Assembly (NCBI RefSeq): GCF_002078355.1
Contig: NZ_CP015363.1
Coordinates: 682,001 to 746,000, forward strand
Reading direction: 5' to 3'
Source of the DNA: Ferroplasma acidiphilum
Lineage (GTDB): Archaea > Thermoplasmatota > Thermoplasmata > Thermoplasmatales > Thermoplasmataceae
DNA: 64,000 nt
Shown: positions 1 through 64,000 of the stretch, piece after piece
How the letters are laid out: every line of letters starts with the position of its first letter
Position numbering within the stretch: position 1 is the stretch's first letter
Translations under genes and position numbers: made by a program
Notes under the pieces: model-generated
The model's input: the letters and a program-made list of their open reading frames with translations, nothing else
The model's database searches: none
What the model was told of the DNA's origin: nothing

Positions 1-811
1 TGCTGACTTTATAATTTTCTGCATGTTTTCCTGTAAGGTATGCTGCGCATGGAATCACCCTGTGCTGATCGTTAATTACAGATTCAACCATTACAGAAAT
101 GGATATTGATGGTGCATAGAACGCTGTTCCTGTTTTGTAAAGGTTAAGTATCTCGCCTCCTCCAAATCTGGTTCTTTTAATGATTTCCTGTATTTTCTCT
201 TCGCTAAGAAGATCGGATATGGGTATTCCTGAAACGCTGGAGTAATGTATAAACGGAACCATATCGTCACCATGGCCACCTATTACGAAGGCATTTACAT
301 CTTTTACAGATACATTAAGTGCTTCAGCCAAGAAAGTCCTGAATCTGGAACTGTCCAGTGATCCGCCCAATCCTATTATTCTCTCGGGGCTAATTCCGGA
401 TGCCTTCTGCAATGCGTATGCCATTATATCTGCTGGATTTGTTACAGCAACTATTATTGAATCCGGTGAATATTTCTTAATCTGTTCCCCAACATCCTTC
501 ATTATTCCTATATTCTTTACCAGAAGATCGTCCCTGCTCATTCCTGGCCTTCTTGCAAGCCCGGCTGTAACTACTATTACATCTGAACCTTTTAAATTTG
601 CATATTCCTTAGGGTCCTGGGTGCAAAATCCATGCAATTTGCAATCAAAGCCAAAATGTGGTGCTCCTTCCTGTATATCCAGTGCTTTTCCCTCTGCAAC
701 GCCCTCAACAATATCAAAAATGTTTATATCTGCGATATTCTTGATAGCCAGAACCTGTGCTACACTTGCACCTACTGCTCCTGCGCCAATAATAGAAATC
801 TTCTTGTCCAT
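1..811 (-). CDS. mdh: Malate dehydrogenase (LDH/MDH family), 3' end cut by window edge
   Basis: This enzyme interconverts malate and oxaloacetate with NAD(H) in the cytosolic citric-acid cycle. The reverse strand reads open from an ATG at 809-811 to the window edge, about 270 residues of an expected 310-325. It begins with a Rossmann fold (GAGAVG at residues 9-14). A substrate loop ARRPGMSRDDLL carries the two Arg residues typical of malate-type enzymes; lactate dehydrogenases usually have Gln at the first of these places. The catalytic His lies in GGHGDDMVP. It diverges from pdxS across about 108 bp with an A/T-rich box near 834-841. The family call is firm; malate over lactate preference is inferred from the Arg loop. 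Confidence 0.9.
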   Translation of the reverse strand, partial: MDKKISIIGAGAVGASVAQVLAIKNIADINIFDIVEGVAEGKALDIQEGAPHFGFDCKLHGFCTQDPKEYANLKGSDVIVVTAGLARRPGMSRDDLLVKNIGIMKDVGEQIKKYSPDSIIVAVTNPADIMAYALQKASGISPERIIGLGGSLDSSRFRTFLAEALNVSVKDVNAFVIGGHGDDMVPFIHYSSVSGIPISDLLSEEKIQEIIKRTRFGGGEILNLYKTGTAFYAPSISISVMVESVINDQHRVIPCAAYLTGKHAENYKVS

Positions 812-850
812 AGATTGGTATAGCCTTTCAAATTAAATATTTTTGTATTA

Positions 851-885
851 TCCCGAAAGTATTCAAAGATATAGATACATCGGGA
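851..885. promoter_or_regulatory. Inverted repeat between mdh and pdxS
   Basis: TCCCGA at 851-856 and TCGGGA at 880-885 form an inverted repeat with a 23-base spacer. It lies between the divergent mdh and pdxS starts, just upstream of the pdxS TATA-like box (892-899, AAATATGT, about 25 bases before the ATG). It could be an operator. The arms are only 6 bp, so chance is possible. Confidence 0.25.
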
Positions 886-919
886 AAGTGTAAATATGTA
901 ATTATTATATAGTTTTATT

Positions 920-1912
920 ATGCTGGACTTACAGAAGTTAAAATATGGGGATGAATTATTAAAACGCGGATTTGCTAAAATGACAAAGGGAGGTGTTGTT
1001 ATGGATGTTACCAATGCTGAACAGGCAAAAATCGCCGAAAAAGCAGGTGCAGTTTCCGTAATGGCACTGGAAAGGGTTCCTTCAGATATACGTGCCCAGG
1101 GTGGAGTTGCAAGGATGTCAGATCCACTTAAGGTTAAAGAAATCCTTGATTCTGTTTCTATACCTGTTATGGCTAAAGTCAGGATAGGGCATTTAAGCGA
1201 AGCTTCAATACTGGAATCACTGGGTGTTGATATGCTTGATGAGAGCGAAGTGCTCACTCCTGCAGATCCATTTTACCATATAAATAAAAAAATGTATAAA
1301 GTTCCGGTTGTATGCGGTGCAAGGACTTTTCCAGAAGCAGTGAGGAGGATATTTGAAGGCGCAGCAATGATAAGGACAAAGGGAGAAGCGGGAACAGGAA
1401 ATATAATAGAAGCAGTCAGGCATATTCGCACTGTTAACGATGGTATATACATATTGAATTCCATCACATCAGACGAAATGTACGCGGTTGCCGAAAACAT
1501 ATCGAAAAGCTACACCACTTTGAGAAACCTGACAGCATCAGACCTTTACGGTGCAGATAAGGAAATGCCATATGATAATGTATATTATGGAATGGATTTC
1601 AGGGAAATATCCAATCAGATATTTAAGGTATTAAAGGAGATAAAGCATATGAAGAGGCTGCCACTGGTTAACTTTGCTGCCGGTGGAATTGCTACACCTG
1701 CCGATGCTGCACTGATGATGAAAATGGGCATGGATGGAGTATTTGTGGGAAGCGGAATATTCAAATCCAAAAATCCACAGAAGATGGCCGAAGCAATAGT
1801 TGAAGCAACTGAAAATTATGAGGACTATAAATTGCTTTCAGATGTTTCATCCGGGCTTGAGGGCATGCATGGGCTTGACATATCTGAGATAGAAAAACTT
1901 CAAAACAGATAA
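920..1912 (+). CDS. pdxS: Pyridoxal 5'-phosphate synthase, lyase subunit PdxS
   Basis: PdxS condenses ribose 5-phosphate, glyceraldehyde 3-phosphate and ammonia into pyridoxal phosphate, as a (beta/alpha)8 dodecamer that receives ammonia from PdxT. The protein is 330 residues against a usual 290-300. Expected active-site residues are visible: Asp29 (VVMDV), Lys86 ([10 protein letters not shown]) and Lys154 ([10 protein letters not shown]), followed by the phosphate-binding GTGN. The C-terminal part holds [15 protein letters not shown] and the GVFVGSGIF loop. The ATG at 920 sits about 25 bases after a TATA-like box, so the transcript is probably leaderless. pdxT follows after 17 bp, a classic pdxST operon. 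Confidence 0.95.
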
Positions 1913-1929
1913 ATTATTTTTGAATATTT

Positions 1930-2502
1930 ATGAAAATCGGAATACTGGATATACAGGGAGATGTGTCTGAGCATTTCCAGATGATAAAACGATTGCCCGG
2001 GAAATACCATGCTGTTCCAGTTATGGTTAAAACTGTAAATGACCTTGCTGGCATATCCGGGTTAATTATACCTGGTGGCGAAAGCACAGTTATATACATG
2101 CTTCTCAAAAAATCAGGAATGTATGAAAAGATTGTTGAAATGGCACATTCGGGCCTACATATTATGGGTACATGTGCAGGCGCAATACTCGTTTCCAGGG
2201 ATACAGGCGACAAACAGGTGGAAGGCATGAACCTTATCGATATATCCATAAAAAGAAACGCCTATGGAAGGCAGATCAATTCGTTCATACAGAAAATAAA
2301 CATATCCGGAATAGGAAACTTTGATGCCGTGTTCATCCGCGCTCCTGAGATTGAATCTACCGGGAATTCAGAAGTGCTTGGTTTAGAAAATGGAAAACCT
2401 GTTATTGTGAGAGAAGGAAATATAATGGCTTTGACATTCCATCCGGAACTTACAGGAAATACAGGAGTCCATGAACTATTTGTTTCCGGAATTACTGGAT
2501 AA
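1930..2502 (+). CDS. pdxT: Pyridoxal 5'-phosphate synthase, glutaminase subunit PdxT
   Basis: This is the class I glutamine amidotransferase that feeds ammonia to PdxS. At 190 residues it has normal length. The nucleophile is Cys82 in MGTCAGA, and the other triad members are His171 and Glu173 in TFHPELTGN. PGGEST (48-53) supplies the oxyanion-hole region. It lies 17 bp behind pdxS on the same strand, so the two subunits are almost certainly co-transcribed. A T run just after the stop (about 2503-2510) may end the transcript. Confidence 0.95.
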   Translation: MKIGILDIQGDVSEHFQMIKRLPGKYHAVPVMVKTVNDLAGISGLIIPGGESTVIYMLLKKSGMYEKIVEMAHSGLHIMGTCAGAILVSRDTGDKQVEGMNLIDISIKRNAYGRQINSFIQKINISGIGNFDAVFIRAPEIESTGNSEVLGLENGKPVIVREGNIMALTFHPELTGNTGVHELFVSGITG

Positions 2503-2582
2503 ATTTTTTTGCTATTTCTATATTATTGAAGTTATACATTTACAATCCTTAAAATTATATTCAATTATTATATACTGAAGGC

Positions 2583-2783
2583 GTGGAAAATAAGCGGGTT
2601 AAAAACCTGATAAAAGTGAATATAATAATAGGCATAATTACCGTAATAGAAGTAAGTTATATTATATCGCACTTCAAGCTTTATCTTGCACATGTGCTCC
2701 CTATCGATATATTATCCATAGTTCTGGGAATGTCTTTTGCTGTTACTATGTTCCTCTGGGTTGTTGGCATAACAAAGAATTAA
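2583..2783 (+). CDS. Small membrane protein, two predicted helices
   Basis: A 66-residue protein starts at GTG 2583. It has a short basic N-terminus (MENKRVKNLIK) and two hydrophobic segments, roughly residues 12-30 and 40-62, joined by a short loop. The first (IIGIITVIEV) recalls the opening helix of prokaryotic cytochrome oxidase subunit IV/CyoD-like proteins, but the protein is shorter than that family and nothing else here encodes an oxidase. It lies 80 bp after pdxT and 22 bp before a PPC-domain gene. The ORF looks real because an A/T-rich promoter region (2560-2575) precedes it. Function is unassigned. Confidence 0.5.
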   Translation: MENKRVKNLIKVNIIIGIITVIEVSYIISHFKLYLAHVLPIDILSIVLGMSFAVTMFLWVVGITKN

Positions 2784-2805
2784 TACATTTAAAGTATCTG
2801 CATTC

Positions 2806-3222
2806 ATGCAATCTAATGCTGAAAATAATATAATAGTGGCTAAATTTGAAGCTAATGAAGATGTTCTGTCCAATTTAAATATTCTTGTTGAAAAATACTC
2901 AATTAAAACAGGATTCATTGATATGGGCATAGGCATGATAAAAAATTTGAAAATCGGGTACTGGAATATAAACAAATATGATGAATTGCTAATAGAGGAC
3001 AGATCAGAGCTTGTGGCATTCCATGGTTCAATTGCAAATGACAAAAACAGGTTCCACATACATATAGGAGTGGCAAGAAAAGACCATGGCCTTTATGGCG
3101 GGCACTTTTTCTCGGGAATTGCTGACCCATTGATGGAAGTTAAAATAACTAAATTTGATAACATAGAGTTCACCAGAAAATACAACCCTGAATCAACACT
3201 GAATGAACTGGAAATTCATTAA
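2806..3222 (+). CDS. PPC/DUF296 domain protein
   Basis: The 138-residue protein is a single PPC (DUF296) domain, a trimeric fold seen in AT-hook plant proteins and in stand-alone archaeal and bacterial proteins of unclear role. Diagnostic elements are GIGMIKNLKIGYW, ELVAFHGSIA, the histidine strand FHIHIGVARKD and the GLYGGHFFSG loop. The histidines could bind a metal. No AT-hook is present, so DNA binding is not indicated. The frame runs about 20 bases past the first in-frame ATG of the next gene, but that gene probably starts at 3248. Confidence 0.8.
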   Translation: MQSNAENNIIVAKFEANEDVLSNLNILVEKYSIKTGFIDMGIGMIKNLKIGYWNINKYDELLIEDRSELVAFHGSIANDKNRFHIHIGVARKDHGLYGGHFFSGIADPLMEVKITKFDNIEFTRKYNPESTLNELEIH

Positions 3223-3247
3223 TAGCCCTTATTTAAGGTTTTTAAAA

Positions 3248-3892
3248 ATGTATATAAATGAAATATTTCTCAGCATTCAGGGGGAAGGTCTTTATTCCGG
3301 TGAAAAGATGGTTTTCATACGTACGGAATACTGCAACCTCAGGTGTTCATGGTGTGATACAAAGTACTCCTTTTACGAAGGGAAAGAAATGTCAATAGAT
3401 GAAATAGTTGAATCAGCCAGGAATATTAATAGTGGGCATGGAGCATCCTGGATCTGCCTGACAGGTGGAGAGCCACTGCTTCAGAAGGATATTTCTGTTC
3501 TTGTGGACAGGCTTTCAGAGGAATATAATATACTGCTGGAAACCTCAGGCAGCCTGGACATAGGGCGTTTTTTGCCCAACCATGTAAAAGTTAAGAAGGA
3601 TATAGATTTCAAGCTTCCATCATCAGGGATGTACAGAAAATTCAATGATAAAAATATTTCATACATGGAAGAAGGCGATTATATAAAATTTGTCGTAAAC
3701 GATTTAAATGACTTCAATGTTGCAATGGAAGAAATTGAAAAGATAGGCAAAAATGTGAAAATAGTAGTACAGCCTGTATACGGCACAGACATAAAGATGC
3801 TTGCAGACGCGTTTATTGATAAGGCACCTTCAAACGCACGGTTGATGCTTCAGGAACATAAATACATATACGGGGAAATAAGGGGGGTATAA
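3248..3892 (+). CDS. queE: 7-carboxy-7-deazaguanine synthase QueE (radical SAM)
   Basis: QueE rearranges 6-carboxytetrahydropterin to 7-carboxy-7-deazaguanine, a step toward preQ0 and tRNA archaeosine. I start it at ATG 3248 because MYINEIFLSIQGEG is the family's usual N-terminus; an upstream in-frame ATG at 3203 would overlap the previous gene. The protein is then 214 residues. The [4Fe-4S] cysteines are C29, C33 and C36 (CNLRCSWC), and LTGGEPLLQ is the SAM-binding GGE region. Its stop abuts the ATG of folE at 3893, and queD follows, so this is a compact deazaguanine operon. Confidence 0.92.
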   Translation: MYINEIFLSIQGEGLYSGEKMVFIRTEYCNLRCSWCDTKYSFYEGKEMSIDEIVESARNINSGHGASWICLTGGEPLLQKDISVLVDRLSEEYNILLETSGSLDIGRFLPNHVKVKKDIDFKLPSSGMYRKFNDKNISYMEEGDYIKFVVNDLNDFNVAMEEIEKIGKNVKIVVQPVYGTDIKMLADAFIDKAPSNARLMLQEHKYIYGEIRGV

Positions 3893-4468
3893 ATGGAAGA
3901 AAATAGTAGAGATATATTAAAAGAAAGCATAAAGGCTCTGGTTTATAACCTGCATGAAGAATACGGGTGGTTCAATGATGAGGAACTTAAAAATACTCCA
4001 CGCCGCATTGAAAATTTCTACAGAGAATGGTACGGAGCAAGGAATTTCACTTTCACAAAGTTTAAAATTACCGGGCACGAGAGCATGGTAATTGTCAAAA
4101 ATATATCATTTTATTCAATGTGTTCTCATCATCTGCTGCCCTTTTTCGGAAATATAAATATAGCATACCTTCCACGCCCCGGCGGATACATAGCAGGGGT
4201 GAGTAAACTGGTACGTTCTGTAAATAAAATAGCAAGCAAACCACAGCTACAGGAAAACATGACATCCGAAATAGTAAATTTGCTTTATGATAATTTAAAT
4301 CCGCTCTTTGTCATGGTCACGGCCAATGGGCAGCATATGTGCATGATGATGCGGGGGGTTAAGCAGGAAAGTGCAACCATGGTAACTTCATCTGTAAAAT
4401 ATAGCGATGTGGTAAAGACTGAACTGGAATCGCTCAAGAATGAAGCATTGAAGATGATGGGTGAGTAA
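3893..4468 (+). CDS. folE: GTP cyclohydrolase I FolE
   Basis: FolE opens and rearranges GTP to 7,8-dihydroneopterin triphosphate, the entry to the deazaguanine pathway. The 191-residue protein has the zinc ligands C77 and H80 (MCSHHLLPFFG) and C150 (GQHMCMMMRG). It also has the PRPGGYIAGVSKLVR strand and the QLQE segment of the active site. It begins on the base after the queE stop, preceded by a G run (3881-3887) that could act as a ribosome-binding site. Archaea often use the unrelated MptA; this is the classic FolE type. Confidence 0.93.
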   Translation: MEENSRDILKESIKALVYNLHEEYGWFNDEELKNTPRRIENFYREWYGARNFTFTKFKITGHESMVIVKNISFYSMCSHHLLPFFGNINIAYLPRPGGYIAGVSKLVRSVNKIASKPQLQENMTSEIVNLLYDNLNPLFVMVTANGQHMCMMMRGVKQESATMVTSSVKYSDVVKTELESLKNEALKMMGE

Positions 4469-4469
4469 A

Positions 4470-4943
4470 ATGTACAGGATTGAGGTTGTAGGCGCATTGA
4501 AGGGTTTAACATGGAGTTCTGGCCATTACGTTCCTGATAATGAAAAGTGCAAAAATTTCCATGGCCACGATTATTCTATAGATGTTATAATAGACTCCGA
4601 TGGGGTAAAAAGCAGTGGAATGGCAATTGATTTCACCATAGTAAAGCAGGCAATAAAGCCTGTGATAGAGGACATGGACCATAAATTCATGATACCTGAA
4701 GATGATATAAGGCAAAATGAAAACCCCGGCTTTATAGATATTTATGTAAGGGGCAAATACAGGGGCACAATGTCCCGATCAGACATTTTTGCCTTTCCTT
4801 ATTCTGCTGACACAGCGGAATTCATAGCAAAATACTGTTATGATAAAATATTTGCAAAACTACTGGGCCTGATGGAAAATTTCAGGTTAAAGGTTACTAT
4901 CCACGAAGGGCCCGGAAATATGGCAACGTACAGTGAAAATTAA
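4470..4943 (+). CDS. queD: 6-carboxytetrahydropterin synthase QueD
   Basis: QueD converts dihydroneopterin triphosphate to 6-carboxytetrahydropterin, the substrate of QueE. I choose ATG 4470, giving 157 residues, because GGTGAG just before it (4464-4469) matches the archaeal Shine-Dalgarno. A GTG at 4461 would overlap folE and add three residues. Zinc ligands are H19 (SSGHYV), H31 and H33 (FHGHDY). C27, four residues before the HGH, is the catalytic cysteine. The C-terminal TIHEGPGNMATY carries the pterin-anchoring Glu. It is the third gene of queE-folE-queD; no queC is visible in the window. Confidence 0.92.
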   Translation: MYRIEVVGALKGLTWSSGHYVPDNEKCKNFHGHDYSIDVIIDSDGVKSSGMAIDFTIVKQAIKPVIEDMDHKFMIPEDDIRQNENPGFIDIYVRGKYRGTMSRSDIFAFPYSADTAEFIAKYCYDKIFAKLLGLMENFRLKVTIHEGPGNMATYSEN

Positions 4944-4944
4944 T

Positions 4945-5691
4945 TTATTTTATATGGTGTAAATTTTTCTCTTTTATGATTTCAGCAACTATGCTGATGG
5001 CAATTTCATTTATGGTAATAGCTTTTATATCTATTCCTGCAGGGCATTTTATCAGGGAGGTATCAAGTCCAGGGTACTGAGTTTTAACCTGTTCTATGTC
5101 CTTATTGAATCTGTTTTTGCTTGAAACTATGGAGAGATACACCGGCTTATTTTTAAGAAAATGTGATATGAATTTTATTTCGTTCTCAGTCTTGGTTAGA
5201 AGAACCACAAAGTCTTCACTGTAATCCTCCGACATGAGTTTGTCAGTTTCTTCCTTCTTGTTTATATTGATTACAACGGGCTCCATGCCGGTATAATCCA
5301 TAAGCCCCATCATAGCTTCAAGAAGCTTATCATCATTGGATTCCACAAGCATTACTATGTTACGTCGGTGTACATATGGCTCAATGAATAATTCTATCAT
5401 TCCACCACATGTAGTATTCATGGAATAATCCGAGGTTTTATTGTCCTTATCCAGTGCAATTTTAAGGTATTTTGTTTCCTGTTTTTCAATGGAAGCATTT
5501 AATTCACCTAGAACAACCTTATCAAGTGAGGGGCTTCCCAGTGTACCGTATAAAATGTTTTTGCCGGATGCGAGAATCTTGAAGCCCGGTTTGGCTATTG
5601 ATGATCCCGCTGTTTTAATTACAGTGGCTATTGCATAATCTTTCTTATTATTCTGCAAGCTTGTTTGAAGTGGAATTATGTCATCGTACAT
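4945..5691 (-). CDS. XdhC/CoxI-family molybdenum hydroxylase maturation protein
   Basis: XdhC-type proteins bind molybdenum cofactor, promote its sulfuration and insert it into xanthine dehydrogenase-family enzymes. The 248-residue protein has the N-terminal XdhC domain (AIATVIKTAGSS, residues 20-31) with the conserved cysteine C95 in NTTCGG. It also has a C-terminal Rossmann-like domain ending in KCPAGIDIKAITINEIAISI, the family's final motif. It converges with queD, with one base between stops. The likely client is the large subunit at 20014-22053; MoaB, MoaC and a MocA-like transferase lie elsewhere in the window. Confidence 0.88.
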   Translation of the reverse strand: MYDDIIPLQTSLQNNKKDYAIATVIKTAGSSIAKPGFKILASGKNILYGTLGSPSLDKVVLGELNASIEKQETKYLKIALDKDNKTSDYSMNTTCGGMIELFIEPYVHRRNIVMLVESNDDKLLEAMMGLMDYTGMEPVVININKKEETDKLMSEDYSEDFVVLLTKTENEIKFISHFLKNKPVYLSIVSSKNRFNKDIEQVKTQYPGLDTSLIKCPAGIDIKAITINEIAISIVAEIIKEKNLHHIK

Positions 5692-5855
5692 ATTTATTTA
5701 AACGCAAACTTCCATAAAACTTTTTTCAATATGAACAGGGCAGATGCCAATTTTACCACTTATAAACTTTACTATTTATGCGCAAAAATTTTACATTATA
5801 ACGGATTATAGTCAATTAATAAGTATATATCTGGATAGTATTTTAAATTTTGCCG

Positions 5856-5875
5856 TTATGTATGCAACTACATAA
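5856..5875. promoter_or_regulatory. Inverted repeat before nucleoside phosphorylase
   Basis: TTATGTA (5856-5862) and TACATAA (5869-5875) are perfect inverted arms around a 6-base spacer. They abut the TATA region (ATAATATATAT, about 5873-5883) of the gene that starts at 5906. The place suits a repressor or BRE-overlapping operator. Confidence 0.35.
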
Positions 5876-5905
5876 TATATATGGGTTAAATTGTAATTCA
5901 TTATC

Positions 5906-6607
5906 ATGGCAATAATAAAAGCTGAAAAAGGTCAGATAAGTGATAAGGTAGTTATACTGGGAAATCTGGACAGGCAGAAAATTATCAATTCATACCTGAA
6001 AAATACGGAGAAAGTGTCTGAATTTGCAGGTTATCATACATATACAGGAGAGTACAACGGTAAGAAAATTACAACAGTATTTCATGGAATAGGAATTCCA
6101 TCCATGGCACTTGTTGTGGATGATTTAATAGGAATGGGTGCAAAACAAATTGTGCGTTTCGGTTCATCCTTCTCTGTGTCTGATAAGGTAAAGCCTGGAA
6201 CATCAATACTGCCCATAGGATATTCTTATAACTTTGGCGGAGTATTCAAACAGTATCTTGGAGATGAGTATTCAATAGCTTTGACACCGGATTACGGGAT
6301 GCTCAAGGCTGAAGAGGAAAAACTTTCGGCTGCAGGGCTCGGGCCTGTTGTGGGAAATGTATTTACCAGCGATGCCCTGATGACCCATAATAAGGAATTC
6401 GCCCAGAAACTGGCAAAGGATGGGAATATTGCAGTGGAACTGGAAGGTGCGGGGCTTTACTTTATAGCTAAATTAAGGGGAGTTAAAGCTCTTTCAGTGC
6501 ATCTTGCATACGGAAATCTGGTAACAGGAGAACAATTGCCAGCTGATAAAATAAGTGAAAACGAGAAAAAGATCTCCGAAACTTTACTGGAACTTCTCAC
6601 ACAATAA
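5906..6607 (+). CDS. Nucleoside phosphorylase (PNP/uridine phosphorylase family)
   Basis: Members of this family cleave nucleosides with phosphate to a base and ribose 1-phosphate. The 233-residue length fits the hexameric PNP/UP group. Visible family elements are VVILGNLDR near the N-terminus, GIGIPSMALVVDDLIGMGAKQIVRFGSS (read as positions about 69-96) with the phosphate-binding Arg, and the ribose-binding stretch VELEGAGLYFIA, which corresponds to the usual V-E-M-E. The ATG sits 25 bases after a TATA box, so it is probably leaderless. Purine or uridine preference cannot be decided from the sequence. Confidence 0.88.
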   Translation: MAIIKAEKGQISDKVVILGNLDRQKIINSYLKNTEKVSEFAGYHTYTGEYNGKKITTVFHGIGIPSMALVVDDLIGMGAKQIVRFGSSFSVSDKVKPGTSILPIGYSYNFGGVFKQYLGDEYSIALTPDYGMLKAEEEKLSAAGLGPVVGNVFTSDALMTHNKEFAQKLAKDGNIAVELEGAGLYFIAKLRGVKALSVHLAYGNLVTGEQLPADKISENEKKISETLLELLTQ

Positions 6608-6613
6608 ATTTAC

Positions 6614-6622
6614 CATTTTTAA
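6614..6622 (+). repeat. 9-bp target-site duplication, left copy
   Basis: CATTTTTAA at 6614-6622 is repeated exactly at 7663-7671, on the other side of the insertion sequence. An exact 9-bp duplication shows the element arrived by ordinary transposition and has not recombined since. Confidence 0.9.
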
Positions 6623-6690
6623 TAGTGTGTTGCATAATTCATTCTAATTTAATAATTATTCCATAATAAATTTAAAACTTAAAAGGTAAA

Positions 6691-6714
6691 CCCCTATATA
6701 GTGAAATATAGGGG
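6691..6714 (+). promoter_or_regulatory. Perfect hairpin before IS5-family transposase, copy 1
   Basis: CCCCTATAT (6691-6699) and ATATAGGGG (6706-6714) form a 9-bp perfect stem with a 6-base AGTGAA loop. The 3' arm contains the G-rich ribosome-binding-like sequence GGGGCGAT, 9 bases before the TTG start at 6724. Folding in mRNA would hide that site. The hairpin is conserved in the second copy. Confidence 0.6.
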
Positions 6715-6723
6715 CGATTTGCT

Positions 6724-7647
6724 TTGACACCACAAATCAATAATAAAATAAATAGAAGTATAAAAAGATACTGGATTGGTTCCAACAGAAGATGGGAAAA
6801 GTATAATGAATCACTTGTAGACAGGGTGGAATACCTTACAGATCTGTCATTTATAAAGGATTATGATACTCTATTAGAGGAAAAGAATAGTGGAAAAATA
6901 GGCCATCCATACAAAGTACCCGATGCATTGATAATGTATTTAGCGAGATTAAGATCTATATTTAATGTACCGTTCAGGTCACTTGAAGGGATATTGAGAT
7001 CCTTAGCGATTATAACAGGAATAAAATCAATATCATACAGTGAAATATTCAGGAGGATAAGGAGAATTAAGCCTGAATTGAATAATATTAACAATAAACT
7101 GGATTGCATTATAGATTCTACTGGATATAAAATAACAATAAGGGGAGATTACTTAGGCCATAAATGGCATAAGAAAAGGAAGGGGTGGCTCAAATTACAT
7201 GTAATAATATCATTGAAGGATGTTAATGTATTATCATTCACTATAACAGATGAGCATACACATGATTCTAAAGCTGCTAGAAAACTATTGAGTAAAATGA
7301 AAAATAATATTCTAAGAATATTTGGGGATAGGGGATATGATTCAAAATATATCTACAATATGTTCGGATATAATGCAGTAATACCCCCCAGGAAAAATGC
7401 CTCTACTAAATCCAGAGGTTCATCCACAAGGGCCAAGATTGTAAGATTTATAAAAAAGAATTCCATGGAACAGTGGAAGGAGAATAATAGCTATGGTAAA
7501 AGGTGGATTGTAGAAATATATTTTTCAGGATTAAAAAGAGTAATGACAGAGGTTATTAAAGCTAAGAAAATAGAGTATATTATACAGGAATTAGCTCTTA
7601 AGGTTGTTAATTACAATATTATGAGGGGGATGACACATGCCTATTAA
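6724..7647 (+). CDS. IS5-family DDE transposase, copy 1
   Basis: A 307-residue transposase translated from TTG 6724. The catalytic triad is D131 (CIIDSTGYK), D202 (FGDRGYDS) and E264 (WIVEIYFSGLKR), with the Y-R-E-K type signature around the Glu. The basic N-terminal region before residue 60 probably binds the terminal repeats. The frame is complete and the stop lies next to the right terminal repeat. Translation may be damped by the hairpin at 6691-6714 and by the weak TTG start. The protein is about 95 percent identical to the copy at 24010 by direct count (291 of 307). Confidence 0.93.
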   Translation: MTPQINNKINRSIKRYWIGSNRRWEKYNESLVDRVEYLTDLSFIKDYDTLLEEKNSGKIGHPYKVPDALIMYLARLRSIFNVPFRSLEGILRSLAIITGIKSISYSEIFRRIRRIKPELNNINNKLDCIIDSTGYKITIRGDYLGHKWHKKRKGWLKLHVIISLKDVNVLSFTITDEHTHDSKAARKLLSKMKNNILRIFGDRGYDSKYIYNMFGYNAVIPPRKNASTKSRGSSTRAKIVRFIKKNSMEQWKENNSYGKRWIVEIYFSGLKRVMTEVIKAKKIEYIIQELALKVVNYNIMRGMTHAY

Positions 7648-7662
7648 TTATGCAACACACTA

Positions 7663-7671
7663 CATTTTTAA
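7663..7671 (+). repeat. 9-bp target-site duplication, right copy
   Basis: CATTTTTAA directly follows the right terminal repeat and matches 6614-6622 exactly. Confidence 0.9.
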
Positions 7672-7707
7672 AAAAATATAATATTAAATTTTTATATATT
7701 CATTCTT

Positions 7708-8661
7708 TTAAAGCTTATATATGTCCAGTACCGCTTTCAAATCCCGCAGTGCTAATTCTGGAGGGAAAGGAACCTCAGTATTATTTTTGACACTATCCGC
7801 AAATTCCATTATTTCAGCGGTATATACATCATACTTTTTCACATTTGCATTCTCGCCATTGACTATCAGGTCGCCATACACAGTCCTTACAGGTGTTCCA
7901 ACTTCCCAGGAAGTTCTGGATTTAACATCCTCATATATGGAACCTTTTTCGCCTATTATCTCAAATGCTGGCAATTCAGGCGGGTTTCTGTATGACCATG
8001 AATAGAAAAATAATCCGTAGGTGCCATTTTCAAATTTGAATAAGGCAGCGGTGTTGTCTTCACCATTAAGAATAGACCCTCCGTGGATGCTTTTTCCATG
8101 AATGCTTTCATAGTTCCCTCCAAAATTCAATAATGTATCTAGAAAATGGATTCCCCCATCTATAAGGGCACCTCCACCCATTTGATCCTTATCGGTTCTC
8201 CAGCCTCCATGTTCAAAAAATCTCTGGTCACGAACTATTATGGTGTTTATCCTTCCTATCCTATTTTCTCTTATAAATTTAACAGCCGCCCTTACCGATG
8301 GGTCGAAGAAATACTGGTCTGTAACCATAAATTTTACCCCGTAATCCTTTGACGCCCGTATCATGGCCTCACCGTCATCCAGTGTAGTGGCAATAGGTTT
8401 CTCTACAAGGACATTGCTGCCAGCTTCCATGGCCTTTATAGCCATTTCCTTATGGAGATAATGGGGTACCACCAGGTCAACTATTTCAAAGCGGTCTTTT
8501 ATTGCATCTTCGAAGCTGCTGTAAACATTCTCTATTTTGAATTTTTCCACGGTTTTTTCTATAACTTCTGGTTTTCTTTCTACTATGCTTATTTCCATGC
8601 CCTTTATTCCGGAAAGATGTTTTTGACCGAAATTGTTGGCCCCAACAACAAGTATTTTCAT
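7708..8661 (-). CDS. Gfo/Idh/MocA-family NAD(P)-dependent oxidoreductase
   Basis: The family oxidises or reduces sugar and polyol hydroxyls. The 317-residue protein opens with MKILVVGANNFGQKHL, a Rossmann fold with the G-x-x-x-x-G spacing GANNFG. It continues with the family hallmark EKP (VLVEKPIATTLDDGE, about residues 90-104). The catalytic-domain histidine motif GGGALIDGGIHFLDTLL provides the D-x-x-x-H pair. The substrate is unknown. The gene lies alone between an IS copy and the surface-protein gene, convergent with the IS. Its start at 8661 is preceded on the reverse strand by an A/T-rich promoter-like run (about 8670-8690). Confidence 0.87.
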   Translation of the reverse strand: MKILVVGANNFGQKHLSGIKGMEISIVERKPEVIEKTVEKFKIENVYSSFEDAIKDRFEIVDLVVPHYLHKEMAIKAMEAGSNVLVEKPIATTLDDGEAMIRASKDYGVKFMVTDQYFFDPSVRAAVKFIRENRIGRINTIIVRDQRFFEHGGWRTDKDQMGGGALIDGGIHFLDTLLNFGGNYESIHGKSIHGGSILNGEDNTAALFKFENGTYGLFFYSWSYRNPPELPAFEIIGEKGSIYEDVKSRTSWEVGTPVRTVYGDLIVNGENANVKKYDVYTAEIMEFADSVKNNTEVPFPPELALRDLKAVLDIYKL

Positions 8662-8728
8662 AATATCATAATATTAATATATTTAATTATTTTTGCATTT
8701 ACCGGAAAATCAGGTAATACAGATAAAA

Positions 8729-11020
8729 TTACTTAAATCCATTATTATTTTCTGAATTTCTATTCCCGTGAACCGGCTCCCTGGTCGATTTTATAAATGA
8801 TTTATCTGCAAAAATAAATTTATGGTTATCCATATCCCTTTCTATCGATATTTTACCGGATATATTAAGTGCCTTTATTCTGGACCTGATCAATTTCCCG
8901 CTAATTCTCTTCCTGCGACCTGATTTCAGTATTTTTTTCAGTGTAGAACCGTTTAATTCTATTATCAGCTCATCAACGTTTTTATTATTGAAATAAAGAG
9001 TTTCGAACAGAAATATGGCGAGTATGGCAAAAACACCTGTAAACCCGGCGTAATATGGCAGGTTTCCAGTATAATAAACAATCCTCGAATCTGTATATGT
9101 TTTCCCGCCATCAGTTATTTTTACAGATATTTTATCAATTCCTGTGCTCAATTTTGTTGTAAGGCTTTTTCCTGTATTAGAGTATTTACCATTTACATAC
9201 CACGCAATGGTTGCATTGGCTATTAGGTTTCCATTAATTTTAACATAGAATTTGCCATTGTCATTTATTATTCTTACGTTATTTATTGCAGTAACAGTAT
9301 TATTCGATATGTATTTGCTATCGTTATACTGAAAAACATAGCTACTATTATATGTATACCCTGCAATGTTCGCCGCCATAAAATCTATGGTGTAATACCC
9401 GCTGTGAATGCCTGTAAATGTAAGGTTTAGGGTGCTGTTATTGGTATTGTATGTTTTGTTTAATGCTACAGCTACGATATGGTATGGTAAACCTGAGTTT
9501 ATATCCAGAGTTAATATTGTGCTGTTGAATTCCACTTTTTCATTAACAGACCTGATAGTAATCTTATACGGCGATGCTATTGTGAAATTGCTATAGAGTT
9601 CTATGTTCTGTCCATTCGCGGCTATAATTGTCCCATTTGATGAAGACATGGTATCCGGAGCATTAACTCCAAGTGCCTCCACACTACCCTGGCTGCTTTG
9701 TACAATATTGCCATTATCAATGCCTATATTATTTGCAATATATGAAAAATGATAGTATAAATAACCATTTATAGACCTTGATAAGTTGCCCCTCTCAAAG
9801 TATGATGAAATCCCATTGTTGATATAGAAATATTTAATGTTATAATGTCCCGTTATTCCCTGCTCACCGGTGTTTAAAATCTGGCCATCTACAGTAACGG
9901 TATAGCTCTCAATGCCGGTTTTATTCTTGGCTATAATGTTAATGGCCCTGGAAACATTAACTTTCAGGATGGAAACATTGGCAATATTGATCTTATCCCC
10001 ATTTGCAAAGGTCATATCCCCGTTCAGATTATAAAATACATAGTTTCCATTGAAAAATAGTAGATGTGTCATATTATAGTTTCTATAAGTATAGTTTTCC
10101 ACACTCAGATCAGTTTTATTAATTGTGTATATACTGGTAAATGAATTGTTCCACGTATAATAGATATAATGGCTCCCGGATTGGATAGATGATATATTTT
10201 CAGTCTGGAAATTGTGTATCTCCCCAAGAGTTGAGTAATTATTTGTATAATAATTATAACGTTCAATTACGCCCTTATAGTGAATATAAATTATGGAATT
10301 TAAGCTGGAATCTAAAAAGGCAGTCTGATTCTTTTTAATAGGTGCAGGGTTTAAGATGAAAGATTTTTTATATGTTAATTTATGTGTGTTCTGGCTACCT
10401 GGAAGTAGAAGGCCAGTATAATGCTTAACCGATAATTTTCCTATAGTTTGATTTGAGAATTGTCCACCAAACATGAATGATATATTGCCAGGATTATAGG
10501 AATTTTTAAGGGCAATAACGTGGGGGATTGCCGGTTCTTTTCCTTCCCAGATAAGGGCATGGTTTTGTATATCGTTGTTCATTATTATATGGACACTATA
10601 CATTATATTCTCCCCGGACAGATTTAATATCCCATTATAATCCTGTGAACCGGAAACAGTTGTAATTGTATCCTTTCTCCCATACGAAATGCTAAAAAGT
10701 GTTTTGTTCTCCTGTTTTAAAATAATATAATTTTCCGTACCACCATTGTTATCCGGGTTTATCCCGCCGGTTACGTTAAATGTATATTCAGTGCTATTAC
10801 ACGCGCTTTCGTTTTCAATATAGTAAGAAGGGGTAGAACTTGAAGTAACAATATTTACACCGCCGTTGGAGACATTGCTGACCTGTGTAGTAGTTTTATC
10901 TCCAGAAATATATGTGGGTGATATAGCATTATTAAATCCATCAGATGCATGAACCGGAAACACGGTTACAAATATCAATATAAATATAACAACCATCACA
11001 TGAAATGGCTTTAATCTCAT
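8729..11020 (-). CDS. Large secreted, membrane-anchored surface glycoprotein (predicted)
   Basis: The 763-residue protein has an N-terminal signal peptide (hydrophobic core VMVVIFILIFVTVFPV, then VHASDG as a likely cleavage area). About 600 residues outside are rich in Asn, Ser, Thr, Tyr and Gly, and one membrane helix follows near residues 655-678 (AGFTGVFAILAIFLFETLYF). A basic cytosolic tail of about 85 residues ends the protein. I count about 30 N-x-S/T sequons in the outer part, pointing to heavy N-glycosylation. Short repeats suggest beta-rich modules, and the part before the helix (ATIAWYVNGKYSNTGKSL) looks Ig/PKD-like. No enzyme motif is visible. A cell-surface or sensory role is inferred only. 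Confidence 0.75.
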   Translation of the reverse strand: MRLKPFHVMVVIFILIFVTVFPVHASDGFNNAISPTYISGDKTTTQVSNVSNGGVNIVTSSSTPSYYIENESACNSTEYTFNVTGGINPDNNGGTENYIILKQENKTLFSISYGRKDTITTVSGSQDYNGILNLSGENIMYSVHIIMNNDIQNHALIWEGKEPAIPHVIALKNSYNPGNISFMFGGQFSNQTIGKLSVKHYTGLLLPGSQNTHKLTYKKSFILNPAPIKKNQTAFLDSSLNSIIYIHYKGVIERYNYYTNNYSTLGEIHNFQTENISSIQSGSHYIYYTWNNSFTSIYTINKTDLSVENYTYRNYNMTHLLFFNGNYVFYNLNGDMTFANGDKINIANVSILKVNVSRAINIIAKNKTGIESYTVTVDGQILNTGEQGITGHYNIKYFYINNGISSYFERGNLSRSINGYLYYHFSYIANNIGIDNGNIVQSSQGSVEALGVNAPDTMSSSNGTIIAANGQNIELYSNFTIASPYKITIRSVNEKVEFNSTILTLDINSGLPYHIVAVALNKTYNTNNSTLNLTFTGIHSGYYTIDFMAANIAGYTYNSSYVFQYNDSKYISNNTVTAINNVRIINDNGKFYVKINGNLIANATIAWYVNGKYSNTGKSLTTKLSTGIDKISVKITDGGKTYTDSRIVYYTGNLPYYAGFTGVFAILAIFLFETLYFNNKNVDELIIELNGSTLKKILKSGRRKRISGKLIRSRIKALNISGKISIERDMDNHKFIFADKSFIKSTREPVHGNRNSENNNGFK

Positions 11021-11166
11021 TCCTGGTAATTAAAATAAAATATAAAAAGTTCTTTTCCGTCATTAATTTTCTATAATAATGTATGAACTTATAATAGAAA
11101 TGGGAAAACAATTAATTAGGAAATTGCCTTTAATGTCCTATGTCAAAAATTGCAAATATCTATGAA

Positions 11167-11172
11167 GGAGGT
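11167..11172 (+). promoter_or_regulatory. Strong Shine-Dalgarno site
   Basis: GGAGGT at 11167-11172 lies 8 bases before ATG 11181, an almost perfect match to the archaeal 16S rRNA tail. It fixes the start of the metallo-beta-lactamase gene and stands out because most first genes here look leaderless. Confidence 0.75.
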
Positions 11173-11180
11173 AATTTTCC

Positions 11181-11939
11181 ATGGAGATAAAATTTCTCGG
11201 AAACTGGTCTTCCCATATTCAGGCAGGGAAAAGAAATGTTTCCATGATAATTGATGGCCACATTCTTCTGGACTGTGGTCCGCATACAATAGAATCTATG
11301 CTTGAAAGTGGGATCGACCCGGTACAGGTGGATAAAATACTGATTAGCCACATGCATCTTGACCATTATGGTGGACTTGCTGAAATACTCTGGTATAGGG
11401 CAGCCAGAGAAGCAAAAGATGAAGTAATAATCCTTGGCCCGAAGGGAATAATGAAAAATACTGAACAGCTCTTGAAGATATATAACACTCCTGACCATTA
11501 TATGTTTAGCATGAAATCTAATTATGTTGAAATAAACAACAATGGAGAGATATATGAAGTTAAAACAAAGTTTACGGATAAGGTTAAAAATGATTATATT
11601 GAAGCATTTGTAGGGAATCACAGCATTCCTGACAATATGTACAGGCTGGAATATCATGGTAATACTATAGCTTATACAGGGGATACCGCTTATAATGATA
11701 ATATCGCACAGGTAGGGGAAAAGGCGGACATATTTTTACATGAGATGACGTTTACAGATCAGGACGCTGAAATAGCTAAACTATCCAAACACTCAACATA
11801 TTCATCTGTATTGAGAGGTTTCAGCGAGAGCCATGCAAAGAAATTGGTGCCGGTACATCTTACAGATAAAACGGTTTCAACTTTAAAAGCGAAGTCCAGG
11901 GAAAATATTATCCTGCCATTTACTGATATAAATTTGTGA
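11181..11939 (+). CDS. Metallo-beta-lactamase-fold hydrolase (RNase Z/YycJ-like)
   Basis: The 252-residue protein is a zinc hydrolase of the MBL fold. Metal ligands are seen in HMHLDH (H57, H59, D61, H62), followed by a His in VGNHSIP, an Asp in YTGDTAYND and a final His in VPVHLTD. The layout resembles RNase Z-like and phosphodiesterase-like members, but there is no exosite arm to prove tRNA processing. The start is set by the GGAGGT eight bases upstream. It diverges from the surface-protein gene. The substrate is unknown. Confidence 0.87.
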   Translation: MEIKFLGNWSSHIQAGKRNVSMIIDGHILLDCGPHTIESMLESGIDPVQVDKILISHMHLDHYGGLAEILWYRAAREAKDEVIILGPKGIMKNTEQLLKIYNTPDHYMFSMKSNYVEINNNGEIYEVKTKFTDKVKNDYIEAFVGNHSIPDNMYRLEYHGNTIAYTGDTAYNDNIAQVGEKADIFLHEMTFTDQDAEIAKLSKHSTYSSVLRGFSESHAKKLVPVHLTDKTVSTLKAKSRENIILPFTDINL

Positions 11940-11964
11940 GTGCCATATGCAAACTAAAAAATGA

Positions 11965-12012
11965 ATTACGATCCCTTAGGAGAAAGCCAGCGTTTAGCTC
12001 CAGGATGAACGC
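11965..12012 (+). other. Possible relic of an IS200/IS605-type right end
   Basis: The stretch around AGAAAGCCAGCGTTTAGC and TCCAGGATGAACGCG resembles the hairpin right ends of IS200/IS605 elements, a short G/C stem around TTTA followed by GGATGA-like bases. The stem is degenerate, with a bulge. It is directly followed by the MFS C-terminal relic at 12022. The call rests on resemblance only. Confidence 0.25.
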
Positions 12013-12021
12013 GTAAATGTA

Positions 12022-12114
12022 ATGATAGTATTAATTATAGGTGGGCTTGCTGAAGTGGTGCTGGGGCCGGAATTAAGAAGGGAGAGCCTGGAAAAAGCAT
12101 CAATGGATAATTAA
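12022..12114 (+). pseudogene. Relic of the C-terminus of an MFS sugar porter
   Basis: An in-frame stretch of 30 codons from ATG 12022 ends in VVLGPELRRESLEKAS. This resembles the P-E-T-K-G-x-S-L-E-E tail that closes sugar-porter-family MFS transporters, preceded by a piece of the last membrane helix (IVLIIGGLAEVVLG). No promoter or further MFS sequence precedes it. The stretch before it looks like an IS200/IS605 end, so this may be what is left of a disrupted and deleted transporter. It overlaps the stop of the convergent HAD gene. Confidence 0.35.
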
Positions 12115-12776
12115 TTTTTAAGGAAATCAATTAATTTATTTATATCTTTAAAATTTTTCAGGGTCAGATCAGCTCCATTCAAATCGGTGATAGGATATAC
12201 ACCAGTAGCAATGCCTACAGCCCTGGTTGAAGCCTCCCTTGCAGCCTTTATATCCAGCGGAGTATCCCCTATAAGATAAATTTCAGATCTGTTAATATTC
12301 TTTCCATATCTCTGTATTGCATAGTCAACAAGTTTCGACCTTATTATACTATCACTTCCATACCCACCGGTAAGAAAATACTCTTCTATACCAGCATGCT
12401 GGAGCCGTATTTCAGCAATAGGCTGTAGATTCCCTGTAAGGATACCAGAGATATACCCATTAACCTTTACCGCATCAAGCATATTTTTAACATTGTCAAG
12501 CAATTTATAGTCTGCAGGTTGAAGGTTAGTTGATACATAGCCTATCAAAGCCTGAAATGCAATATCCAGTTTAGCTTTAATTTCTACTTCTTGAATTCCC
12601 TGTTTTTTCAATAATCCATACATAATGCCAGTATCGGTCATCCCATGCCTCGGGAATGATTCTATATCTGTATCCACGCCGTAAATTTCTTTGCATACGT
12701 AATCAAAAGCTGCAGTATGGGTGGGAGATTCTTCCATTAATGTACCGTCTATATCAAATAAAATCAATTTAACCAT
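12111..12776 (-). CDS. HAD-superfamily hydrolase, phosphoglycolate phosphatase-like
   Basis: The 221-residue protein is a class I HAD phosphatase. The nucleophile and acid are D8 and D10 in FDIDGT. Motif II is ILTGN, and motif IV is LIGDTPLDIKAAREA with the magnesium-binding Asp pair. The helical cap between residues 15 and 85 is of the C1 type found in phosphoglycolate phosphatase and beta-phosphoglucomutase. The substrate is a small phosphorylated metabolite that cannot be named from sequence. Spacing on both sides indicates an independent gene. Confidence 0.85.
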   Translation of the reverse strand: MVKLILFDIDGTLMEESPTHTAAFDYVCKEIYGVDTDIESFPRHGMTDTGIMYGLLKKQGIQEVEIKAKLDIAFQALIGYVSTNLQPADYKLLDNVKNMLDAVKVNGYISGILTGNLQPIAEIRLQHAGIEEYFLTGGYGSDSIIRSKLVDYAIQRYGKNINRSEIYLIGDTPLDIKAAREASTRAVGIATGVYPITDLNGADLTLKNFKDINKLIDFLKN

Positions 12777-13089
12777 ACAGCTAAATACAAATTTAATTTA
12801 TAGTTTTTCTTTCATTATTTTAATGTACTTTACCATCTCTTAGCTGAAAGTCCACACACTTTAGGGAGTATGTCAGATATCAGCTATATACAGTTTCAGC
12901 TTATCATATCTGGCCGATAAAATATATGTGAATGTTAAATGGAGAATAGTTTAAGTCTGTGGTATTTAGCTTCTTAACATAGCTATCTATTTTCTGTTAT
13001 GACAAGTGCTATACAGTATTTCTTAGCATTCCCTATTGTCATTCTGCAAAATTTTATATATCCAGTGAAAATGAAATGGCGGTGTTAAA
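12777..13089. other. Intergenic stretch, no gene seen
   Basis: This 313-bp A/T-rich gap separates two divergent genes. The only structure noted is an imperfect inverted repeat, CAGATATCAGCT near 12872 against AGCTTATCATATCTG near 12898. A TATA-like TTTTATATA lies at about 13051, in range of the TTG start at 13090. No coding sequence or RNA gene is recognised. Confidence 0.5.
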
Positions 13090-14040
13090 TTGATAGAAAA
13101 AATAGGAATAATAGGTGCAGGAGCAATGGGTTCTTCTATTGCCGAGGTATTTGCTTTTAATGGTTACAGTGTATATTTAAAAGACCAGAATATGGAATAT
13201 GTCAACAGGGGTATTTCCCATGTGAGAAAGGTGCTGGAAGATTATCAATCATATATGGATTCCATGCCCGACAAGGAAATAAAGAGAATAGAAAGAAATG
13301 GGATAGAACTTACGGAAACCCAGAAAAATAGTATTAAAAAGAATCTTGGCAAGCAGCTCGATATAGATGGAATTATTTCCAATATACATCCGGTTGAATC
13401 ATACAAAGAACTGTCACAGTGTGGGCTTGTAATAGAGGCTGTTTTCGAAAAACAGGAAATCAAGAACGATCTGTTCAGGGAACTATCCGGTTATTTTGGT
13501 GAAAATACGATTCTTGCTTCCAATACCTCATCCCTGAGTATAACAGAGATGGCAGCCAATTATAAATATCCGGAGAATAATATCATTATCCACTTCTTCA
13601 ATCCTCCATACACAATGCCACTGGTTGAGATTGTACCGGCTCTCCAGACTGGGAGTAAAACTGTTGAAACCGCATATTCACTTATTTCTGGATTGAGAAA
13701 CCACAGGGATACAATGGTTCCGGTAAAAGCGAAGGAAAGATCGGGATTCATCGTGAACAGGATATTAATACAACTTATAAATGAAGCAATAAAAATAGTT
13801 GAGGAAGGCATAGCAGATGAAAAATCGGTTGATATAGGAATGAAGAAAGGAGCAGGTTTTCCAATGGGCCCATTTGAACTTGGCGATTATGTCGGGCTGG
13901 ATATTGTCTATGACGTATTGAAGTCATTTAACAAAGCATATGGAGATGCATACATACCTCCGGAAAGGCTAAAAAATATGGTCATAGCAGGATATCTTGG
14001 AAGGAAAACTGGAAAAGGGTTCTATGAGTACACAAAATAA
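13090..14040 (+). CDS. 3-hydroxyacyl-CoA dehydrogenase
   Basis: The enzyme oxidises L-3-hydroxyacyl-CoA with NAD in fatty-acid oxidation or in butyryl/crotonyl-CoA interconversion. The 316-residue protein starts at TTG 13090. It has the NAD motif GIIGAGAMGSSIA, the ASNTSSLSIT segment, the catalytic His in IHFFNPPYTMPLVEIVP and the C-terminal substrate domain with PMGPFELGDYVGLD. It is longer than the usual 280-290, with extra sequence around residues 55-90 in the region after the first Rossmann strands. A second paralogue lies at 35466. No thiolase or acyl-CoA dehydrogenase is adjacent. Confidence 0.9.
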   Translation: MIEKIGIIGAGAMGSSIAEVFAFNGYSVYLKDQNMEYVNRGISHVRKVLEDYQSYMDSMPDKEIKRIERNGIELTETQKNSIKKNLGKQLDIDGIISNIHPVESYKELSQCGLVIEAVFEKQEIKNDLFRELSGYFGENTILASNTSSLSITEMAANYKYPENNIIIHFFNPPYTMPLVEIVPALQTGSKTVETAYSLISGLRNHRDTMVPVKAKERSGFIVNRILIQLINEAIKIVEEGIADEKSVDIGMKKGAGFPMGPFELGDYVGLDIVYDVLKSFNKAYGDAYIPPERLKNMVIAGYLGRKTGKGFYEYTK

Positions 14041-14077
14041 AAATTAATAACATTTATAGTATAAATATTTAATGCAT

Positions 14078-14269
14078 TTAGTTTTTCTTTTTCATTGAAA
14101 ATTTATTTATTCCTTCATATCCCTTATCTGTATAGAATACTCTTCCACAATTTGGGCATACGTAAGCTTCAAATTCACCAAGAGTAACATTATTCTGTTC
14201 GTAAGGTGCAGTTTTCAATTCCATATCCAGATTGCAGTGCGGACACACTGTTATATTATTTATAGACAT
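14078..14269 (-). CDS. Small zinc-ribbon protein
   Basis: With a start at ATG 14267-14269 the protein has 63 residues. This start lies about 25 bases from a TATA-like box (about 14285-14296) on the reverse strand; an upstream ATG at 14284 would add five residues. Two cysteine pairs, CPHC near the start and CPNC near residue 38, form a zinc ribbon, as in YgiT-type and transcription-factor-like proteins. The rest is charged and short. It converges with the dehydrogenase. The role is unknown; nucleic-acid or protein binding is plausible. Confidence 0.65.
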   Translation of the reverse strand: MSINNITVCPHCNLDMELKTAPYEQNNVTLGEFEAYVCPNCGRVFYTDKGYEGINKFSMKKKN

Positions 14270-14435
14270 AGTCAAAAGATGCATTTAATATATATAATAT
14301 ATTTGTGGCAACAGGATAGTAGGAAAGTATAATATGTGCAAATTTTTAGATATGAGAATATTAATGGTTTAAGTATTTTCAGAATATAATCACTGAATTA
14401 AATGGCTTTATATACAAACACTTACTTTTATTTTT

Positions 14436-15593
14436 GTGAATAACACTTCTAATGAAACTACAGACCCGGTTTTAAATGAATTGAACGGTAAAATTACCAC
14501 AAAATTTTACTGGGCAGTGACATTGCTGGCTACGATAGGTGGTTTCCTATTTGGATATGATACTTCCAACATAGGAACTGACCTAAGTTTTATACCCTTT
14601 GCGAAAAATCTTGCAGCAACAGACCCATTTGTATACGGCTATTTAATAGCAGGTGCCTCACTTGGTGCCGCAGTAGGTGCATTAATAGCCGCACTTCTTA
14701 CGGATAAATACGGAAGAAAATTCCTGCTAATAACAGATGCTGCTATATATACAATAGGGGCACTTTTATCTGCATTTTCCGTGGATCTTGTAATGCTTCT
14801 CTTATCAAGGACGCTTATAGGCCTCGCAGTTGGTGCTGATTCAGCCATTGCAACAGCATATATAGCAGAATATGCTCCGAAGAACCGCAGGGGTCACCTG
14901 TCCCTTATGCAGCAGTGGATGATAACATGGGGAATTCTGGGTGCATACTTTGTGGGCATGGGTGTATTTTTCATAGCTCCACAGCTGGCATATACGGTTG
15001 ACTGGAGAATTCTTCTGGGAGTGGCTGCAATACCATCTTTGATAGGGCTGGTGTTCCGTTTCTACATGCCAGAATCTCCAAGATGGCTGATACTGCATGA
15101 AAAATACGACAAGGCAATAGCAGCATTGAAACGTTTTAATGTTACGGCAAAGCTGTCTGAAATTAAAACTACACACGATTACCTTGTTGAAAAAGAAACA
15201 AAGATAAAGGCAACGCCGGGAATAAAAAGGGCTTTTGTTATAGTCGGGCTTTTTATGATGTTCCAGCAAATTACCGGTATAAACATTCCGTTCTATTATG
15301 GTCCAACTGTTATTGCGAAACTCCACATATTCGGTTCAACAGGCGGAACGGCTATATCAAGTGCAGTTTTTGGAATTGAAGCATCATCAATACTTGCTAT
15401 TATAAACGTACTTGCGACACTTATAGGTTTCCGGCTTATAGATTCATATGGCAGGAGGTCCCTGGCATTTCTAGGATACTCTGGCATGGCATTTTTTGAT
15501 GTGCTGGGTGCAGTACTGTACCTTTCACGATCCATTCGCAAGGAAGCCTATGACTTTAGTCACAGGAGGAATTGCGGCAATTTTATATATTGA
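14436..15593 (+). pseudogene. MFS sugar porter, 5' part of an interrupted gene
   Basis: This is the first three quarters of a sugar-porter-family MFS permease, from GTG 14436. Signatures are GGFLFGYDTSNIG in helix 1, the loop DKYGRK, PESPRWL after helix 6, QQITGINIPFYYG in helix 7 and DSYGRRSL between helices 8 and 9. One extra base near 15522-15528 shifts the frame, and reading one base later restores DPFARKPMTLVTGGIAA. The gene is then split by a TnpB element at about 15594 and resumes at 16747. It lies near glucose dehydrogenase and aldose epimerase, so a sugar, probably glucose, was the likely substrate. Confidence 0.88.
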
Positions 15594-15610
15594 ATTTATA
15601 TTTGAATATT

Positions 15611-16726
15611 GTGCTTAAAACCCTTCAAATTAAATTGCTTCCAGACGATAATCAGAAGGCTCTACTCCTTGGCACATTTAAAAAGTTCAATGAAGCATGT
15701 AATTTTGTATCCAGAATAGCATGGGATAATAAAATATATAATAAAATATCCCTCCAGAAATTGGTATATTATGATATCAGAAACAAATTCGGATTATCAG
15801 CACAGTTAACCATAAGAGTTATTGCAAAGGTTGTGGACACTTATTTAACTGATAGATCAGTATTCCATGAATTCCGGGAATACGGTTCAATAGTATATGA
15901 CCAGAGAATTATGAGTTTTAAAAGCATGTATGAAGTGAGCCTTAACACCATTAAGGGAAGAATAAGAATACCTATAACCATTGGAAAATATGGTGAAATA
16001 CCATTCAATAGAATGAGGGGCCAATGTGACCTTGTAAGGAAACATAAAATTTTCTATTTAATGGTAAGTGTTGATATAAAGGAACAACCAGTTATAGAAC
16101 CTAAGAATGTTATAGGGGTAGACATGGGTATAGTAAACATCTCCGTTGATTCCACCGGAAAATACTATTCCGGAGATAGAATCAGTGAAGTAAGGGAACA
16201 TAATTCAGACCTCCGTTCCAGATTGCAATCTGTTAATACTAAATCAGCAAAAAGGCATCTTAAAAAGCTTTCAGGAAAAGAGCATAGATTTGCCACCAAT
16301 ACAAACCATATAATATCTAAGGAAATAGTAAATAAAGCCAGAGGCACCTCTTCTGCAATTGCCATTGAAGATCTCAGTGGCATAAGAATGAGGGAAACTG
16401 TTAAAAAAGGAAATAAATACATCCATAATTCATGGGCTTTCTACCAGCTCAGGCTGTTTATTGAATACAAGGCAAGAGAAGCAGGCATTCCAATAATCGT
16501 TATAGACCCACATAACACAAGCAGGGAATGCCCCAACTGCCATACTATTTCTAAAAAGAACAGGCCTGAGAGATCTGCATTTAAATGCATTTCCTGTGGC
16601 TTAGAGGGAGAAGCAGATTATATTGCTTCATTAAATATCAGGAACAGGGCTGTTGCCAACCAGCCTATTGTAGCGGGTGATTTTTTTGTCCATTGTGACA
16701 CCCCAGTTGCAAGCTCACTGCTTTAG
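15611..16726 (+). CDS. tnpB: TnpB RNA-guided nuclease, IS200/IS605 type
   Basis: TnpB is the compact RuvC nuclease ancestral to Cas12, guided by an RNA read from the element's right end. I start it at GTG 15611 (371 residues), since an upstream ATG at 15572 lies in flanking transporter DNA. RuvC acids are D171 (IGVDMGIV), E253 (AIAIEDLSG) and D336 (EADYIASLN). A zinc ribbon lies between, with C307, C310, C326 and C329 (CPNC and CISC). All catalytic residues are present, so the nuclease is probably functional. Its stop lies in the right-end hairpin loop. Confidence 0.92.
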   Translation: MLKTLQIKLLPDDNQKALLLGTFKKFNEACNFVSRIAWDNKIYNKISLQKLVYYDIRNKFGLSAQLTIRVIAKVVDTYLTDRSVFHEFREYGSIVYDQRIMSFKSMYEVSLNTIKGRIRIPITIGKYGEIPFNRMRGQCDLVRKHKIFYLMVSVDIKEQPVIEPKNVIGVDMGIVNISVDSTGKYYSGDRISEVREHNSDLRSRLQSVNTKSAKRHLKKLSGKEHRFATNTNHIISKEIVNKARGTSSAIAIEDLSGIRMRETVKKGNKYIHNSWAFYQLRLFIEYKAREAGIPIIVIDPHNTSRECPNCHTISKKNRPERSAFKCISCGLEGEADYIASLNIRNRAVANQPIVAGDFFVHCDTPVASSLL

Positions 16727-16746
16727 CTGTGGGTAGTTGACATATA
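16640..16746 (+). ncRNA. Candidate omega-RNA scaffold / right end of TnpB element
   Basis: The right end folds as CTCACTGC (16714-16721), loop TTTA, GCTGTGGG (16726-16733): seven pairs with one U-U mismatch, over the tnpB stop. In this superfamily the guide RNA covers the 3' end of tnpB and the right end, and its guide is the flanking DNA. Here that would be transporter sequence from about 16747. The 5' limit given is arbitrary. Confidence 0.5.
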
Positions 16747-17139
16747 GATATCGGTCTGCTTATAGGATTTGCCGGGTTCATAATATTCTTTGCTTTCGGT
16801 GTTGGTGGTACCGGCTGGATCATCCAGGGAGAATATTTCCCGACACAGTACAGGGGATTATTTGCATCCCTTATCGCCGTTGTGGACTGGATATCAAACT
16901 TTGCAATAATTGAGCTGTTTCCCGTGATGGATCTGAAAATAGGGCTTGGATATACAATGGCTGTGTTTGCAGTGCTTTCAATAATGGCAGTTGTTATCTT
17001 CTTCTACATAATGCCAAAAACTAAGGGCAAGAGTGTGGAAGAGATCAATGATATATTTGAAAACAATACTCTGGCCACAGTTAGGAACGCATCCATGGCC
17101 GGATATTCCGATAACTCTAAAACAGATAAAAAACAATAA
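16747..17139 (+). pseudogene. MFS sugar porter, 3' part of interrupted gene
   Basis: In-frame continuation of the sugar porter from 14436, beginning DIGLLIGFAGFIIFFAFG. It contains the last helices, the QGEYFPTQYRG loop typical of helix 10-11 of sugar porters, and the tail PKTKGKSVEEI, a variant of the family's P-E-T-K-G motif. A GTG at 16882 could start a short product, but that would encode only about three helices. Together with the 5' part it restores an ordinary 12-helix porter of about 500 residues, showing the gene was whole before the TnpB element arrived. Confidence 0.87.
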
Positions 17140-17141
17140 AT

Positions 17142-17152
17142 ATTTTTTTTAA
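17142..17152 (+). terminator. Poly-T tract after transporter
   Basis: A run of T residues (ATTTTTTTTAAA) directly follows the transporter stop. Archaeal RNA polymerase ends at such tracts. It lies between convergent genes. Confidence 0.35.
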
Positions 17153-17194
17153 AATTTATTTACATTTAGTTAAAAATTTTTTTATATGATTAAT

Positions 17195-17980
17195 TTATCC
17201 GCCATGCCTGAAATCTGGATATATCAGCATTCCGCCATCAACAACAATTGTAGTTCCTGTTATGTATTTCGCCATATCACTTGCCGCAAACAGGACTGCA
17301 TCCGCTACATCTTCTGCATCCCCCGGGAATCCCATGGCTATTTTTTCATCAAGGTCTTTAAGGGTATCCGGATTTTCCCAGACAGATTTATTTATAGCAG
17401 TTTTTATGGCACCTGGAGCAATTGATATAACTCTGATGCCCATAGTTGCAGTTTCCTGTGCCAGTGTTTTAGCCATCATGTCCAGGCCTGCTTTTGAACT
17501 GCAATATGCACTGTAACCCTGCCAGGGAATATTCACATGGTCGGATGTAATATTGATGATTACTCCCTTATTTTTCTTCTTCATTCTCTGAATTGCCATT
17601 CTGGAACAGAAATAAGGCCCGTAAAGGTTTACAGATATTACCTTTTTCCAGTTTTCTATATCATCATCCCCCAGCATTGCCCGGACACCATCTATCCCTG
17701 CTGAATTCACCAGAATGTCAACTGTGCCAAGGGAAGAATCTACCTTCCTGAACATTTCTTCCACTGCAGCCGGATCTGCCATATCTGCACTAACTGCGAT
17801 GGCTTTTCCCTTAGCTGCCACAATTTTATCCACTACTTCATCTGCAGCATTTTTGTTCCTGCCAAAATGGACCGCAACGGAAGCACCTGCAGATGCCAGG
17901 CTGATTGCAATAGCTTTTCCAATTCCACCACTTGCACCGGTTACAATGGCTACCTTTCCGGTTAAATCTATTTTTCCCAT
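17195..17980 (-). CDS. Glucose 1-dehydrogenase-like short-chain dehydrogenase
   Basis: The 261-residue SDR has the cofactor motif TGASGGIG (14-21), the structural NSAG, the catalytic Ser in NITSDHV and the Tyr-Lys pair in YSAYCSSKAG. Its C-terminus, VVDGGMLIYPDF, resembles the ending of Bacillus glucose dehydrogenases, which contribute this tail to the active site. Oxidation of glucose to gluconolactone with NAD(P) would feed the non-phosphorylated Entner-Doudoroff pathway of this order. The epimerase gene at 18057 lies 76 bp upstream on the same strand and the broken sugar porter lies beyond the stop, so this is a glucose-use cluster. Exact sugar specificity is inferred. Confidence 0.85.
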   Translation of the reverse strand: MGKIDLTGKVAIVTGASGGIGKAIAISLASAGASVAVHFGRNKNAADEVVDKIVAAKGKAIAVSADMADPAAVEEMFRKVDSSLGTVDILVNSAGIDGVRAMLGDDDIENWKKVISVNLYGPYFCSRMAIQRMKKKNKGVIINITSDHVNIPWQGYSAYCSSKAGLDMMAKTLAQETATMGIRVISIAPGAIKTAINKSVWENPDTLKDLDEKIAMGFPGDAEDVADAVLFAASDMAKYITGTTIVVDGGMLIYPDFRHGG

Positions 17981-18056
17981 TTCTATCAGTAAAACAATTC
18001 AATTAAAGATATAAATATATGTTATAGGATAAATAATTTCACTGAAAATACTTATT

Positions 18057-18863
18057 TTATATAACCTCTATGGAATAGGAACATACAAATTCAGCATTCT
18101 TTTCAAGTGTTACAAGGCCTACATGGTTATGATACACATCCGGTATTCCCGTCATAGGTTCAACAGCTATAGAATCATTGCCTGCATACTGGCCATTGTA
18201 CAGTACAAGGTATGGCATATTCTTCCTGACCATCCTGATAGAATGTTTTTCATCTTTTAAAATGACTGTAGAATCAAGATAAAAGCAGTTGTCCAGAGGA
18301 ATCTTATTTAATTCCTTGCCGTTGTAATCGACATCAACAGTGCTTCCGTCTGGAAAATATACATCTTTATAATTGAATTTTTTCATTCTGCTGTTATATG
18401 ATATTGAATAACTGCCATGTACATTGAAGTATGGATGAAATCCTATTTCAACCGGAATTATAGATGTCAGGGATTTAACATAAAAAGAAGTAACAAACAG
18501 GTTTCCAGTTATTTCATATTTTATCTTAATATAAGCTTCCCCGGGGTAAAACATAGATTTAAAATGGCTTGAAAATTCGATAAATTTATCGCCAGAATTT
18601 GAGTCAAATGCAAGTTCCCTGACAAGTCCATGTATGCTATTTTTCCCATCATTCTCCGGTAGCGAATACTGTTTATTGTTAAAGTAGTATTCTGCATTTT
18701 GAATCCTGTTTCCGAATGGAAATAAAACAGCGGCCCCACCATGTGTGCTATTTTTATCACTACTCTTTCTAATTATAGAGGTACCATCCTTCTGCAAATC
18801 CTCAAGATATGCCCCAACGGGGTTGAAATTAGCGTGAAAACCATTATATTCTAATTTTATCAT
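18057..18863 (-). CDS. Aldose 1-epimerase (galactose mutarotase family)
   Basis: Mutarotases interconvert the alpha and beta anomers of aldoses. The 268-residue protein shows the family order: GNRI (sugar-binding Arg), NSIHGLVR with the first catalytic His, GFHPYF with the second His and VEPMTGIPD with the catalytic Glu. It is somewhat shorter than the 300-340 typical of bacterial GalM, matching the YeaD-like/archaeal branch. It precedes glucose dehydrogenase on the same strand, where it would supply the beta anomer that such dehydrogenases prefer. An operon of the two genes is plausible. Confidence 0.87.
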   Translation of the reverse strand: MIKLEYNGFHANFNPVGAYLEDLQKDGTSIIRKSSDKNSTHGGAAVLFPFGNRIQNAEYYFNNKQYSLPENDGKNSIHGLVRELAFDSNSGDKFIEFSSHFKSMFYPGEAYIKIKYEITGNLFVTSFYVKSLTSIIPVEIGFHPYFNVHGSYSISYNSRMKKFNYKDVYFPDGSTVDVDYNGKELNKIPLDNCFYLDSTVILKDEKHSIRMVRKNMPYLVLYNGQYAGNDSIAVEPMTGIPDVYHNHVGLVTLEKNAEFVCSYSIEVI

Positions 18864-18951
18864 AAACTATCATCTTGTTATGCTTAAAAAGATATCGGGC
18901 GGGTTAAAAATATTCAATAACTTTCATTTAGATGTAACAAAAGGCTTAGGG

Positions 18952-18961
18952 TTATTATATA
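18952..18961 (+). repeat. 10-bp target-site duplication, left copy
   Basis: TTATTATATA at 18952-18961 is repeated exactly at 19961-19970 around the IS4-like element. The sequence is A/T-only, but the exact match at both terminal repeats makes a duplication likely. Confidence 0.8.
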
Positions 18962-19960
18962 TAGGGTGTCTCACATTTTAACAATTGACGATTTTCATTA
19001 TCTCCCTCGGTTTTTCTCCCAGTTCCATGTTTGATATTACCATTAGATTGTATGCAATTGTTTTCAGGCCTATTGCAGTATCATAGTCCCTTTTCACAGT
19101 GTACCATATATACTCTGCTTTCAAAATCTCCTCAAGTATGCTGAAAGTACGCTCTATTTCCCATCTAAGAGGATACATTGAAGCATATTCTTTTCTCAGT
19201 TTAATTCCTATTTTCCTGTTTAATGGCAACCTATTATCTACTATTCCTCTTCTCTTATTTGTATCAATAACAGGTAAAGCATGTGTATTTTCAAACACAT
19301 AGTCATAAATATCCGATGCATCATAAGCTGAATCTGCAAGAACATATGAGAAATCTCTAACAGAATCCACAATATCATGGGACACATGTGAATCATGCAT
19401 ATTTCCCTTTGTTACCATCCAGTCCATTATAATGAGAGAATCAACATCAATTGCCATATGGCATTTTCTCCCATATGACCATCCCTTAGTTGTCTTTGAC
19501 CATCCTGATACCGGGTCTTTGTAATTGCCCCATATTTTTCTCCTGATTGCTGTTGAATGCTTGCATGTATGGATCATAAATGAATCTATTGCAGCTATTG
19601 ATTCTATTGAATATAGAGAGGCAATGTCGTTGTTTACTGCATGAAGGTCTATCATTCTGGCTCTCCTTGAGAGTGTCTGGAAGCTTGGTATTTCCTTGAT
19701 TCCAATCATTCTTAGGTATTTCTCATGACTTGTGAGGAATATTCTGGCTGATCTATAAGATATATTGAAAATCTGTAAAACTATCAGTACCTTCAATATC
19801 TGTCTATCTGTGTACTTTCTTTTCCTGTCATCAGGCGAAACAATATTATCTATGATTTCCATAATCAATGGGATTTGCTGTGAGGGCATATCCCATTATT
19901 GTTTTTTTGTTAATAATGTTCGACATCTGTCTGATATTTTATGAAATGTGAGACACCCTA
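18962..19960 (-). mobile_element. IS4-like insertion sequence
   Basis: A 999-bp element with 17-bp inverted ends, TAGGGTGTCTCACATTT at 18962-18978 and its complement at 19944-19960. It is flanked by the 10-bp duplication TTATTATATA. One transposase gene fills it on the reverse strand, overlapping the terminal repeat at its 3' end by a base. End length, duplication size and DDE protein suggest the IS4 family or a close relative. No second copy is in the window. Confidence 0.88.
18978..19889 (-). CDS. IS4-like DDE transposase
   Basis: A complete 303-residue transposase with a DDE_Tnp_1-type core. The proposed triad is D102 (AIDSFMIH), D186 (LADSAYDAS) and E246 (LRWEIERTFSILEE). The N-terminal 75 residues are helical and basic and probably bind the terminal repeats. 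The Y-R-E region (RWEIERTF) and the spacing between the second Asp and the Glu, 60 residues without a long beta insertion, leave IS4, IS5 and IS1182-type assignments open; the 10-bp duplication favours IS4. The frame is undamaged. Confidence 0.88.
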   Translation of the reverse strand: MPSQQIPLIMEIIDNIVSPDDRKRKYTDRQILKVLIVLQIFNISYRSARIFLTSHEKYLRMIGIKEIPSFQTLSRRARMIDLHAVNNDIASLYSIESIAAIDSFMIHTCKHSTAIRRKIWGNYKDPVSGWSKTTKGWSYGRKCHMAIDVDSLIIMDWMVTKGNMHDSHVSHDIVDSVRDFSYVLADSAYDASDIYDYVFENTHALPVIDTNKRRGIVDNRLPLNRKIGIKLRKEYASMYPLRWEIERTFSILEEILKAEYIWYTVKRDYDTAIGLKTIAYNLMVISNMELGEKPREIMKIVNC

Positions 19961-19970
19961 TTATTATATA
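19961..19970 (+). repeat. 10-bp target-site duplication, right copy
   Basis: TTATTATATA follows the right terminal repeat and matches 18952-18961. Confidence 0.8.
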
Positions 19971-20013
19971 GATAAAATACCAGGAATGTAAAATTAAAAA
20001 TATTATTATATTT

Positions 20014-22053
20014 TTACTGGAAATTTTCTATATCTTCCAGTTTAATAGGTGTATTGACCACCCTGTTTCTGGTGATCAGTTCCACCGCACGTGCCAGTGC
20101 CGCCGGCGTTCCAATTGTGGGTGCCTCCCCCAATCCTTTTGCCTGGCTTGGTGAAGGTGATCCGTTTTCAACCCATTTTATATGGCAATTTGGGGCGTAA
20201 TCCGACGTTAGAAGCCCTGCATCAGAGATGCTTGTTGTCATTAATTGCCCTTCAGGTGAATACCTTAAAGATTCAGAAAACATCTGGCCAACACCTTCAA
20301 GCACTCCGCCGGTTATCTGGGCTATAACATTTACCGGGCTCAATACATGGCCAAGGTCGTAATAGCTGTACCAGTCTTTCATGGTCACAAGTCCGTTTCT
20401 ATTTCTCTCAGCGGTAATCATGTTGAAGTTTACGGAATTAACGTCGTAATCTATTTTCAGGAAGTCATAAGCACTGTAATTGCCGGATAATAATTTCTCC
20501 GGGCTATATTTCCCATATTTTTTAATTACCTGTTCCTTTATCTGGCCAGCCACTTTCATCAGGGCCGATGCCCCTGCAATTGCAGTTCTGCTTCCCCAGC
20601 TGCCAACCCCGCTCTCCATTTCAGCTGTATCACCGTTTTCCAGGGAAATTAAATTCTGTTCAACCTGAAGCTCATTTTCCAGAATGCTCTTAACAAACAG
20701 TTCATGCCCCTGGCCATGTACATTTCCTCCAAGCTGGGCAGTAATTTTCCCATTGGAAACGTCTATTCTCGCACTCTCGCCAGGACGGGATGCAGGAATC
20801 AATACAAAAAATGCAATACCTGTTTTCTCCTCCCTTGAAATTTTACTGTAATTTACTTCTGCAAGTGCTTTTTCCAGGAATGGCCTTGTGGCCTCCTTTA
20901 CTGTCAATCCGGTGGGGGATGTGAAAGGTTCAGTGGAGGCGTTGACAAGCCTTACTTCTGAAATGTCCATCTGCAACCTGTCGGCTAAAAGATCCATCAT
21001 TCTTTCCATGAAAAATGCAGCCTCCGGTCTCCCAGCTCCCCTGTATGGGCCCATAGGCGCCTTATTTGTGAGAACAGAGTAAGCACGCATATACGCCTTT
21101 TCTATGTGGTATGGCCCGGTTATCTGGTATGCTATGAATCTTGATGCGAAACCTCCTGTACCCGCGTCATAGGCTCCTGCATCCACATACACATCTCCCT
21201 TTATGCCGGTTATTCTTCCATCATTCCTGGCATAAATTTTTATTCTGGCTTTCGCTCCACGCCCGGGATATGCAGCCTCCAGGTGTTCCTTTCTAGTTTC
21301 TATCCATTTTACTGGTTTTCCGTATTTCTTTGAAGCATATGCTGCCATTACATATTCAGGATAAAATGAACCCTTTGAACCGAAAGCTCCCCCCGTATCT
21401 GCCTGTATTACCCTGACATCTTCAGGTTTCATACCCAAAGCCTGCACCAGTCCAGCCTTAACTGATTGGACAGATTGGGTAGACACATAGAATGTGAGTT
21501 TAGAATCCTTATAGTCTGCTATGCATCCCCTTGTTTCCATGGAATTAGCTATTATCCTTTCGTTGAAGAAAGTGTCTTCCAGAGTAAGATCAAAGTCAAT
21601 GTCATTTTCATCAAAATCTTCACCAAGTTCAGCTTCCGCCAGTATATTGTTTTCTGTGCCTTCATGCATGGGTGGGGCCTTAAGGGATTCATCTATTCCG
21701 GATACTGCCTGCATTGGTTCATAATCAACTGATACTGTGTTTAGCAGGTCTTCGCTTTCATATCGGGTTTTACCAAATACCGCAGCTATGGGCTGCCCCT
21801 CGTAATTTACATTGTCTATGGCGAAAACAGGTTCAAGATAAGCCGAATTTGATTTTCCCCCTAGGGAAGCCATTTCTCCCATAGAGGACTTATAAAAGAG
21901 CTTTAATTCAGAGGCATTGAACCCTCCTTTTACACTCTTAATTTTAGCTTTCCCATAGGGGCTCCTGAACACATTCATATAAAGCATATCATCAAAAGTC
22001 ATATCATCTATATATTTTCCCTTACCATCAACGTATCTGTCTCTATAATCCAT
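20014..22053 (-). CDS. Molybdopterin hydroxylase large subunit (xanthine/aldehyde dehydrogenase family)
   Basis: This is the catalytic subunit of a CoxL/CutA-type molybdenum hydroxylase, which oxidises aldehydes, purines or CO in a complex with FAD and 2Fe-2S subunits. Cofactor motifs are GGAFGSKG (221-228), PYRGAGRPE (336-344), GQGHE (447-451) and KGLGEAP (639-645) with the catalytic Glu643. The CO-dehydrogenase active-site loop with its Cys is not evident, so aldehyde or another substrate is likelier. At 679 residues it is shorter than the usual 740-780, mostly near residues 535-565. No medium or small subunit is adjacent. XdhC lies 15 kb away. Confidence 0.88.
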   Translation of the reverse strand: MDYRDRYVDGKGKYIDDMTFDDMLYMNVFRSPYGKAKIKSVKGGFNASELKLFYKSSMGEMASLGGKSNSAYLEPVFAIDNVNYEGQPIAAVFGKTRYESEDLLNTVSVDYEPMQAVSGIDESLKAPPMHEGTENNILAEAELGEDFDENDIDFDLTLEDTFFNERIIANSMETRGCIADYKDSKLTFYVSTQSVQSVKAGLVQALGMKPEDVRVIQADTGGAFGSKGSFYPEYVMAAYASKKYGKPVKWIETRKEHLEAAYPGRGAKARIKIYARNDGRITGIKGDVYVDAGAYDAGTGGFASRFIAYQITGPYHIEKAYMRAYSVLTNKAPMGPYRGAGRPEAAFFMERMMDLLADRLQMDISEVRLVNASTEPFTSPTGLTVKEATRPFLEKALAEVNYSKISREEKTGIAFFVLIPASRPGESARIDVSNGKITAQLGGNVHGQGHELFVKSILENELQVEQNLISLENGDTAEMESGVGSWGSRTAIAGASALMKVAGQIKEQVIKKYGKYSPEKLLSGNYSAYDFLKIDYDVNSVNFNMITAERNRNGLVTMKDWYSYYDLGHVLSPVNVIAQITGGVLEGVGQMFSESLRYSPEGQLMTTSISDAGLLTSDYAPNCHIKWVENGSPSPSQAKGLGEAPTIGTPAALARAVELITRNRVVNTPIKLEDIENFQ

Positions 22054-22244
22054 AAATGGATATATACAGGCTCCCTTATTAAGATTTTTATAAGATAGTA
22101 TGCAAAACTATTTTAAATATAATGCCATTTTTACAGCTTTTATGAGTAAATATCCTGCCAAGAACTGCAAAAATTCTTCCATGTATAAATGGGCTGATCT
22201 TAATAAAACAGATAATATTATATTTCAATGAAAAATAGTCTGTT

Positions 22245-22574
22245 ATGGCTAATTGTGTTGCTTATAATATCAGACATAGCTTAAAATCATCGACTATGTG
22301 TGTTCCACTTGCAGAGCTGAATGGAAGCCTTGATGACCTGTGTGCCAATATAAGAAAACTACAGGGATTTATTGATAAATACGGGAAAAGTGCCGGGGTA
22401 AATAAGGATGATGCAAATGTTGGAATAATAATTGTCAATCCTGGAAAAAAAATAGTGGACATGTCATTTTCCCAGAATCTTGGAATAGATAAAATGAAGG
22501 TTAATTCATCGGCAGAAGAATTGAGAAAAAATAAATTCACTGTAACAGTCCATTTTCCTTCCACACCTTTTTAA
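22245..22574 (+). CDS. Hypothetical protein, 109 residues
   Basis: I do not recognise this protein. It starts at ATG 22245, about 25 bases after an A/T-rich box (ATAATATTATATTTCA, 22211-22226), so a leaderless gene is plausible. It is an alpha/beta mixture: a polar N-terminus with two Cys (residues 4 and 19), a helix near 28-45, a hydrophobic strand VGIIIVNPG (59-67) and a C-terminal strand TVTVHFPST. There are no membrane segments. It converges with the glycosyltransferase gene 16 bp away and has no operon partner. It could be orphaned by nearby rearrangement. Confidence 0.5.
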   Translation: MANCVAYNIRHSLKSSTMCVPLAELNGSLDDLCANIRKLQGFIDKYGKSAGVNKDDANVGIIIVNPGKKIVDMSFSQNLGIDKMKVNSSAEELRKNKFTVTVHFPSTPF

Positions 22575-22590
22575 TGCTGGTATTTAACAC

Positions 22591-23751
22591 TCATTTGTTT
22601 ATACCTTTGCTTTCATTATAAAATTTCATCATATAACCATAAAACTTTTTTGATATTACAGGCCAGTCGTAATTATCTTTTACATAGCTGTATTCTTCAC
22701 TTTTATCATGTTTTATTATATTATTGTTCTTTATTATTTCATTAACCCTGCTATACCATTTTTCTATATCCAATGGCAAATATTCCAGGTACTTATTTTC
22801 AAAATCATCAAAATTCCCTTTTAAATAATCTGAGCACATTACATATAATCCAGAAGATAATGCCTGCAAAGTAACGGCAGGAAACGCATCACTGTGACTG
22901 GGATAAATAAATACATCACATTCACGGTATAATTTTGACAGTTCAGAATTACTCAATATTCCGTGGTATATTACTTTTATATTATTTTTAATTTCATCTG
23001 CCATTGGTCCACCACCAGCTATGTGGAACTCCGCCCTAGAATTATCTATTTTTTCAATTAAAGGCAACAATATGTCCAAACCTTTCCCACTTGAGAGCGA
23101 TGCAACAAATAGAAATTTTAATTTTGTGTTTTTTACTGCATAATCCGGATAATACAATGAACAATCAATACCTGGTGCTAACACCATGTTATATTTTAAA
23201 TTTAGCATTGGCAATAACTGGCTTTTGTTTGGAAAAACGTGATATCCATTAATATTTTTAAAGTATATCTGATGTAAAAATTTAAGATATATTCTATAAA
23301 AAAAAGTATTTTGTTCTTCATAAACAGATAGTTCAAGCCCTGATGTATGGTTTGACCCTATTACTGGAATGTTCATACCATTAAAAAATACAGCATATTC
23401 ATTGTATAATAAATATGCGATGTCTGTATCTCTAATCTCCTCCAGCACAGGTTTTGAAATAGACTTTAAAGTTCTAATTGCCGGTTTATCTATCAAATCC
23501 CTATATATCCTATTAATCTTCCCAAACTTTTTTGATTTATAGGATTTTTTCTGTATTTTTATCTGTTTTGAATTTTTTATCAAATCCTTAACATTTTTAT
23601 CGGAAAGAATGAGAGGGTTATTTCCAGGGTCATCTGTATATACAATAGTCGCATCTATACCTTCAGGTTTGTATTTTAACAGGTTAAATATAACAGTTTC
23701 AGTTCCCCTACCGACCTTTAAATCGGTAAATGTAACGAAAGTTAATTTCAT
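22591..23751 (-). CDS. GT4-family glycosyltransferase
   Basis: The 386-residue protein is a retaining GT-B glycosyltransferase. It has the N-terminal donor-site glycine GRGTETVIFNLL (about residues 13-24), the linker strand LKFLFVASLSSGKGLDILLPLIEK with the Ser-Gly-Lys-Gly loop, the strand FHIAGGGPM and the donor motif DVFIYPSHSDAFPAVTLQALS, carrying the E-x7-E-like region with Asp/Ala. The second Glu position is altered (SDAFPAVTLQAL rather than SEGFG..ALEA), so nucleotide-sugar use is a little atypical. It probably works at the inner membrane face in glycan building. It ends the accessory block, next to an IS copy. Confidence 0.85.
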   Translation of the reverse strand: MKLTFVTFTDLKVGRGTETVIFNLLKYKPEGIDATIVYTDDPGNNPLILSDKNVKDLIKNSKQIKIQKKSYKSKKFGKINRIYRDLIDKPAIRTLKSISKPVLEEIRDTDIAYLLYNEYAVFFNGMNIPVIGSNHTSGLELSVYEEQNTFFYRIYLKFLHQIYFKNINGYHVFPNKSQLLPMLNLKYNMVLAPGIDCSLYYPDYAVKNTKLKFLFVASLSSGKGLDILLPLIEKIDNSRAEFHIAGGGPMADEIKNNIKVIYHGILSNSELSKLYRECDVFIYPSHSDAFPAVTLQALSSGLYVMCSDYLKGNFDDFENKYLEYLPLDIEKWYSRVNEIIKNNNIIKHDKSEEYSYVKDNYDWPVISKKFYGYMMKFYNESKGINK

Positions 23752-23898
23752 GGTTTAGTATAAAACAGTTACTTATAGAGTTATCGCGCTGTAGAACATG
23801 AGTAAAGTTTAATTTTGCAAAAATATTTCTTATCGGATATATTATTATTTCCCAGTTTCATGTGATCAAATACATATAGAATATATTATAAACATTAT

Positions 23899-23907
23899 AA
23901 GCTCAAT
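23899..23907 (+). repeat. 9-bp target-site duplication, left copy
   Basis: AAGCTCAAT at 23899-23907 recurs exactly at 24949-24957 around the second IS5-family copy. Confidence 0.9.
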
Positions 23908-23976
23908 TAGTGTGTTGCATAATTCATTCTAATTTAATAATTATCCCATAATAAATTTAAAACTTAAAAGGAAAAA

Positions 23977-24000
23977 CCCCTATATAGTGAAATATAGGGG
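23977..24000 (+). promoter_or_regulatory. Perfect hairpin before IS5-family transposase, copy 2
   Basis: CCCCTATAT (23977-23985) and ATATAGGGG (23992-24000) flank the loop AGTGAA. The 3' arm continues into GGGGTGATTT, closer to an archaeal ribosome-binding site than copy 1, and TTG follows at 24010. Stem and loop are identical in the two copies. Confidence 0.6.
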
Positions 24001-24009
24001 TGATTTGCT

Positions 24010-24933
24010 TTGACTCCACAAATCAATAATAAAATAAATAGAAGTATAAAAAGATACTGGATTGGTTCAAACAGGAGATGGGAAAAGTATAATGAATCAC
24101 TTGTAGATAGAATAGAATACCTTACAGATTTATCATTCATTAAAGATTATGATACTTTACTGGAGGAAAATAATAGTGGAAAAATAGGCCATCCATACAA
24201 AGTTCCTGATGCATTAATAATGTATTTAGCCAGATTGCGATCTATATTCAATATACCATTTAGAACTCTTGAAGGCATGTTAAGATCCTTAGCAATTATA
24301 GCTAATATAAAATCAATATCATACAGTGAAATATTCAGGAGGATAAGGAGAATCAAGCCTGAATTGAATAATATTAACAGTAAGCTGGATTGCATTATAG
24401 ATTCTACTGGATATAAGATAACAATAAGGGGAGATTATTTAAGGCATAAATGGCATAGGAAAAGGAAGGGATGGATAAAACTGCATGTAATAATATCATT
24501 AAAAGATGTTACTGTATTATCATTCACAATTACAGATGAGCATACACATGATTCTAAGGCTGCCAGAAAACTATTGAGTAAGATGAAAAATAATATTCTA
24601 AGAATATTTGGAGATAGGGGATATGATTCAAAATATATCTACAATATGTTTGGATATAATGCAGTAATACCACCCAGGAAAAATGCTTCTACCAAATCCA
24701 GAGGTTCATATGCAAGGGCTAAGATTGTGAGATTTATAAAAAAGAACTCCATGGAACAGTGGAAAGAGAATAATAGCTATAGCAAAAGGTGGATTGTAGA
24801 AATATATTTTTCAGGATTAAAAAGAGTAATGACAGAGATAATTAAAGCTAAGAAAATAGAGTATATTATACAGGAATTAGCTCTTAAGGTAGTCAATTAC
24901 AATATTATGAGGGGGATGACACATGCCTATTAA
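24010..24933 (+). CDS. IS5-family DDE transposase, copy 2
   Basis: A 307-residue transposase starting at TTG 24010, with the same triad as copy 1 (D131, D202, E264) and no frame damage. Substitutions relative to copy 1 are conservative in the catalytic core; G145 to R and G258 to S are the least conservative. Many codons also differ silently, so the two copies are related but not newly duplicated from one another. The stop is inside the right terminal repeat region. Confidence 0.93.
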   Translation: MTPQINNKINRSIKRYWIGSNRRWEKYNESLVDRIEYLTDLSFIKDYDTLLEENNSGKIGHPYKVPDALIMYLARLRSIFNIPFRTLEGMLRSLAIIANIKSISYSEIFRRIRRIKPELNNINSKLDCIIDSTGYKITIRGDYLRHKWHRKRKGWIKLHVIISLKDVTVLSFTITDEHTHDSKAARKLLSKMKNNILRIFGDRGYDSKYIYNMFGYNAVIPPRKNASTKSRGSYARAKIVRFIKKNSMEQWKENNSYSKRWIVEIYFSGLKRVMTEIIKAKKIEYIIQELALKVVNYNIMRGMTHAY

Positions 24934-24948
24934 TTATGCAACACACTA

Positions 24949-24957
24949 AAGCTCAAT
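24949..24957 (+). repeat. 9-bp target-site duplication, right copy
   Basis: AAGCTCAAT follows the right terminal repeat and matches 23899-23907. Confidence 0.9.
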
Positions 24958-25288
24958 AAAAAATTATTGTAACATAAATATGCCATGTATATACCCATTT
25001 TTTTTAGTGCTGTTCTCTCTATTTTTAAATTTTCTACTTTCTGATTGGTAAAACGAATTTTTATGTATTTTCGGTAACTTATTCATTTTATTTATCCATA
25101 TTTTAATTCACACATCGTGATTATTTTGGATTTTTTGTTGTTAGCCTGATTTTGAAATTAGAAAATTAAATAGGATTATCTCCCATATTATTGTTGGTAT
25201 ATTACATAAATATTTTGATGTAAGATTGAAATTTAATTTAATCATACATATGTTATTTACCAGAAATGGTTGTATAGCTTATTTTTCG
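24958..25288. other. Intergenic stretch, no gene seen
   Basis: This 331-bp gap is very A/T-rich and contains stops in all frames. A small inverted repeat TTACAT/ATGTAA lies near 25202-25223. T-rich runs near 24996 and 25131 could end transcripts from the IS. Nothing else is supported. Confidence 0.5.
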
Positions 25289-25825
25289 TTATTTTTGAAG
25301 TTTCAATATATTTCCGTGTTTCATTATGAAATCATTTACTTCAGGTTTTATCACCATTGCACAGTATGGATTTGACTGATTATTTGCAAAATAATTGTGG
25401 TGGTAATCCTCTGCTTCGTAGAACCTATCCAGTTTTTTAACCTCTGTAACTATAGGTTTGCTGTAATTTTTCTGATGCTCCTTAAGAAAATCCTTTATTA
25501 CTTTTCCTTCCGCATCATCATTATACAGGATAATTGACCTGTACTGTGTTCCAATATCATTCCCCTGCTTATTGAGGGATGTCGGGTCGTGTGTAGCCAT
25601 AAAAAGTTCAAGAAGTTTTTCAAGGCTAATGATATCAGGGTCATAGGAAACTTTAACAACTTCGGCATGCCCGGTTTTATCAGTACATACCTCCCTGTAT
25701 GTTGGATTCTCAGTATGCCCGCCTGCGTATCCCGGGACTACATTATTTACACCTTTAATCAATTTGAAAATTGCTTCGCTGCACCAGAAACACCCTGTTC
25801 CTATAACCAATACTTTTTCAGACAT
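25289..25825 (-). CDS. msrA: Peptide methionine sulfoxide reductase MsrA
   Basis: MsrA reduces methionine S-sulfoxide in oxidised proteins, using thioredoxin. The 178-residue protein starts with the active-site motif GCFWC (C12 is the nucleophile). It continues with PGYAGGHTENPTY, GHAEVVKV and HDPTSLNKQGNDIGTQYRS, all diagnostic. Resolving cysteines after residue 150 are not in the usual C-terminal places, though YCAMV provides one Cys. MsrA would be useful in an iron-oxidising acidophile under metal and oxygen stress. The gene stands alone, divergent from the CoA-transferase gene; no msrB is in the window. Confidence 0.95.
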   Translation of the reverse strand: MSEKVLVIGTGCFWCSEAIFKLIKGVNNVVPGYAGGHTENPTYREVCTDKTGHAEVVKVSYDPDIISLEKLLELFMATHDPTSLNKQGNDIGTQYRSIILYNDDAEGKVIKDFLKEHQKNYSKPIVTEVKKLDRFYEAEDYHHNYFANNQSNPYCAMVIKPEVNDFIMKHGNILKLQK

Positions 25826-25907
25826 AGGAAAACATTGCCGGGTTGGTAATAAATATTTTCAATGGCCTATCAGGCAAATAATATATACATATGAGTATTG
25901 ATTTATT

Positions 25908-27107
25908 ATGGAAAACGCCCTGAAAGGAATAAAAATACTGGATTTAACCCAGGCCATGTCCGGACCATTCGCTACTATGCTGCTTGGAGACCTTGGAGCC
26001 GATATAATAAAAATAGAACCTCCAGATGGCGATCAGACAAGATCATGGGCGCCACCATATATGGAGGGAATTTCATCATACTTCATGAGCACAAACAGGA
26101 ATAAAAGAAGCCTGGCAATCAATCTTAAAACTGAAGAAGGAAAACAAATATTCAGGAAACTGATTGCCGAATCAGACGTACTGGTTGAAAATTTCCGGCC
26201 AGGCGTTATAGAGAAACTTGGATTTTCATATGATATTGCAAGATCTATCAATAAGAATATTGTGTACTGCAGCATATCCGGGTACGGGCAAACTGGCCCT
26301 ATGAGAGATTATCCGGGATATGACCTTGCTATTCTGGCTATGAGCGGGCTTCTTGGAATCACAGGAAATCCAGGAGAATCTCCAGTGAAGTTTGCTGTTC
26401 CAATTGCGGATATTACAACCGCGTTATTTGCAACGGTATCAATACTTTCGGCACTTTATAACAGGGAACGTACAGGTGAAGGGCAGTATATTGATCTTTC
26501 CATGCTTGATTCGAATTTCCTTGTATTGACGCATCAGTTAATGTCATACCTTTCAACAGGAAAAAATCCGGAGAAGCTGGGTTCTGCCCATTCCAGCATT
26601 GCGCCGTACCAGGCATATAAAACACTGGATAGTTATATAGTTATAACTGTGGGTACCGAAAAGCTCTGGAAAACATTCTGCGAAACAATAGATCCAGGAC
26701 TGGAAAACCGCACCGAATTTAAAACCAATGTGGATAGGGTTTCCCACCGTGAACTGTTGAAAAAGGAGATAGAGGATGCATTAAAGAAGAAAACCACAGA
26801 AGATATCTACAGGACGCTAGTTCAAAATGGAATTCCATGTGCGCCGGTAAACTCTGTAGCTGATGCTGCATCCAGTAGCCAGATAAAATTCAGGGAAATG
26901 ATTATCAATATGGATACGGATTATGGTAAAATCAGAATTCCAGGCACCCCATTCAAATTATCAAAGACACCGGGGGAAATAAGATTTCCGCCACCATCTC
27001 TGGGAAGTGGAAATGAGGAAATTCTCCAAGACATAGGAATGACATCCGGGCAGATAGAGGAGTTGTATAATAAAAATATTATCTTCAAAAGAATGAAAGA
27101 TGAATGA
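25908..27107 (+). CDS. CoA-transferase family III (CaiB/BaiF)
   Basis: Family III enzymes move CoA between carboxylic acids through a mixed aspartyl anhydride. The 399-residue protein has the usual opening (GIKILDLTQAMSGPFATMLLGDLGADIIKIE, residues 6-36), the NKRSLAINLKTEEGK segment, VENFRPGVIEKLG and the catalytic Asp in VPIADITTALF. The C-terminal domain (FREMIINM, GTPFKLSKTPGEI) is complete. The substrate, perhaps an oxalate-, carnitine- or 2-methylacyl-type acid, is not identifiable. The ATG at 25908 follows an A/T-rich region (25877-25890), suggesting leaderless transcription. Confidence 0.9.
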   Translation: MENALKGIKILDLTQAMSGPFATMLLGDLGADIIKIEPPDGDQTRSWAPPYMEGISSYFMSTNRNKRSLAINLKTEEGKQIFRKLIAESDVLVENFRPGVIEKLGFSYDIARSINKNIVYCSISGYGQTGPMRDYPGYDLAILAMSGLLGITGNPGESPVKFAVPIADITTALFATVSILSALYNRERTGEGQYIDLSMLDSNFLVLTHQLMSYLSTGKNPEKLGSAHSSIAPYQAYKTLDSYIVITVGTEKLWKTFCETIDPGLENRTEFKTNVDRVSHRELLKKEIEDALKKKTTEDIYRTLVQNGIPCAPVNSVADAASSSQIKFREMIINMDTDYGKIRIPGTPFKLSKTPGEIRFPPPSLGSGNEEILQDIGMTSGQIEELYNKNIIFKRMKDE

Positions 27108-27112
27108 TTGCA

Positions 27113-27298
27113 TTATTCATCGTATCTGAACTTTATCAATTTTAAATCTTTCATATAATTTTTCATTATATATTTTGGAAGTTCCAATCCCGATTCCTGA
27201 GCTTTCAGGCATAGATCTACAGTTTCGTCATGTGTAAGAATTACAGACCTCCCTGATCTGTTGTATAAAATCATGTATCCCAGATCCTCACAAATCAT
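27113..27298 (-). CDS. Hypothetical protein, 61 residues
   Basis: A short ORF convergent with the CoA-transferase gene, five bases between stops. On the reverse strand a TATA-like TTAAATAT lies about 15-25 bases before its ATG, so it is probably a real leaderless gene. The protein is soluble and charged, with HDETVDLCLKAQESGLEL suggesting one amphipathic helix and a Lys/Asp-rich tail. I do not recognise the family. Confidence 0.5.
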   Translation of the reverse strand: MICEDLGYMILYNRSGRSVILTHDETVDLCLKAQESGLELPKYIMKNYMKDLKLIKFRYDE

Positions 27299-27532
27299 GT
27301 TTCTATATGATATTTAAGGATTAGAATATTTGGATTTAACTATTGTAGTTCGAATAATTGTCCAGGAAACGTTGTTCCACGAAAAATGTAATTATTATAA
27401 TATGTGTGAACCGGAAGAATTCTGTACTTATGGCAATAGAGCTACAACTCTATTGGAGATTAAACAAAGACTAACTATTTCCCTGTTGAAGCATTTAACC
27501 AAATTTTAAATATAAAATTAGGTTGTTATATT

Positions 27533-28495
27533 ATGGAGTATACTAAATTAGGATATACAGATTTAAAAGTGTCCCGGCTTTGCCTTGGCGGGATGTCATT
27601 TGGTAGTTCAAAATGGATGGCTGATCCTGAAACATCAGGGAAAATAATTAAAAAAGCCATAGATTACGGCATTAATTTTATTGACACAGCCAACATATAT
27701 TCATCCGGGGAATCTGAGAAAATCATAGGGGAAGCTATTACAGGCTACCGCTCCCAGCTTGTTTTGAGCACAAAAGGTGGTGGAAAGGTAAATGATTTCA
27801 CACAGGGATTCAGCAGGGCAATTCTATTCAATGAAATAAAAAACAGCCTTAAAAATCTCAGAACAGATTATATAGATATTTATTTCCTGCATACAATATT
27901 TGATAATGTGGATTTCAGGGATACGGCACACACGCTATCTTCTTTTATTTCATCCGGAAAAGCTGGATATATTGGGCTTAGCAACTTCATGGGGTACCAG
28001 CTTGCCGAATTTTCAACAATAATGGAAATGCAGGAGAATATAAAACCGGCAATACTGCAGAACCATTATAATGCAGTTTACAGGGAAGACGAAAGGGATG
28101 CTATACCATTCTGTGAAAAACATGAAATTGCATATTCTCCATTCTCGCCTATAGCTGCTGGTTTTCTCTCAGGGAAATATAAGAGAGGATTGGAGAATGA
28201 AACGGTGCGGACAAAAACATATCCAGTAATGAAAGAACGGTATTTCAGTGATTCAGATTTTGATATACTTGAGAGTGTTGAGGATATAGCAAAGAAAAAA
28301 GGGGTAAATGTTCCACAGCTTGCCCTTGCATACGTGCTAAATAAAGGATTCATACCTGTCATAGGTGCTACAAAGCTGGAATACCTGGAAGATGATATAG
28401 CTGCACTGGATATTAAACTGGGGAGGGAAGAGATGGAAGCTATAGACCGGAATTATAAACCGCATAAAATTGTAAAAGGAACTGCCGGTTATTAG
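27533..28495 (+). CDS. Aldo/keto reductase
   Basis: A (beta/alpha)8 NADPH-dependent carbonyl reductase of 320 residues. The tetrad is visible: Asp and Tyr in FIDTANIYSSGESE, Lys in VLSTKGGG and His in YFLHTIF. The cofactor end is PVIGATKLEYLEDDIAAL. It belongs to the YajO/Tas-like or aryl-alcohol-dehydrogenase-like group judging from MEYTKLGYTDLKVSRLCLGG. The substrate is unknown. The ATG at 27533 follows a TATA-like TAAATATAAAAT (27507-27518). It converges with the following glycosyltransferase, with 2 bp between stops. Confidence 0.9.
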   Translation: MEYTKLGYTDLKVSRLCLGGMSFGSSKWMADPETSGKIIKKAIDYGINFIDTANIYSSGESEKIIGEAITGYRSQLVLSTKGGGKVNDFTQGFSRAILFNEIKNSLKNLRTDYIDIYFLHTIFDNVDFRDTAHTLSSFISSGKAGYIGLSNFMGYQLAEFSTIMEMQENIKPAILQNHYNAVYREDERDAIPFCEKHEIAYSPFSPIAAGFLSGKYKRGLENETVRTKTYPVMKERYFSDSDFDILESVEDIAKKKGVNVPQLALAYVLNKGFIPVIGATKLEYLEDDIAALDIKLGREEMEAIDRNYKPHKIVKGTAGY

Positions 28496-28497
28496 AT

Positions 28498-29661
28498 TTA
28501 CCTCTTGCTGTCTTTTATGGCATCATTGAAAAGATCTACCAGTTCTTTATCAACAACGTTGGCATCAAACATTTTACCGGCTATTTCACGCCTGAGCATT
28601 TTTTCACTGTAAAAATCAGTTTTGCTTCTTTCTTTAATTATTTTTATCCTTTCTATCTCCTTAATAAAATTTTTTGGATTTCTAGGTACAGCAACTCCGA
28701 AAATATTGTCCTGCCTTACAATGTACCTCGGGCCCATGGAAGTGGATGAAACTATAAGGTAAAGCCCGGATGCCAGCCCTTCTATGGCAGAAATAGATAA
28801 AGACTCATTTATTGATGGGACAATCATCACATCGCTCTCCGCAAGGAGTTTTATTTTCTCTGCGTTGGAAACATATCCATGGATTACAGTATTTTTATTT
28901 TTCATCTGCTGGAGTTTTTCCATGTAAGGTCCCTTGCCTATAATATGAAGATTTATGTCTGCCTTCTTTTCAAGCTCAAGCAACATATCAACCCCCTTAC
29001 TTTCCATAAGACGACCTAGGTAAACTACGGAAAAATTGTCGTTATCCAGGCATTTATAGCCACTGAATTTGACATTATTATATGGAATTTCCCTTATATA
29101 CGAACGATTGCATTTTATTTTTTCATAATACTGTGCCTGATACTTATTCTGTACATGAATGTAGAATTTCATTTTGTTCTTTAAAAGCTTATGGAATATC
29201 ATGGTTGTAAGTATTTTAGAATAGGCTTTGGATGCAAAACCATACATATCAAGAACCTCAAAGTATGTTCCATGATTTCCAAGCACAACGGTTTTGCCTT
29301 CTTTCATCAATCTGTAACCCACATTTCTGAAAAGTAAAGTTGGGGAAACAAAATAATATACATCGAAATCCTTAATTTTTTCATATATACGATTATAGGT
29401 GTATATTCCTATAAGCCCCATGGATAATATATGTGAGAATTTCAAAACAGGGCCGGTTGCCATTATGTCAAAAGTAAAAGCATCAGGAACATAATTGAAT
29501 GAATATTTGCCCGCTTTCGTTTCATACCCTTTCGGGATCCCCGCACCGAATAGGGTTACATCATATCCCTGCCTTACAAACAACTCTGCAATATCACGGG
29601 CATTTGCCTCGCCACCGCCTGCGAATTCAAGATTCATTGACCCTACTATAGCTAACTTCAA
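28498..29661 (-). CDS. GT4-family glycosyltransferase
   Basis: A 387-residue GT-B enzyme. It begins with MKLAIVGSMNLEFAGGGEANARDIAELF, whose Gly-Gly-Glu loop (residues 16-18) contacts the donor phosphate. It continues with FSVVYLGRLMESKGVDMLLEL, LHIIGKGPYMEKL and the donor motif DVMIVPSINESLSISAIEGLASGL, in which both acidic residues of the E-x7-E motif are kept (Glu in NES and Glu in IEG). It is a full-length GT4 protein. With the enzymes at 22591 and 30865 it suggests a dispersed surface-glycan or glycolipid set. Acceptor and donor are unknown. Confidence 0.88.
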   Translation of the reverse strand: MKLAIVGSMNLEFAGGGEANARDIAELFVRQGYDVTLFGAGIPKGYETKAGKYSFNYVPDAFTFDIMATGPVLKFSHILSMGLIGIYTYNRIYEKIKDFDVYYFVSPTLLFRNVGYRLMKEGKTVVLGNHGTYFEVLDMYGFASKAYSKILTTMIFHKLLKNKMKFYIHVQNKYQAQYYEKIKCNRSYIREIPYNNVKFSGYKCLDNDNFSVVYLGRLMESKGVDMLLELEKKADINLHIIGKGPYMEKLQQMKNKNTVIHGYVSNAEKIKLLAESDVMIVPSINESLSISAIEGLASGLYLIVSSTSMGPRYIVRQDNIFGVAVPRNPKNFIKEIERIKIIKERSKTDFYSEKMLRREIAGKMFDANVVDKELVDLFNDAIKDSKR

Positions 29662-29685
29662 CTGTAAACAGAGAAGTAATTAATG

Positions 29686-29700
29686 AATTATATTTTAAAT
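29686..29700 (+). repeat. 15-bp direct repeat, left of IS481-like element
   Basis: AATTATATTTTAAAT at 29686-29700 is identical to 30683-30697. The repeats flank the element symmetrically, with 5 bases between each repeat and the inverted ends, and probably represent a long target-site duplication. Confidence 0.65.
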
Positions 29701-30682
29701 TATATTGTCCCGTAAATATTTCCTATATATACCCTCTAAAAATATAATAAAAGAATATAAGCCCAGAATGAAGTTAAATGAGAAAAAAATAAAATATATA
29801 ATAAGGGAGAAAAATAAGAGAAGATCATCTACAGAAATAGCTAAGGAAATGAAAATAACAACAAGGTATGTAAATTACATATACAAAAAATACAGGGATA
29901 ATGGAGAATATACAATAGGTAAAAGGAAACATAGGGAATTAAACAGCAAGGATATAGAAATAGTTAAAAAAATAAGATATGAATACCCTATGTCAGGACC
30001 TGAAAGAATAAGGAAATACCTTAAAAGAAAGGGGATAATAATAGCTAAAAACAATATATACAGAATACTGTTATTATTAAATATGGTTGATAACAGCAAT
30101 AATAAGAAGAAACAGAGAAAATATATAAAATATGAGAGGAAACATAGCAACTCACTATGGCATATGGACTGGACTAAATACAGTGACAGTGAGAAGTTAA
30201 TAATAATAGAAGATGATGCTTCAAGGTTCATAGTAGGAATGGGAATATACGGTGAGGAAACAATAGATAATACAATAGAAGCACTGGAAATAGCAATAAA
30301 CACTTACGGTAAGCCTGAAGAGATATTAACAGACCATGGAACACAGTTCTTTTCAAATGGTAAGAATGGAATACCTGGAGATCACAATAAGTTCCAGGAA
30401 TACTTAGATAACAGTAATATAAAACACATACTTGGAAGGGTAAAACACCCTGAAACAAATGGAAAACTGGAGAGATTAAACTATACCATAAAACGTTTAA
30501 GGCCATATTTCAGTACCTGGGAAGAGGTAGTATACCATTACAACTATGAAAGGATGCATGACTCACTGTCAGATGGTGATAATATAGTTACACCAGCAAT
30601 GGCATATAAAAATAAAATGGTGGTAAAATGAAAAAATATAAATTCATACAGTATATAAAGGAAATAATAATGGGACAGTACA
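29701..30682 (+). mobile_element. IS481/IS3-like insertion sequence
   Basis: About 982 bp. Inverted ends are TGTCCCGTAAATATTTCC (from 29706) and the complement of GGAAATAATAATGGGACA (to 30677), matching at about 20 of 24 positions through the adjacent TATATA. Five further bases on each side (TATAT and GTACA) fall inside the 15-bp direct repeats. A single rve-type transposase fills it. Members of the IS481 group with TGT ends and variable duplications fit best. Confidence 0.82.
29768..30631 (+). CDS. IS481-like transposase (rve integrase core)
   Basis: I start at ATG 29768 (287 residues); a TTG at 29705 would lie in the terminal repeat. The N-terminus is a helix-turn-helix (RSSTEIAKEMKITTRYVNYI) followed by a second HTH-like part and the SGPERIRKYLKRKG segment. 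The DDE acids are Asp in WHMDWTKY, Asp in ILTDHGTQFF and Glu in ETNGKLERLN, spaced as in retroviral-type integrases. It ends with YNYERMHDSLS. A single ORF without frameshift signals fits IS481 rather than IS3. The frame is intact. Confidence 0.88.
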   Translation: MKLNEKKIKYIIREKNKRRSSTEIAKEMKITTRYVNYIYKKYRDNGEYTIGKRKHRELNSKDIEIVKKIRYEYPMSGPERIRKYLKRKGIIIAKNNIYRILLLLNMVDNSNNKKKQRKYIKYERKHSNSLWHMDWTKYSDSEKLIIIEDDASRFIVGMGIYGEETIDNTIEALEIAINTYGKPEEILTDHGTQFFSNGKNGIPGDHNKFQEYLDNSNIKHILGRVKHPETNGKLERLNYTIKRLRPYFSTWEEVVYHYNYERMHDSLSDGDNIVTPAMAYKNKMVVK

Positions 30683-30697
30683 AATTATATTTTAAAT
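30683..30697 (+). repeat. 15-bp direct repeat, right of IS481-like element
   Basis: AATTATATTTTAAAT, identical to 29686-29700; see the left copy. Confidence 0.65.
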
Positions 30698-30864
30698 ATT
30701 CTATGTTTAATCGTAATTTGTAATATCTTCTATTATATTTTATAACGCATATAACCGTATTAACGGTTAATTCATTTATATATTGCAATTAATTTATTTA
30801 ATCTGGATTAGAATTTGTGATAGTTAAACACTAAATTAAAATACCCCTTATTTATGTAATTTCG

Positions 30865-31665
30865 ATGCTATATATTTATGGAACAGTGTTTAATAATCAA
30901 GGAACTTTAATTAGTTCAATAGAATCATTATCTAAAATAAATATTGAAAAGCAATTTTTAATAGTTGATAACTTTTCAACCGATGGAACATATGAATTAC
31001 TGGATAAAATTAAAGAAAATTACAATATCGTCATCAAAAGGATTAAATGTTCACGTGGCTCTGGGAGACAGATCGCAATGGAAATGGGATATGACAAAGC
31101 TACTAATGAAGATTTATTTATGACCTTTGACCTTGATACCACTTACACATCTAGATTTGTAACACTCATAGAATATGGTGTTAAAATTTTGAACCATAAT
31201 GAGATATTCTTAAATCAATTATGTTTTAAACAGGCAAATTTTACAGTACAATGGAAAGACCTTAATAACGGTGAAGATTGGGAGCGAATGGCAAATTTTT
31301 TATACTCTGGATACGGAATAATCAATGTTCCGGACAAGTATTATGATCTTGGAAATAATTATGCCGGGAAGAAAAGAGAAAAAAGATATGCAACTGGCAT
31401 AAATTATTATACAAGGATGATAAAAAATCAGATAGACTTATTTCGTGGATGGAACATAAGCAGCTATAAAAATTTAAAACAATTTATGGAATATGCAGAT
31501 GCAAAAAGTTCACATTTTATCCCTCTGCTTCTAATATTAATATACATAAAACTCTTTAATCACGTTTATAAATATTCAGATGAAATAAATATATTGTACG
31601 TAAAACATAAAATGCAGTTTATCGATGTTCCATATACTGATAAAGAGGACTTAAATCTGTTTTAA
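30865..31665 (+). CDS. GT2-like glycosyltransferase
   Basis: A 266-residue GT-A glycosyltransferase. The nucleotide-binding strand and loop are FLIVDNFSTDGTYELLDKI (residues 32-50). SRGSGRQIAMEMGY corresponds to the donor-contact helix, and TFDLDTTY is the metal-binding D-x-D. After residue 110 it lacks the usual GT2 E-D and Q-x-x-R-W signatures, so the acceptor half is divergent. A hydrophobic stretch (IPLLLILIYIKLF, about 218-230) may touch the membrane. It stands just after the IS481-like element and has lower G+C than its neighbours, consistent with a mobile glycan gene. Confidence 0.78.
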   Translation: MLYIYGTVFNNQGTLISSIESLSKINIEKQFLIVDNFSTDGTYELLDKIKENYNIVIKRIKCSRGSGRQIAMEMGYDKATNEDLFMTFDLDTTYTSRFVTLIEYGVKILNHNEIFLNQLCFKQANFTVQWKDLNNGEDWERMANFLYSGYGIINVPDKYYDLGNNYAGKKREKRYATGINYYTRMIKNQIDLFRGWNISSYKNLKQFMEYADAKSSHFIPLLLILIYIKLFNHVYKYSDEINILYVKHKMQFIDVPYTDKEDLNLF

Positions 31666-31931
31666 AATTAAACTATATATCTACTTAATGATACATTTCA
31701 ATTAATTCAAAGTGCCCAATAGAAGAAATTTTTTTGATCATTCCGAGTTTTTGTGAATTGTTGGCGTGATAACTACAACAATGTATATTGTTATAAATTT
31801 CATTCTTGATATAAAATATATGATTATCTTTTAAATAACATTGTAATTGCTGGTGATAATACAAGTATCAATGTTTAATTAAAAAAACTTATATTTTGTA
31901 AACTTATCTCAGATTCAGAGAAGCGATAATT

Positions 31932-33455
31932 ATGCTAGGTTATACAATTTTCACTAAATCACTGAAAAATATGAAATTAACGCCGGTTTTTGGAAACCCT
32001 GGAACTACAGAAATACCAATGCTGGAAGGCGTATCCAGTGATGATTATATTCTTACCCTCCATGATTCTATTTCTGTTGGCATGGCAGATGGAAGGGCAC
32101 AGTTAACCAGAAAACCTTCATTTGTAAATCTGCACAGCATTCTTGGCGTTGGTAATTCCATGGCGTTTATTTATTCGGCATTTGTGCATAGGGTCCCGGT
32201 TATAATTACTGCAGGTGAACAGGATTCAAGGCATATATTCTATGATCCTCTGCTCTCCGGAAATATAGGTGATATGATTTCACCCTATGTTAAATACAAA
32301 TTTGAAGTAAATTCTGCAAATGACATAGAGAAGTCAATTAGAAGGGCATATATAAGTTCAATGACACCTCCATATTCTCTCTCTTTCCTTGGTTTTCCAA
32401 TGGATATTATGGGTGAGGAGGGAAAATATTCAGGATTAAACATGCCTTATATCAATTCAAACGTCGTGGATATTAATGCGGTCAAATCTATTGCGGAAAA
32501 GATTAATAATTCAAACAACCCTGTTATGGTAACAGGGTATGAACTGGACATGTATGGGGGAATACAGTATGCAAGGGATCTTGCGGGCAAACTTGGAATT
32601 CCCGTATTTGCAGAGCCTTTTGCAAGCAGGGCGCCCTTTCACTCTGGCGATAAAAATTACGCCGGTGATTTGCCACCTGTTGCAGCTTTAATAAATGACA
32701 AACTTTCAGGATATGACCTGATTATTATTGTTGGCGGTGATATTAATCTTTATCCCTATAGCATGGCTGACCTCCTTGAAGGAAAAGAAATAATAAAGAT
32801 AGGAATGGATATATCAGGAAAAATTGGGGATTCCTATTTCATGAACCCTGCTGCCTTCCTTCAAAGTGCAATAGAGTACATTAAGCCCAGGAAGCCTTCT
32901 GTGATGCCGGGTAAACCTGCAATTGATAAAAATTCCCAGATTCAAAGAGTTATGCTTAAAATATCAAAAAACTTCGGTGATTATACCATATCCGACGAAT
33001 CCATATCTGCATCTCCTTTCCTGAGAAACATTGTAGGATATAAACCGGATTCATATTTCATAGGGAAATCAGGACAGATTGGCTGGGCACTTCCAGCAGC
33101 TGCGGGCATGGCAACGGTAAAGGATAATGTATTATGTGTTATAGGTGATGGTGCATTCATGTATACAAGCCAGACACTGTGGACAATAAAGAACTATAAC
33201 CTCCCTGTAAAAATTATAATACTGGACAATCATGGATACGGGATACTCAAAAAATTCTCTGATGTCAACTATAACGAAAGCAAGAAATACCTTTCATTTT
33301 CCATTGAATTAAAGAAAGTACTGGATTCCTTTAATATAGAATCAAGGGAAAATGATGAAACCATGGAAGATATTGAATGGCTCAGGAATATTAAAGGCCC
33401 TGCTGCACTTATTGTCAATGTCGATAAACCATATGGGTATAATCTGTTCGGATAA
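31932..33455 (+). CDS. Thiamine-diphosphate enzyme, benzoylformate decarboxylase-like
   Basis: The 507-residue protein belongs to the pyruvate-oxidase/benzoylformate-decarboxylase group. The N-terminal PYR domain has FGNPGTTEIPMLE with the ThDP-activating Glu and VNLHSILGVGNSMAF, very like benzoylformate decarboxylase. A central domain (NPVMVTGYELDMYGG) follows, then the PP domain with GKSGQIGWALPAA and the ThDP/Mg motif GDGAFMYTSQTLWTIKNYNLPVKIIILDN (about residues 408-436). Non-oxidative decarboxylation of a 2-keto acid is likely. It stands alone and could also act as a carboligase. Confidence 0.87.
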   Translation: MLGYTIFTKSLKNMKLTPVFGNPGTTEIPMLEGVSSDDYILTLHDSISVGMADGRAQLTRKPSFVNLHSILGVGNSMAFIYSAFVHRVPVIITAGEQDSRHIFYDPLLSGNIGDMISPYVKYKFEVNSANDIEKSIRRAYISSMTPPYSLSFLGFPMDIMGEEGKYSGLNMPYINSNVVDINAVKSIAEKINNSNNPVMVTGYELDMYGGIQYARDLAGKLGIPVFAEPFASRAPFHSGDKNYAGDLPPVAALINDKLSGYDLIIIVGGDINLYPYSMADLLEGKEIIKIGMDISGKIGDSYFMNPAAFLQSAIEYIKPRKPSVMPGKPAIDKNSQIQRVMLKISKNFGDYTISDESISASPFLRNIVGYKPDSYFIGKSGQIGWALPAAAGMATVKDNVLCVIGDGAFMYTSQTLWTIKNYNLPVKIIILDNHGYGILKKFSDVNYNESKKYLSFSIELKKVLDSFNIESRENDETMEDIEWLRNIKGPAALIVNVDKPYGYNLFG

Positions 33456-33512
33456 AGAGAATTTGATATTTTCTCAATTCCCACATGGATATAAATTTAT
33501 AATTTTATTTAT

Positions 33513-34712
33513 CTACAGGTTTTCAACAGTCCTTTTCAATACAGAATATCCATTAATTAAATCCTGATCAGATGAATATTCTTCCTTTGTATGGCTCCTT
33601 CCATTATGTGATGGAATAAAGATCATGGCAGTTGGAACTACCCTGTTCATATACTGTGCATCATGCCCTGGCCAGCTATATAATTCTTTATATTTCAGGT
33701 TGAGCGATTTGCAGGATTTTATTATTTCCTTCCTCATATCCTCATCGAAGATTGTAGTTTCCGTAGTCCACTGATTTTTGAAATCTACCGGCACACCTTC
33801 CTCTGAAGCTATTCTTTCTGATATTTCCTTTGCCATTTTTGAATATTCTTCTGCTGTTTTCTTATCCGGGCTCCTGGTATCAAGGTTCATTGTTACTTTT
33901 CCAGGGATAACATTGTATGCATTGGGGAAATTGTTAATTTTTCCTACCGTCATTGTTAATTCCTTTCCTGATGATTTCGCCATGTCCCTTACGGCTACGG
34001 TAAACCTTGATGCGGCTACCAGTGCATCTTTTCTTACCTTCATGGGTGTTGGTCCTGCCTGGTTGGATTCACCGGTGAAGGATACATTGTCAACAACCAT
34101 TGTTACTATGCCTTTCGGTATGCCTATCTGGTAATTTTCCAGTTCCAGAACAGGGCCCTGCTCAATATGCAGTTCCAGGTACCGTGTTATGTCCTGGTTT
34201 TTAACCCTGTTCTGCTCTTCTCCCATGTATCCAGACTTCTTCAAGGCTTCTTCAAATGTAATTCCTTCGCTGTCTTTCCTGGAATACGTAAATTCCTTTG
34301 TCAACACACCTGTTGACATTCCTGAGCCCAGAAGTGATGGTTGGAACCTGGCACCTTCTTCGTTGGTGAAATCTATAGCTGTAATTTTCCTGTTTTTTAA
34401 TGTGCTTACAAGATCCTTTAAAAGCTGCATGCCGGACATTACGCCAAAGAAGCCATCAAACCTTCCGCCATTAGGCACAGAATCCATGTGTGAACCTATA
34501 GCCGTATTGTCTTTCCCTGAACCCAGTGTTCCGAATATTAAACCGGCATCATCATGCTTTATATCTGCTTTTACTGCCTTCATTTCATCTTCAAGGTTTT
34601 TTCTGGCCTGTATATCATACTCATTAAGTGCAAGCCTGTTCACCCCATTTTCCTCAGACCATCCTACTGATGTGAGCCTGTGGAACATTGTTAAAAAATC
34701 TTCATTAACCAT
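33513..34712 (-). CDS. M20-family amidohydrolase (N-carbamoyl-amino-acid hydrolase/allantoate type)
   Basis: A 399-residue dizinc hydrolase of the hydantoinase/carbamoylase branch. Metal ligands are His in IGSHMDSVPNGGRFDG with the bridging Asp, the catalytic Glu pair in DFTNEEGARF, His in ELHIEQGPVLE and the distal His in FIPSHNGRSHTKEE. The dimerisation domain (NQAGPTPMKVRKDAL) has the branch's His/Arg-like substrate clamp region. It cleaves an N-carbamoyl or ureido group in amino-acid or purine breakdown. No hydantoinase or uricase gene is nearby. It converges with the ThDP gene. Confidence 0.87.
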   Translation of the reverse strand: MVNEDFLTMFHRLTSVGWSEENGVNRLALNEYDIQARKNLEDEMKAVKADIKHDDAGLIFGTLGSGKDNTAIGSHMDSVPNGGRFDGFFGVMSGMQLLKDLVSTLKNRKITAIDFTNEEGARFQPSLLGSGMSTGVLTKEFTYSRKDSEGITFEEALKKSGYMGEEQNRVKNQDITRYLELHIEQGPVLELENYQIGIPKGIVTMVVDNVSFTGESNQAGPTPMKVRKDALVAASRFTVAVRDMAKSSGKELTMTVGKINNFPNAYNVIPGKVTMNLDTRSPDKKTAEEYSKMAKEISERIASEEGVPVDFKNQWTTETTIFDEDMRKEIIKSCKSLNLKYKELYSWPGHDAQYMNRVVPTAMIFIPSHNGRSHTKEEYSSDQDLINGYSVLKRTVENL

Positions 34713-34914
34713 TTTAACTACCCTCTAAATTTATTATTCATTAATATGTTACACACTTAACTTTTTTTGTATTTAGAGAAAAATATTGTTATGAACGTCT
34801 ACGAATAATTATTGCACCCTGTATCTTAAAAAACAGCTTAAAAATTAAATGCCAAATCATAGAATAAAAGTATGCAACTATTTTCTATATACAAATGAAA
34901 TCATTAATTATTGC

Positions 34915-34954
34915 AAAAATCGATTTTTGGATTTTTGTCCTCCACATCGATTTT
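34915..34954. promoter_or_regulatory. Palindrome and repeated ATCGATTTT before the CBS gene
   Basis: AAAAATCGATTTTT at 34915-34928 is a perfect 14-bp palindrome. ATCGATTTT recurs at 34946-34954, running into the TATA-like TTTTAAATATT that lies about 26 bases before ATG 34980. The arrangement resembles an operator pair overlapping a promoter. Confidence 0.45.
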
Positions 34955-34979
34955 AAATATTAACACATAATTAACAGAT

Positions 34980-35402
34980 ATGGTGCTTTATGCAGAGGAC
35001 ATAATGAGGAAAAATTGCCAGATTATAAACGGGAATACCAGTGCACTGGAAGGTTCAAAACATATGGCAGAGAATCGGGAGGGATATATTATTGTTGGAG
35101 ATGGAAAAATACCTGAAGGAATAGTCACAGAATGGGATTATATTAACAAAGTCTTATCACAGGAAGCTGACCCGTCCAGGGTTCTCCTGAAAGAAATTAT
35201 GACTGCCCCCTTAACCTCTGTTACATCAGATACACCTATGGAAAAGGTTGCAAGCCTGATGGCAAAGAAGGCTATAAGGCGGCTGCTGGTCATAGATAAT
35301 AATAAGCTGTCAGGGATAATCACATCGAGGGATATACTTAAGTTTTTCAATGAATATGTAGAGGACATGGTTGAAATAGCATCAAAGTTCGGGACAAGAT
35401 AA
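34980..35402 (+). CDS. Two-CBS-domain (Bateman module) protein
   Basis: A 140-residue stand-alone Bateman module. The first CBS repeat runs about residues 6-66 (AEDIMRKNCQII to GIVTEWDYINKVL), and the second about 72-130 (LKEIMTAPLTSV to GIITSRDILKFF). Such modules bind adenine nucleotides or SAM and regulate partner proteins. The acidic ribose-binding T/S-x-x-D pattern is present in both (VTEWD, ITSRD). The promoter just upstream overlaps a palindrome. The partner is not identified; the next gene, 63 bp downstream, is a hydroxyacyl-CoA dehydrogenase and could be co-transcribed. Confidence 0.87.
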   Translation: MVLYAEDIMRKNCQIINGNTSALEGSKHMAENREGYIIVGDGKIPEGIVTEWDYINKVLSQEADPSRVLLKEIMTAPLTSVTSDTPMEKVASLMAKKAIRRLLVIDNNKLSGIITSRDILKFFNEYVEDMVEIASKFGTR

Positions 35403-35465
35403 AAATACTGCCTCAACTAATTGTTCAACTGTCAAAGTTTTTATTATTCCAATGTATAAAGCACT

Positions 35466-36335
35466 ATGGCAAAAAAAGTAGCTGTAATAGGTTCAGGAAT
35501 AATGGGCCAGGGCATAGCCCAGGTTTTTATGAGAAACGGAATGGATACACTTTTAATTGATATAAATGACCGCATTCTGGAAAATGCTAAGAATAGCATT
35601 GCGGATGGAAAATTCGGCCTCTCGAGACTGGTTGACCGTGGAACAATAACGGAAGACCAGAAAGCAGAATATATGAAAAATCTATCTGTATCCACAGACT
35701 ATGGAATGTTAAATGACAGGGAATTTGCAATAGAAGCCGTACCGGAAATCATGCCGTTGAAATTGAAGGTAATGGAAAGCATTGAGAAAAATATACCTGA
35801 AAAGTCCGTAATAGCATCAAATACCTCCGGAATCATGATATCTGAGATTGGAATGAATATTAAAGACAAGTCAAGGCTTATAGGGATGCACTGGTTCAAT
35901 CCGGCACCGGTGATGAAACTTATTGAGGTAGTTAAAACACGCTTTACATCAGATAATACAGTAAATATGATACTTGATATGGCAAGGTCAATGGGCAAAG
36001 AGCCGGTGGTGGTAAACGATTATCCTGGATTTTTCACAACAAATTTTGTCCATTCATGGCTTGTTGAATCACTCAGATTGTATGAAAAAGGAATCGCTGG
36101 CAAAGAAGATATAGATAAAATGGTAAAGCTGGGATTCGGTTTTCCCATGGGACCCTTTGAGCTCATGGACACTATCGGGCTGGATACCATGAAAGAAATA
36201 GGTGATTACCTTTATTCTGAAACCGGAGACATGAGAATGCTTCCGCCACCCATACTGAAAGAAATGGTGTACGCAGGTTATAAGGGAAGCAAAAAGGTAA
36301 AAATGGACAGCAAAGGCGGCTGGTACGATTTATAA
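35466..36335 (+). CDS. 3-hydroxyacyl-CoA (3-hydroxybutyryl-CoA) dehydrogenase
   Basis: A 289-residue NAD-dependent dehydrogenase of the short, single-function type. Features are VAVIGSGIMGQGIAQVF, IASNTSGIMISEIG, the catalytic His in GMHWFNPAPVMKLIEVV and the C-terminal GFPMGPFELMDTIGLDT. Length and motifs match 3-hydroxybutyryl-CoA dehydrogenase. It may share a transcript with the CBS-domain gene 63 bp upstream, though a TATA-like TTTTATTATTCCAA around 35440 could start its own. It is a paralogue of the TTG-started gene at 13090 but lacks that protein's internal extension. Confidence 0.92.
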   Translation: MAKKVAVIGSGIMGQGIAQVFMRNGMDTLLIDINDRILENAKNSIADGKFGLSRLVDRGTITEDQKAEYMKNLSVSTDYGMLNDREFAIEAVPEIMPLKLKVMESIEKNIPEKSVIASNTSGIMISEIGMNIKDKSRLIGMHWFNPAPVMKLIEVVKTRFTSDNTVNMILDMARSMGKEPVVVNDYPGFFTTNFVHSWLVESLRLYEKGIAGKEDIDKMVKLGFGFPMGPFELMDTIGLDTMKEIGDYLYSETGDMRMLPPPILKEMVYAGYKGSKKVKMDSKGGWYDL

Positions 36336-36337
36336 TT

Positions 36338-37234
36338 TTATAAATTTGCTTTTATAACGCGGAGTGCATTGTTGAAAAGTACATCCTCTGAATGAGTTCC
36401 TATCATTTCCTTTAATTTTTCTATTGCATTAACATCAGTGAAGCCATCAGGAGGTTCAGGTATGCCCAGGAAATCAGTACCGAGGCTCACATGCTTCCAT
36501 CCAAAGTTATCTCCAAGATAAGTAATGCTCTCTAACATTCCATTTATATCAGGCGTATGCAGGGAAGGCCTTATTCCTGTTATGCCCATGACACCGCCTG
36601 TGTCCACTATGGCTTTAATTGAATTCTCGTCTATATTCCTTGGATGGTCTTTCAAAACCTTAAAATTTGTATGCGAATCCAGTACAGGTTTTGATGCGAC
36701 ATTGCATGTATCCAGTATTGTCTTTTTGCCTGCGTGTGCCAGATCTATAATTATTCCGTAACTGTTGCATATTTTTACAAGGTCTTCACCGGAACCTGTC
36801 AGCCCGTAGTCTTTCTTAGAGTAACAGGATGATGCAAATTTTGTATCATAATTCCATGTTAAACCAAGGTTTCTCAGCCCCATGGAATGAAACATTTCTA
36901 TATCCTCCGGCCTGTTTAAAATGTCAGTTCCTTCCATAGATAGTAAAAAATTTAATTCCGAATCCACGGGCTTATTTCCCTCTATAAGGTTAATTCCATA
37001 TTTTTTAGATATTTCCCTGTAATAATTCAATTGCTGGTATGCAAGGGTTGTATTAGGTATTGATGTTCCATATTCTTCACCGTACTGCATATTGACATGG
37101 GGAAAAACTACCGAAAAAATAATTGAGCCCGGGAATCTTTTTAGCATATCTATCCCGGATTGACCGGTTCCATGAATAACATCCCTGTACATGGAAGAAT
37201 AAGCGATATCCTCATGCAAATCTATAAATTTCAT
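36338..37234 (-). CDS. Membrane dipeptidase-like (peptidase family M19)
   Basis: The 298-residue protein is a dizinc amidohydrolase-fold dipeptidase. The first metal motif HxD is [11 protein letters not shown] (residues 3-13). The bridging Glu is in [10 protein letters not shown], the following His in [10 protein letters not shown] and the second His in DSHTNFKVL. The catalytic Asp is in SLGTDFLGI. Archaeal members cleave dipeptides, including those with D-residues. It has no signal peptide, so it is cytosolic. It lies 30 bp behind moaB on the same strand and may be read through from moaCB, but no functional link is obvious. Confidence 0.87.
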
Positions 37235-37264
37235 AAAAATACAATTGGCGAATTGTTAATAAAA

Positions 37265-37735
37265 TTATTCCTTAGTTATTTCGTGGTACAGATGCGGGAC
37301 TATCTCTTTTATTATACTATATGCTATTTCCTGAGCATCTGCAGACCCCGGAAGTGTAAATATTATTTTCTCCCTGTAAATGAATAGTGAAGCATCGGAT
37401 AAGTATGGGAATATGCCACCCGACTTTTGCCTGAATAGTTCGCCGAATCCAGGCATTTCTTTATCAACTATTTTTCTCAGTGCCATTGATGTCCTGTCAA
37501 GCCGGGAAACTCCTGTTCCACCAATATATATAAAAACATCAGTATCGCTATAATTGAGGAAAAACTCTGAGAGTATTTCCTTCTCGTCGTCCCTGACAAG
37601 TGACCTGGAAGAATTGTTGCCAATATAACTCTCCATTTTATCACCGGAAATATCAGTATCCCGGGTCCTTGATGACGATACAGTGATTATTCTGTACCTG
37701 AGATTGTATTCATGCTCCTCATGATGTATATGCAT
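37265..37735 (-). CDS. moaB: Molybdenum cofactor biosynthesis protein MoaB/MogA
   Basis: MoaB/MogA adenylylates molybdopterin before metal insertion. I start it at ATG 37733-37735 (156 residues), giving MHIHHEEHEYNLRYRIITVSS; the frame is open further upstream but would then overlap moaC by 80 bases. Family elements are TVSSSRTRDTDISGD (nucleotide-binding S/T-R-D), IYIGGTGVSRLDRT and the ending IIFTLPGSADAQEIAYSII. It overlaps the moaC stop by 17 bases, so translation is probably coupled. The His-rich start (HIHHEEHEH-like) is unusual and could bind metal. Confidence 0.9.
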   Translation of the reverse strand: MHIHHEEHEYNLRYRIITVSSSRTRDTDISGDKMESYIGNNSSRSLVRDDEKEILSEFFLNYSDTDVFIYIGGTGVSRLDRTSMALRKIVDKEMPGFGELFRQKSGGIFPYLSDASLFIYREKIIFTLPGSADAQEIAYSIIKEIVPHLYHEITKE

Positions 37736-38159
37736 CACCTTTTCTTTTGTATACCACAGCAACATTGCCGATGGATGTATCCGGGTAGTTGCCAGTTTCA
37801 TCCTTTTCCAGATATTTAACCATGTCCCATATAGTTAGAAGAGCAACCTGCACCCCATTTATTGCTTCCATTTCCACGCCTGTCCTGTAAATTGCCTTTA
37901 CCCTGCAGGTTACAACAATTTTTGAATCCTCAACCTCAAAATTGAAATCTATGGACATTACAGGCACCGGATGGCAATATGGTATCATCCCCGATGTATT
38001 TTTAACCGCAATGGTACCTGCAATTTTAGCAGTTTCTATGACATCTCCTTTCTTTACCTGCTTTTCCCGTATAAGTTTTATTGTTTCTTTATTCAGTTTT
38101 ATTGTTCCGGTAGCCATAGCCTCACGCTTAACTGTATTTTTATCAGTAATGTCAATCAT
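37719..38159 (-). CDS. moaC: Cyclic pyranopterin monophosphate synthase MoaC
   Basis: MoaC turns 3',8-cyclo-GTP into cyclic pyranopterin monophosphate in molybdenum (or tungsten) cofactor synthesis. At 146 residues it has normal length. Active-site stretches are MIDITDKNTVKREAMATG, NTSGMIPYCHPVPVMSI and YRTGVEMEAINGVQVALLTIWDMVKYLE. It is the first gene of moaC-moaB. Its product would support the molybdopterin hydroxylase at 20014. MoaA, MoaD, MoaE and MoeA are not in the window. Confidence 0.95.
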   Translation of the reverse strand: MIDITDKNTVKREAMATGTIKLNKETIKLIREKQVKKGDVIETAKIAGTIAVKNTSGMIPYCHPVPVMSIDFNFEVEDSKIVVTCRVKAIYRTGVEMEAINGVQVALLTIWDMVKYLEKDETGNYPDTSIGNVAVVYKRKGDAYTS

Positions 38160-38344
38160 ATGGATAATATGCTATTTTTCTAAATCAACCTATCGATTTC
38201 GTATACAGGTTTAAGGCTGTTTTTGTGTATCAATAAGGGAAAAATCACCAGTGATATCTGTTTTTTTCCTGATATTTAAAATAAACGTTAATTGTTGCCT
38301 CAAAAGCAAATATAAATTTATAAGCATTTATTCTATCTCCCCAG

Positions 38345-39145
38345 ATGAGTCAGACAAATTATAAGGCAGATTATAAAAAAGCCTATGTAAATTACAGGCA
38401 TGTAAAACTCGATCTTGCCACAAAGAAGGAGCACATAAAGATAATTGCAAGGAACGGTAAAGATTCCTTCTGGAACAGGCAAAAGACCTATCTGTATGCA
38501 CTCTGCGTAGAAAACGGGTTGTGCAACGGGAATCTGGATTTCTTCACATTCGAAAATTCAATTGTTCCAGGATGCATGAATTTCAAGTATAAATCAGGGC
38601 AGCTATTTATGTGCAATATGGACCAGAATCATAATTTCCTCGGTACATTTGGAGCAGATGAATATTCATTTTTAAAGGTTGCCGGAGAAATTGTACTGGA
38701 TATTGGCAGTAAAGTAGGGGATTCACCAATATACTTCACATTGAACGAGGCTAAAAACGTCATATCTGTTCCTGAAGACTCTTTCTACGAAATACTGATG
38801 AAAAATGTTAAGGCAAATGATCTGGAAAAAAGGATAGTTATTTCAAATGCCACGTACTGCGGTGGGAAAAAGGACTTATCACTAAAGGAACTTGCAGAAA
38901 AATACGGGATTGACAGCGGTGTATTGAAAGTCGACGGAGAAAACTCCATAAAGAAATTGCTGGCTGAGGACAATGAAAGCCTGAAGATTTTTAAAAGAAT
39001 TCAGATACTGTATGAAGGCAGTTACGCCGATATAGAGAAAAAGCTGCAGGAAGCAGGGTTCAAAACACATATAGAGAAGAGGGCTTTGCAAAATCTGGCA
39101 GGTGACACAGGATTTATCTGCGCCGAATACTCCAATCCTTCATAA
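38345..39145 (+). CDS. FkbM-like SAM-dependent methyltransferase
   Basis: A 266-residue archaeal protein of the FkbM-like methyltransferase class. Motif I is VLDIGSKVGDSPIYFTLNEA (about residues 118-137), with the SAM-binding D-x-G and the following GD. The N-terminal 110 residues include a beta-rich part (GTFGADEYSFLKV) seen in archaeal members near glycosyltransferase genes. The motif II acid position reads VPEDS instead of FEP, a mild departure. It could O-methylate a surface sugar. The ATG at 38345 follows a TATA-like ATTTATAAGC (about 38313-38322). Confidence 0.75.
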   Translation: MSQTNYKADYKKAYVNYRHVKLDLATKKEHIKIIARNGKDSFWNRQKTYLYALCVENGLCNGNLDFFTFENSIVPGCMNFKYKSGQLFMCNMDQNHNFLGTFGADEYSFLKVAGEIVLDIGSKVGDSPIYFTLNEAKNVISVPEDSFYEILMKNVKANDLEKRIVISNATYCGGKKDLSLKELAEKYGIDSGVLKVDGENSIKKLLAEDNESLKIFKRIQILYEGSYADIEKKLQEAGFKTHIEKRALQNLAGDTGFICAEYSNPS

Positions 39146-39296
39146 ATAGTCCGGATCTTGTAATTAATTTTACATTTACATGTTTAATTTTCATTGCAAA
39201 ACATTGTTATCCGTATAAATAAAAAATAATGCTATCACTATTTGAAAAATAAAGGAAATTGGGAAAATATTTTAATACATTATAGATACCACGATA

Positions 39297-39755
39297 ATGG
39301 CAGGCAAAAGAAAAGCTGTGTTTGTTGACAGGGATGGTACCCTGAATTATGATACAGGATATACACATAAATTATCTGACCTCAAAATTTACGATGATAT
39401 AATTCCTATTTTAAAAGAATATTATGATCAAAATTATATTATCATAGTGGTAACAAACCAATCGGGCATTGGCAGGGAGTATTATACAGTAGAAGACATG
39501 GAAGCGTTTAATAATAAACTGGCAGAGGAATTGATGAAATATGGCGTTAAAATAGAAGAGTTCTTTTATTGCCCGCACCTTCCCGATCAGGGATGTAAAT
39601 GCAGGAAACCTGGAACTGGAATGATAGAGGAAGCAGCAAAAAAATATAATATTGATATTAAAGACTCTGTTGTAATAGGAGACAGAAACAGTGTTGATGG
39701 AACGATGGCTAGAAAACTGGGGATAAAATTTATTAAAGTCCACGGATACGATTAA
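39297..39755 (+). CDS. HAD-IIIA phosphatase, D,D-heptose 1,7-bisphosphate phosphatase-like
   Basis: A 152-residue GmhB/histidinol-phosphatase-type HAD enzyme. The nucleophile and acid are D11 and D13 in FVDRDGTLN. VVTNQSGIGR gives motif II. The zinc-binding loop is FYCPHLPDQGCKCRKP (Cys-x-His then Cys-x-Cys), typical of GmhB. VIGDRNSVDG is motif IV. Together with the heptose 7-phosphate kinase at 57034 it would cover two steps toward GDP-D-glycero-D-manno-heptose. Histidinol phosphatase activity is an alternative. Its stop overlaps the convergent P-loop gene by four bases. Confidence 0.87.
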   Translation: MAGKRKAVFVDRDGTLNYDTGYTHKLSDLKIYDDIIPILKEYYDQNYIIIVVTNQSGIGREYYTVEDMEAFNNKLAEELMKYGVKIEEFFYCPHLPDQGCKCRKPGTGMIEEAAKKYNIDIKDSVVIGDRNSVDGTMARKLGIKFIKVHGYD

Positions 39756-41032
39756 TTTTTAATAATTTCAAATCCGTTCCCTTCACTCTCATTCGAGGCT
39801 TTAAGAATATAATCCGTGTAAAGCCTTAAAGCATCCTGGTTCCCATCCTTAAGGAATATTATGCCCATGCCATTGCTTCCAGCATCATAATACTTGAAAA
39901 AACTGCCCCATAATTCGTTTTCATAAGCCGGGACTCCACCGGGTGATAGGGGGACAATATCATTAGCTGAGTTAATCACTATCAATGGATTGCGAAGTGA
40001 TTCGGTTCCAGTAACTATTGCAGCCCATAGTTTAGAGGCAAGAGCAGCCGCATCAGCAGCTGAATCTACAATTCTCTGGTCATAATATTCCTGGCTGATA
40101 TCAAATCTTTTAATGCTGAAGCTGGAGTTTCCGTTTATGATACTTTTGAACGGGTCGAACTTCCCGGTATTCAGTATTGCTATTTCCCGGCCGGTTTTTT
40201 CTGCACCTGACATTATTTTTGCAGCCAGGCCAATTTTGCCGTCACCAGCAGGTCCAGTAATCAGTGTTGTTTTTTCTCCACTTGCTATAGCATTTATTGC
40301 TTCTGTCTTTGTATCCAGTATCATTCCAGTAGGTGATTCATCTCGCTGAAAATCTATAAATTCCTGTGCCGTCTGCTGTGGTGCTGCGAGTTTAGGCTCT
40401 TTCATGCTGTAATCCAGTTCCAGGAAATCTTCAATTTTTGCCTTATAGGTGTAAAGTATTTTTTTGTTTCCAACAAGAAGTGGTTTCCTGAAATTTCCGG
40501 AATACAGGCTATATTTTTTGCCTTTTATCTCTTTCCAGTTAATGTCAGCCCTGATGCAATCCTGAATCTTTCCAAGGATAACATTGTTTAAATCTTCATC
40601 AGGCTTTTTTTTCATATATTTGTCATTTCGCTGCATGAATATTATCTTCACGAGGTATTTATCTTCCTGGAGAACATACTGATCCTTATCCGGTTTCTGG
40701 TTGTAATACAGAAACCAGAACATCATGCCCTGCCCATCAGCAAGTTTTTCAATTACATCCCTTATGTTTGTAAATTCAACTCCTGTATCATAATAATCCT
40801 TTTCTTTTCTGCTTTCAGAAACAAAATAATGATTCATTACAGGCATAGCATCAATAGGGTCAAGTTCAACAGATTGTTTTATAAATGAATATCTGGTGTT
40901 TGTGTTTAAAAATATATGTATACGATTTTCTTTATTAAAATAGAATAGGCCAAATTTCTGCCCCATAATGCTATAGAGCTTCTTATTATACACAGAATCT
41001 GCAGAACCGTTAATTACTTCATACCATGCCAT
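39752..41032 (-). CDS. Unrecognised protein with a degenerate P-loop
   Basis: I do not recognise this 426-residue protein. Residues 1-210 are alpha/beta with aromatic-rich strands (GMMFWFLYYNQ at 102-112). Residues 220-420 look like an NTPase. A Walker-A-like loop GPAGDGKI (260-267) lacks the Ser/Thr after Lys. A strand LIVINSAND (350-358) stands where Walker B should be but lacks the usual D-E. The order of P-loop, a D-P strand (GKFDPF) and a late strand IIFLKDGNQD resembles HerA/VirB4-type ATPases, a weak resemblance. It is divergent from the Hsp70 gene, sharing 124 bp, which hints at a common process. Confidence 0.6.
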   Translation of the reverse strand: MAWYEVINGSADSVYNKKLYSIMGQKFGLFYFNKENRIHIFLNTNTRYSFIKQSVELDPIDAMPVMNHYFVSESRKEKDYYDTGVEFTNIRDVIEKLADGQGMMFWFLYYNQKPDKDQYVLQEDKYLVKIIFMQRNDKYMKKKPDEDLNNVILGKIQDCIRADINWKEIKGKKYSLYSGNFRKPLLVGNKKILYTYKAKIEDFLELDYSMKEPKLAAPQQTAQEFIDFQRDESPTGMILDTKTEAINAIASGEKTTLITGPAGDGKIGLAAKIMSGAEKTGREIAILNTGKFDPFKSIINGNSSFSIKRFDISQEYYDQRIVDSAADAAALASKLWAAIVTGTESLRNPLIVINSANDIVPLSPGGVPAYENELWGSFFKYYDAGSNGMGIIFLKDGNQDALRLYTDYILKASNESEGNGFEIIKN

Positions 41033-41156
41033 TTAAATGCACAGTACTTATAATATGTAATTGTACTTAAATTTTGTCATCCATCTGTCATACAACAATC
41101 TTTATAAAAGCATATATTATTAATCTCTATTTATGTATAATATAAAGGTGTTATAA
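41033..41156. promoter_or_regulatory. Shared divergent promoter region of the P-loop and Hsp70 genes
   Basis: A 124-bp region separates two divergent starts. A TATA-like TATTTATGTATAATAT (about 41128-41143) lies 15-30 bases before the Hsp70 ATG. On the other side ATTTAAATGC near 41030-41040 is close to the reverse start, with further A/T boxes near 41055. The short shared region allows coordinate control. Confidence 0.45.
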
Positions 41157-42854
41157 ATGTTTTCCATTGGAATTGACCTTGGCACCAGTAACACATCAGC
41201 CGCCGTAGCCCTTATTTCCGGGAGCGAATATAAAACTATTGCAATTCCTCTATCCGGTAAGAAAGCTGGAAGTTCCCTGAAAAGTTCTATAACATTTGGT
41301 GGGTCAGATATTATGTTTACCGGAACTGATGCAGATAAGATGCTCAAGAAATATTCAGGTGGAAACGTTTCCGGTTTTAAAACAAGAATGGGAAGTGAAT
41401 ACCTGTACCGTACCGGGGAAAAATTCCATTCACCTGTAGAACTGAGTGCAATTATTCTTGCAAGGGTCAAAAACATTGCTGAAGACTATATGCATGACAG
41501 GGTAAAGGATGCTGTAATAGCCGTACCGGCTTATTTCAACAATAATCAGAGAAATGCTACACGTGAAGCCGCATCAATAGCCGGAATAAAGGTAAAACAA
41601 TTTGTCAGTGAACCTGCTGCAGTAGCAATATCTTACTGGAATAGTGCATCAAAGACAGAGGCAAAAAATATACTGGTTTTTGATATGGGTTCAGGGACAA
41701 CAGATGTGAGTATTGTAAGGGCACAGGGGAAGGATTTCAGAGTTATTGCGACATCCGGAAACACAGGGCTCGGTGGTACCGATATGGATAGGCGTATAGA
41801 GGAAATGATGAAATCTTTTCTCCGGACTAATGGTATATCCCCATATCCTCCAGACCTTAGAAAAGAGGCAGAAAAATTGAAAATTTACCTCTCAAATCAT
41901 GAAGCAGGGGATTCACTGTTAGGGAGTACAAAAATTAAATATACTATGGATTCAAAACAGCTTGATAGCATAGTATCTGATATGTTGCCTGAAATTTATA
42001 GATGCATAGATATGGCTATATTGAATTCAGGCATAAAGAGAAATGAACTGGACACAGTTATAATTACAGGAGGCCCTACTAAAATTCCTTTTTTATTTCA
42101 TTCCATTGAAAACTATCTTTCTACCAGGGCAGTAAAACACGGAAAGTTTGACACAGCTGTGTCTACCGGAGCTGCAATACTAGCCTCAGGATTTATACGC
42201 ATGGGTACAGGTGAAATATCTAAAATTAAGGTTAGTGATGTTGTGCCCATATCGCTGGGCAGTGTCACACGCAACGATATTGTAGTTACCATGATACCTG
42301 CAAATACGCCGGTACCCTGCAAAGCAACAAGGCCCTTTACTACGATAAGGGACTACCAGAGCGAAATAGAGGTAAAGGTAGTCCAGGGCGAACGGCCACT
42401 TGGCACAGATAATATTGTGCTAGGGCATTTTACACTTTCAGGCATAAAACCGGCACCCAGGGGGGAAGTTGCTATTGATGTGACATACAGTGTTGATAAA
42501 AATGGCATACTGACGGTATCAGCAAAGGACAATGACACCGGTGCAATAAAAGAGATTAAGATAAGTGAGACTATGCAGCACAGCCAGGAAGAAATAAAAG
42601 AAATGAAGGAAGCGGTAAAGAAATATTTTAAAGTAGATGCAGAGCGGAAGAAGATGGCAGAAATTATGAACAGATCAGAGCAGCTTCTGCACGAATTGAA
42701 AGGCATAGCAAATAAGCAGCTTTTATCTGAAACAAAATATTACAATATCAATACAGATATATTAATGGTAAGCAGGGCAATTAAAAATAATAATGTTAAA
42801 CTCTTATCCCAGTTATTGGCAAAAATGGATAAAGAATATTCTTTGAAAATTTAA
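41157..42854 (+). CDS. Hsp70/DnaK-family protein, stand-alone paralogue
   Basis: A 565-residue Hsp70. Phosphate 1 is GIDLGTSNTSAAV (5-17), the connect and phosphate 2 region is VFDMGSGTTDVSIV, and the adenosine motif is VIITGGPTKIP. The interdomain region reads SDVVPISLGSV, followed by a beta-sandwich substrate domain (VVQGERPLGTDNIVLGHFTLSGI, about 400-422) and a short helical lid ending near 560. The acidic DVLLLD-type linker is absent or changed, and the nucleotide domain is shorter than DnaK's (600-640 total). No dnaJ or grpE is adjacent, unlike the usual grpE-dnaK-dnaJ group. It is divergent from a P-loop-like gene. Confidence 0.92.
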   Translation: MFSIGIDLGTSNTSAAVALISGSEYKTIAIPLSGKKAGSSLKSSITFGGSDIMFTGTDADKMLKKYSGGNVSGFKTRMGSEYLYRTGEKFHSPVELSAIILARVKNIAEDYMHDRVKDAVIAVPAYFNNNQRNATREAASIAGIKVKQFVSEPAAVAISYWNSASKTEAKNILVFDMGSGTTDVSIVRAQGKDFRVIATSGNTGLGGTDMDRRIEEMMKSFLRTNGISPYPPDLRKEAEKLKIYLSNHEAGDSLLGSTKIKYTMDSKQLDSIVSDMLPEIYRCIDMAILNSGIKRNELDTVIITGGPTKIPFLFHSIENYLSTRAVKHGKFDTAVSTGAAILASGFIRMGTGEISKIKVSDVVPISLGSVTRNDIVVTMIPANTPVPCKATRPFTTIRDYQSEIEVKVVQGERPLGTDNIVLGHFTLSGIKPAPRGEVAIDVTYSVDKNGILTVSAKDNDTGAIKEIKISETMQHSQEEIKEMKEAVKKYFKVDAERKKMAEIMNRSEQLLHELKGIANKQLLSETKYYNINTDILMVSRAIKNNNVKLLSQLLAKMDKEYSLKI

Positions 42855-42855
42855 T

Positions 42856-43950
42856 TTATATTGATTGAAAATATTCTTCTGATTCTTTGCGGAATTCATT
42901 TCCCCTTTTTTTATGGGCTTCAGGGTGGTGTGAACCCACTATTTTTGGATCATTCACTGTTTCAAGGAACTGGTTTAAAAGTGATTTATCCGCAGACATA
43001 ACCATTAATGAAGGGCCAGTGTCACCTGTTATATAAATTCCCTCATGCTTTTTTGAAAATTCTATAAAATTCTTCAATAAACTGATGCTTTCGGCTGTCT
43101 GGATAACATTTCCCCGTGATAGCAGCACAGAATTAAGTGCATACATATCCTCCATTGCACGGTTCATCATCAGTTCAATGTTAAACCCTCCATCAATAAT
43201 TTCATTTAATTTATTATATTTCTCATTTAACCAGGAATTATAAAATATTGATTGTACAGCTTCAGAATGTGCATTAGAGGTCCGGTAATCTATATTTTTA
43301 GGAAATATGGCATAGTTTATTTTATCAACATCAGCTGGAATCTTTACAGCAAATGAATTCTGTTCCTGCATTCCCGGATAAGACAGCCATATGGATGGCC
43401 CATTAATTGCTGCCCTTGTACCGGATCCGGATACTAACCTTGCATAGCGGGATACGTAACTATCATCCTTAGCGGCCATTTCACCGAAAACATTCTTTAT
43501 CAAACTTCTGGCAACAGCGGATGCCACGGCGGAAGATTCACTTAAGCCTTTAGCTTCACTGTATTTTCTATATCTTTTAATATTGAATACAAAGCTGCCC
43601 CTTATGCCGGTATTTTTTCTGAATATTTCAAGTGGTTTTTCATACCTATCAACATATCCTGTTGCAGGTTTTCCATCAAGAATAACCATGTCAGAGTTGT
43701 CTTTTTTAGTGTACATGCAGGCACTGTAGACAAATGAGAAATCCGTGTTAAATGATGTGGAGGGATTATTTGCAATTTTGTAGTAATTGTCATAATAACC
43801 CAGAAATTTCTCGAAGGCTTTAATGGGATAGCTGTAACCGGTTGAAATTTTTCCCGGTTCCAGAACAGTATCGTAATTTATGAGTTCCCTGTACAGGCCC
43901 ATATCTACCAGTTTGTGTTTTATATTTTCCCCTTCAAATTTAAAATCCAT
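42856..43950 (-). CDS. Mevalonate diphosphate decarboxylase-family enzyme (probably mevalonate 3,5-bisphosphate decarboxylase)
   Basis: A 364-residue GHMP-superfamily protein of the mevalonate decarboxylase branch. Recognisable parts are SEAKGLSESSAVASAVARSL (the phosphate loop, normally P-x-x-x-G-L-x-S-S-A), SGSGTRAAINGPSIW (the S-G-S-A-x-R segment with the conserved Arg) and TGDTGPSLMVM (normally D-A-G-P-N). Thermoplasma relatives use a split pathway with mevalonate 3-kinase and a mevalonate 3,5-bisphosphate decarboxylase from this family. Length favours the decarboxylase over the about 320-residue 3-kinase, but the choice is inferred. It converges with the Hsp70 gene, one base between stops. 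Confidence 0.8.
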   Translation of the reverse strand: MDFKFEGENIKHKLVDMGLYRELINYDTVLEPGKISTGYSYPIKAFEKFLGYYDNYYKIANNPSTSFNTDFSFVYSACMYTKKDNSDMVILDGKPATGYVDRYEKPLEIFRKNTGIRGSFVFNIKRYRKYSEAKGLSESSAVASAVARSLIKNVFGEMAAKDDSYVSRYARLVSGSGTRAAINGPSIWLSYPGMQEQNSFAVKIPADVDKINYAIFPKNIDYRTSNAHSEAVQSIFYNSWLNEKYNKLNEIIDGGFNIELMMNRAMEDMYALNSVLLSRGNVIQTAESISLLKNFIEFSKKHEGIYITGDTGPSLMVMSADKSLLNQFLETVNDPKIVGSHHPEAHKKRGNEFRKESEEYFQSI

Positions 43951-44006
43951 ATAGGGTTATAATAGCATAAAATAAAAACCTAACATAAATATGCAATACT
44001 TTTAAC

Positions 44007-44744
44007 TTATTCTGGAGCTTCAAGGAAGTTTACATTCTGTATATTGAGGTTTTCTTCACGCAACCTCTGCTCTCTTGCTTTTGAATAATCTGATGTATCG
44101 AATTGATATACAATATCATCACATTTTGATGTGACGGCATTTATTCTAACACCCCCTACTCCTTCTTCCGGTGCCACCACTATTGAGTCTCCCTGAAAAT
44201 CATCTGAAATTGAATTTACAGAAATAATTGGTATCCTGTTTTCAAGTGCCCTTGTTTTAACGTAGAGATGCCATTCACTGTGGAAATCTCTTCTGATCAG
44301 GGAAGGATTAAAAATAACATCGCAATGCTTCCTGAAAAGTATCCTTGCATAATCGGGGAAATCCAGATCGTAGCATACCAGTATGCCAATTTTAAGTCCT
44401 TCAATATTAAACAGTTTTAGCTGGTTGCCCGATGTATATTTTGTGCTTTCTGCCTTATATAAATTTATTTTATCCTGCCAACCGATTATCTCTCTATTCC
44501 GGATCAGGAAAGACCTGTTATATACAAACCGGTCAACATATGAAAGACTGCCCAGTATAATTGTATTTTTTATTTTAATAGAATTCAGTAAACTGCCAAG
44601 TGAATTCATGTCTACTTTTGTAGTTATAAATTTCTCAGGAAACACAATGATTTCATTTTCGGGAAAATTTAAAGAGGAAATGTACTCCATTGCAGATTCC
44701 AACGGCATTCTACGCGACTGCAAAGCCCTGATAGCTATTTTCAT
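44007..44744 (-). CDS. Carbon-nitrogen hydrolase (nitrilase superfamily amidase)
   Basis: A 245-residue nitrilase-fold hydrolase. The Glu-Lys-Cys triad is in IVFPEKFI, WQDKINLYKAE and ILVCYDLDFPD. The four-layer sandwich is complete, and HLYVKTRALENRIPIISVNSI is the family segment after the Cys. Its closest sort is the stand-alone aliphatic amidase or NIT2-like omega-amidase group; the substrate is unknown. It is 25 bp downstream of the MocA-like gene and 56 bp upstream of the decarboxylase on the same strand, so the three may form a transcript. Confidence 0.87.
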   Translation of the reverse strand: MKIAIRALQSRRMPLESAMEYISSLNFPENEIIVFPEKFITTKVDMNSLGSLLNSIKIKNTIILGSLSYVDRFVYNRSFLIRNREIIGWQDKINLYKAESTKYTSGNQLKLFNIEGLKIGILVCYDLDFPDYARILFRKHCDVIFNPSLIRRDFHSEWHLYVKTRALENRIPIISVNSISDDFQGDSIVVAPEEGVGGVRINAVTSKCDDIVYQFDTSDYSKAREQRLREENLNIQNVNFLEAPE

Positions 44745-44768
44745 GTTTTTCTATTGCCGTACATTATT

Positions 44769-45362
44769 TTAATTTTTATGTTTTATTAAGTTTTTAAATT
44801 TTAACGCGTCATCCATGGTGTCTATATCAATAAGCAGGTCTCCAGAAATTATCATATGAGAAAAATCACCGTAATGTTTCACAATGATTGATTTTGCACC
44901 TTTGTCTCCACCGAGTTCCTTAAGTTCACTGAAATATTTTCTGGCAAATATTACAGGGCTGATTATAGTTCCATTATATTCAAATCCAGATATGCCCTTA
45001 CCTGAGGATTTAAAATGCTCTATTAATCCATTAAATGTGTTACTATCGAGTAGTGGCATATCTCCAGGGATAATCATAGCTGCCTCAATGTCAGGAGAAA
45101 CATTTTCAATTCCATGTATAATTGAAGATGACATGCCATTTTCGTAATCTTTGTTCCACACAACTTTATACCCAAATCGCTCTGAATAATCTGATATTTC
45201 TGGGCTCCTCAATACTATAATGCGCTGCTGGAAATTAGACCTTGCAACATTATCTATCGCATAATATATAATGGGTTTTGAGTTTACCTCATATAGAAGT
45301 TTATTTGATTTAAATCTCATGGCTTTGCCTGACGCCAGAACAATAGCTGCAATTTTATCCAT
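44769..45362 (-). CDS. MocA/MobA-like molybdenum cofactor nucleotidyltransferase
   Basis: A 197-residue NTP-transferase. The N-terminal nucleotide loop is IVLASGKAMRFKSNKLL, matching MocA's L-A-G-x-S-x-R-x-G-x-x-K-L with AMRF in place of the more usual S-R/S-M-x-x-G. Later features are NKDYENGMSSSIIHGI and IPGDMPLLDSNT, typical of CTP:molybdopterin cytidylyltransferase rather than MobA. Cytidylylation prepares the cofactor for xanthine/aldehyde oxidoreductase-family enzymes, so it fits the large subunit at 20014 and the XdhC at 4945. It probably starts a transcript, with an A/T-rich stretch TATATAATAATATAAAG directly before its ATG. Confidence 0.83.
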   Translation of the reverse strand: MDKIAAIVLASGKAMRFKSNKLLYEVNSKPIIYYAIDNVARSNFQQRIIVLRSPEISDYSERFGYKVVWNKDYENGMSSSIIHGIENVSPDIEAAMIIPGDMPLLDSNTFNGLIEHFKSSGKGISGFEYNGTIISPVIFARKYFSELKELGGDKGAKSIIVKHYGDFSHMIISGDLLIDIDTMDDALKFKNLIKHKN

Positions 45363-45732
45363 ATTGTGTCTATATAATAATATAAAGATAATTGTTTCGG
45401 AGCGAATTTAATATAAATTATCCCGAAGGATGAACCGGAATGACATCATCATAAAATAAGGTAGTGGCGTAAATCAACACGTAAACAGCATAGAGTTAAA
45501 TGGTACAGAATACAGGGAAAGGAACTGGGGTATTTCAGTGGTGCCGTATATTGGTATATTAGAAAAATTTACTGAGCTATATTCCCAATCCCTCCTTTGG
45601 GTATTTAATTAAAGTAATATGCTTGCTATATTGAATCAATTTCCCACGCACTACCAAATTATCAGATGATGAAACAATATATCTGTGATTGCATTAAATC
45701 CTTTTATAAATCATAATAAGTTTAGCAAAACA
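45363..45732. other. Intergenic stretch with possible relics
   Basis: This 370-bp gap holds no complete gene. On the plus strand about 50 codons without a start (about 45467-45612, reading ELNGTEYRERNWGISVVPY in part) stay open and may be a relic. I do not recognise the product. CCCGAAGGATGAACCGG near 45422 recalls IS200/IS605 right-end sequence and the similar piece near 11995. Both observations are weak. Confidence 0.3.
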
Positions 45733-47223
45733 TTATCTAAATATTTTCCTGTATAAATCCATTCCATAACCAGTTATTGACGGGCTCCCCTCAACTATTC
45801 TATAGGTATGTTCACCGTTATCCGCCCGTTCCGCTATTAAGAATACTGAACTCTCGTTATTCTGCTCCATCATTGCCGAAGCAAATTCAAAGAGATGTGA
45901 CACAAAGAATATTTTTATTCCACTTTCCAGCAAAGCCTTTGTGATTCCCATTGCAACTTCTGCACCTTCACGTGTGTTGGTAGATGAAAATGACTCATTA
46001 AACAGTATCAAACTATTTCTTCTAATGTGATCGGCAATAAGATTCATTGTTGACAATTCATCATCAAATTTTCCCCTTTCCATTGTTTTGTCCTCTTCAT
46101 GCTTGAAATGTGTAAATATACCGGAAACCACGCTTCCAGAATAGCTTTCAGCTGCAACAAACATTCCTGCCTGCATCATCAACTGTGCCTGCCCTATACT
46201 CCTCAAAAAGGTTGATTTTCCTCCACGATTGGTTCCTGTTATTACAAATAAATTCTTTCCATCTCCATCCAGGTTGTTAGGAACAATTTTAGAATTCGTA
46301 GTAAGCATGAGCCCCAGATCGTACAATCCTGAAAATTCAAGTGCAGTGCTTTCTGTTTCCTGAGGTTCAGGAAAACAGTATTGGCCGGATCTGGATTTTA
46401 AATGCTCCAGAAGGTTAATTGATGATATATAGAACCCAATTTCACACCTTAACTCTTTAAAAAATTCCATGCAATTCTGGGCAGACCTTTTCAAAACCAT
46501 TGCCGTTTTTTTCACACCCCTGTTCCTTATATCTGTTATTTCTTCTCCACCGCTAATATCCCGCTCTGGAAGTGTATATGTATAATGCTGCCCGATTTTA
46601 TCACCAACGATCTGTTTGATATTCTTTTTTCCCGTATCCGGTTTATGGAGTATGTAATCTTTCCCTTCGTTGCCCATTCCCAGAGATACGCTCATTGTTA
46701 TGCCGTCTTTAAACTGCAGCCTTTCAAGATTCTCCAGTATTGTTGCCATATACTCCGGGCCAAATGTATCAGATACAGTACTGTAAAATTTCTTTAATCC
46801 CGTAGATTTTGCTTCCCCAATCATATTGCCTATTATTTCCCTGATCTCAGCAATCTTTTCTGAAAACAGTTTTATTATTCCTATAGATATCTGCATGGAC
46901 AGTGAAGCGTTATCGCTGAACCAGAAAAATTGCTTCTGTGCCTCTGTTATGAATGAAACGGTGATGTTATATATTTTATCTGCGTAATCACGGTGTTCTA
47001 TAAAATCCTGCATTACCTGTTGCCTGTACTTTATATTTTCTATGGAATTCAGGCTATTGAGAATGAACGTGGTTGAATTTTTCAGGAGAAATTGATCGCC
47101 GGAAGACATTGCATTTAATATTGGATTTAACCCGAGGTCGCCTATTAGTGAATCGCTATTCCATGGCAAATCCTCTTTATATCTGTCAACTCCATCACTG
47201 TCAAGCAAATATGTTTTTATCAT
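45733..47223 (-). CDS. MutS-like ATPase, second of a tandem pair
   Basis: A 496-residue protein with a MutS core (lever/clamp-like helices, about residues 40-280) and a C-terminal MutS ATPase. Walker A is GTNRGGKST (330-338) and Walker B is LILFNE (405-410), with Asn where canonical MutS has Asp. SFSSTNTREGAE follows as signature helix and VSHLFE supplies the His. It has no N-terminal mismatch-recognition domain (no F-x-E) and no Smr nuclease. Its ATG overlaps the stop of the upstream paralogue as ATGA, so the two are translationally coupled and may form a heterodimer. Confidence 0.85.
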   Translation of the reverse strand: MIKTYLLDSDGVDRYKEDLPWNSDSLIGDLGLNPILNAMSSGDQFLLKNSTTFILNSLNSIENIKYRQQVMQDFIEHRDYADKIYNITVSFITEAQKQFFWFSDNASLSMQISIGIIKLFSEKIAEIREIIGNMIGEAKSTGLKKFYSTVSDTFGPEYMATILENLERLQFKDGITMSVSLGMGNEGKDYILHKPDTGKKNIKQIVGDKIGQHYTYTLPERDISGGEEITDIRNRGVKKTAMVLKRSAQNCMEFFKELRCEIGFYISSINLLEHLKSRSGQYCFPEPQETESTALEFSGLYDLGLMLTTNSKIVPNNLDGDGKNLFVITGTNRGGKSTFLRSIGQAQLMMQAGMFVAAESYSGSVVSGIFTHFKHEEDKTMERGKFDDELSTMNLIADHIRRNSLILFNESFSSTNTREGAEVAMGITKALLESGIKIFFVSHLFEFASAMMEQNNESSVFLIAERADNGEHTYRIVEGSPSITGYGMDLYRKIFR

Positions 47224-48734
47224 GATATCCTCCCCTTCAATATTTCATATGTAAGGTTATACTTCCTCGCAAGTGCCATTGCATATGCCATACCGTTAGA
47301 TTTCATTGGAAGAACCTTATATGTCCTTTTCTCCGGGTATTTCCTGTCAACCTGGCTTACGTAGCTAACCACTCCGGGCAAATCAGACAATTCATGAATA
47401 AAGGTGACATACATGCAAATAGATTTCATTTTCTTTATTTTATCTATTATATTCCTGCCTATTTCAATTCCATCCTTAAGCGTGGTTGAACTCAACATTT
47501 CATTAATAATAATGAGGCTCCTTTCCGTTGCCTTTTCAAGTATGCCATGTAATCTTTCCAGTTCCTCTTCAAGCCTGCCCATATTATTTTCTGGATTTTC
47601 AGATATTTCAAAATGTGAAAATATATTATCAACATGAAGTATAGTTGCCTCTTTCCCGGGAACCGGACAGCCCAGCAGGGCAAGATAATGTAACTGCCCG
47701 AATGACCTGGCAAATGTTGTTTTACCACCATTATTTGGCCCGGTAACTATAATCACGGATGAATTTCTATTTACAATAATATTGTTAGTAACAGGAATTT
47801 GCTTGCGTTCATTAAGTTTGGCAGCAAGTGCAAGATCAAAAAATTCCAGGCAATATATTCTATCCGTTTCACCTTTAATCTCCGGTATGCAGAACTGCAA
47901 TCCGGATTCCTCAAGTGGAGTTATATATTGTAAATACTTCAAATAAAAAAAGATTTCATGAAGAAATCTGGAAATTACAGGATCCATGAAATTTAACCTT
48001 CTTTTATAAAAGTCCTTTAATCTATTGAATTGCTCTGGATAGAATTTTGCCACCAGTTCCACTACAGCAGCTTCTACATGGCCAAAACCCGGAGTAGAAT
48101 CATATCCCGGGATTGTTTCATCCTCATCCAGGAACCTTGAAAATGCCTCTTTAACCTCAGATGCATAATCTTCTGAATCCCGGTCCTCCCTTACAGTTAT
48201 TTTCACGCCTTTGATATTTATGAGATATCTTATTGATGATAGTTCCTCCTCAAGTTGTTCTGCGTCATTTTTAAGTGATTTAAATTCATCCGAGGCAACA
48301 TAAGCATCCAGATAGTTTATGAACCCGGTGAACCCTCTTGATTTTGCTCCTGCTTTTCGCATATTGTCTAACATATTTTCAATTGATCGGGAATACATAT
48401 AAACGGAGTCCAGTAACCACCGTTCACGCTGCAGGTCATAAAGATCTTTTAACCTTTTGATATTATAAAATATCTGTGACCCTGTGCCAGCAAATTGTGT
48501 AATAATCCTGTATATCTCTGGATTTTCCAGGTCTTTAAAGATTTCCTGCCTGTAGAAAATGTCATCAATGTTCCTCAATGGCATGTAGAGGAGCCTTTCC
48601 AGTTCATCATTCCGGGTATTTCCCATGAATCCTGAAAAAATATTTCTCAAAGAAAAATCGTCAAATATTGTATTATTCCTGTCCAGCTCCTGCAGATTTA
48701 TGGAACTACTGAATGTTATGCTTTTAAACTCCAT
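47220..48734 (-). CDS. MutS-like ATPase, first of a tandem pair
   Basis: A 504-residue paralogue of the next gene. Residues 40-300 are largely helical and correspond to the MutS core, with a coiled segment near 155-170 (DAEQLEEELSSIR). The ATPase has Walker A GPNNGGKTT (332-340), Walker B LIIINE (407-412, again Asn-Glu), then MLSSTTLKDGIEIG and TFIHELSDL. There is no mismatch-binding domain. It starts at ATG 48732-48734 after an A/T-poor leader with a GGAG-like site (AAAAGGAGATGAG) and leads the two-gene operon. DNA or RNA structure binding is inferred from the family. Confidence 0.85.
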   Translation of the reverse strand: MEFKSITFSSSINLQELDRNNTIFDDFSLRNIFSGFMGNTRNDELERLLYMPLRNIDDIFYRQEIFKDLENPEIYRIITQFAGTGSQIFYNIKRLKDLYDLQRERWLLDSVYMYSRSIENMLDNMRKAGAKSRGFTGFINYLDAYVASDEFKSLKNDAEQLEEELSSIRYLINIKGVKITVREDRDSEDYASEVKEAFSRFLDEDETIPGYDSTPGFGHVEAAVVELVAKFYPEQFNRLKDFYKRRLNFMDPVISRFLHEIFFYLKYLQYITPLEESGLQFCIPEIKGETDRIYCLEFFDLALAAKLNERKQIPVTNNIIVNRNSSVIIVTGPNNGGKTTFARSFGQLHYLALLGCPVPGKEATILHVDNIFSHFEISENPENNMGRLEEELERLHGILEKATERSLIIINEMLSSTTLKDGIEIGRNIIDKIKKMKSICMYVTFIHELSDLPGVVSYVSQVDRKYPEKRTYKVLPMKSNGMAYAMALARKYNLTYEILKGRIS

Positions 48735-49031
48735 TAACTCATCTCCTTTTATAGCAAACAGGAGTCATTAGCACGATTGCAATCAATGGAACTCCATCCA
48801 TTCATTATATTGATTGATACTTAGGATTTAACATTTCCTAATGTTAATTTATAATTATAAGCTGCAAAGGCAATTGAATTCTACGGGTGATTCAGTAAGA
48901 GAAAGGTTTTTGTTTATAATATGAAGAAACAATCCTTTGTGTTATCCGAAAATCCCGAAATTATTAGATAAGAATAATCCATTTCAATGAGATAATACAT
49001 AGGTTTATATGCACTTTCAAATTTTGAATGT
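48735..49031. other. Intergenic stretch, promoters only
   Basis: The 297-bp region lies between two divergent genes. AGGAGATGAG just before 48734 on the reverse strand is a likely ribosome-binding site. TATA-like ATAGGTTTATATGC near 49000 serves the gene at 49032. No other feature is seen. Confidence 0.5.
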
Positions 49032-49442
49032 ATGTCTAATGAAATGGATTCTTTTGAGAACGAAGCAAAGAAAAATTATGATAAAATAGGCGAAGATTTT
49101 CCCAGGGGCAGCATTAAAATTCTTTCCCCTGATATTATAAATATTTTGATAACAAATGCCAGAAAATCAAAAACTGTGAATTATAAGGCCGGAGATACTG
49201 TATACACGGCCACATTTAGCAGCTATACATTGCTTGATAAGGATGGAATGGTAGGTGTATATTCAGACGTTCCGGAAGATACCAATATCAGGGAAATAAC
49301 TTTTATTGTAACTGGATTTCATGCCAAATGGGATACAGAAGTCACATTCTCCGGAGAGTATATGACTGTAATGCCCGATAGGGAACTTAAGCACCTTGTT
49401 AATTTCCAACGGGCAATAATGAAGACAGGGATATCCAGGTAA
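49032..49442 (+). CDS. Hypothetical protein, 136 residues
   Basis: I do not recognise this protein. It is acidic and soluble. Residues 1-30 are helical and charged, then beta-strand-rich sequence follows (VNYKAGDTVYTATFSSYTLL, 53-72; REITFIVTGFHAKWDTEVTFSG, 90-111), and a helical C-terminus KHLVNFQRAIMKTG ends it. The pattern suggests a small beta-sandwich or barrel. The ATG at 49032 lies about 25 bases after a TATA-like box, so it is probably leaderless. It converges with the MFS gene. No partner genes are apparent. Confidence 0.55.
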   Translation: MSNEMDSFENEAKKNYDKIGEDFPRGSIKILSPDIINILITNARKSKTVNYKAGDTVYTATFSSYTLLDKDGMVGVYSDVPEDTNIREITFIVTGFHAKWDTEVTFSGEYMTVMPDRELKHLVNFQRAIMKTGISR

Positions 49443-49502
49443 AATACTAATAGGGCTTTTATACTTGTTAATAGATATGATATTTTATATGTCACGGTTG
49501 AA

Positions 49503-50717
49503 CTAAAACAGTTCCGGATTTTCCTTTTCTATTTTCTCCATGGCAGAGTTGAAACCTTCCATTATTTTTATTACGGTAAAAGATGAAAGTAGCATTATTA
49601 CACCAACTACGGTGATTATGTAGGGAAAATAAAGAAATCTTGAAAGCTCTCCAAATACGAATGCCATTACAGGAGACGAACTTACAGAAAACATTGCGGT
49701 AAGTGCGTTAAATTTCCCGGTAATGCTGCTCGGTATGGAATTTATTATCATAGTCTCAATATAAACATTGATAAATGCCAGTATAACCCCGGAAAGAAAT
49801 GTCAGTATTCCATCCATCACCGGGAGCCTGTTAAAAGATATCAGGATAAATATGACACCCGTCATAAATATGTAAAATGCCATCATTCGTTTATTTCTCT
49901 GATATGGACGGTAAAAACCATGCATGGAAATAAGCCCGCCTGCAAGCATACCCGCAGGGAAGCCAGCTATAAAAAATGTGTAATAGATGGATGATGCATG
50001 CATTATTATGTTTATGAGCCCGGAGGCAAACACGTCTATAGCAACAAACATGCCATTTAATAGCAAGGTAAGCAAAAGAAATGGAAGTATATTTTTCATT
50101 ATCTTTACAGTACTCCTGAATCCATTCTTAACGATGCTCCTGTGGGAAACTTTTATAGTTCGGGGAACAAAAATAATTGCAAGGGCGAAAATAGAGATGC
50201 CTATCAGGGCAACATACACCGTTGAATATCTCATAAAAATGAAGGCACCACCGAGAATTATCCCTGCAAGGGTGAATATTCCTGAACTTAACTGGTCTGC
50301 AGACTGGGCTTTTGCCATATGGTCAGCTGGCATGATCTCCTTGGTCAATGCCCTGAAATCATCGGAGACAACCCACATAAATGTTGAGGACAGAAAATCT
50401 ACTGCATATATAATAAACAGGCTACGCCCGAAGAAGAGGATAGAGTAAGTTAAAACCATCAATATATTTATGCCAATATAAATCAGGTGCCTGTCGTACC
50501 TGTCAATTATGCTTCCCTCCGGAATAGCTATAATAAGATAACCGAGAAATGAAAACCCGGGAATAAGGCTTACAAGCAATACAGAATGGTAGTTTGCAAT
50601 TATTTCCCACATGAAATATATATAATATGCTGTGTTGGAGAATCTCGCTATATTCCTTGAAATAAGGTATCTGGCATAGGCATTCCTGTTATGCCTGTAT
50701 AAGTCTGATGTTAACAT
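49503..50717 (-). CDS. MFS transporter, drug-efflux type
   Basis: A 404-residue permease with about 12 membrane helices. The helix 2-3 loop reads PEGSIIDRYDRHLIY, a version of MFS motif A (G-x-x-x-D-R-x-x-R). A second, reduced version occurs between helices 8 and 9 (LISMHGFYRPYQRNKRM). It resembles the MFS_3/enterobactin-exporter-like group more than sugar porters. Substrates are unknown. Its start is only 50 bp from a divergent helix-turn-helix regulator, a classic layout for a regulator controlling its exporter. Confidence 0.82.
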   Translation of the reverse strand: MLTSDLYRHNRNAYARYLISRNIARFSNTAYYIYFMWEIIANYHSVLLVSLIPGFSFLGYLIIAIPEGSIIDRYDRHLIYIGINILMVLTYSILFFGRSLFIIYAVDFLSSTFMWVVSDDFRALTKEIMPADHMAKAQSADQLSSGIFTLAGIILGGAFIFMRYSTVYVALIGISIFALAIIFVPRTIKVSHRSIVKNGFRSTVKIMKNILPFLLLTLLLNGMFVAIDVFASGLINIIMHASSIYYTFFIAGFPAGMLAGGLISMHGFYRPYQRNKRMMAFYIFMTGVIFILISFNRLPVMDGILTFLSGVILAFINVYIETMIINSIPSSITGKFNALTAMFSVSSSPVMAFVFGELSRFLYFPYIITVVGVIMLLSSFTVIKIMEGFNSAMEKIEKENPELF

Positions 50718-50767
50718 ATAATTTGTGCTTATACGTATATTTATATCTTATATATAGATTTATCCAG
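50718..50767. promoter_or_regulatory. Overlapping divergent promoters with ATACGTAT palindrome
   Basis: The 50 bp between the two starts contain one A/T block (50735-50756). It reads as a TATA box for the regulator (ATTTATATCT, 50739-50748) and, on the other strand, for the transporter (ATATAAATAT). The perfect palindrome ATACGTAT at 50731-50738 touches both and is a candidate operator. Transcription in the two directions should interfere. Confidence 0.5.
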
Positions 50768-51352
50768 ATGGATGAAAAATACCGGGAGATACTGGAAGCT
50801 TTCCGGAACCCTACTAAAATGAAAATCATTACATTGCTGGTTAACAACAATAAAATGACGGTTACAGGGATGTCAAAATACATAAAGACAACCCGTTCCA
50901 ACCTGTATCAGGTAGTTTCTAATCTTGTCTCCAGTGGAATAGTAAATGAACCGGAGATCAGGCCAAAAAAGAATTACGTTGAAAAGTATTACAGTTTGAA
51001 TGACGATTATTTTGCTTTTCATGATGAAAATATAGATGATGAAATAACAGGGCTTCCGGATAGCGAGTACAGGGAAATTTTAAGTTCATTTTTTATGGCA
51101 CAATCCTTGAACCTGGAAATTATAGGAAAGTCTATTGAGGCTATGACGCAGAAAGAAATTCAAAATATGAGAAAACATGAAAAATATACAGTTTTTTCCT
51201 ATGGAACATGTTCAAATTCAGTTTTTGAAAAACTTTCAATTGCTGTAAAAAACGAGCTTAAAAAATCGGTGGATGATTCAGGAAATGAGGGAATGTTTCT
51301 ATTTCTAATGCTTCCATCACTTTTTCCGGATACATTGAACCGTAAGAAATAA
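50768..51352 (+). CDS. Winged-helix transcriptional regulator (ArsR/HTH_20 type)
   Basis: I start it at ATG 50768 (194 residues), about 25 bases after the TATA block; an upstream ATG would run into the divergent gene's start. The N-terminal winged helix (DEKYREILEAFRNPTKMKIITLL, then NKMTVTGMSKYIKTTRSNLYQVVSNL as recognition region, about residues 5-55) is of the ArsR/HTH_20 type. The C-terminal 120 residues are helical and may bind a ligand or dimerise. Gene layout suggests it represses the MFS transporter at 49503 and itself through the shared 50-bp region. Confidence 0.83.
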   Translation: MDEKYREILEAFRNPTKMKIITLLVNNNKMTVTGMSKYIKTTRSNLYQVVSNLVSSGIVNEPEIRPKKNYVEKYYSLNDDYFAFHDENIDDEITGLPDSEYREILSSFFMAQSLNLEIIGKSIEAMTQKEIQNMRKHEKYTVFSYGTCSNSVFEKLSIAVKNELKKSVDDSGNEGMFLFLMLPSLFPDTLNRKK

Positions 51353-51472
51353 ATGTTCACGATCAAGTGGCAGGGAAGCACATTTGTTTTATGAAGGAAT
51401 TGAGACACGATTACATACTATTCTGTTATTAATTTTATAATAAAAACCTTCCGACTCACATGGATTGTGTCT

Positions 51473-51640
51473 TAGGTTGCTCGACTGGCGAGGGCAATGT
51501 TATCATTTGAAAGGACTGGTAAGGGTTGTTCCCTGCAGTCAACCTGCCTATTGCGCTCCGTTCCCGCAGGGGGTTGCCATGCCAGTAAATCTGGAAGTGC
51601 AAGCTCACTGCTTTGATGTGTAGTTTACATAGTATTCTAC
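51473..51640 (+). pseudogene. 3' relic of another TnpB element
   Basis: The segment ends in AGTGCAAGCTCACTGCTTTGATGTGTAGTTTACATAG. Its GCAAGCTCACTGCTTT core and TAGTTTACATA tail match the 3' end of the tnpB element at 16708-16743. An in-frame stretch before it (from 51501) ends in SASSLL and a stop, like the intact TnpB's VASSLL. No catalytic part of TnpB remains. It is a decayed right end of a related IS200/IS605-type element, inserted between the regulator and the TPR gene. Confidence 0.55.
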
Positions 51641-51919
51641 ACATTCAGCTTAACACAGGCATCCTGTGCATAGTATAATGAAAAATACTACATTTCTTTG
51701 CAATATAAGGCAGATGCGTATAACGTTACTAGTCCGCCGTATAACAGGCAAATCAAGCTAACATTCAGCATAGTTTTGATAGCACGGATTTATATAATTG
51801 AAGTTTATGCATCGAATGTATGGCGGTTACAAAAACGCAATATTAAAATGGCTGCCTGGACGAATAATACAATATGTAATGACACAAAAAATAATATATA
51901 TTATTCATATAGTTTTGGT

Positions 51920-53458
51920 ATGCCTAACAAATCTATTCAACCAGCTGCATCTAAAAATATGGAAAAAGCCATTGGTTTAATGGAAAATTATGATTATTCA
52001 GATGCAAAAAAGAGAATAGATATGGCCTTAGCACTTGACCCTTTAAATTACGAATATCATTATATTAAGGTAAATCTTTTAATTGAGCGAAGGGACTATG
52101 AAGGCGCATTGAAGGAATTGCATGTTATGGAAAAACTTGTCCCGGACAAAGCTTCTGTTTATTCCCTGGAAAGCAGATGTTTAATAAATCTAGGGAAGAA
52201 CTTTGATGCAGTTGGTAAAGCCGATGAAGCACTTGAGCATGACAGAAATTATATGCAAGCTTATGAAAATAAATTAATCGCATTGCAGAATATAGGTCTA
52301 ATAAATGACGCATTTGATGTATATTACAGTGCGTTGAAAGTTGATCCACAGGATGCGGAATCCTATGCTGTCCTCTCGGAGCTACATATGGAAATGAAAA
52401 ATTTTGATGCTGCACATGAATCAGCTAAAAAGGCTATAAACATTGAAAAAGATAACATCAAGGCCAATAACATGCTTGTTTCCATAGCGAGGGTTGATGG
52501 TGGCATTGAGGATTACATCAAGGCACTTTCGGACGCATATGTAAATACCCATTATGAGGGGTATATAGTACAACTTACTAACTGCTTATATGAGTCGGGA
52601 AACCGTGAAGATGCTGTAAAAATTGCTGAGAAATTTTATAAAATCAATCCGGGAAATATGAATTCCGCCCATAATCTTGCACACATATTTATCCTCGAAA
52701 ATAGAATACAGGATGCAGGGAAAGTCTATAAAAATTCAATTAAGTTAAACAAAAGTGAATTTACCAATTTGCAGTATATTACATTTCTGAACGAAACCGA
52801 ACAGTATGCAACAGTGCTAAAGAATGTAGATGAGTTAATAGAGAGGTATCCTGATAATGACGGGTTTTTGTATAACAAGTTCTATGCACTTTCCAGGAGT
52901 GGAGACCATAAGGATGCATTAATTATCATTAAACTGTTATATGGCCAGAATAAGGATTCAATTTTGTATAAAGTTGAATATGCACTTGAACTGGCGTTAA
53001 CAGGAAATTCTGACGAATCCCTCAGGATACTGGAAAATTTTGAAGAGTTATACATTGACCCGTGGATTTCAATGTCTTTATGGAGTTTATACTCTATGCT
53101 CAATCAGTATGACCGTGCTAATGAATACGCCATATTAGCCATGGAAAATGGAATCGGCGATGAGTTTCTTGGTTCATTTCCACTTGAGGTAATAGAAACT
53201 TATCTTGAAAAAGGGTGGAAAATACAGGCAATAAAATTTATTGATGCCTTAATAGAACGGGCAGAAGGCGAATTGCAGGATATCTGTATTGCCTGCAAGG
53301 GATGTATTCTTGGAATAGACGACTACGATAAAGGACGTGATATTTTAGAACAAATCGGTTCAGCTGAGAAAATACGATATTTACTGTTGTTTAAACTTAA
53401 ATTCACAGATGTAGAAATCAATAATTTCATTAACAGGTATAAAAATGAGAAATTATGA
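51920..53458 (+). CDS. Tetratricopeptide-repeat protein
   Basis: The frame is open from 51698. I favour ATG 51920 (512 residues), since an A/T box (AATATATATTATTCAT, 51889 onward) lies about 25 bases before it and the upstream 74 residues lack TPR character; ATG 51848 is possible. At least eight helical repeats run from residue about 15 to 380, for example EKAIGLMENYDYSDAKKRID, YEGALKELHVMEKLVP and AKVYKNSIKLN-like units. TPR arrays are protein-docking scaffolds. It has no membrane segment. It stands alone, so the partner is unknown. Confidence 0.8.
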   Translation: MPNKSIQPAASKNMEKAIGLMENYDYSDAKKRIDMALALDPLNYEYHYIKVNLLIERRDYEGALKELHVMEKLVPDKASVYSLESRCLINLGKNFDAVGKADEALEHDRNYMQAYENKLIALQNIGLINDAFDVYYSALKVDPQDAESYAVLSELHMEMKNFDAAHESAKKAINIEKDNIKANNMLVSIARVDGGIEDYIKALSDAYVNTHYEGYIVQLTNCLYESGNREDAVKIAEKFYKINPGNMNSAHNLAHIFILENRIQDAGKVYKNSIKLNKSEFTNLQYITFLNETEQYATVLKNVDELIERYPDNDGFLYNKFYALSRSGDHKDALIIIKLLYGQNKDSILYKVEYALELALTGNSDESLRILENFEELYIDPWISMSLWSLYSMLNQYDRANEYAILAMENGIGDEFLGSFPLEVIETYLEKGWKIQAIKFIDALIERAEGELQDICIACKGCILGIDDYDKGRDILEQIGSAEKIRYLLLFKLKFTDVEINNFINRYKNEKL

Positions 53459-53539
53459 AATAAACGACATTATAATATTCGCCAATTGACGTATTCAATA
53501 TTCACAAATTATATATACCATAGTATTGATTCACATATA

Positions 53540-53704
53540 ATGCCTGAAATATTTGTAAGAGATGAAATATATAAGAATATAGCGGATAGTCATAGTGATG
53601 TTTCCAAATTTGTAAACAACGTTCTGGGTCAGTACCTGGATGCCTTTAAACCAGAAAGCAGAGATGTTATGGACCATTACACAAAACACGGAAACGGAGA
53701 CTGA
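53540..53704 (+). CDS. Small protein, possible ribbon-helix-helix antitoxin-like
   Basis: With a start at ATG 53540 the protein has 54 residues. TATATATA at about 53510-53517 is the right distance for a leaderless message; a longer frame opens at 53486. The N-terminus MPEIFVRDEIYKNI, then a helix DVSKFVNNVLGQYLDAF, resembles the beta-strand plus two helices of CopG/VapB-type antitoxins. The tail is charged. No toxin gene is adjacent. The match is by pattern only. Confidence 0.4.
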   Translation: MPEIFVRDEIYKNIADSHSDVSKFVNNVLGQYLDAFKPESRDVMDHYTKHGNGD

Positions 53705-53969
53705 ATACAGAAGTTCAGTTTCAGGAAATATCCTGGCATTTTTAATTATATACCATATTTTTGAAATGTTCAAACTTTTCAAGTTCTCAGAGTGATATCG
53801 GCCAGAACGTGAAAGCCTAACCTATGTACTTCTAACAGTATTTTTCAGTTCCTTGTATCCGGCGCCATATATTTTATAATGACCTGCTTAAATATAATAA
53901 TCCCGCGTTATATGTTTCTGTTAATGGCATATATGGTATGTTTATAATATGATAAAAGGATTCAACCGC

Positions 53970-54974
53970 ATGGCTAAACAAATATATGTTCTCGGTGGAG
54001 GATTGTCCGGAATTTATGCTAAACTTACAAATCCCGATGCCATGTTAATTGATAGGGATGACCATATTACAATATCAACAAGATTAATCACCCTAATAGG
54101 CGGTATGGAGAATTCCTATGCATACAAGCCGAGAAATATTGATCTGAAAGAAAATGTTAAGGATATAAATTTTGAAAACAGGGAAATTGTTACTGATAAT
54201 GGAAAGCACGAATATTCAAAGTTAATAATTGCACTCGGGCACAGCTTTAACGTTAACAATATCAAAGGTTCAACCAACATAGCCAAACTTGAAACTATAG
54301 ATGACGCCGTTAATATACGTAAAAGATTGCAAACTTCAAAAAACGTTGCAATCATAGGCGGCGGATACCTTGGTGTCGAGATTGCATCACTGATAAATGG
54401 AAAAAAAGTTACAATAATAGACCCGCATGACAGGTTGCTGAACCATTCATCTCCTGAAGCTTCAGAGTATGTTAATAATATGTTGCTGGCAAGGAATGTA
54501 AATATAACGAAAGGTACAAAGGTTATGGAAGTGACAGGGAAATCTGTAATCACAGATAACGAAGAAATAACATCAGATTTAACAATATATGCAGGTGGAA
54601 TTTATGGCAATTCAATAATTTCAGGTTTGCCAATAAAAACTAAAAATTCAAAGATTCTCGTTAACAGCAAAATGCGATCACTATCATATGATGACGTATT
54701 TGCCTGTGGCGATTCAATGGCCATAGATGGGAAATCATTTCCCGCAACGGCATTCACTGGAAGAAAATCGGCGGTTGTAGCCATGAAAAATGCTATGGGG
54801 AATGATATAGAATTTAAATATGAAAATAACGGAAATATATTGAATATAGACAATAATTACATATTTGTTAAGAAAAATGGATACAGGAAAAGTTTCATGG
54901 TTAACCTGATAAAAAAATATGTCAATGGGAAAACAGACAAATCCTTAAATAAACTTGCCAGGTTAAAATCCTGA
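53970..54974 (+). CDS. FAD-dependent NAD(P)H oxidoreductase (NDH-2/SQR-like)
   Basis: I start it at ATG 53970 (334 residues) because MAKQIYVLGGGLSGIYAKL begins the FAD Rossmann motif at once and TATAAT lies 25 bases upstream. A second nucleotide motif, VAIIGGGYLGVEIASL (near 130-145), binds NAD(P)H, and the FAD end is VFACGDSMAIDG. It lacks the redox CxxC of disulfide reductases. The ending YRKSFMVNLIKKYV is moderately hydrophobic and might touch the membrane, as in type II NADH dehydrogenases or sulfide:quinone reductases. A quinone-linked role is inferred. Confidence 0.8.
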   Translation: MAKQIYVLGGGLSGIYAKLTNPDAMLIDRDDHITISTRLITLIGGMENSYAYKPRNIDLKENVKDINFENREIVTDNGKHEYSKLIIALGHSFNVNNIKGSTNIAKLETIDDAVNIRKRLQTSKNVAIIGGGYLGVEIASLINGKKVTIIDPHDRLLNHSSPEASEYVNNMLLARNVNITKGTKVMEVTGKSVITDNEEITSDLTIYAGGIYGNSIISGLPIKTKNSKILVNSKMRSLSYDDVFACGDSMAIDGKSFPATAFTGRKSAVVAMKNAMGNDIEFKYENNGNILNIDNNYIFVKKNGYRKSFMVNLIKKYVNGKTDKSLNKLARLKS

Positions 54975-55099
54975 GTGCTAACATTTCATGCCAGTTCCAA
55001 TTTTTGTATAGTTAAGTGAAGTGATAACCGCACACATCCGCAGGCTAACATAAAATCATGAAATACAAAAAATAATATACACTGAAAACATAATTTTTT

Positions 55100-55660
55100 A
55101 TGGCAAAAATATTAATTCTAACAGGGGACGCAGGTGAATCACTGGAAGTTATGTACCCATTGCAAAGAATGAAGGAAGAAGGATTCGATATGGATCTGGC
55201 TGCACCGGAAAAGAAGAAAATCCAGCTGGTTGTACATGATTTTGAAGATGGTTTTGATACATATACTGAAAAGTTAGGTTATAAGGTTCAGGCAGACATT
55301 GCGTTTAAGGATGTTGACCCATCCCAATATGATGCACTTATAATACCTGGCGGGAGGGCACCTGAATATATAAGGAATGATAAAGATTTTATCAGAATTG
55401 TACAATATTTCTTTGAAAAGAATGCACCGGTTGCTGAACTTTGCCATGCACCATTGGGATTAGCTGCAGCAGGTGTTTTGCATGGGAGAAAAACGGCCGC
55501 ATATCCTGCACTTGCTCCAGACGTAACAATAGCAGGCGGGACGTTCGTAGATGCTGCCGTGGTAGTTGATGGGAATCTAATCTCTTCAAGGGCATGGCCT
55601 GATCACCCACAATGGATGAGGGAGTTTATAAAATTATTGCATGAAAGAGATATAAAATAA
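55100..55660 (+). CDS. DJ-1/PfpI-family protein
   Basis: A 186-residue DJ-1/PfpI superfamily protein. The nucleophile is Cys in VAELCHAPLGLAAAG (the nucleophile elbow, with His next to it as in PfpI). The conserved Glu near the N-terminus is GDAGESLEV (residue 14), which would polarise the Cys. The end DHPQWMREFIKLL matches PfpI-type proteins. Members include intracellular peptidases and deglycase/glyoxalase enzymes. TATA-like AATAATATAC about 25-30 bases before ATG suggests leaderless transcription. It stands alone. Confidence 0.9.
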   Translation: MAKILILTGDAGESLEVMYPLQRMKEEGFDMDLAAPEKKKIQLVVHDFEDGFDTYTEKLGYKVQADIAFKDVDPSQYDALIIPGGRAPEYIRNDKDFIRIVQYFFEKNAPVAELCHAPLGLAAAGVLHGRKTAAYPALAPDVTIAGGTFVDAAVVVDGNLISSRAWPDHPQWMREFIKLLHERDIK

Positions 55661-55780
55661 TTAGCACACATCTTTTTGTATTATACCTTTGTAATTATTA
55701 TCCATATTTTCCTATAAATTCTACAAATCAGTGTTGTTTCCATGTAACTAAATTTATAATGTGAATTGAAATGCATTATA

Positions 55781-56599
55781 ATGAAAAATCAGATAGTTAT
55801 CCACGGTGGTGCTAATAGCCCCTCAACGCTCAATGAAAAGCTTCAAAAGATACTGGATAATCTGGATGTGAATGGTTCTTCCCTGGATTTAGCAGTAAAA
55901 TCTGTTGTAATGATGGAGGATGATCCAACATTCAATGCAGGAACCGGTTCTGTGCCGAGGATTGATGGTTCCATACAGATGGATGCCGCAGTAATGTCGG
56001 ATTCGGGCTTCGGCTCTGTTATGTGCATAGAAAATGTGAAACACCCGGTTATGGTTGCAAGGGATGTAATGGAGAAAAGCCCACATATAATGCTCGCCGG
56101 GGAAGGAGCTGTTGAGTTCGCACGCAAGCTTGAATATGAATATTATAACCCTGAAACCGAGAAAAGCAGGGAGATGATGGATAAACTTAAAGCTTCTATT
56201 AAAAACAATACACTTCCTGAAAAATTTAAGTTTATGGTTAAAAGTTCCAGTGATACAGTTGGGGCTGTGGCAAGGATTGATGATAAATTTGCTGCTGCAG
56301 TTTCGACAGGTGGAGCTTTTCCCATGTTAAGGGGAAGGGTGGGCGATTCTCCAGTTATCGGTGCAGGCATATACCAGGGCGAAAAAGGTGCTGTTGTGGC
56401 TACCGGCATAGGTGAGGACATAGCAAAGGACCTATTATCTTTCAGAATATACCAGCAAATTGGAACAGATGACCTGAACGAAATAGTTAAAAAAGAAATA
56501 GATAAATTTAAAGTTTCTGTGGGAATCATAGCAATCAGCGATAATGAATATTCTGTATATGCCAATACGGATATGGCACATGCGGAAAGAGAATTATGA
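55781..56599 (+). CDS. Isoaspartyl aminopeptidase / plant-type L-asparaginase (family T2)
   Basis: An N-terminal nucleophile hydrolase that cuts itself before a Thr. I start it at ATG 55781 (272 residues), 25 bases after TTATAATG; an in-frame ATG five codons earlier is possible. Family signs are IHGGANSP, PTFNAGTGSVPRIDG, the GEGAVEFA region and the self-cleavage site SSSDTVGAVA, where Thr becomes the nucleophile. VSTGGAFPMLRGRVGDSPVIGAG binds substrate. It probably removes isoaspartyl residues from peptides or acts on asparagine. Cellular role and quaternary form follow family knowledge. Confidence 0.92.
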   Translation: MKNQIVIHGGANSPSTLNEKLQKILDNLDVNGSSLDLAVKSVVMMEDDPTFNAGTGSVPRIDGSIQMDAAVMSDSGFGSVMCIENVKHPVMVARDVMEKSPHIMLAGEGAVEFARKLEYEYYNPETEKSREMMDKLKASIKNNTLPEKFKFMVKSSSDTVGAVARIDDKFAAAVSTGGAFPMLRGRVGDSPVIGAGIYQGEKGAVVATGIGEDIAKDLLSFRIYQQIGTDDLNEIVKKEIDKFKVSVGIIAISDNEYSVYANTDMAHAEREL

Positions 56600-56758
56600 C
56601 ATACCTGCAATAAGGTATTATCCTACTGTTTCAGCAACTACTGGAAGCGGGGATATTTTTTATTATACCATATTTCAATTGGTGGAATATCCTTTACTTA
56701 ACCTTAAACGTATGGTGGTGCAATTATATACTTAAAATTGATAAAATCTTTAATTATC

Positions 56759-56981
56759 TCAATTTCTATTCATTGATCTCTTTCTGTTATTACTGGTATC
56801 ATTTTCAATTGTGTTTGCTTCTTCCTCGCTTAAAATTCCAATACAATTATCCAGTATTTGTGGATTCCCCTTTTGATTGTTCAGGAGTTCTTCTAAAATG
56901 GCTGGAAAGGATTTATCTCCCTTCAATGCTTTTAATTCTGCATAAATATCATAGGTAATAGAAATTACTTTTACCGTACAT
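56759..56981 (-). pseudogene. VapB-family (DUF217-type) antitoxin, start disrupted
   Basis: The reverse strand reads VKVISITYDIYAELKALKG and then SFPAILEELLN, the strand-helix-helix pattern of archaeal VapB antitoxins, for 71 codons to a stop at 56759-56761. The frame has no ATG, GTG or TTG before 56974. The nearest ATG (56979-56981) is one base out of frame, and deleting one G of the GG pair at 56974-56975 would give MYVKVISITYD. So a one-base insertion probably disabled it. No VapC toxin lies downstream. Confidence 0.6.
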
Positions 56982-57033
56982 ATTATACCGGCATATATTT
57001 CATTTTTCCATCTTCTTCTTTCTCCTAGCCTGG

Positions 57034-58023
57034 CTAAATATAGTTATTTATTACCCTCGTTCCGCAGTTGTCAAAACGGACGCGGATTACAAAATCAGAT
57101 TTTAACATCATTTTCCTCTGAAGTGAATCTATGCCATTCTTTTCTCCAATTAAAAGAATAAAACCTTCAGAACCTCCGCCAAGCAATTTGGCTGATTTTG
57201 CCCCATTTTCCTTTGCATAGCTTATTATTTCATCTATGCGCTGGTTTGTTACATTTGCTCCAAGAGATTTTTTAATATTCCACCCCTCATTAATTATATT
57301 GCATACCTCATTTCTATTATGCGCGCTAATGGCTTTACTCATTTCCAGTGCAAGGTGTTTGATTTTATTCAAATTTTCCATTGTTTGCTCATCACCATGT
57401 TCAGATTTAGTTACCTGATCCTGAAGGCTTCTGGAACTTTCCCGCGTATTGCCTGTATAAACCAGCAATATGGAACTCTGGAGATCTTTCACGAATGGAT
57501 CCGACAGGTCAAATTTCTGTGTACTATCAACGTTTTCTCGAAATTCCATATACTTTAAACCACCAATAGAGATTGCATATGGATCCTGTTTGCCCAGTAT
57601 AATGTTAAATTTATCCTTTTCAGTAAGATATGATTCTTTTGCCAGTTCATAGGGGTCTACATTCCTTTTTTTTATTGCATTTATCATTTTTAATATTCCA
57701 TTTATGAGTGCAGAACTGGAGCCAAGCCCTGAACCTGGAGGGACATCACTATTCATTATTACCCTGCCGGTGTTTATGCCGTTTTCCATGAACATGTCAA
57801 TAATTTTGTTTTCCATAGTTCTGTTATTTGTTGAAATAAGCGCAGTTCTCAGGAAATCTCTGGATGAAACCTCAAGCGAGCTACCATCATCCTCATAACG
57901 TATCATAATTCCCCGATCTATTGTAGTGTTCAGGACTGCACCACCGTACCTTTCGTAAAATGGGCTAATATCTGTGCCTCCTCCTGCAAAACTGATTCTC
58001 AAAGGGCTGTAAACCGTTATCAT
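57034..58023 (-). CDS. D-glycero-D-manno-heptose 7-phosphate kinase-like GHMP kinase
   Basis: A 329-residue GHMP kinase from ATG 58021-58023; an ATG six codons earlier exists. The opening SPLRISFAGGGTDISPFYERYGG is the HddA/fucokinase-type substrate loop. DVPPGSGLGSSSALI is the ATP phosphate loop, and LLGGGSEGFILLI is motif 3. It phosphorylates a C1 hydroxyl, most likely of D-glycero-D-manno-heptose 7-phosphate. The partner phosphatase type is at 39297. The nucleotidyltransferase and isomerase are not in the window. Confidence 0.85.
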   Translation of the reverse strand: MITVYSPLRISFAGGGTDISPFYERYGGAVLNTTIDRGIMIRYEDDGSSLEVSSRDFLRTALISTNNRTMENKIIDMFMENGINTGRVIMNSDVPPGSGLGSSSALINGILKMINAIKKRNVDPYELAKESYLTEKDKFNIILGKQDPYAISIGGLKYMEFRENVDSTQKFDLSDPFVKDLQSSILLVYTGNTRESSRSLQDQVTKSEHGDEQTMENLNKIKHLALEMSKAISAHNRNEVCNIINEGWNIKKSLGANVTNQRIDEIISYAKENGAKSAKLLGGGSEGFILLIGEKNGIDSLQRKMMLKSDFVIRVRFDNCGTRVINNYI

Positions 58024-58139
58024 ATAATTATATATGAACACGTCCTATTAAAATATTGATATTGCCATTATAGTTGACATACAAAGTTAAATATGTACAT
58101 TGTGTATACGGTACAAAATTAAAAATACTGGTGCAAATA

Positions 58140-58454
58140 ATGATAGATTTCAATATAAATTCGGGCAAAATACAAATTCAGGAAAATCTGAAAGATATCC
58201 TGAGCAAAAAAATTCTGGTAATGAGGGATAACGAGGAGACTGTATCATGTGATGGCGGGTTCTGTGAGACAATACATGATATTTCTATAAAGGTAAAAAG
58301 GCATTGCAATGAGCCTAAAATGTATTATTTTATCAATGATGATATTGAAATAGCTATGGATGAGCACATATTTGACCTGCTTGCCCGGGAAAACATTCTT
58401 ATAAAAAAAGAAAAATACCTTGTTGTTGAAAGAGTAAAGCATAATCCGGTATAA
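58140..58454 (+). CDS. Hypothetical protein, 104 residues
   Basis: I do not recognise this protein. I choose ATG 58140 because TATA-like sequence GTATACGGTACAAAATTAAAAA precedes it (around 58105-58126); the frame is open from 58074. It is a mixed alpha/beta protein, with the cysteine cluster CDGGFC (near residues 37-42), another Cys near 60, and DDIEIAMDEHIFDLLARENILIKKEKYLVVERV as C-terminal helix and strands. The Cys pattern could bind metal. It is divergent from the kinase and has no clear operon. Confidence 0.5.
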   Translation: MIDFNINSGKIQIQENLKDILSKKILVMRDNEETVSCDGGFCETIHDISIKVKRHCNEPKMYYFINDDIEIAMDEHIFDLLARENILIKKEKYLVVERVKHNPV

Positions 58455-58555
58455 TTCCAGAAATTATTGCCCGCACATCTGTTTTAATACCAAGGGAATT
58501 CCAGTATTATTTTCCAATCAGGTAAGTAATTTATAGGTTTGTGGCATGTCCAGAA

Positions 58556-59950
58556 ATGGATCACAGGTATGGAATTCTGACGGTGACCACACTGAGTACA
58601 TTGATGGCCGCTATAGATTCTACTATCGTATATCTTGCCCTCCCGGCCATGGGGCAAACATTCCACTCCGGGATATCATACCTGACACTTGTAGTGGCTG
58701 CATATATAATTTCAACAACGGTTATGCTGGTACCTGCAATAGAGATCACAAAGAGGATCGGCAACAGGAATTTCTATATAATCGGTTTTTCTATATTTAC
58801 CGTTTCTTCACTTATTATTGCAGTGTCATTGAATATTGCAATGGTTATAATTTTCAGGTTTGTGGAAGGCATTGGGGCCGGAATAATGACATCTTCAGAT
58901 ATACCAATAATCCTAGGAGCTTTCAGGAAAGGCGAAAGGGGCAAAGCCATAGGGTTGAATTCTATTGCATGGTCTATAGGAACTCTTATCGGCCCTGTTC
59001 TTGGAGGATTCCTTGTTGCAATTAACTGGAGATATATTTTTCTCATAAATGTCCCAATAGGCATAGGCACAATGTTTGCCGGTTATAAAATAATAAAGAA
59101 AGATAAAGTAGATAAATTGCCAATCAAATACAAATCTACAATTTCAATGGCATTGTTTTTAATACCGTTAATTATGGGAATCGCACTGATAAATGAATAC
59201 TATCTGCTTATTGCCCTTATTATCCTGCCAGTATTTATATATGTTCAGATAAAGCAACCTGTAATAGACAGAAAATTGCTGGGAAATATAAGGTTCTCCC
59301 TGATAACCCTTGCATCTTTCCTGGAATCTTTTGTCTTTTTCTCTGTATTATTCGCTCTGAGCCTTTATTTCCAGAGTGATCTGGGATTAAGCAGCATAGA
59401 TACCGGGCTTATAATATTTACATATCCGGTAGCTTCTATAGTTTCAAGCCCCATAGGAGGGATATTATACGACCGGTATAGACATCCCGAGACAATTATG
59501 GCAATAGGGACAATACTTGAATGTGTGCCTGTACTTATAATTGGAATTTATCTAAAATATATACCTGAACTACTGCTTATAGCAGGATTTGGCGGTTCAT
59601 TTTTCTGGTCTCCTTCCACAACAATGATAACGGATGCCCTTGGAGAGAAATTCCGTGTCCAGGCGAACAATGCAATGTTCATATTGAGAAACATTGGAAT
59701 TATTACTGCAATTTCAATTTTGCCACTGTTTATTCTTCACTTTTCAAGAATCAATGTTAGCATTGGTGAAATATTTGTATCAAAAGCCAGGATAGATATT
59801 TCAGCCGGCATCGGCGCATATCTTGTTTTTACCGCAATAATCTCCCTATCATCACTGATTTTTATATTTGTATATCATCGCAGGGCAAGGAGCAGCAATA
59901 CTATGGATACAGCAGGTGTTGTAGACCTGCAACATCGAACTATTAAATAA
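58556..59950 (+). CDS. MFS multidrug-type transporter, DHA2 (14-helix) family
   Basis: I start it at ATG 58556 (464 residues), about 25 bases after TAATTTATAGG; a GTG at 58541 would add five residues. The protein has about 14 hydrophobic helices. Motif D1 is DSTIVYLALPAMG in helix 1, motif C is GPVLGGFLVAINWRYIFLINVPIG in helix 5 and after, and a late loop is GGILYDRYRHPET. These match the EmrB/QacA group, proton-driven exporters of drugs and organic acids. The substrate is unknown. No regulator or membrane-fusion partner is adjacent. Confidence 0.88.
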   Translation: MDHRYGILTVTTLSTLMAAIDSTIVYLALPAMGQTFHSGISYLTLVVAAYIISTTVMLVPAIEITKRIGNRNFYIIGFSIFTVSSLIIAVSLNIAMVIIFRFVEGIGAGIMTSSDIPIILGAFRKGERGKAIGLNSIAWSIGTLIGPVLGGFLVAINWRYIFLINVPIGIGTMFAGYKIIKKDKVDKLPIKYKSTISMALFLIPLIMGIALINEYYLLIALIILPVFIYVQIKQPVIDRKLLGNIRFSLITLASFLESFVFFSVLFALSLYFQSDLGLSSIDTGLIIFTYPVASIVSSPIGGILYDRYRHPETIMAIGTILECVPVLIIGIYLKYIPELLLIAGFGGSFFWSPSTTMITDALGEKFRVQANNAMFILRNIGIITAISILPLFILHFSRINVSIGEIFVSKARIDISAGIGAYLVFTAIISLSSLIFIFVYHRRARSSNTMDTAGVVDLQHRTIK

Positions 59951-59970
59951 CAAATTAGCAATATACATAA

Positions 59971-60044
59971 GGATCCGTGGGGTAGTTAGGATATCCTGCT
60001 GGCCTTCGAAGCCGATGACCCGGGTTCAAATCCCGGCGGGTCCG
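59971..60044 (+). tRNA. tRNA-Arg(TCG)
   Basis: The cloverleaf folds with acceptor GGATCCG paired to CGGGTCC (one U-G), T arm CCGGG-TTCAAAT-CCCGG and anticodon arm CTGGC-CTTCGAA-GCCG. Anticodon positions 34-36 are TCG, giving Arg for CGA-type codons. A20 in the D loop, C35 and G73 fit Arg identity. The 27-43 pair is C-A, a mismatch. There is no intron and no encoded CCA. Confidence 0.88.
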
Positions 60045-60120
60045 TCTTGTATATTTCCATGGAATCATGGATGCAATAAACAGTACTAACCTTTTGTTTA
60101 TTCTACCCATTTGAAAATCT

Positions 60121-60128
60121 TATAATAG
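60121..60128 (+). promoter_or_regulatory. TATA box of the P450 gene
   Basis: TATAATAG at 60121-60128 lies 20-27 bases before ATG 60148, the right place for a leaderless archaeal message. Confidence 0.5.
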
Positions 60129-60147
60129 AATTAGATTATTATGAAAT

Positions 60148-61257
60148 ATGGAACATGACGTATTCCAGTATTACAGGAAAATGAGAAAGGAAAGCCCTGT
60201 GCATTTCAATAATGATACCGGTTCATGGGATGTATTTGATTATAAATCAGTTTATTTTGTTTTAATGAACCCTGACACATACTCATCAGATCCATCATAT
60301 GCCGGAAATATCCCGGAAAACAGGCAGGGCCCCGGGGCAAGTTTTATTACAATGGACAACCCTGACCATAAAGAACTCCGCAATGTAACGGTACCCTATT
60401 TCCTTACATCTAAAATAACTGGATACCGGGATATGATAGAATCTACATCAAGGAAGCTTATGGCAGGCATTAACAAAGATTCAGACTTCATCAGGGACTA
60501 CGCAGTTATGTTGCCGGTAACTGTAATCTCAGAATTGCTCGGAGTTCCTGAGAACGATCGCAGCAAATTCAAGGAATGGTCGGATTATATAATTGGAAAC
60601 AGGTCAGATGCGGGAATCCAGGATCTGAACAGGTACATGTATTCTACAATGGCAGAAATTTTCAAAACTAACACTGAAGACAATATTATTTCTACAATCA
60701 ATAAAGGGTTATACCACTCAGAGCCCCTATCAATTAACCAGAAAATAGGATATGTTATGCTGCTTGTAATAGGGGGAAATGAAACAACAACGAATTTAAT
60801 AGGGAATATGGTTAAGGTTCTCTCTGAACATCCTGAAATTGCAGATAAGTTGAGGCAAGAACCGGAACTTAAAAAGGGATTCATTGAAGAAACACTGAGG
60901 TATTATTCACCTATTCAATTCCTCCCGCATAGATTTGCTGCACGGGATTCTGTTCTCAATGGACAGGAAATTAAAAAAGGCCAGAGGCTATCCATATGGC
61001 TGGGATCAGCAAACCGTGACGGAACGAAATTTGAAGACCCTGATACCTTTAATATGGAAAGGGAGAAAAATGACCATCTTGCTTTTGGTATGGGAATACA
61101 CATGTGCCTGGGTTCGCCACTCGCCCGCCTGGAAGCAGAAATTGCCCTTAATGATATTCTCAATAAATTCAAGCATGTAAAGATCAATGCAGAAAAAACT
61201 GCCATGTTGAAAAATCCTATGGTTTACGGATTCAGCACTATGCAACTGGATGATTAA
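60148..61257 (+). CDS. Cytochrome P450 (CYP119-like)
   Basis: A 369-residue soluble P450, about the length of Sulfolobus CYP119. The heme-binding Cys is C320 in FGMGIHMCLGSPLARLEA. The K-helix E-x-x-R is E248-R251 (EETLRYY), and the I-helix oxygen-activation site is GGNETTT (209-215). There is no membrane anchor. Natural substrate and redox partner are unknown; CYP119 is known to hydroxylate fatty acids in vitro. The gene is leaderless from TATAATAG and follows the tRNA. No ferredoxin or reductase gene is adjacent. Confidence 0.95.
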   Translation: MEHDVFQYYRKMRKESPVHFNNDTGSWDVFDYKSVYFVLMNPDTYSSDPSYAGNIPENRQGPGASFITMDNPDHKELRNVTVPYFLTSKITGYRDMIESTSRKLMAGINKDSDFIRDYAVMLPVTVISELLGVPENDRSKFKEWSDYIIGNRSDAGIQDLNRYMYSTMAEIFKTNTEDNIISTINKGLYHSEPLSINQKIGYVMLLVIGGNETTTNLIGNMVKVLSEHPEIADKLRQEPELKKGFIEETLRYYSPIQFLPHRFAARDSVLNGQEIKKGQRLSIWLGSANRDGTKFEDPDTFNMEREKNDHLAFGMGIHMCLGSPLARLEAEIALNDILNKFKHVKINAEKTAMLKNPMVYGFSTMQLDD

Positions 61258-61316
61258 TCTATTCATTATCCATTATTTTTTCCAAAGTTATATATAAAAA
61301 TTGAAAATAAAGTTTA

Positions 61317-61997
61317 ATGTATCCATTTATAGAGAGGGAATCGGGATATGTTGTTGCAAAATTTCCGGACCTTATTGAAGCAAAAGTTGTCTCCCGTCCA
61401 AATAGATTCATGGTAAAAGCAATGGTAGACGATAAGGAAGTGGATGTTCATATACACGATCCAGGAAGGCTTGAAGAACTTATATTTCCCGGGAATTCAA
61501 TACTGATAAGGGAAACTAATGGTACAAAAACACATTATTCTGTAACTTTTTGCAAAAATGGTGATATCTGGACATTTAACGATTCCAGATACCATTCCGG
61601 TATAGCCTCTATGTTTATCCAGGAAGGGTGGCAGAGGGAGGTTAAAGTTGGGAACAGCAGATTGGATTTCAGGCTTAACAATGCATACATAGAAGTAAAG
61701 TCTGCAACACTTGTAGAAAATGGGATTGCCAGATTTCCCGATGCACCCACCCTGAGGGGAAAAAAGCATCTTGAAACCCTTATGGATCTTATAGCCTCGG
61801 GTTATGAATCATTTGTTTTATTTCTCATTTTCAATGAGGATGCTAAATGTTTTCTTCCAAATACTGCCAGGGACCCTGAATTTTCACATGCATATTATTC
61901 AGCTCTGGAACACGGGGTAAAATTCCAGTACCTTGTATTTTCCTCACGTGGTGGTGAAATTGTTTTAAAAGATTCAATATCCATGTGCAATCCCTGA
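61317..61997 (+). CDS. sfsA: SfsA-family protein
   Basis: A 226-residue SfsA protein (named for sugar fermentation stimulation in E. coli, with an OB-like N-terminal part and a nuclease-like core). Family signatures are AKVVSRPNRFMVKAMV, HDPGRLEELIFPG, YIEVKSATLVENGIARFPDAPTLRGKKHL (residues about 128-156) and FLIFNEDAKCFLPN. The E-x-K in IEVKSAT resembles PD-(D/E)xK nucleases, suggesting nucleic-acid processing. A TATA box TTATATAT at about 61288-61295 lies 22-29 bases before ATG. Its role in archaea is unknown. Confidence 0.93.
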   Translation: MYPFIERESGYVVAKFPDLIEAKVVSRPNRFMVKAMVDDKEVDVHIHDPGRLEELIFPGNSILIRETNGTKTHYSVTFCKNGDIWTFNDSRYHSGIASMFIQEGWQREVKVGNSRLDFRLNNAYIEVKSATLVENGIARFPDAPTLRGKKHLETLMDLIASGYESFVLFLIFNEDAKCFLPNTARDPEFSHAYYSALEHGVKFQYLVFSSRGGEIVLKDSISMCNP

Positions 61998-62031
61998 AAA
62001 ACTCTTATATCATTCAAATGTATGACAAGGC

Positions 62032-63225
62032 ATGGAACTGGTTAAAGCATCAGATAGGGAATTTATAGTTGCAGTTGCACAGAGACTATTAGCCATTACA
62101 TCTATTTCACCACAATCCGGTGGAGAAGGAGAGCTTAAAAAATCTCTGGAATTAAAAAAAATCCTGAACGAACTTGGCTATGACAGTTATAACGAGTATA
62201 ATACCACGGACAATACCGGGACAATAAGGCCGAATATTGTATTAAAATTAGGGAGTTCCAGTAAAACCTTATGGGTCATATGCCATATGGACACTGTTCC
62301 TGTGGGGGATATATCACTCTGGAAGCATGAGCCTTTTAAGGCTACCATAGAAGGAGATAAAATTTATGGTAGGGGGTCAGAAGATAATGGCCAATCAATA
62401 TTTACCATGCTTCTTTTGCTCAAGCATATTAAAAGAGAGCAAATGAAAATGAACCTTAACGTAGCATTCGTATCGGATGAGGAAACAGGAAATGATTACG
62501 GAATTAAATACCTTATCTCGAAAGGCATATTCGCTAAAGATGATCTTATTATCGTTCCTGACGCAGGAACAGAGGGCGGCTTTATTATAGAAACAGCAGA
62601 GAAATCCACCATGCAGTTAAAGTTTGAAATAAATGGCATTCAGGGCCATGCCAGCATGCCTGAAAATTCATTGAATGCCTTCCGTGTAGCGTGCAAATTC
62701 ATAGACCTGATGGATTTCAACCTGCATGATCAGTTCGGGAAGACAAATAAATTGTTCGTGCCGCCATATTCCACATTTGAACCAACAAAGCACGAACAGA
62801 ATATTGAAAACATTAACACTATACCGGGCAGGGATGTTTTTTACTGGGATTTTAGAATACTTCCCCAGTACCCTGCAGACGAAATATTAAAAAGCATAGA
62901 TGGTCTCATAGAGAAATTTTCCAAAACATCCGGTGCCAAAATTAAATACACTGTTATTGACAGGGTTGATGCACCGGATCCAACACCTGATGGTGCTGAG
63001 ATAGTAGTATTGTTAAAAAAGGCAATAAAATCTGTTATCGGGAAAGATGCCTTTACGGTAGGAATTGGTGGTGAGACATTTGCATCTTTTTTAAGGGGAA
63101 AGGGGTTTTCTGTTGCCGTATGGTCAACCACCGTAATTGAGAGTGCGCACATGCCGGATGAATACTGCCTTATACCACATATATTGCAGGATATTGAGGT
63201 CTACAAATATATTCTTTATAATTAA
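62032..63225 (+). CDS. M20-family peptidase/deacylase (ArgE/DapE-like)
   Basis: A 397-residue dizinc aminoacylase-type hydrolase. Metal and catalytic residues are His and Asp in WVICHMDTVPVGD, the GRGSEDNGQS bridging Asp, the catalytic Glu pair in FVSDEETGNDYG, Asp in IVPDAGTEGG and the distal His in ESAHMPDEY. The dimerisation domain is present (NGIQGHASMPENSLNAFR, about 199-216). Relatives include succinyl-diaminopimelate desuccinylase, acetylornithine deacetylase and peptidases; archaea of this group need lysine or arginine processing less clearly, so the substrate is left open. Confidence 0.88.
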   Translation: MELVKASDREFIVAVAQRLLAITSISPQSGGEGELKKSLELKKILNELGYDSYNEYNTTDNTGTIRPNIVLKLGSSSKTLWVICHMDTVPVGDISLWKHEPFKATIEGDKIYGRGSEDNGQSIFTMLLLLKHIKREQMKMNLNVAFVSDEETGNDYGIKYLISKGIFAKDDLIIVPDAGTEGGFIIETAEKSTMQLKFEINGIQGHASMPENSLNAFRVACKFIDLMDFNLHDQFGKTNKLFVPPYSTFEPTKHEQNIENINTIPGRDVFYWDFRILPQYPADEILKSIDGLIEKFSKTSGAKIKYTVIDRVDAPDPTPDGAEIVVLLKKAIKSVIGKDAFTVGIGGETFASFLRGKGFSVAVWSTTVIESAHMPDEYCLIPHILQDIEVYKYILYN

Positions 63226-63277
63226 TAAGTTATTTTTTTAATTCCATCATGAAAATATAGTTAATAGATTTTAACTT

Positions 63278-64000
63278 TTATTGAAATATATCCTGTATAC
63301 TCAATGTCTTATGTTCAGAAACCAGGCTAACGTCCTTCAGTATGTTTCCTGTTAGTATGGATGCCACTGTATCTCCCCTGCTTATTATTCCAGATTCCTT
63401 CAGTTTTTTTACACCGGCTACAGATGCAGCGGAAGCCGGTTCACACCCGATTCCCGACCTGTCTATTTCTCTTTTTGCTTCCATTATCTGTTCATCCGTA
63501 ACCTTTTCAACTATTCCCTTTGTAAATTCTATGGCCCTTTTAGCTTTTTTGTAATTTACCGGATTTCCAATTTTAATTGCACTTGCTATGGTTTCTGCCT
63601 TAACCGGATGAATAGTGTCTTCTTTTCCATTGATATAATCATAAAATGGTGACGCGCCTGAAGCCTGGATTGCAACAAGCTTTGGCACATAGTCTATAAC
63701 TCCGAGGGCTCTAAGGTCCATGAGGGCTTTGCCAAATGCAGATGTATTCCCGAGGTTTCCGGCAGGGAACGTTATAAAATCCGGTTTAATCTTTTCCATG
63801 ATCTCGTATATTATTGTTTTTTGCCCCTCTATTCTCCATGGATTTAATGAATTGAGAATATAAAAATCATTCCGTTTAGCTATAGCTTTCTTCACATTCT
63901 CCATGGCGGTGTCAAAATCACCTTCAATATCCACTATGTTTGCACCGTATGCAATAGCCTGGAATAATTTATTTGCCGAGACATTTTTGCCAGGAATCAT
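63278..64000 (-). CDS. thrC: Threonine synthase, C-terminal two thirds (cut by window edge)
   Basis: Threonine synthase converts O-phosphohomoserine to threonine with PLP. The reverse frame is open to the window edge, so the N-terminus and the PLP-binding Lys lie outside; 240 residues of roughly 400 are seen. Recognised parts are LNPWRIEGQKTIIYEI, the phosphate-binding loop PAGNLGNTSAF, GCEPASAASVAGVKKL and the ending VASILTGNILKD. The M at 63998-64000 is internal, not a start. It converges with the M20 gene. Confidence 0.9.
   Translation of the reverse strand: MIPGKNVSANKLFQAIAYGANIVDIEGDFDTAMENVKKAIAKRNDFYILNSLNPWRIEGQKTIIYEIMEKIKPDFITFPAGNLGNTSAFGKALMDLRALGVIDYVPKLVAIQASGASPFYDYINGKEDTIHPVKAETIASAIKIGNPVNYKKAKRAIEFTKGIVEKVTDEQIMEAKREIDRSGIGCEPASAASVAGVKKLKESGIISRGDTVASILTGNILKDVSLVSEHKTLSIQDIFQ

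Follow-up and report, generated by a model that had tools for sequence, protein, structure and literature searches.

The question raised by this locus is whether two divergently transcribed genes, one encoding an Hsp70 and the other a 426-aa protein, form a functional unit, and what kind of proteins they encode. The pair lies in the window analysed here, a stretch of 64,000 nucleotides from Ferroplasma acidiphilum. An earlier note had described the Hsp70 as complete and divergent from its neighbour by 124 bp (41033-41156), and both open reading frames are indeed intact:

41157..42854, + strand: Hsp70 paralogue, 565 aa, the second Hsp70 of the genome (Pfam HSP70, E 6e-106)
39752..41032, - strand: 426-aa protein with a TraG/VirD4-like N-domain and a predicted RecA-fold C-domain carrying an altered Walker A motif (tblastn, reciprocal profile matches, AlphaFold/Foldseek)

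The adjoining genes encode an FkbM-like methyltransferase, a HAD phosphatase and bisphosphomevalonate decarboxylase, and no conjugation genes were found in the neighbourhood of the 426-aa gene. Since a canonical grpE-dnaK-dnaJ operon is present elsewhere in the genome (dnaK at G000:C1:482589-484316), the 565-aa Hsp70 is a paralogue, as had been proposed, and is not the only dnaK of the organism. The divergent pair occurred in all 12 genomes that contain the 426-aa gene (nine of Ferroplasma and three of Acidiplasma) and was absent from all other genomes among 400 Thermoplasmata. Thus, the side-by-side arrangement is not unique to one genome.

The intergenic region contains the following elements:

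41064..41080, + strand: invariant 17-mer TACTTAAATTTTGTCAT (in the orientation of the 426-aa gene, ATGACAAAATTTAAGTA), identical in 11/11 aligned loci
41048..41054, + strand: TTATAAT, in which TATAAT is invariant, at a fixed 9 bp from the 17-mer
41087..41091, + strand: second GTCAT, spaced by one helical turn (11 bp) from the copy at the end of the 17-mer

The 17-mer is present once per genome and only in pair-bearing genomes, being absent from the other 389 of the 400 Thermoplasmata. Its distance to the 426-aa gene is kept (27-33 bp), whereas that to the Hsp70 gene varies from 53 to 274 bp. Because only the distance to the 426-aa gene is constant, it should belong to the promoter/operator of that gene and not to a symmetrical shared promoter, and it is likely the BRE/TATA plus operator of the 426-aa gene. 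The second GTCAT was kept in most loci, read GTCTT in two and was lost in two. A genome-wide regulon was considered and rejected: only one exact site and none with one mismatch could be identified, and sites at up to three mismatches were fewer than in a reversed-pattern control. It should be noted that the canonical grpE promoter is likewise highly conserved (30 bp), so promoter conservation does not in itself set the pair locus apart.

Such an arrangement could point to an autoregulatory pair, in which the 426-aa protein or its complex would bind a private operator and repress the locus, with the Hsp70 sensing stress or acting as co-repressor, much as in HspR-DnaK. The element occurs at this locus alone and keeps its position with respect to the start of the 426-aa gene, and the direct repeat with one-turn spacing lies just upstream of the putative BRE/TATA. 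However, family profile scans recognised no DNA-binding domain in the 426-aa protein, TraG N-domains are, to our knowledge, not known as transcription factors, and a host regulator could bind the element equally well. We consider this possibility unlikely.

Two regions of the Hsp70 paralogue deserve attention:

42225..42239, + strand: interdomain linker IKVSD where DnaK has VLLLD
41598..41618, + strand: Q148/S151/A154, corresponding to R167/N170/T173, which contact the J-domain in DnaK

The Pfam match (355 bits; cut-off 20.6) extends over both NBD and SBD, and the catalytic residues D8, T11, K70, E171, D194, T199, D201, P143 and R151 were invariant in 11/11 paralogues; with these residues kept, the protein is predicted to be ATPase-competent. 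It scored below the equivalog cut-offs of DnaK (361 vs 822.6 bits for TIGR02350, and 362 vs 648) and below that of HscA (326 vs 709 bits). The alignment bore out the changed linker and the length shorter than DnaK that had been noticed earlier. The hydrophobic VLLLD-type linker is missing and the linker was polar in 11/11 paralogues; in addition, the peptide pocket is changed (I401 to S/N, A429 to I/V and V436 to I), the acidic tail is missing and the SBD/lid lacks acidic insertions of the Hsp110 type. The J-contact positions are Q, S and A in the window Hsp70 and in that of Ferroplasma acidarmanus Fer1, and R-N-T is kept in the G002 and G007 paralogues and in all Acidiplasma copies. The contacts R167 and N170 are lost in the window's subclade; since other copies keep them, J-independence cannot be general. 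A second J-domain protein (G000:C1:1359178-1359885) was rejected as an obligate third component because it occurs without the pair: it was found in every Ferroplasma genome searched, including the pair-less one, as well as in genus g12, where the pair is absent. No close relative of it was found in Acidiplasma G025.

On the other hand, the paralogue might be an Hsp110-like helper, acting as a holdase or nucleotide-exchange factor for the canonical DnaK, with the 426-aa protein as an incidental or minor partner. Paralogue linkers (KIKVSD, PIKFND) resemble those of Hsp110 (EFSVTD, PFKFED; PMC6843406), D393 is kept and the J-contacts are altered. However, the genome already has GrpE beside the canonical dnaK, the paralogue has no acidic SBD insertions and is shorter than DnaK, and such a role, which we consider unlikely, would leave the strict link to the 426-aa gene unexplained.

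A further possibility is that the two genes are ordinary neighbours, that is, lineage-specific genes sharing an intergenic region with no functional link, held together by slow rearrangement. The Ferroplasma loci are syntenic, so adjacency among them is not independent. By contrast, the Acidiplasma pairs lie at a different locus with different surroundings and are still together, the 426-aa proteins of the two genera being only 32% identical; and at 32-43% protein identity neither gene was found alone in any genome examined. Mere neighbourhood is thus quite improbable. One Ferroplasma genome lacks the pair, probably owing to an assembly gap, because the neighbouring mevalonate-pathway gene is missing there too. 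In close pairs, dN/dS was ~0.03-0.1 for both genes alike, and both are under purifying selection. The Hsp70 paralogues form a single clade (support 100/100), with 58.6% identity between species vs 93.6% for DnaK. Taken together, perfect co-occurrence, divergent adjacency at different loci and the private invariant element strongly support the earlier view that the pair works together. A functional link is well supported, and the two proteins are suggested to constitute one module.

The 426-aa protein was divided as follows:

40388..41032, - strand: N-domain, aa 1-215 (hhalign and HMM matches to Sulfolobus plasmid TraG-like ATPases)
39755..40315, - strand: C-domain, aa 240-426, RecA/KaiC/FlaH-type P-loop fold (AlphaFold, Foldseek)
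40232..40255, - strand: altered Walker A GPAGDGKI, aa 260-267, with GK kept and Ser/Thr replaced by Ile (alignments)

The protein had been thought to belong to no known family. It matched TraG-like plasmid ATPases by tblastn (E 6e-5), and its N-domain matched the N-terminus of Sulfolobus plasmid TraG-like proteins by hhalign (Prob 97, E 5e-11). An HMM of the TraG N-domain detected 6/6 orthologues (E 4e-14 to 5e-8; best of 1200 shuffles, E 0.016), and the reciprocal profile search (E ~1e-11) returned N-domain matches to the 426-aa family only. The N-domain in turn matched TraG-like ATPases only and, on these profile matches, is homologous to that of archaeal TraG/VirD4-like conjugation ATPases. 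No family was assigned to the 426-aa protein by Pfam, NCBIfam, PHROGs or PADLOC, and a sequence search against solved structures returned nothing. Weak hits to CLIC-like_N, nSTAND3 and Sigma54_activat (E 0.01-0.05) were attributed to chance or to a generic P-loop signal, and a virus or phage origin was rejected, with no relative in viral_contigs or phages.

Structure prediction of the 426-aa protein alone, as the earlier note had proposed, succeeded for one of the two domains. The C-domain was modelled with pLDDT ~80-92 over most of its length, and Foldseek matched this domain only (RecA, E 8e-7; FlaH and KaiC, E 5e-6; probability 1.0), so that its predicted fold is that of RecA. Its sequence had no significant family match; DUF835, suggested by eye, was dropped as absent from Pfam scans. 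The N-domain model was weak (low confidence in two runs, pLDDT 58 in one of them), and hence no interface can be proposed; Foldseek found nothing for this domain at E < 0.001. With regard to the supposedly decayed P-loop, the motif is better described as altered, GxxGDGKI being conserved in this form among orthologues. G265, K266 and I267 were invariant in alignment A1, GKL replaces GKI in the more distantly related Acidiplasma G220, and three P-loop residues are lost in two species. A functional Walker A GxxxxGK[ST] is lacking, the Walker B DE is replaced by IVINSANDI, and the full-length HerA motor is missing.

Although the pair is fixed across two genera and the 426-aa protein is homologous to a conjugation ATPase with a degenerate motor, it is very improbable that it serves plasmid exclusion as a decoy. 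In that case, it would co-assemble with the TraG-like hexamer of conjugative elements entering the cell and poison it, and the Hsp70 would take the complexes apart or recycle them. There is, however, no defence-island context or PADLOC match, and a conjugative element carrying a TraG of this kind was not found in the family, the N-domain profile having matched only the 426-aa family.

We return to a two-protein module of a specialised, ATPase-competent Hsp70 and a dedicated partner, to which we would give an even chance in the following form. The partner would be a TraG/VirD4-like conjugation ATPase that was domesticated, losing its hydrolysis-competent Walker A and C-terminal motor part, and that most likely uses its RecA-fold domain for assembly or for nucleotide binding without turnover. 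This pseudo-ATPase would be an obligate client or adaptor, which the Hsp70 may hold or remodel in ATP-driven cycles, and the private operator before its gene would set the dose of the pair. In the window's lineage, the Hsp70 has probably left ordinary J-protein control. That the genes are adjacent and inherited together is no proof that the two proteins touch; physical contact, which protein acts on which, and any autoregulation are what we infer.

Hsp70 activity is generally held to require J-proteins. A bolder version, which we regard as doubtful, is a J-independent chaperone machine restricted to acidophilic Thermoplasmatales, with a RecA-fold pseudo-ATPase from a conjugation motor as activator or client. 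Here, some species have lost the J-contacts and sister species retain them, in an Hsp70 that is under purifying selection and tied to one partner, which offers a natural experiment on Hsp70 rewiring. The module would also represent a case in which extreme acidophiles without a cell wall have domesticated a conjugation ATPase for chaperone work, and the presence of the pair in F. acidarmanus Fer1, a named strain whose genome is complete, makes it open to testing.

Compared with known systems, the paralogue shares with DnaK the domain order and all ATPase residues (35% identity over its length), but it has no grpE/dnaJ neighbours, no acidic tail, a changed pocket and a polar linker preceded by a 4-residue insertion. 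It resembles Hsp110/Grp170 in its divergent, polar linker and in keeping D393 (PMC6843406), and differs in being archaeal, in lacking acidic SBD/lid insertions and in the presence of GrpE in the genome. The concept of a dedicated Hsp70 with an altered client range recalls HscA/HscC; however, the paralogue lies far under the HscA cut-offs, and no HscB or iron-sulphur genes adjoin it. For the 426-aa protein, the C-domain fold is common to KaiC/RecA/FlaH proteins, with no significant sequence family match. In contrast with TraG/VirD4-like ATPases, its gene is chromosomal with no conjugation genes nearby, it measures 426 aa vs ~1020-1090 aa in the Sulfolobus plasmids compared, it lacks the Walker A Ser/Thr, and the HerA-type motor and C-terminal parts are not recognisable. 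Its N-domain is nevertheless common to the TraG/VirD4-like ATPases of Sulfolobus plasmids pNOB8, pHVE14, pTC, pAH1, pMGB1 and pSOG1, and aa 3-195 align with 8-198 of pHGQ25 TraG, with the P-loop position collinear.

The two divergent ORFs described in the earlier note, with 124 bp between their starts, were confirmed in the window:

39752-41032, minus strand: ORF of the 426-aa protein
41157-42854, plus strand: ORF of the Hsp70 (565 aa)

A canonical grpE-dnaK-dnaJ operon was found at another place in the window genome (1,826,943 bp, single contig); therefore, the Hsp70 of the window is a second, divergent copy, a paralogue as proposed before and not the only dnaK of the organism. In comparisons of close species, dN/dS was ~0.03-0.1 for both genes, and thus both are functional. 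The F. acidarmanus Fer1 orthologue shares 98% identity with the 426-aa protein. Between the window species and genome G005, identity was 58.6% for the Hsp70 paralogue, 93.6% for canonical DnaK and 68% for the 426-aa protein. The Hsp70 paralogues grouped together in a single clade with a long stem (support 100/100), and a second long branch led to the copies of the window, G001, G005 and G008b. Because long branches meet in this tree, as the tree tool warned, the deep origin of the paralogues may be either an old duplication or a transfer. Elsewhere in the window, two overlapping ORFs (45733-48734, minus strand; 496 and 504 aa) resembled by eye tandem MutS-type ATPases.

The 426-aa gene was identified in 9 of 61 relatives (the window's own genome G000, G001, G002, G004-G008 and G025; single-domain matches excluded), and in these same nine genomes the divergent-type Hsp70 directly adjoined it in the opposite direction. 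The same pairing occurred in Fer1 (G100) and two more Acidiplasma genomes (G220 and G255). Thus, the two genes are adjacent and divergent in 12 out of 12 genomes with the 426-aa gene, and the pairing, whose conservation in other Thermoplasmatales the earlier note had proposed to check, is not unique to this genome. No further full-length relatives of the 426-aa protein were found among 400 Thermoplasmata genomes or in the named genome collection, and viral and phage collections contained no full-length relatives. A contig end truncates the Hsp70 in G006, and the 426-aa gene is broken across two frames in G001. The Ferroplasma MAG G003 lacked the pair; since the neighbouring bisphosphomevalonate decarboxylase gene was absent too, its assembly probably misses the region. 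Two different Hsp70 paralogues were present on two contigs of the G008 MAG (L056 on C68 and L052 on C51), one near-identical to that of the window, and G008 is probably a mixed bin. No earlier description of the pair was found in the open-licence papers searched, and one may exist outside them; Ferroplasma does not appear in the main text of a survey of archaeal DnaK (PMC3564930).

Between the two genes, TATAAT-N9-TACTTAAATTTTGTCAT was identical across 11 loci, the remaining intergenic DNA being mostly unalignable. Within the set of 400 Thermoplasmata, this 17-mer had exactly one copy in each of 11 pair-bearing genomes and zero copies in the other 389; the window's own genome had no one-mismatch site. 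It was located 27-33 bp from the 426-aa start, versus 53-274 bp from the Hsp70 start. On the 426-aa gene strand, ATGACAAAATTTAAGTA is plausibly an archaeal BRE/TATA element; in most loci, another ATGAC lies one turn of the helix before it, and we infer that the 17-mer may be an operator. Neighbouring promoters shared at most 7 bp in four-genome comparisons. The canonical grpE promoter had 30 bp, unlike the 17-mer in sequence, in common among the window genome, G005 and G025, and thus strong promoter conservation is not peculiar to the pair. That grpE upstream block (L001, 970), with the 30-bp invariant TTATATAGAAAATATTTATATAGAAGAACA in two Ferroplasma species and one Acidiplasma species, is a candidate heat-shock promoter for Thermoplasmatales. 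Autoregulation of the HspR type, with which the restriction of the 17-mer to pair-bearing genomes and its near-fixed spacing to the 426-aa start would agree, appears unlikely.

Residues of 11 paralogues were read against E. coli DnaK, and the ATPase residues were intact in all. The changed interdomain linker noticed previously recurred in every copy as a more polar I/V-x-[VFIL]-x-D in place of the hydrophobic one, with K/R at position 390 in 10 of the 11 and a 4-residue insertion ahead of the linker in all. The peptide pocket was altered throughout (I401 to S/N, A429 to I/V and V436 to I), and the disordered acidic tail was absent from each. N170 and T173 are J-domain contacts in DnaK. The R167/N170 positions were Q/S in the window, Fer1, G001, G005 and G008b, and the T173 position was A in the window and Fer1 only; R-N-T was retained in G002, G007 and Acidiplasma, and T-N-T occurred in G004. 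In DnaK, R167 contacts the J-domain (PMC7289447), and mutations of linker residues L390-L392 decrease DnaJ affinity tenfold (PMC6843406). A second J-domain protein (236 aa; G000:C1:1359178-1359885, L152:973-1683), with a C-terminal J domain and an unassigned N-domain, was shared by every Ferroplasma genome searched and also occurred in genus g12. An Hsp110-like helper role of the paralogue, which its linker might suggest and its lack of acidic insertions argues against, is about as improbable as autoregulation.

For the 426-aa protein alone, structure prediction, as proposed earlier, was informative for one part: AlphaFold predicted the C-domain (aa 240-426) well, mostly at pLDDT 80-92, and the N-domain poorly. 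Foldseek matched this domain to RecA, FlaH and KaiC folds, with a best E-value of 8e-7. TM-scores are low under whole-query normalisation because the match covers the C-domain only. In Walker A, every member has Ile or Leu at the position of Ser/Thr, and three residues of the loop are missing from two members. The P-loop once called decayed is thus indeed changed, but GK is kept in all members, and it is a constrained, altered nucleotide site rather than a product of random decay. A stand-alone relative in G058 retained GLPGIGKT, and therefore the motif loss is derived. Stand-alone C-domain relatives (L055:1761-4057 in G049 and L087:5096-7440 in G058, one with intact Walker A) overlap a membrane family-2 glycosyltransferase gene, and the last ~200 residues of 900-aa AAA_15 (OLD-like) proteins (L053:5521-8223 in G002 and L054:7959-10661 in G004) match the C-domain.

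Family libraries returned no family for the 426-aa protein. Among 72,556 plasmids, the tblastn matches were confined to Sulfolobus proteins with annotations as type IV secretion system DNA-binding or DUF87 proteins, those of pHGQ25 (aa 3-195, 26%, E 6e-5) and pRT2; the G025 and G007 orthologues retrieved the same proteins plus those of pNOB8 and pHVE14 with weaker E-values. Pfam assigned TrwB_AAD_bind/HerA/TraG-D_C to two matched proteins. Plasmid pTC encodes two conjugation ATPases, a ~1019-aa ORF tabled as VirD/TraG-like and a 621-aa ORF, whose names the text swaps in places (PMC4390865). As a control, an HMM was built from eight TraG-like N-domains; its E-values were 4e-14 to 5e-8 for six orthologues, whereas 1,200 shuffles reached 0.016 at best. 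In the reciprocal profile search of the 61 family genomes, the N-domain occurred in the 426-aa family only (E about 1e-11). With four sequences, hhalign gave Prob 97.4 over aa 1-323, collinear through the P-loop; with eight, it gave Prob 96.9 over aa 1-109. Judged from sequence, homology of the N-domain to those of TraG-like ATPases is firm, which supersedes the earlier note, where no family was recognised for the protein. For the C-domain, collinear homology is likely but less firm. In Acidiplasma G255 (L085:7237-13319), the N-domain recurs in a 646-aa protein next to an 845-aa protein and a homologous glycosyltransferase; this stretch shows synteny with the MoaC/nitrilase/MobA-like genes that lie close to the pair in Ferroplasma.

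In three species, the gene directly after the Hsp70 encodes a protein of ~1170 aa that looks secreted, has a membrane anchor at its C-terminus and belongs to no Pfam family (L047:11626-15135, L048:11533-15057 and L049:4973-8455), and G005 has a 740-aa homologue nearby. The genes around the pair are syntenic in Ferroplasma loci, as would be expected if the two were mere neighbours without functional link. However, the Acidiplasma neighbours differ (amino acid permease and AMP-binding enzyme), and therefore the kept adjacency is informative; mere neighbourhood is slightly less credible than the two alternatives already weighed. A role in plasmid exclusion is very improbable.

On comparative evidence, a functional link between the Hsp70 and the 426-aa protein is well supported. 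As the best account, we propose a dedicated chaperone-partner module, in which the specialised Hsp70 would act on, or be recruited by, the 426-aa protein, a putative domesticated conjugation-type pseudo-ATPase, and a private promoter/operator would set the dosage of the module; which protein acts on the other, the formation of a complex and the regulation are inferred. Compared with known systems, the paralogue linker resembles the Hsp110 linkers EFSVTD and PFKFED (PMC6843406), whereas the acidic insertions of Hsp110 are missing from the paralogue.
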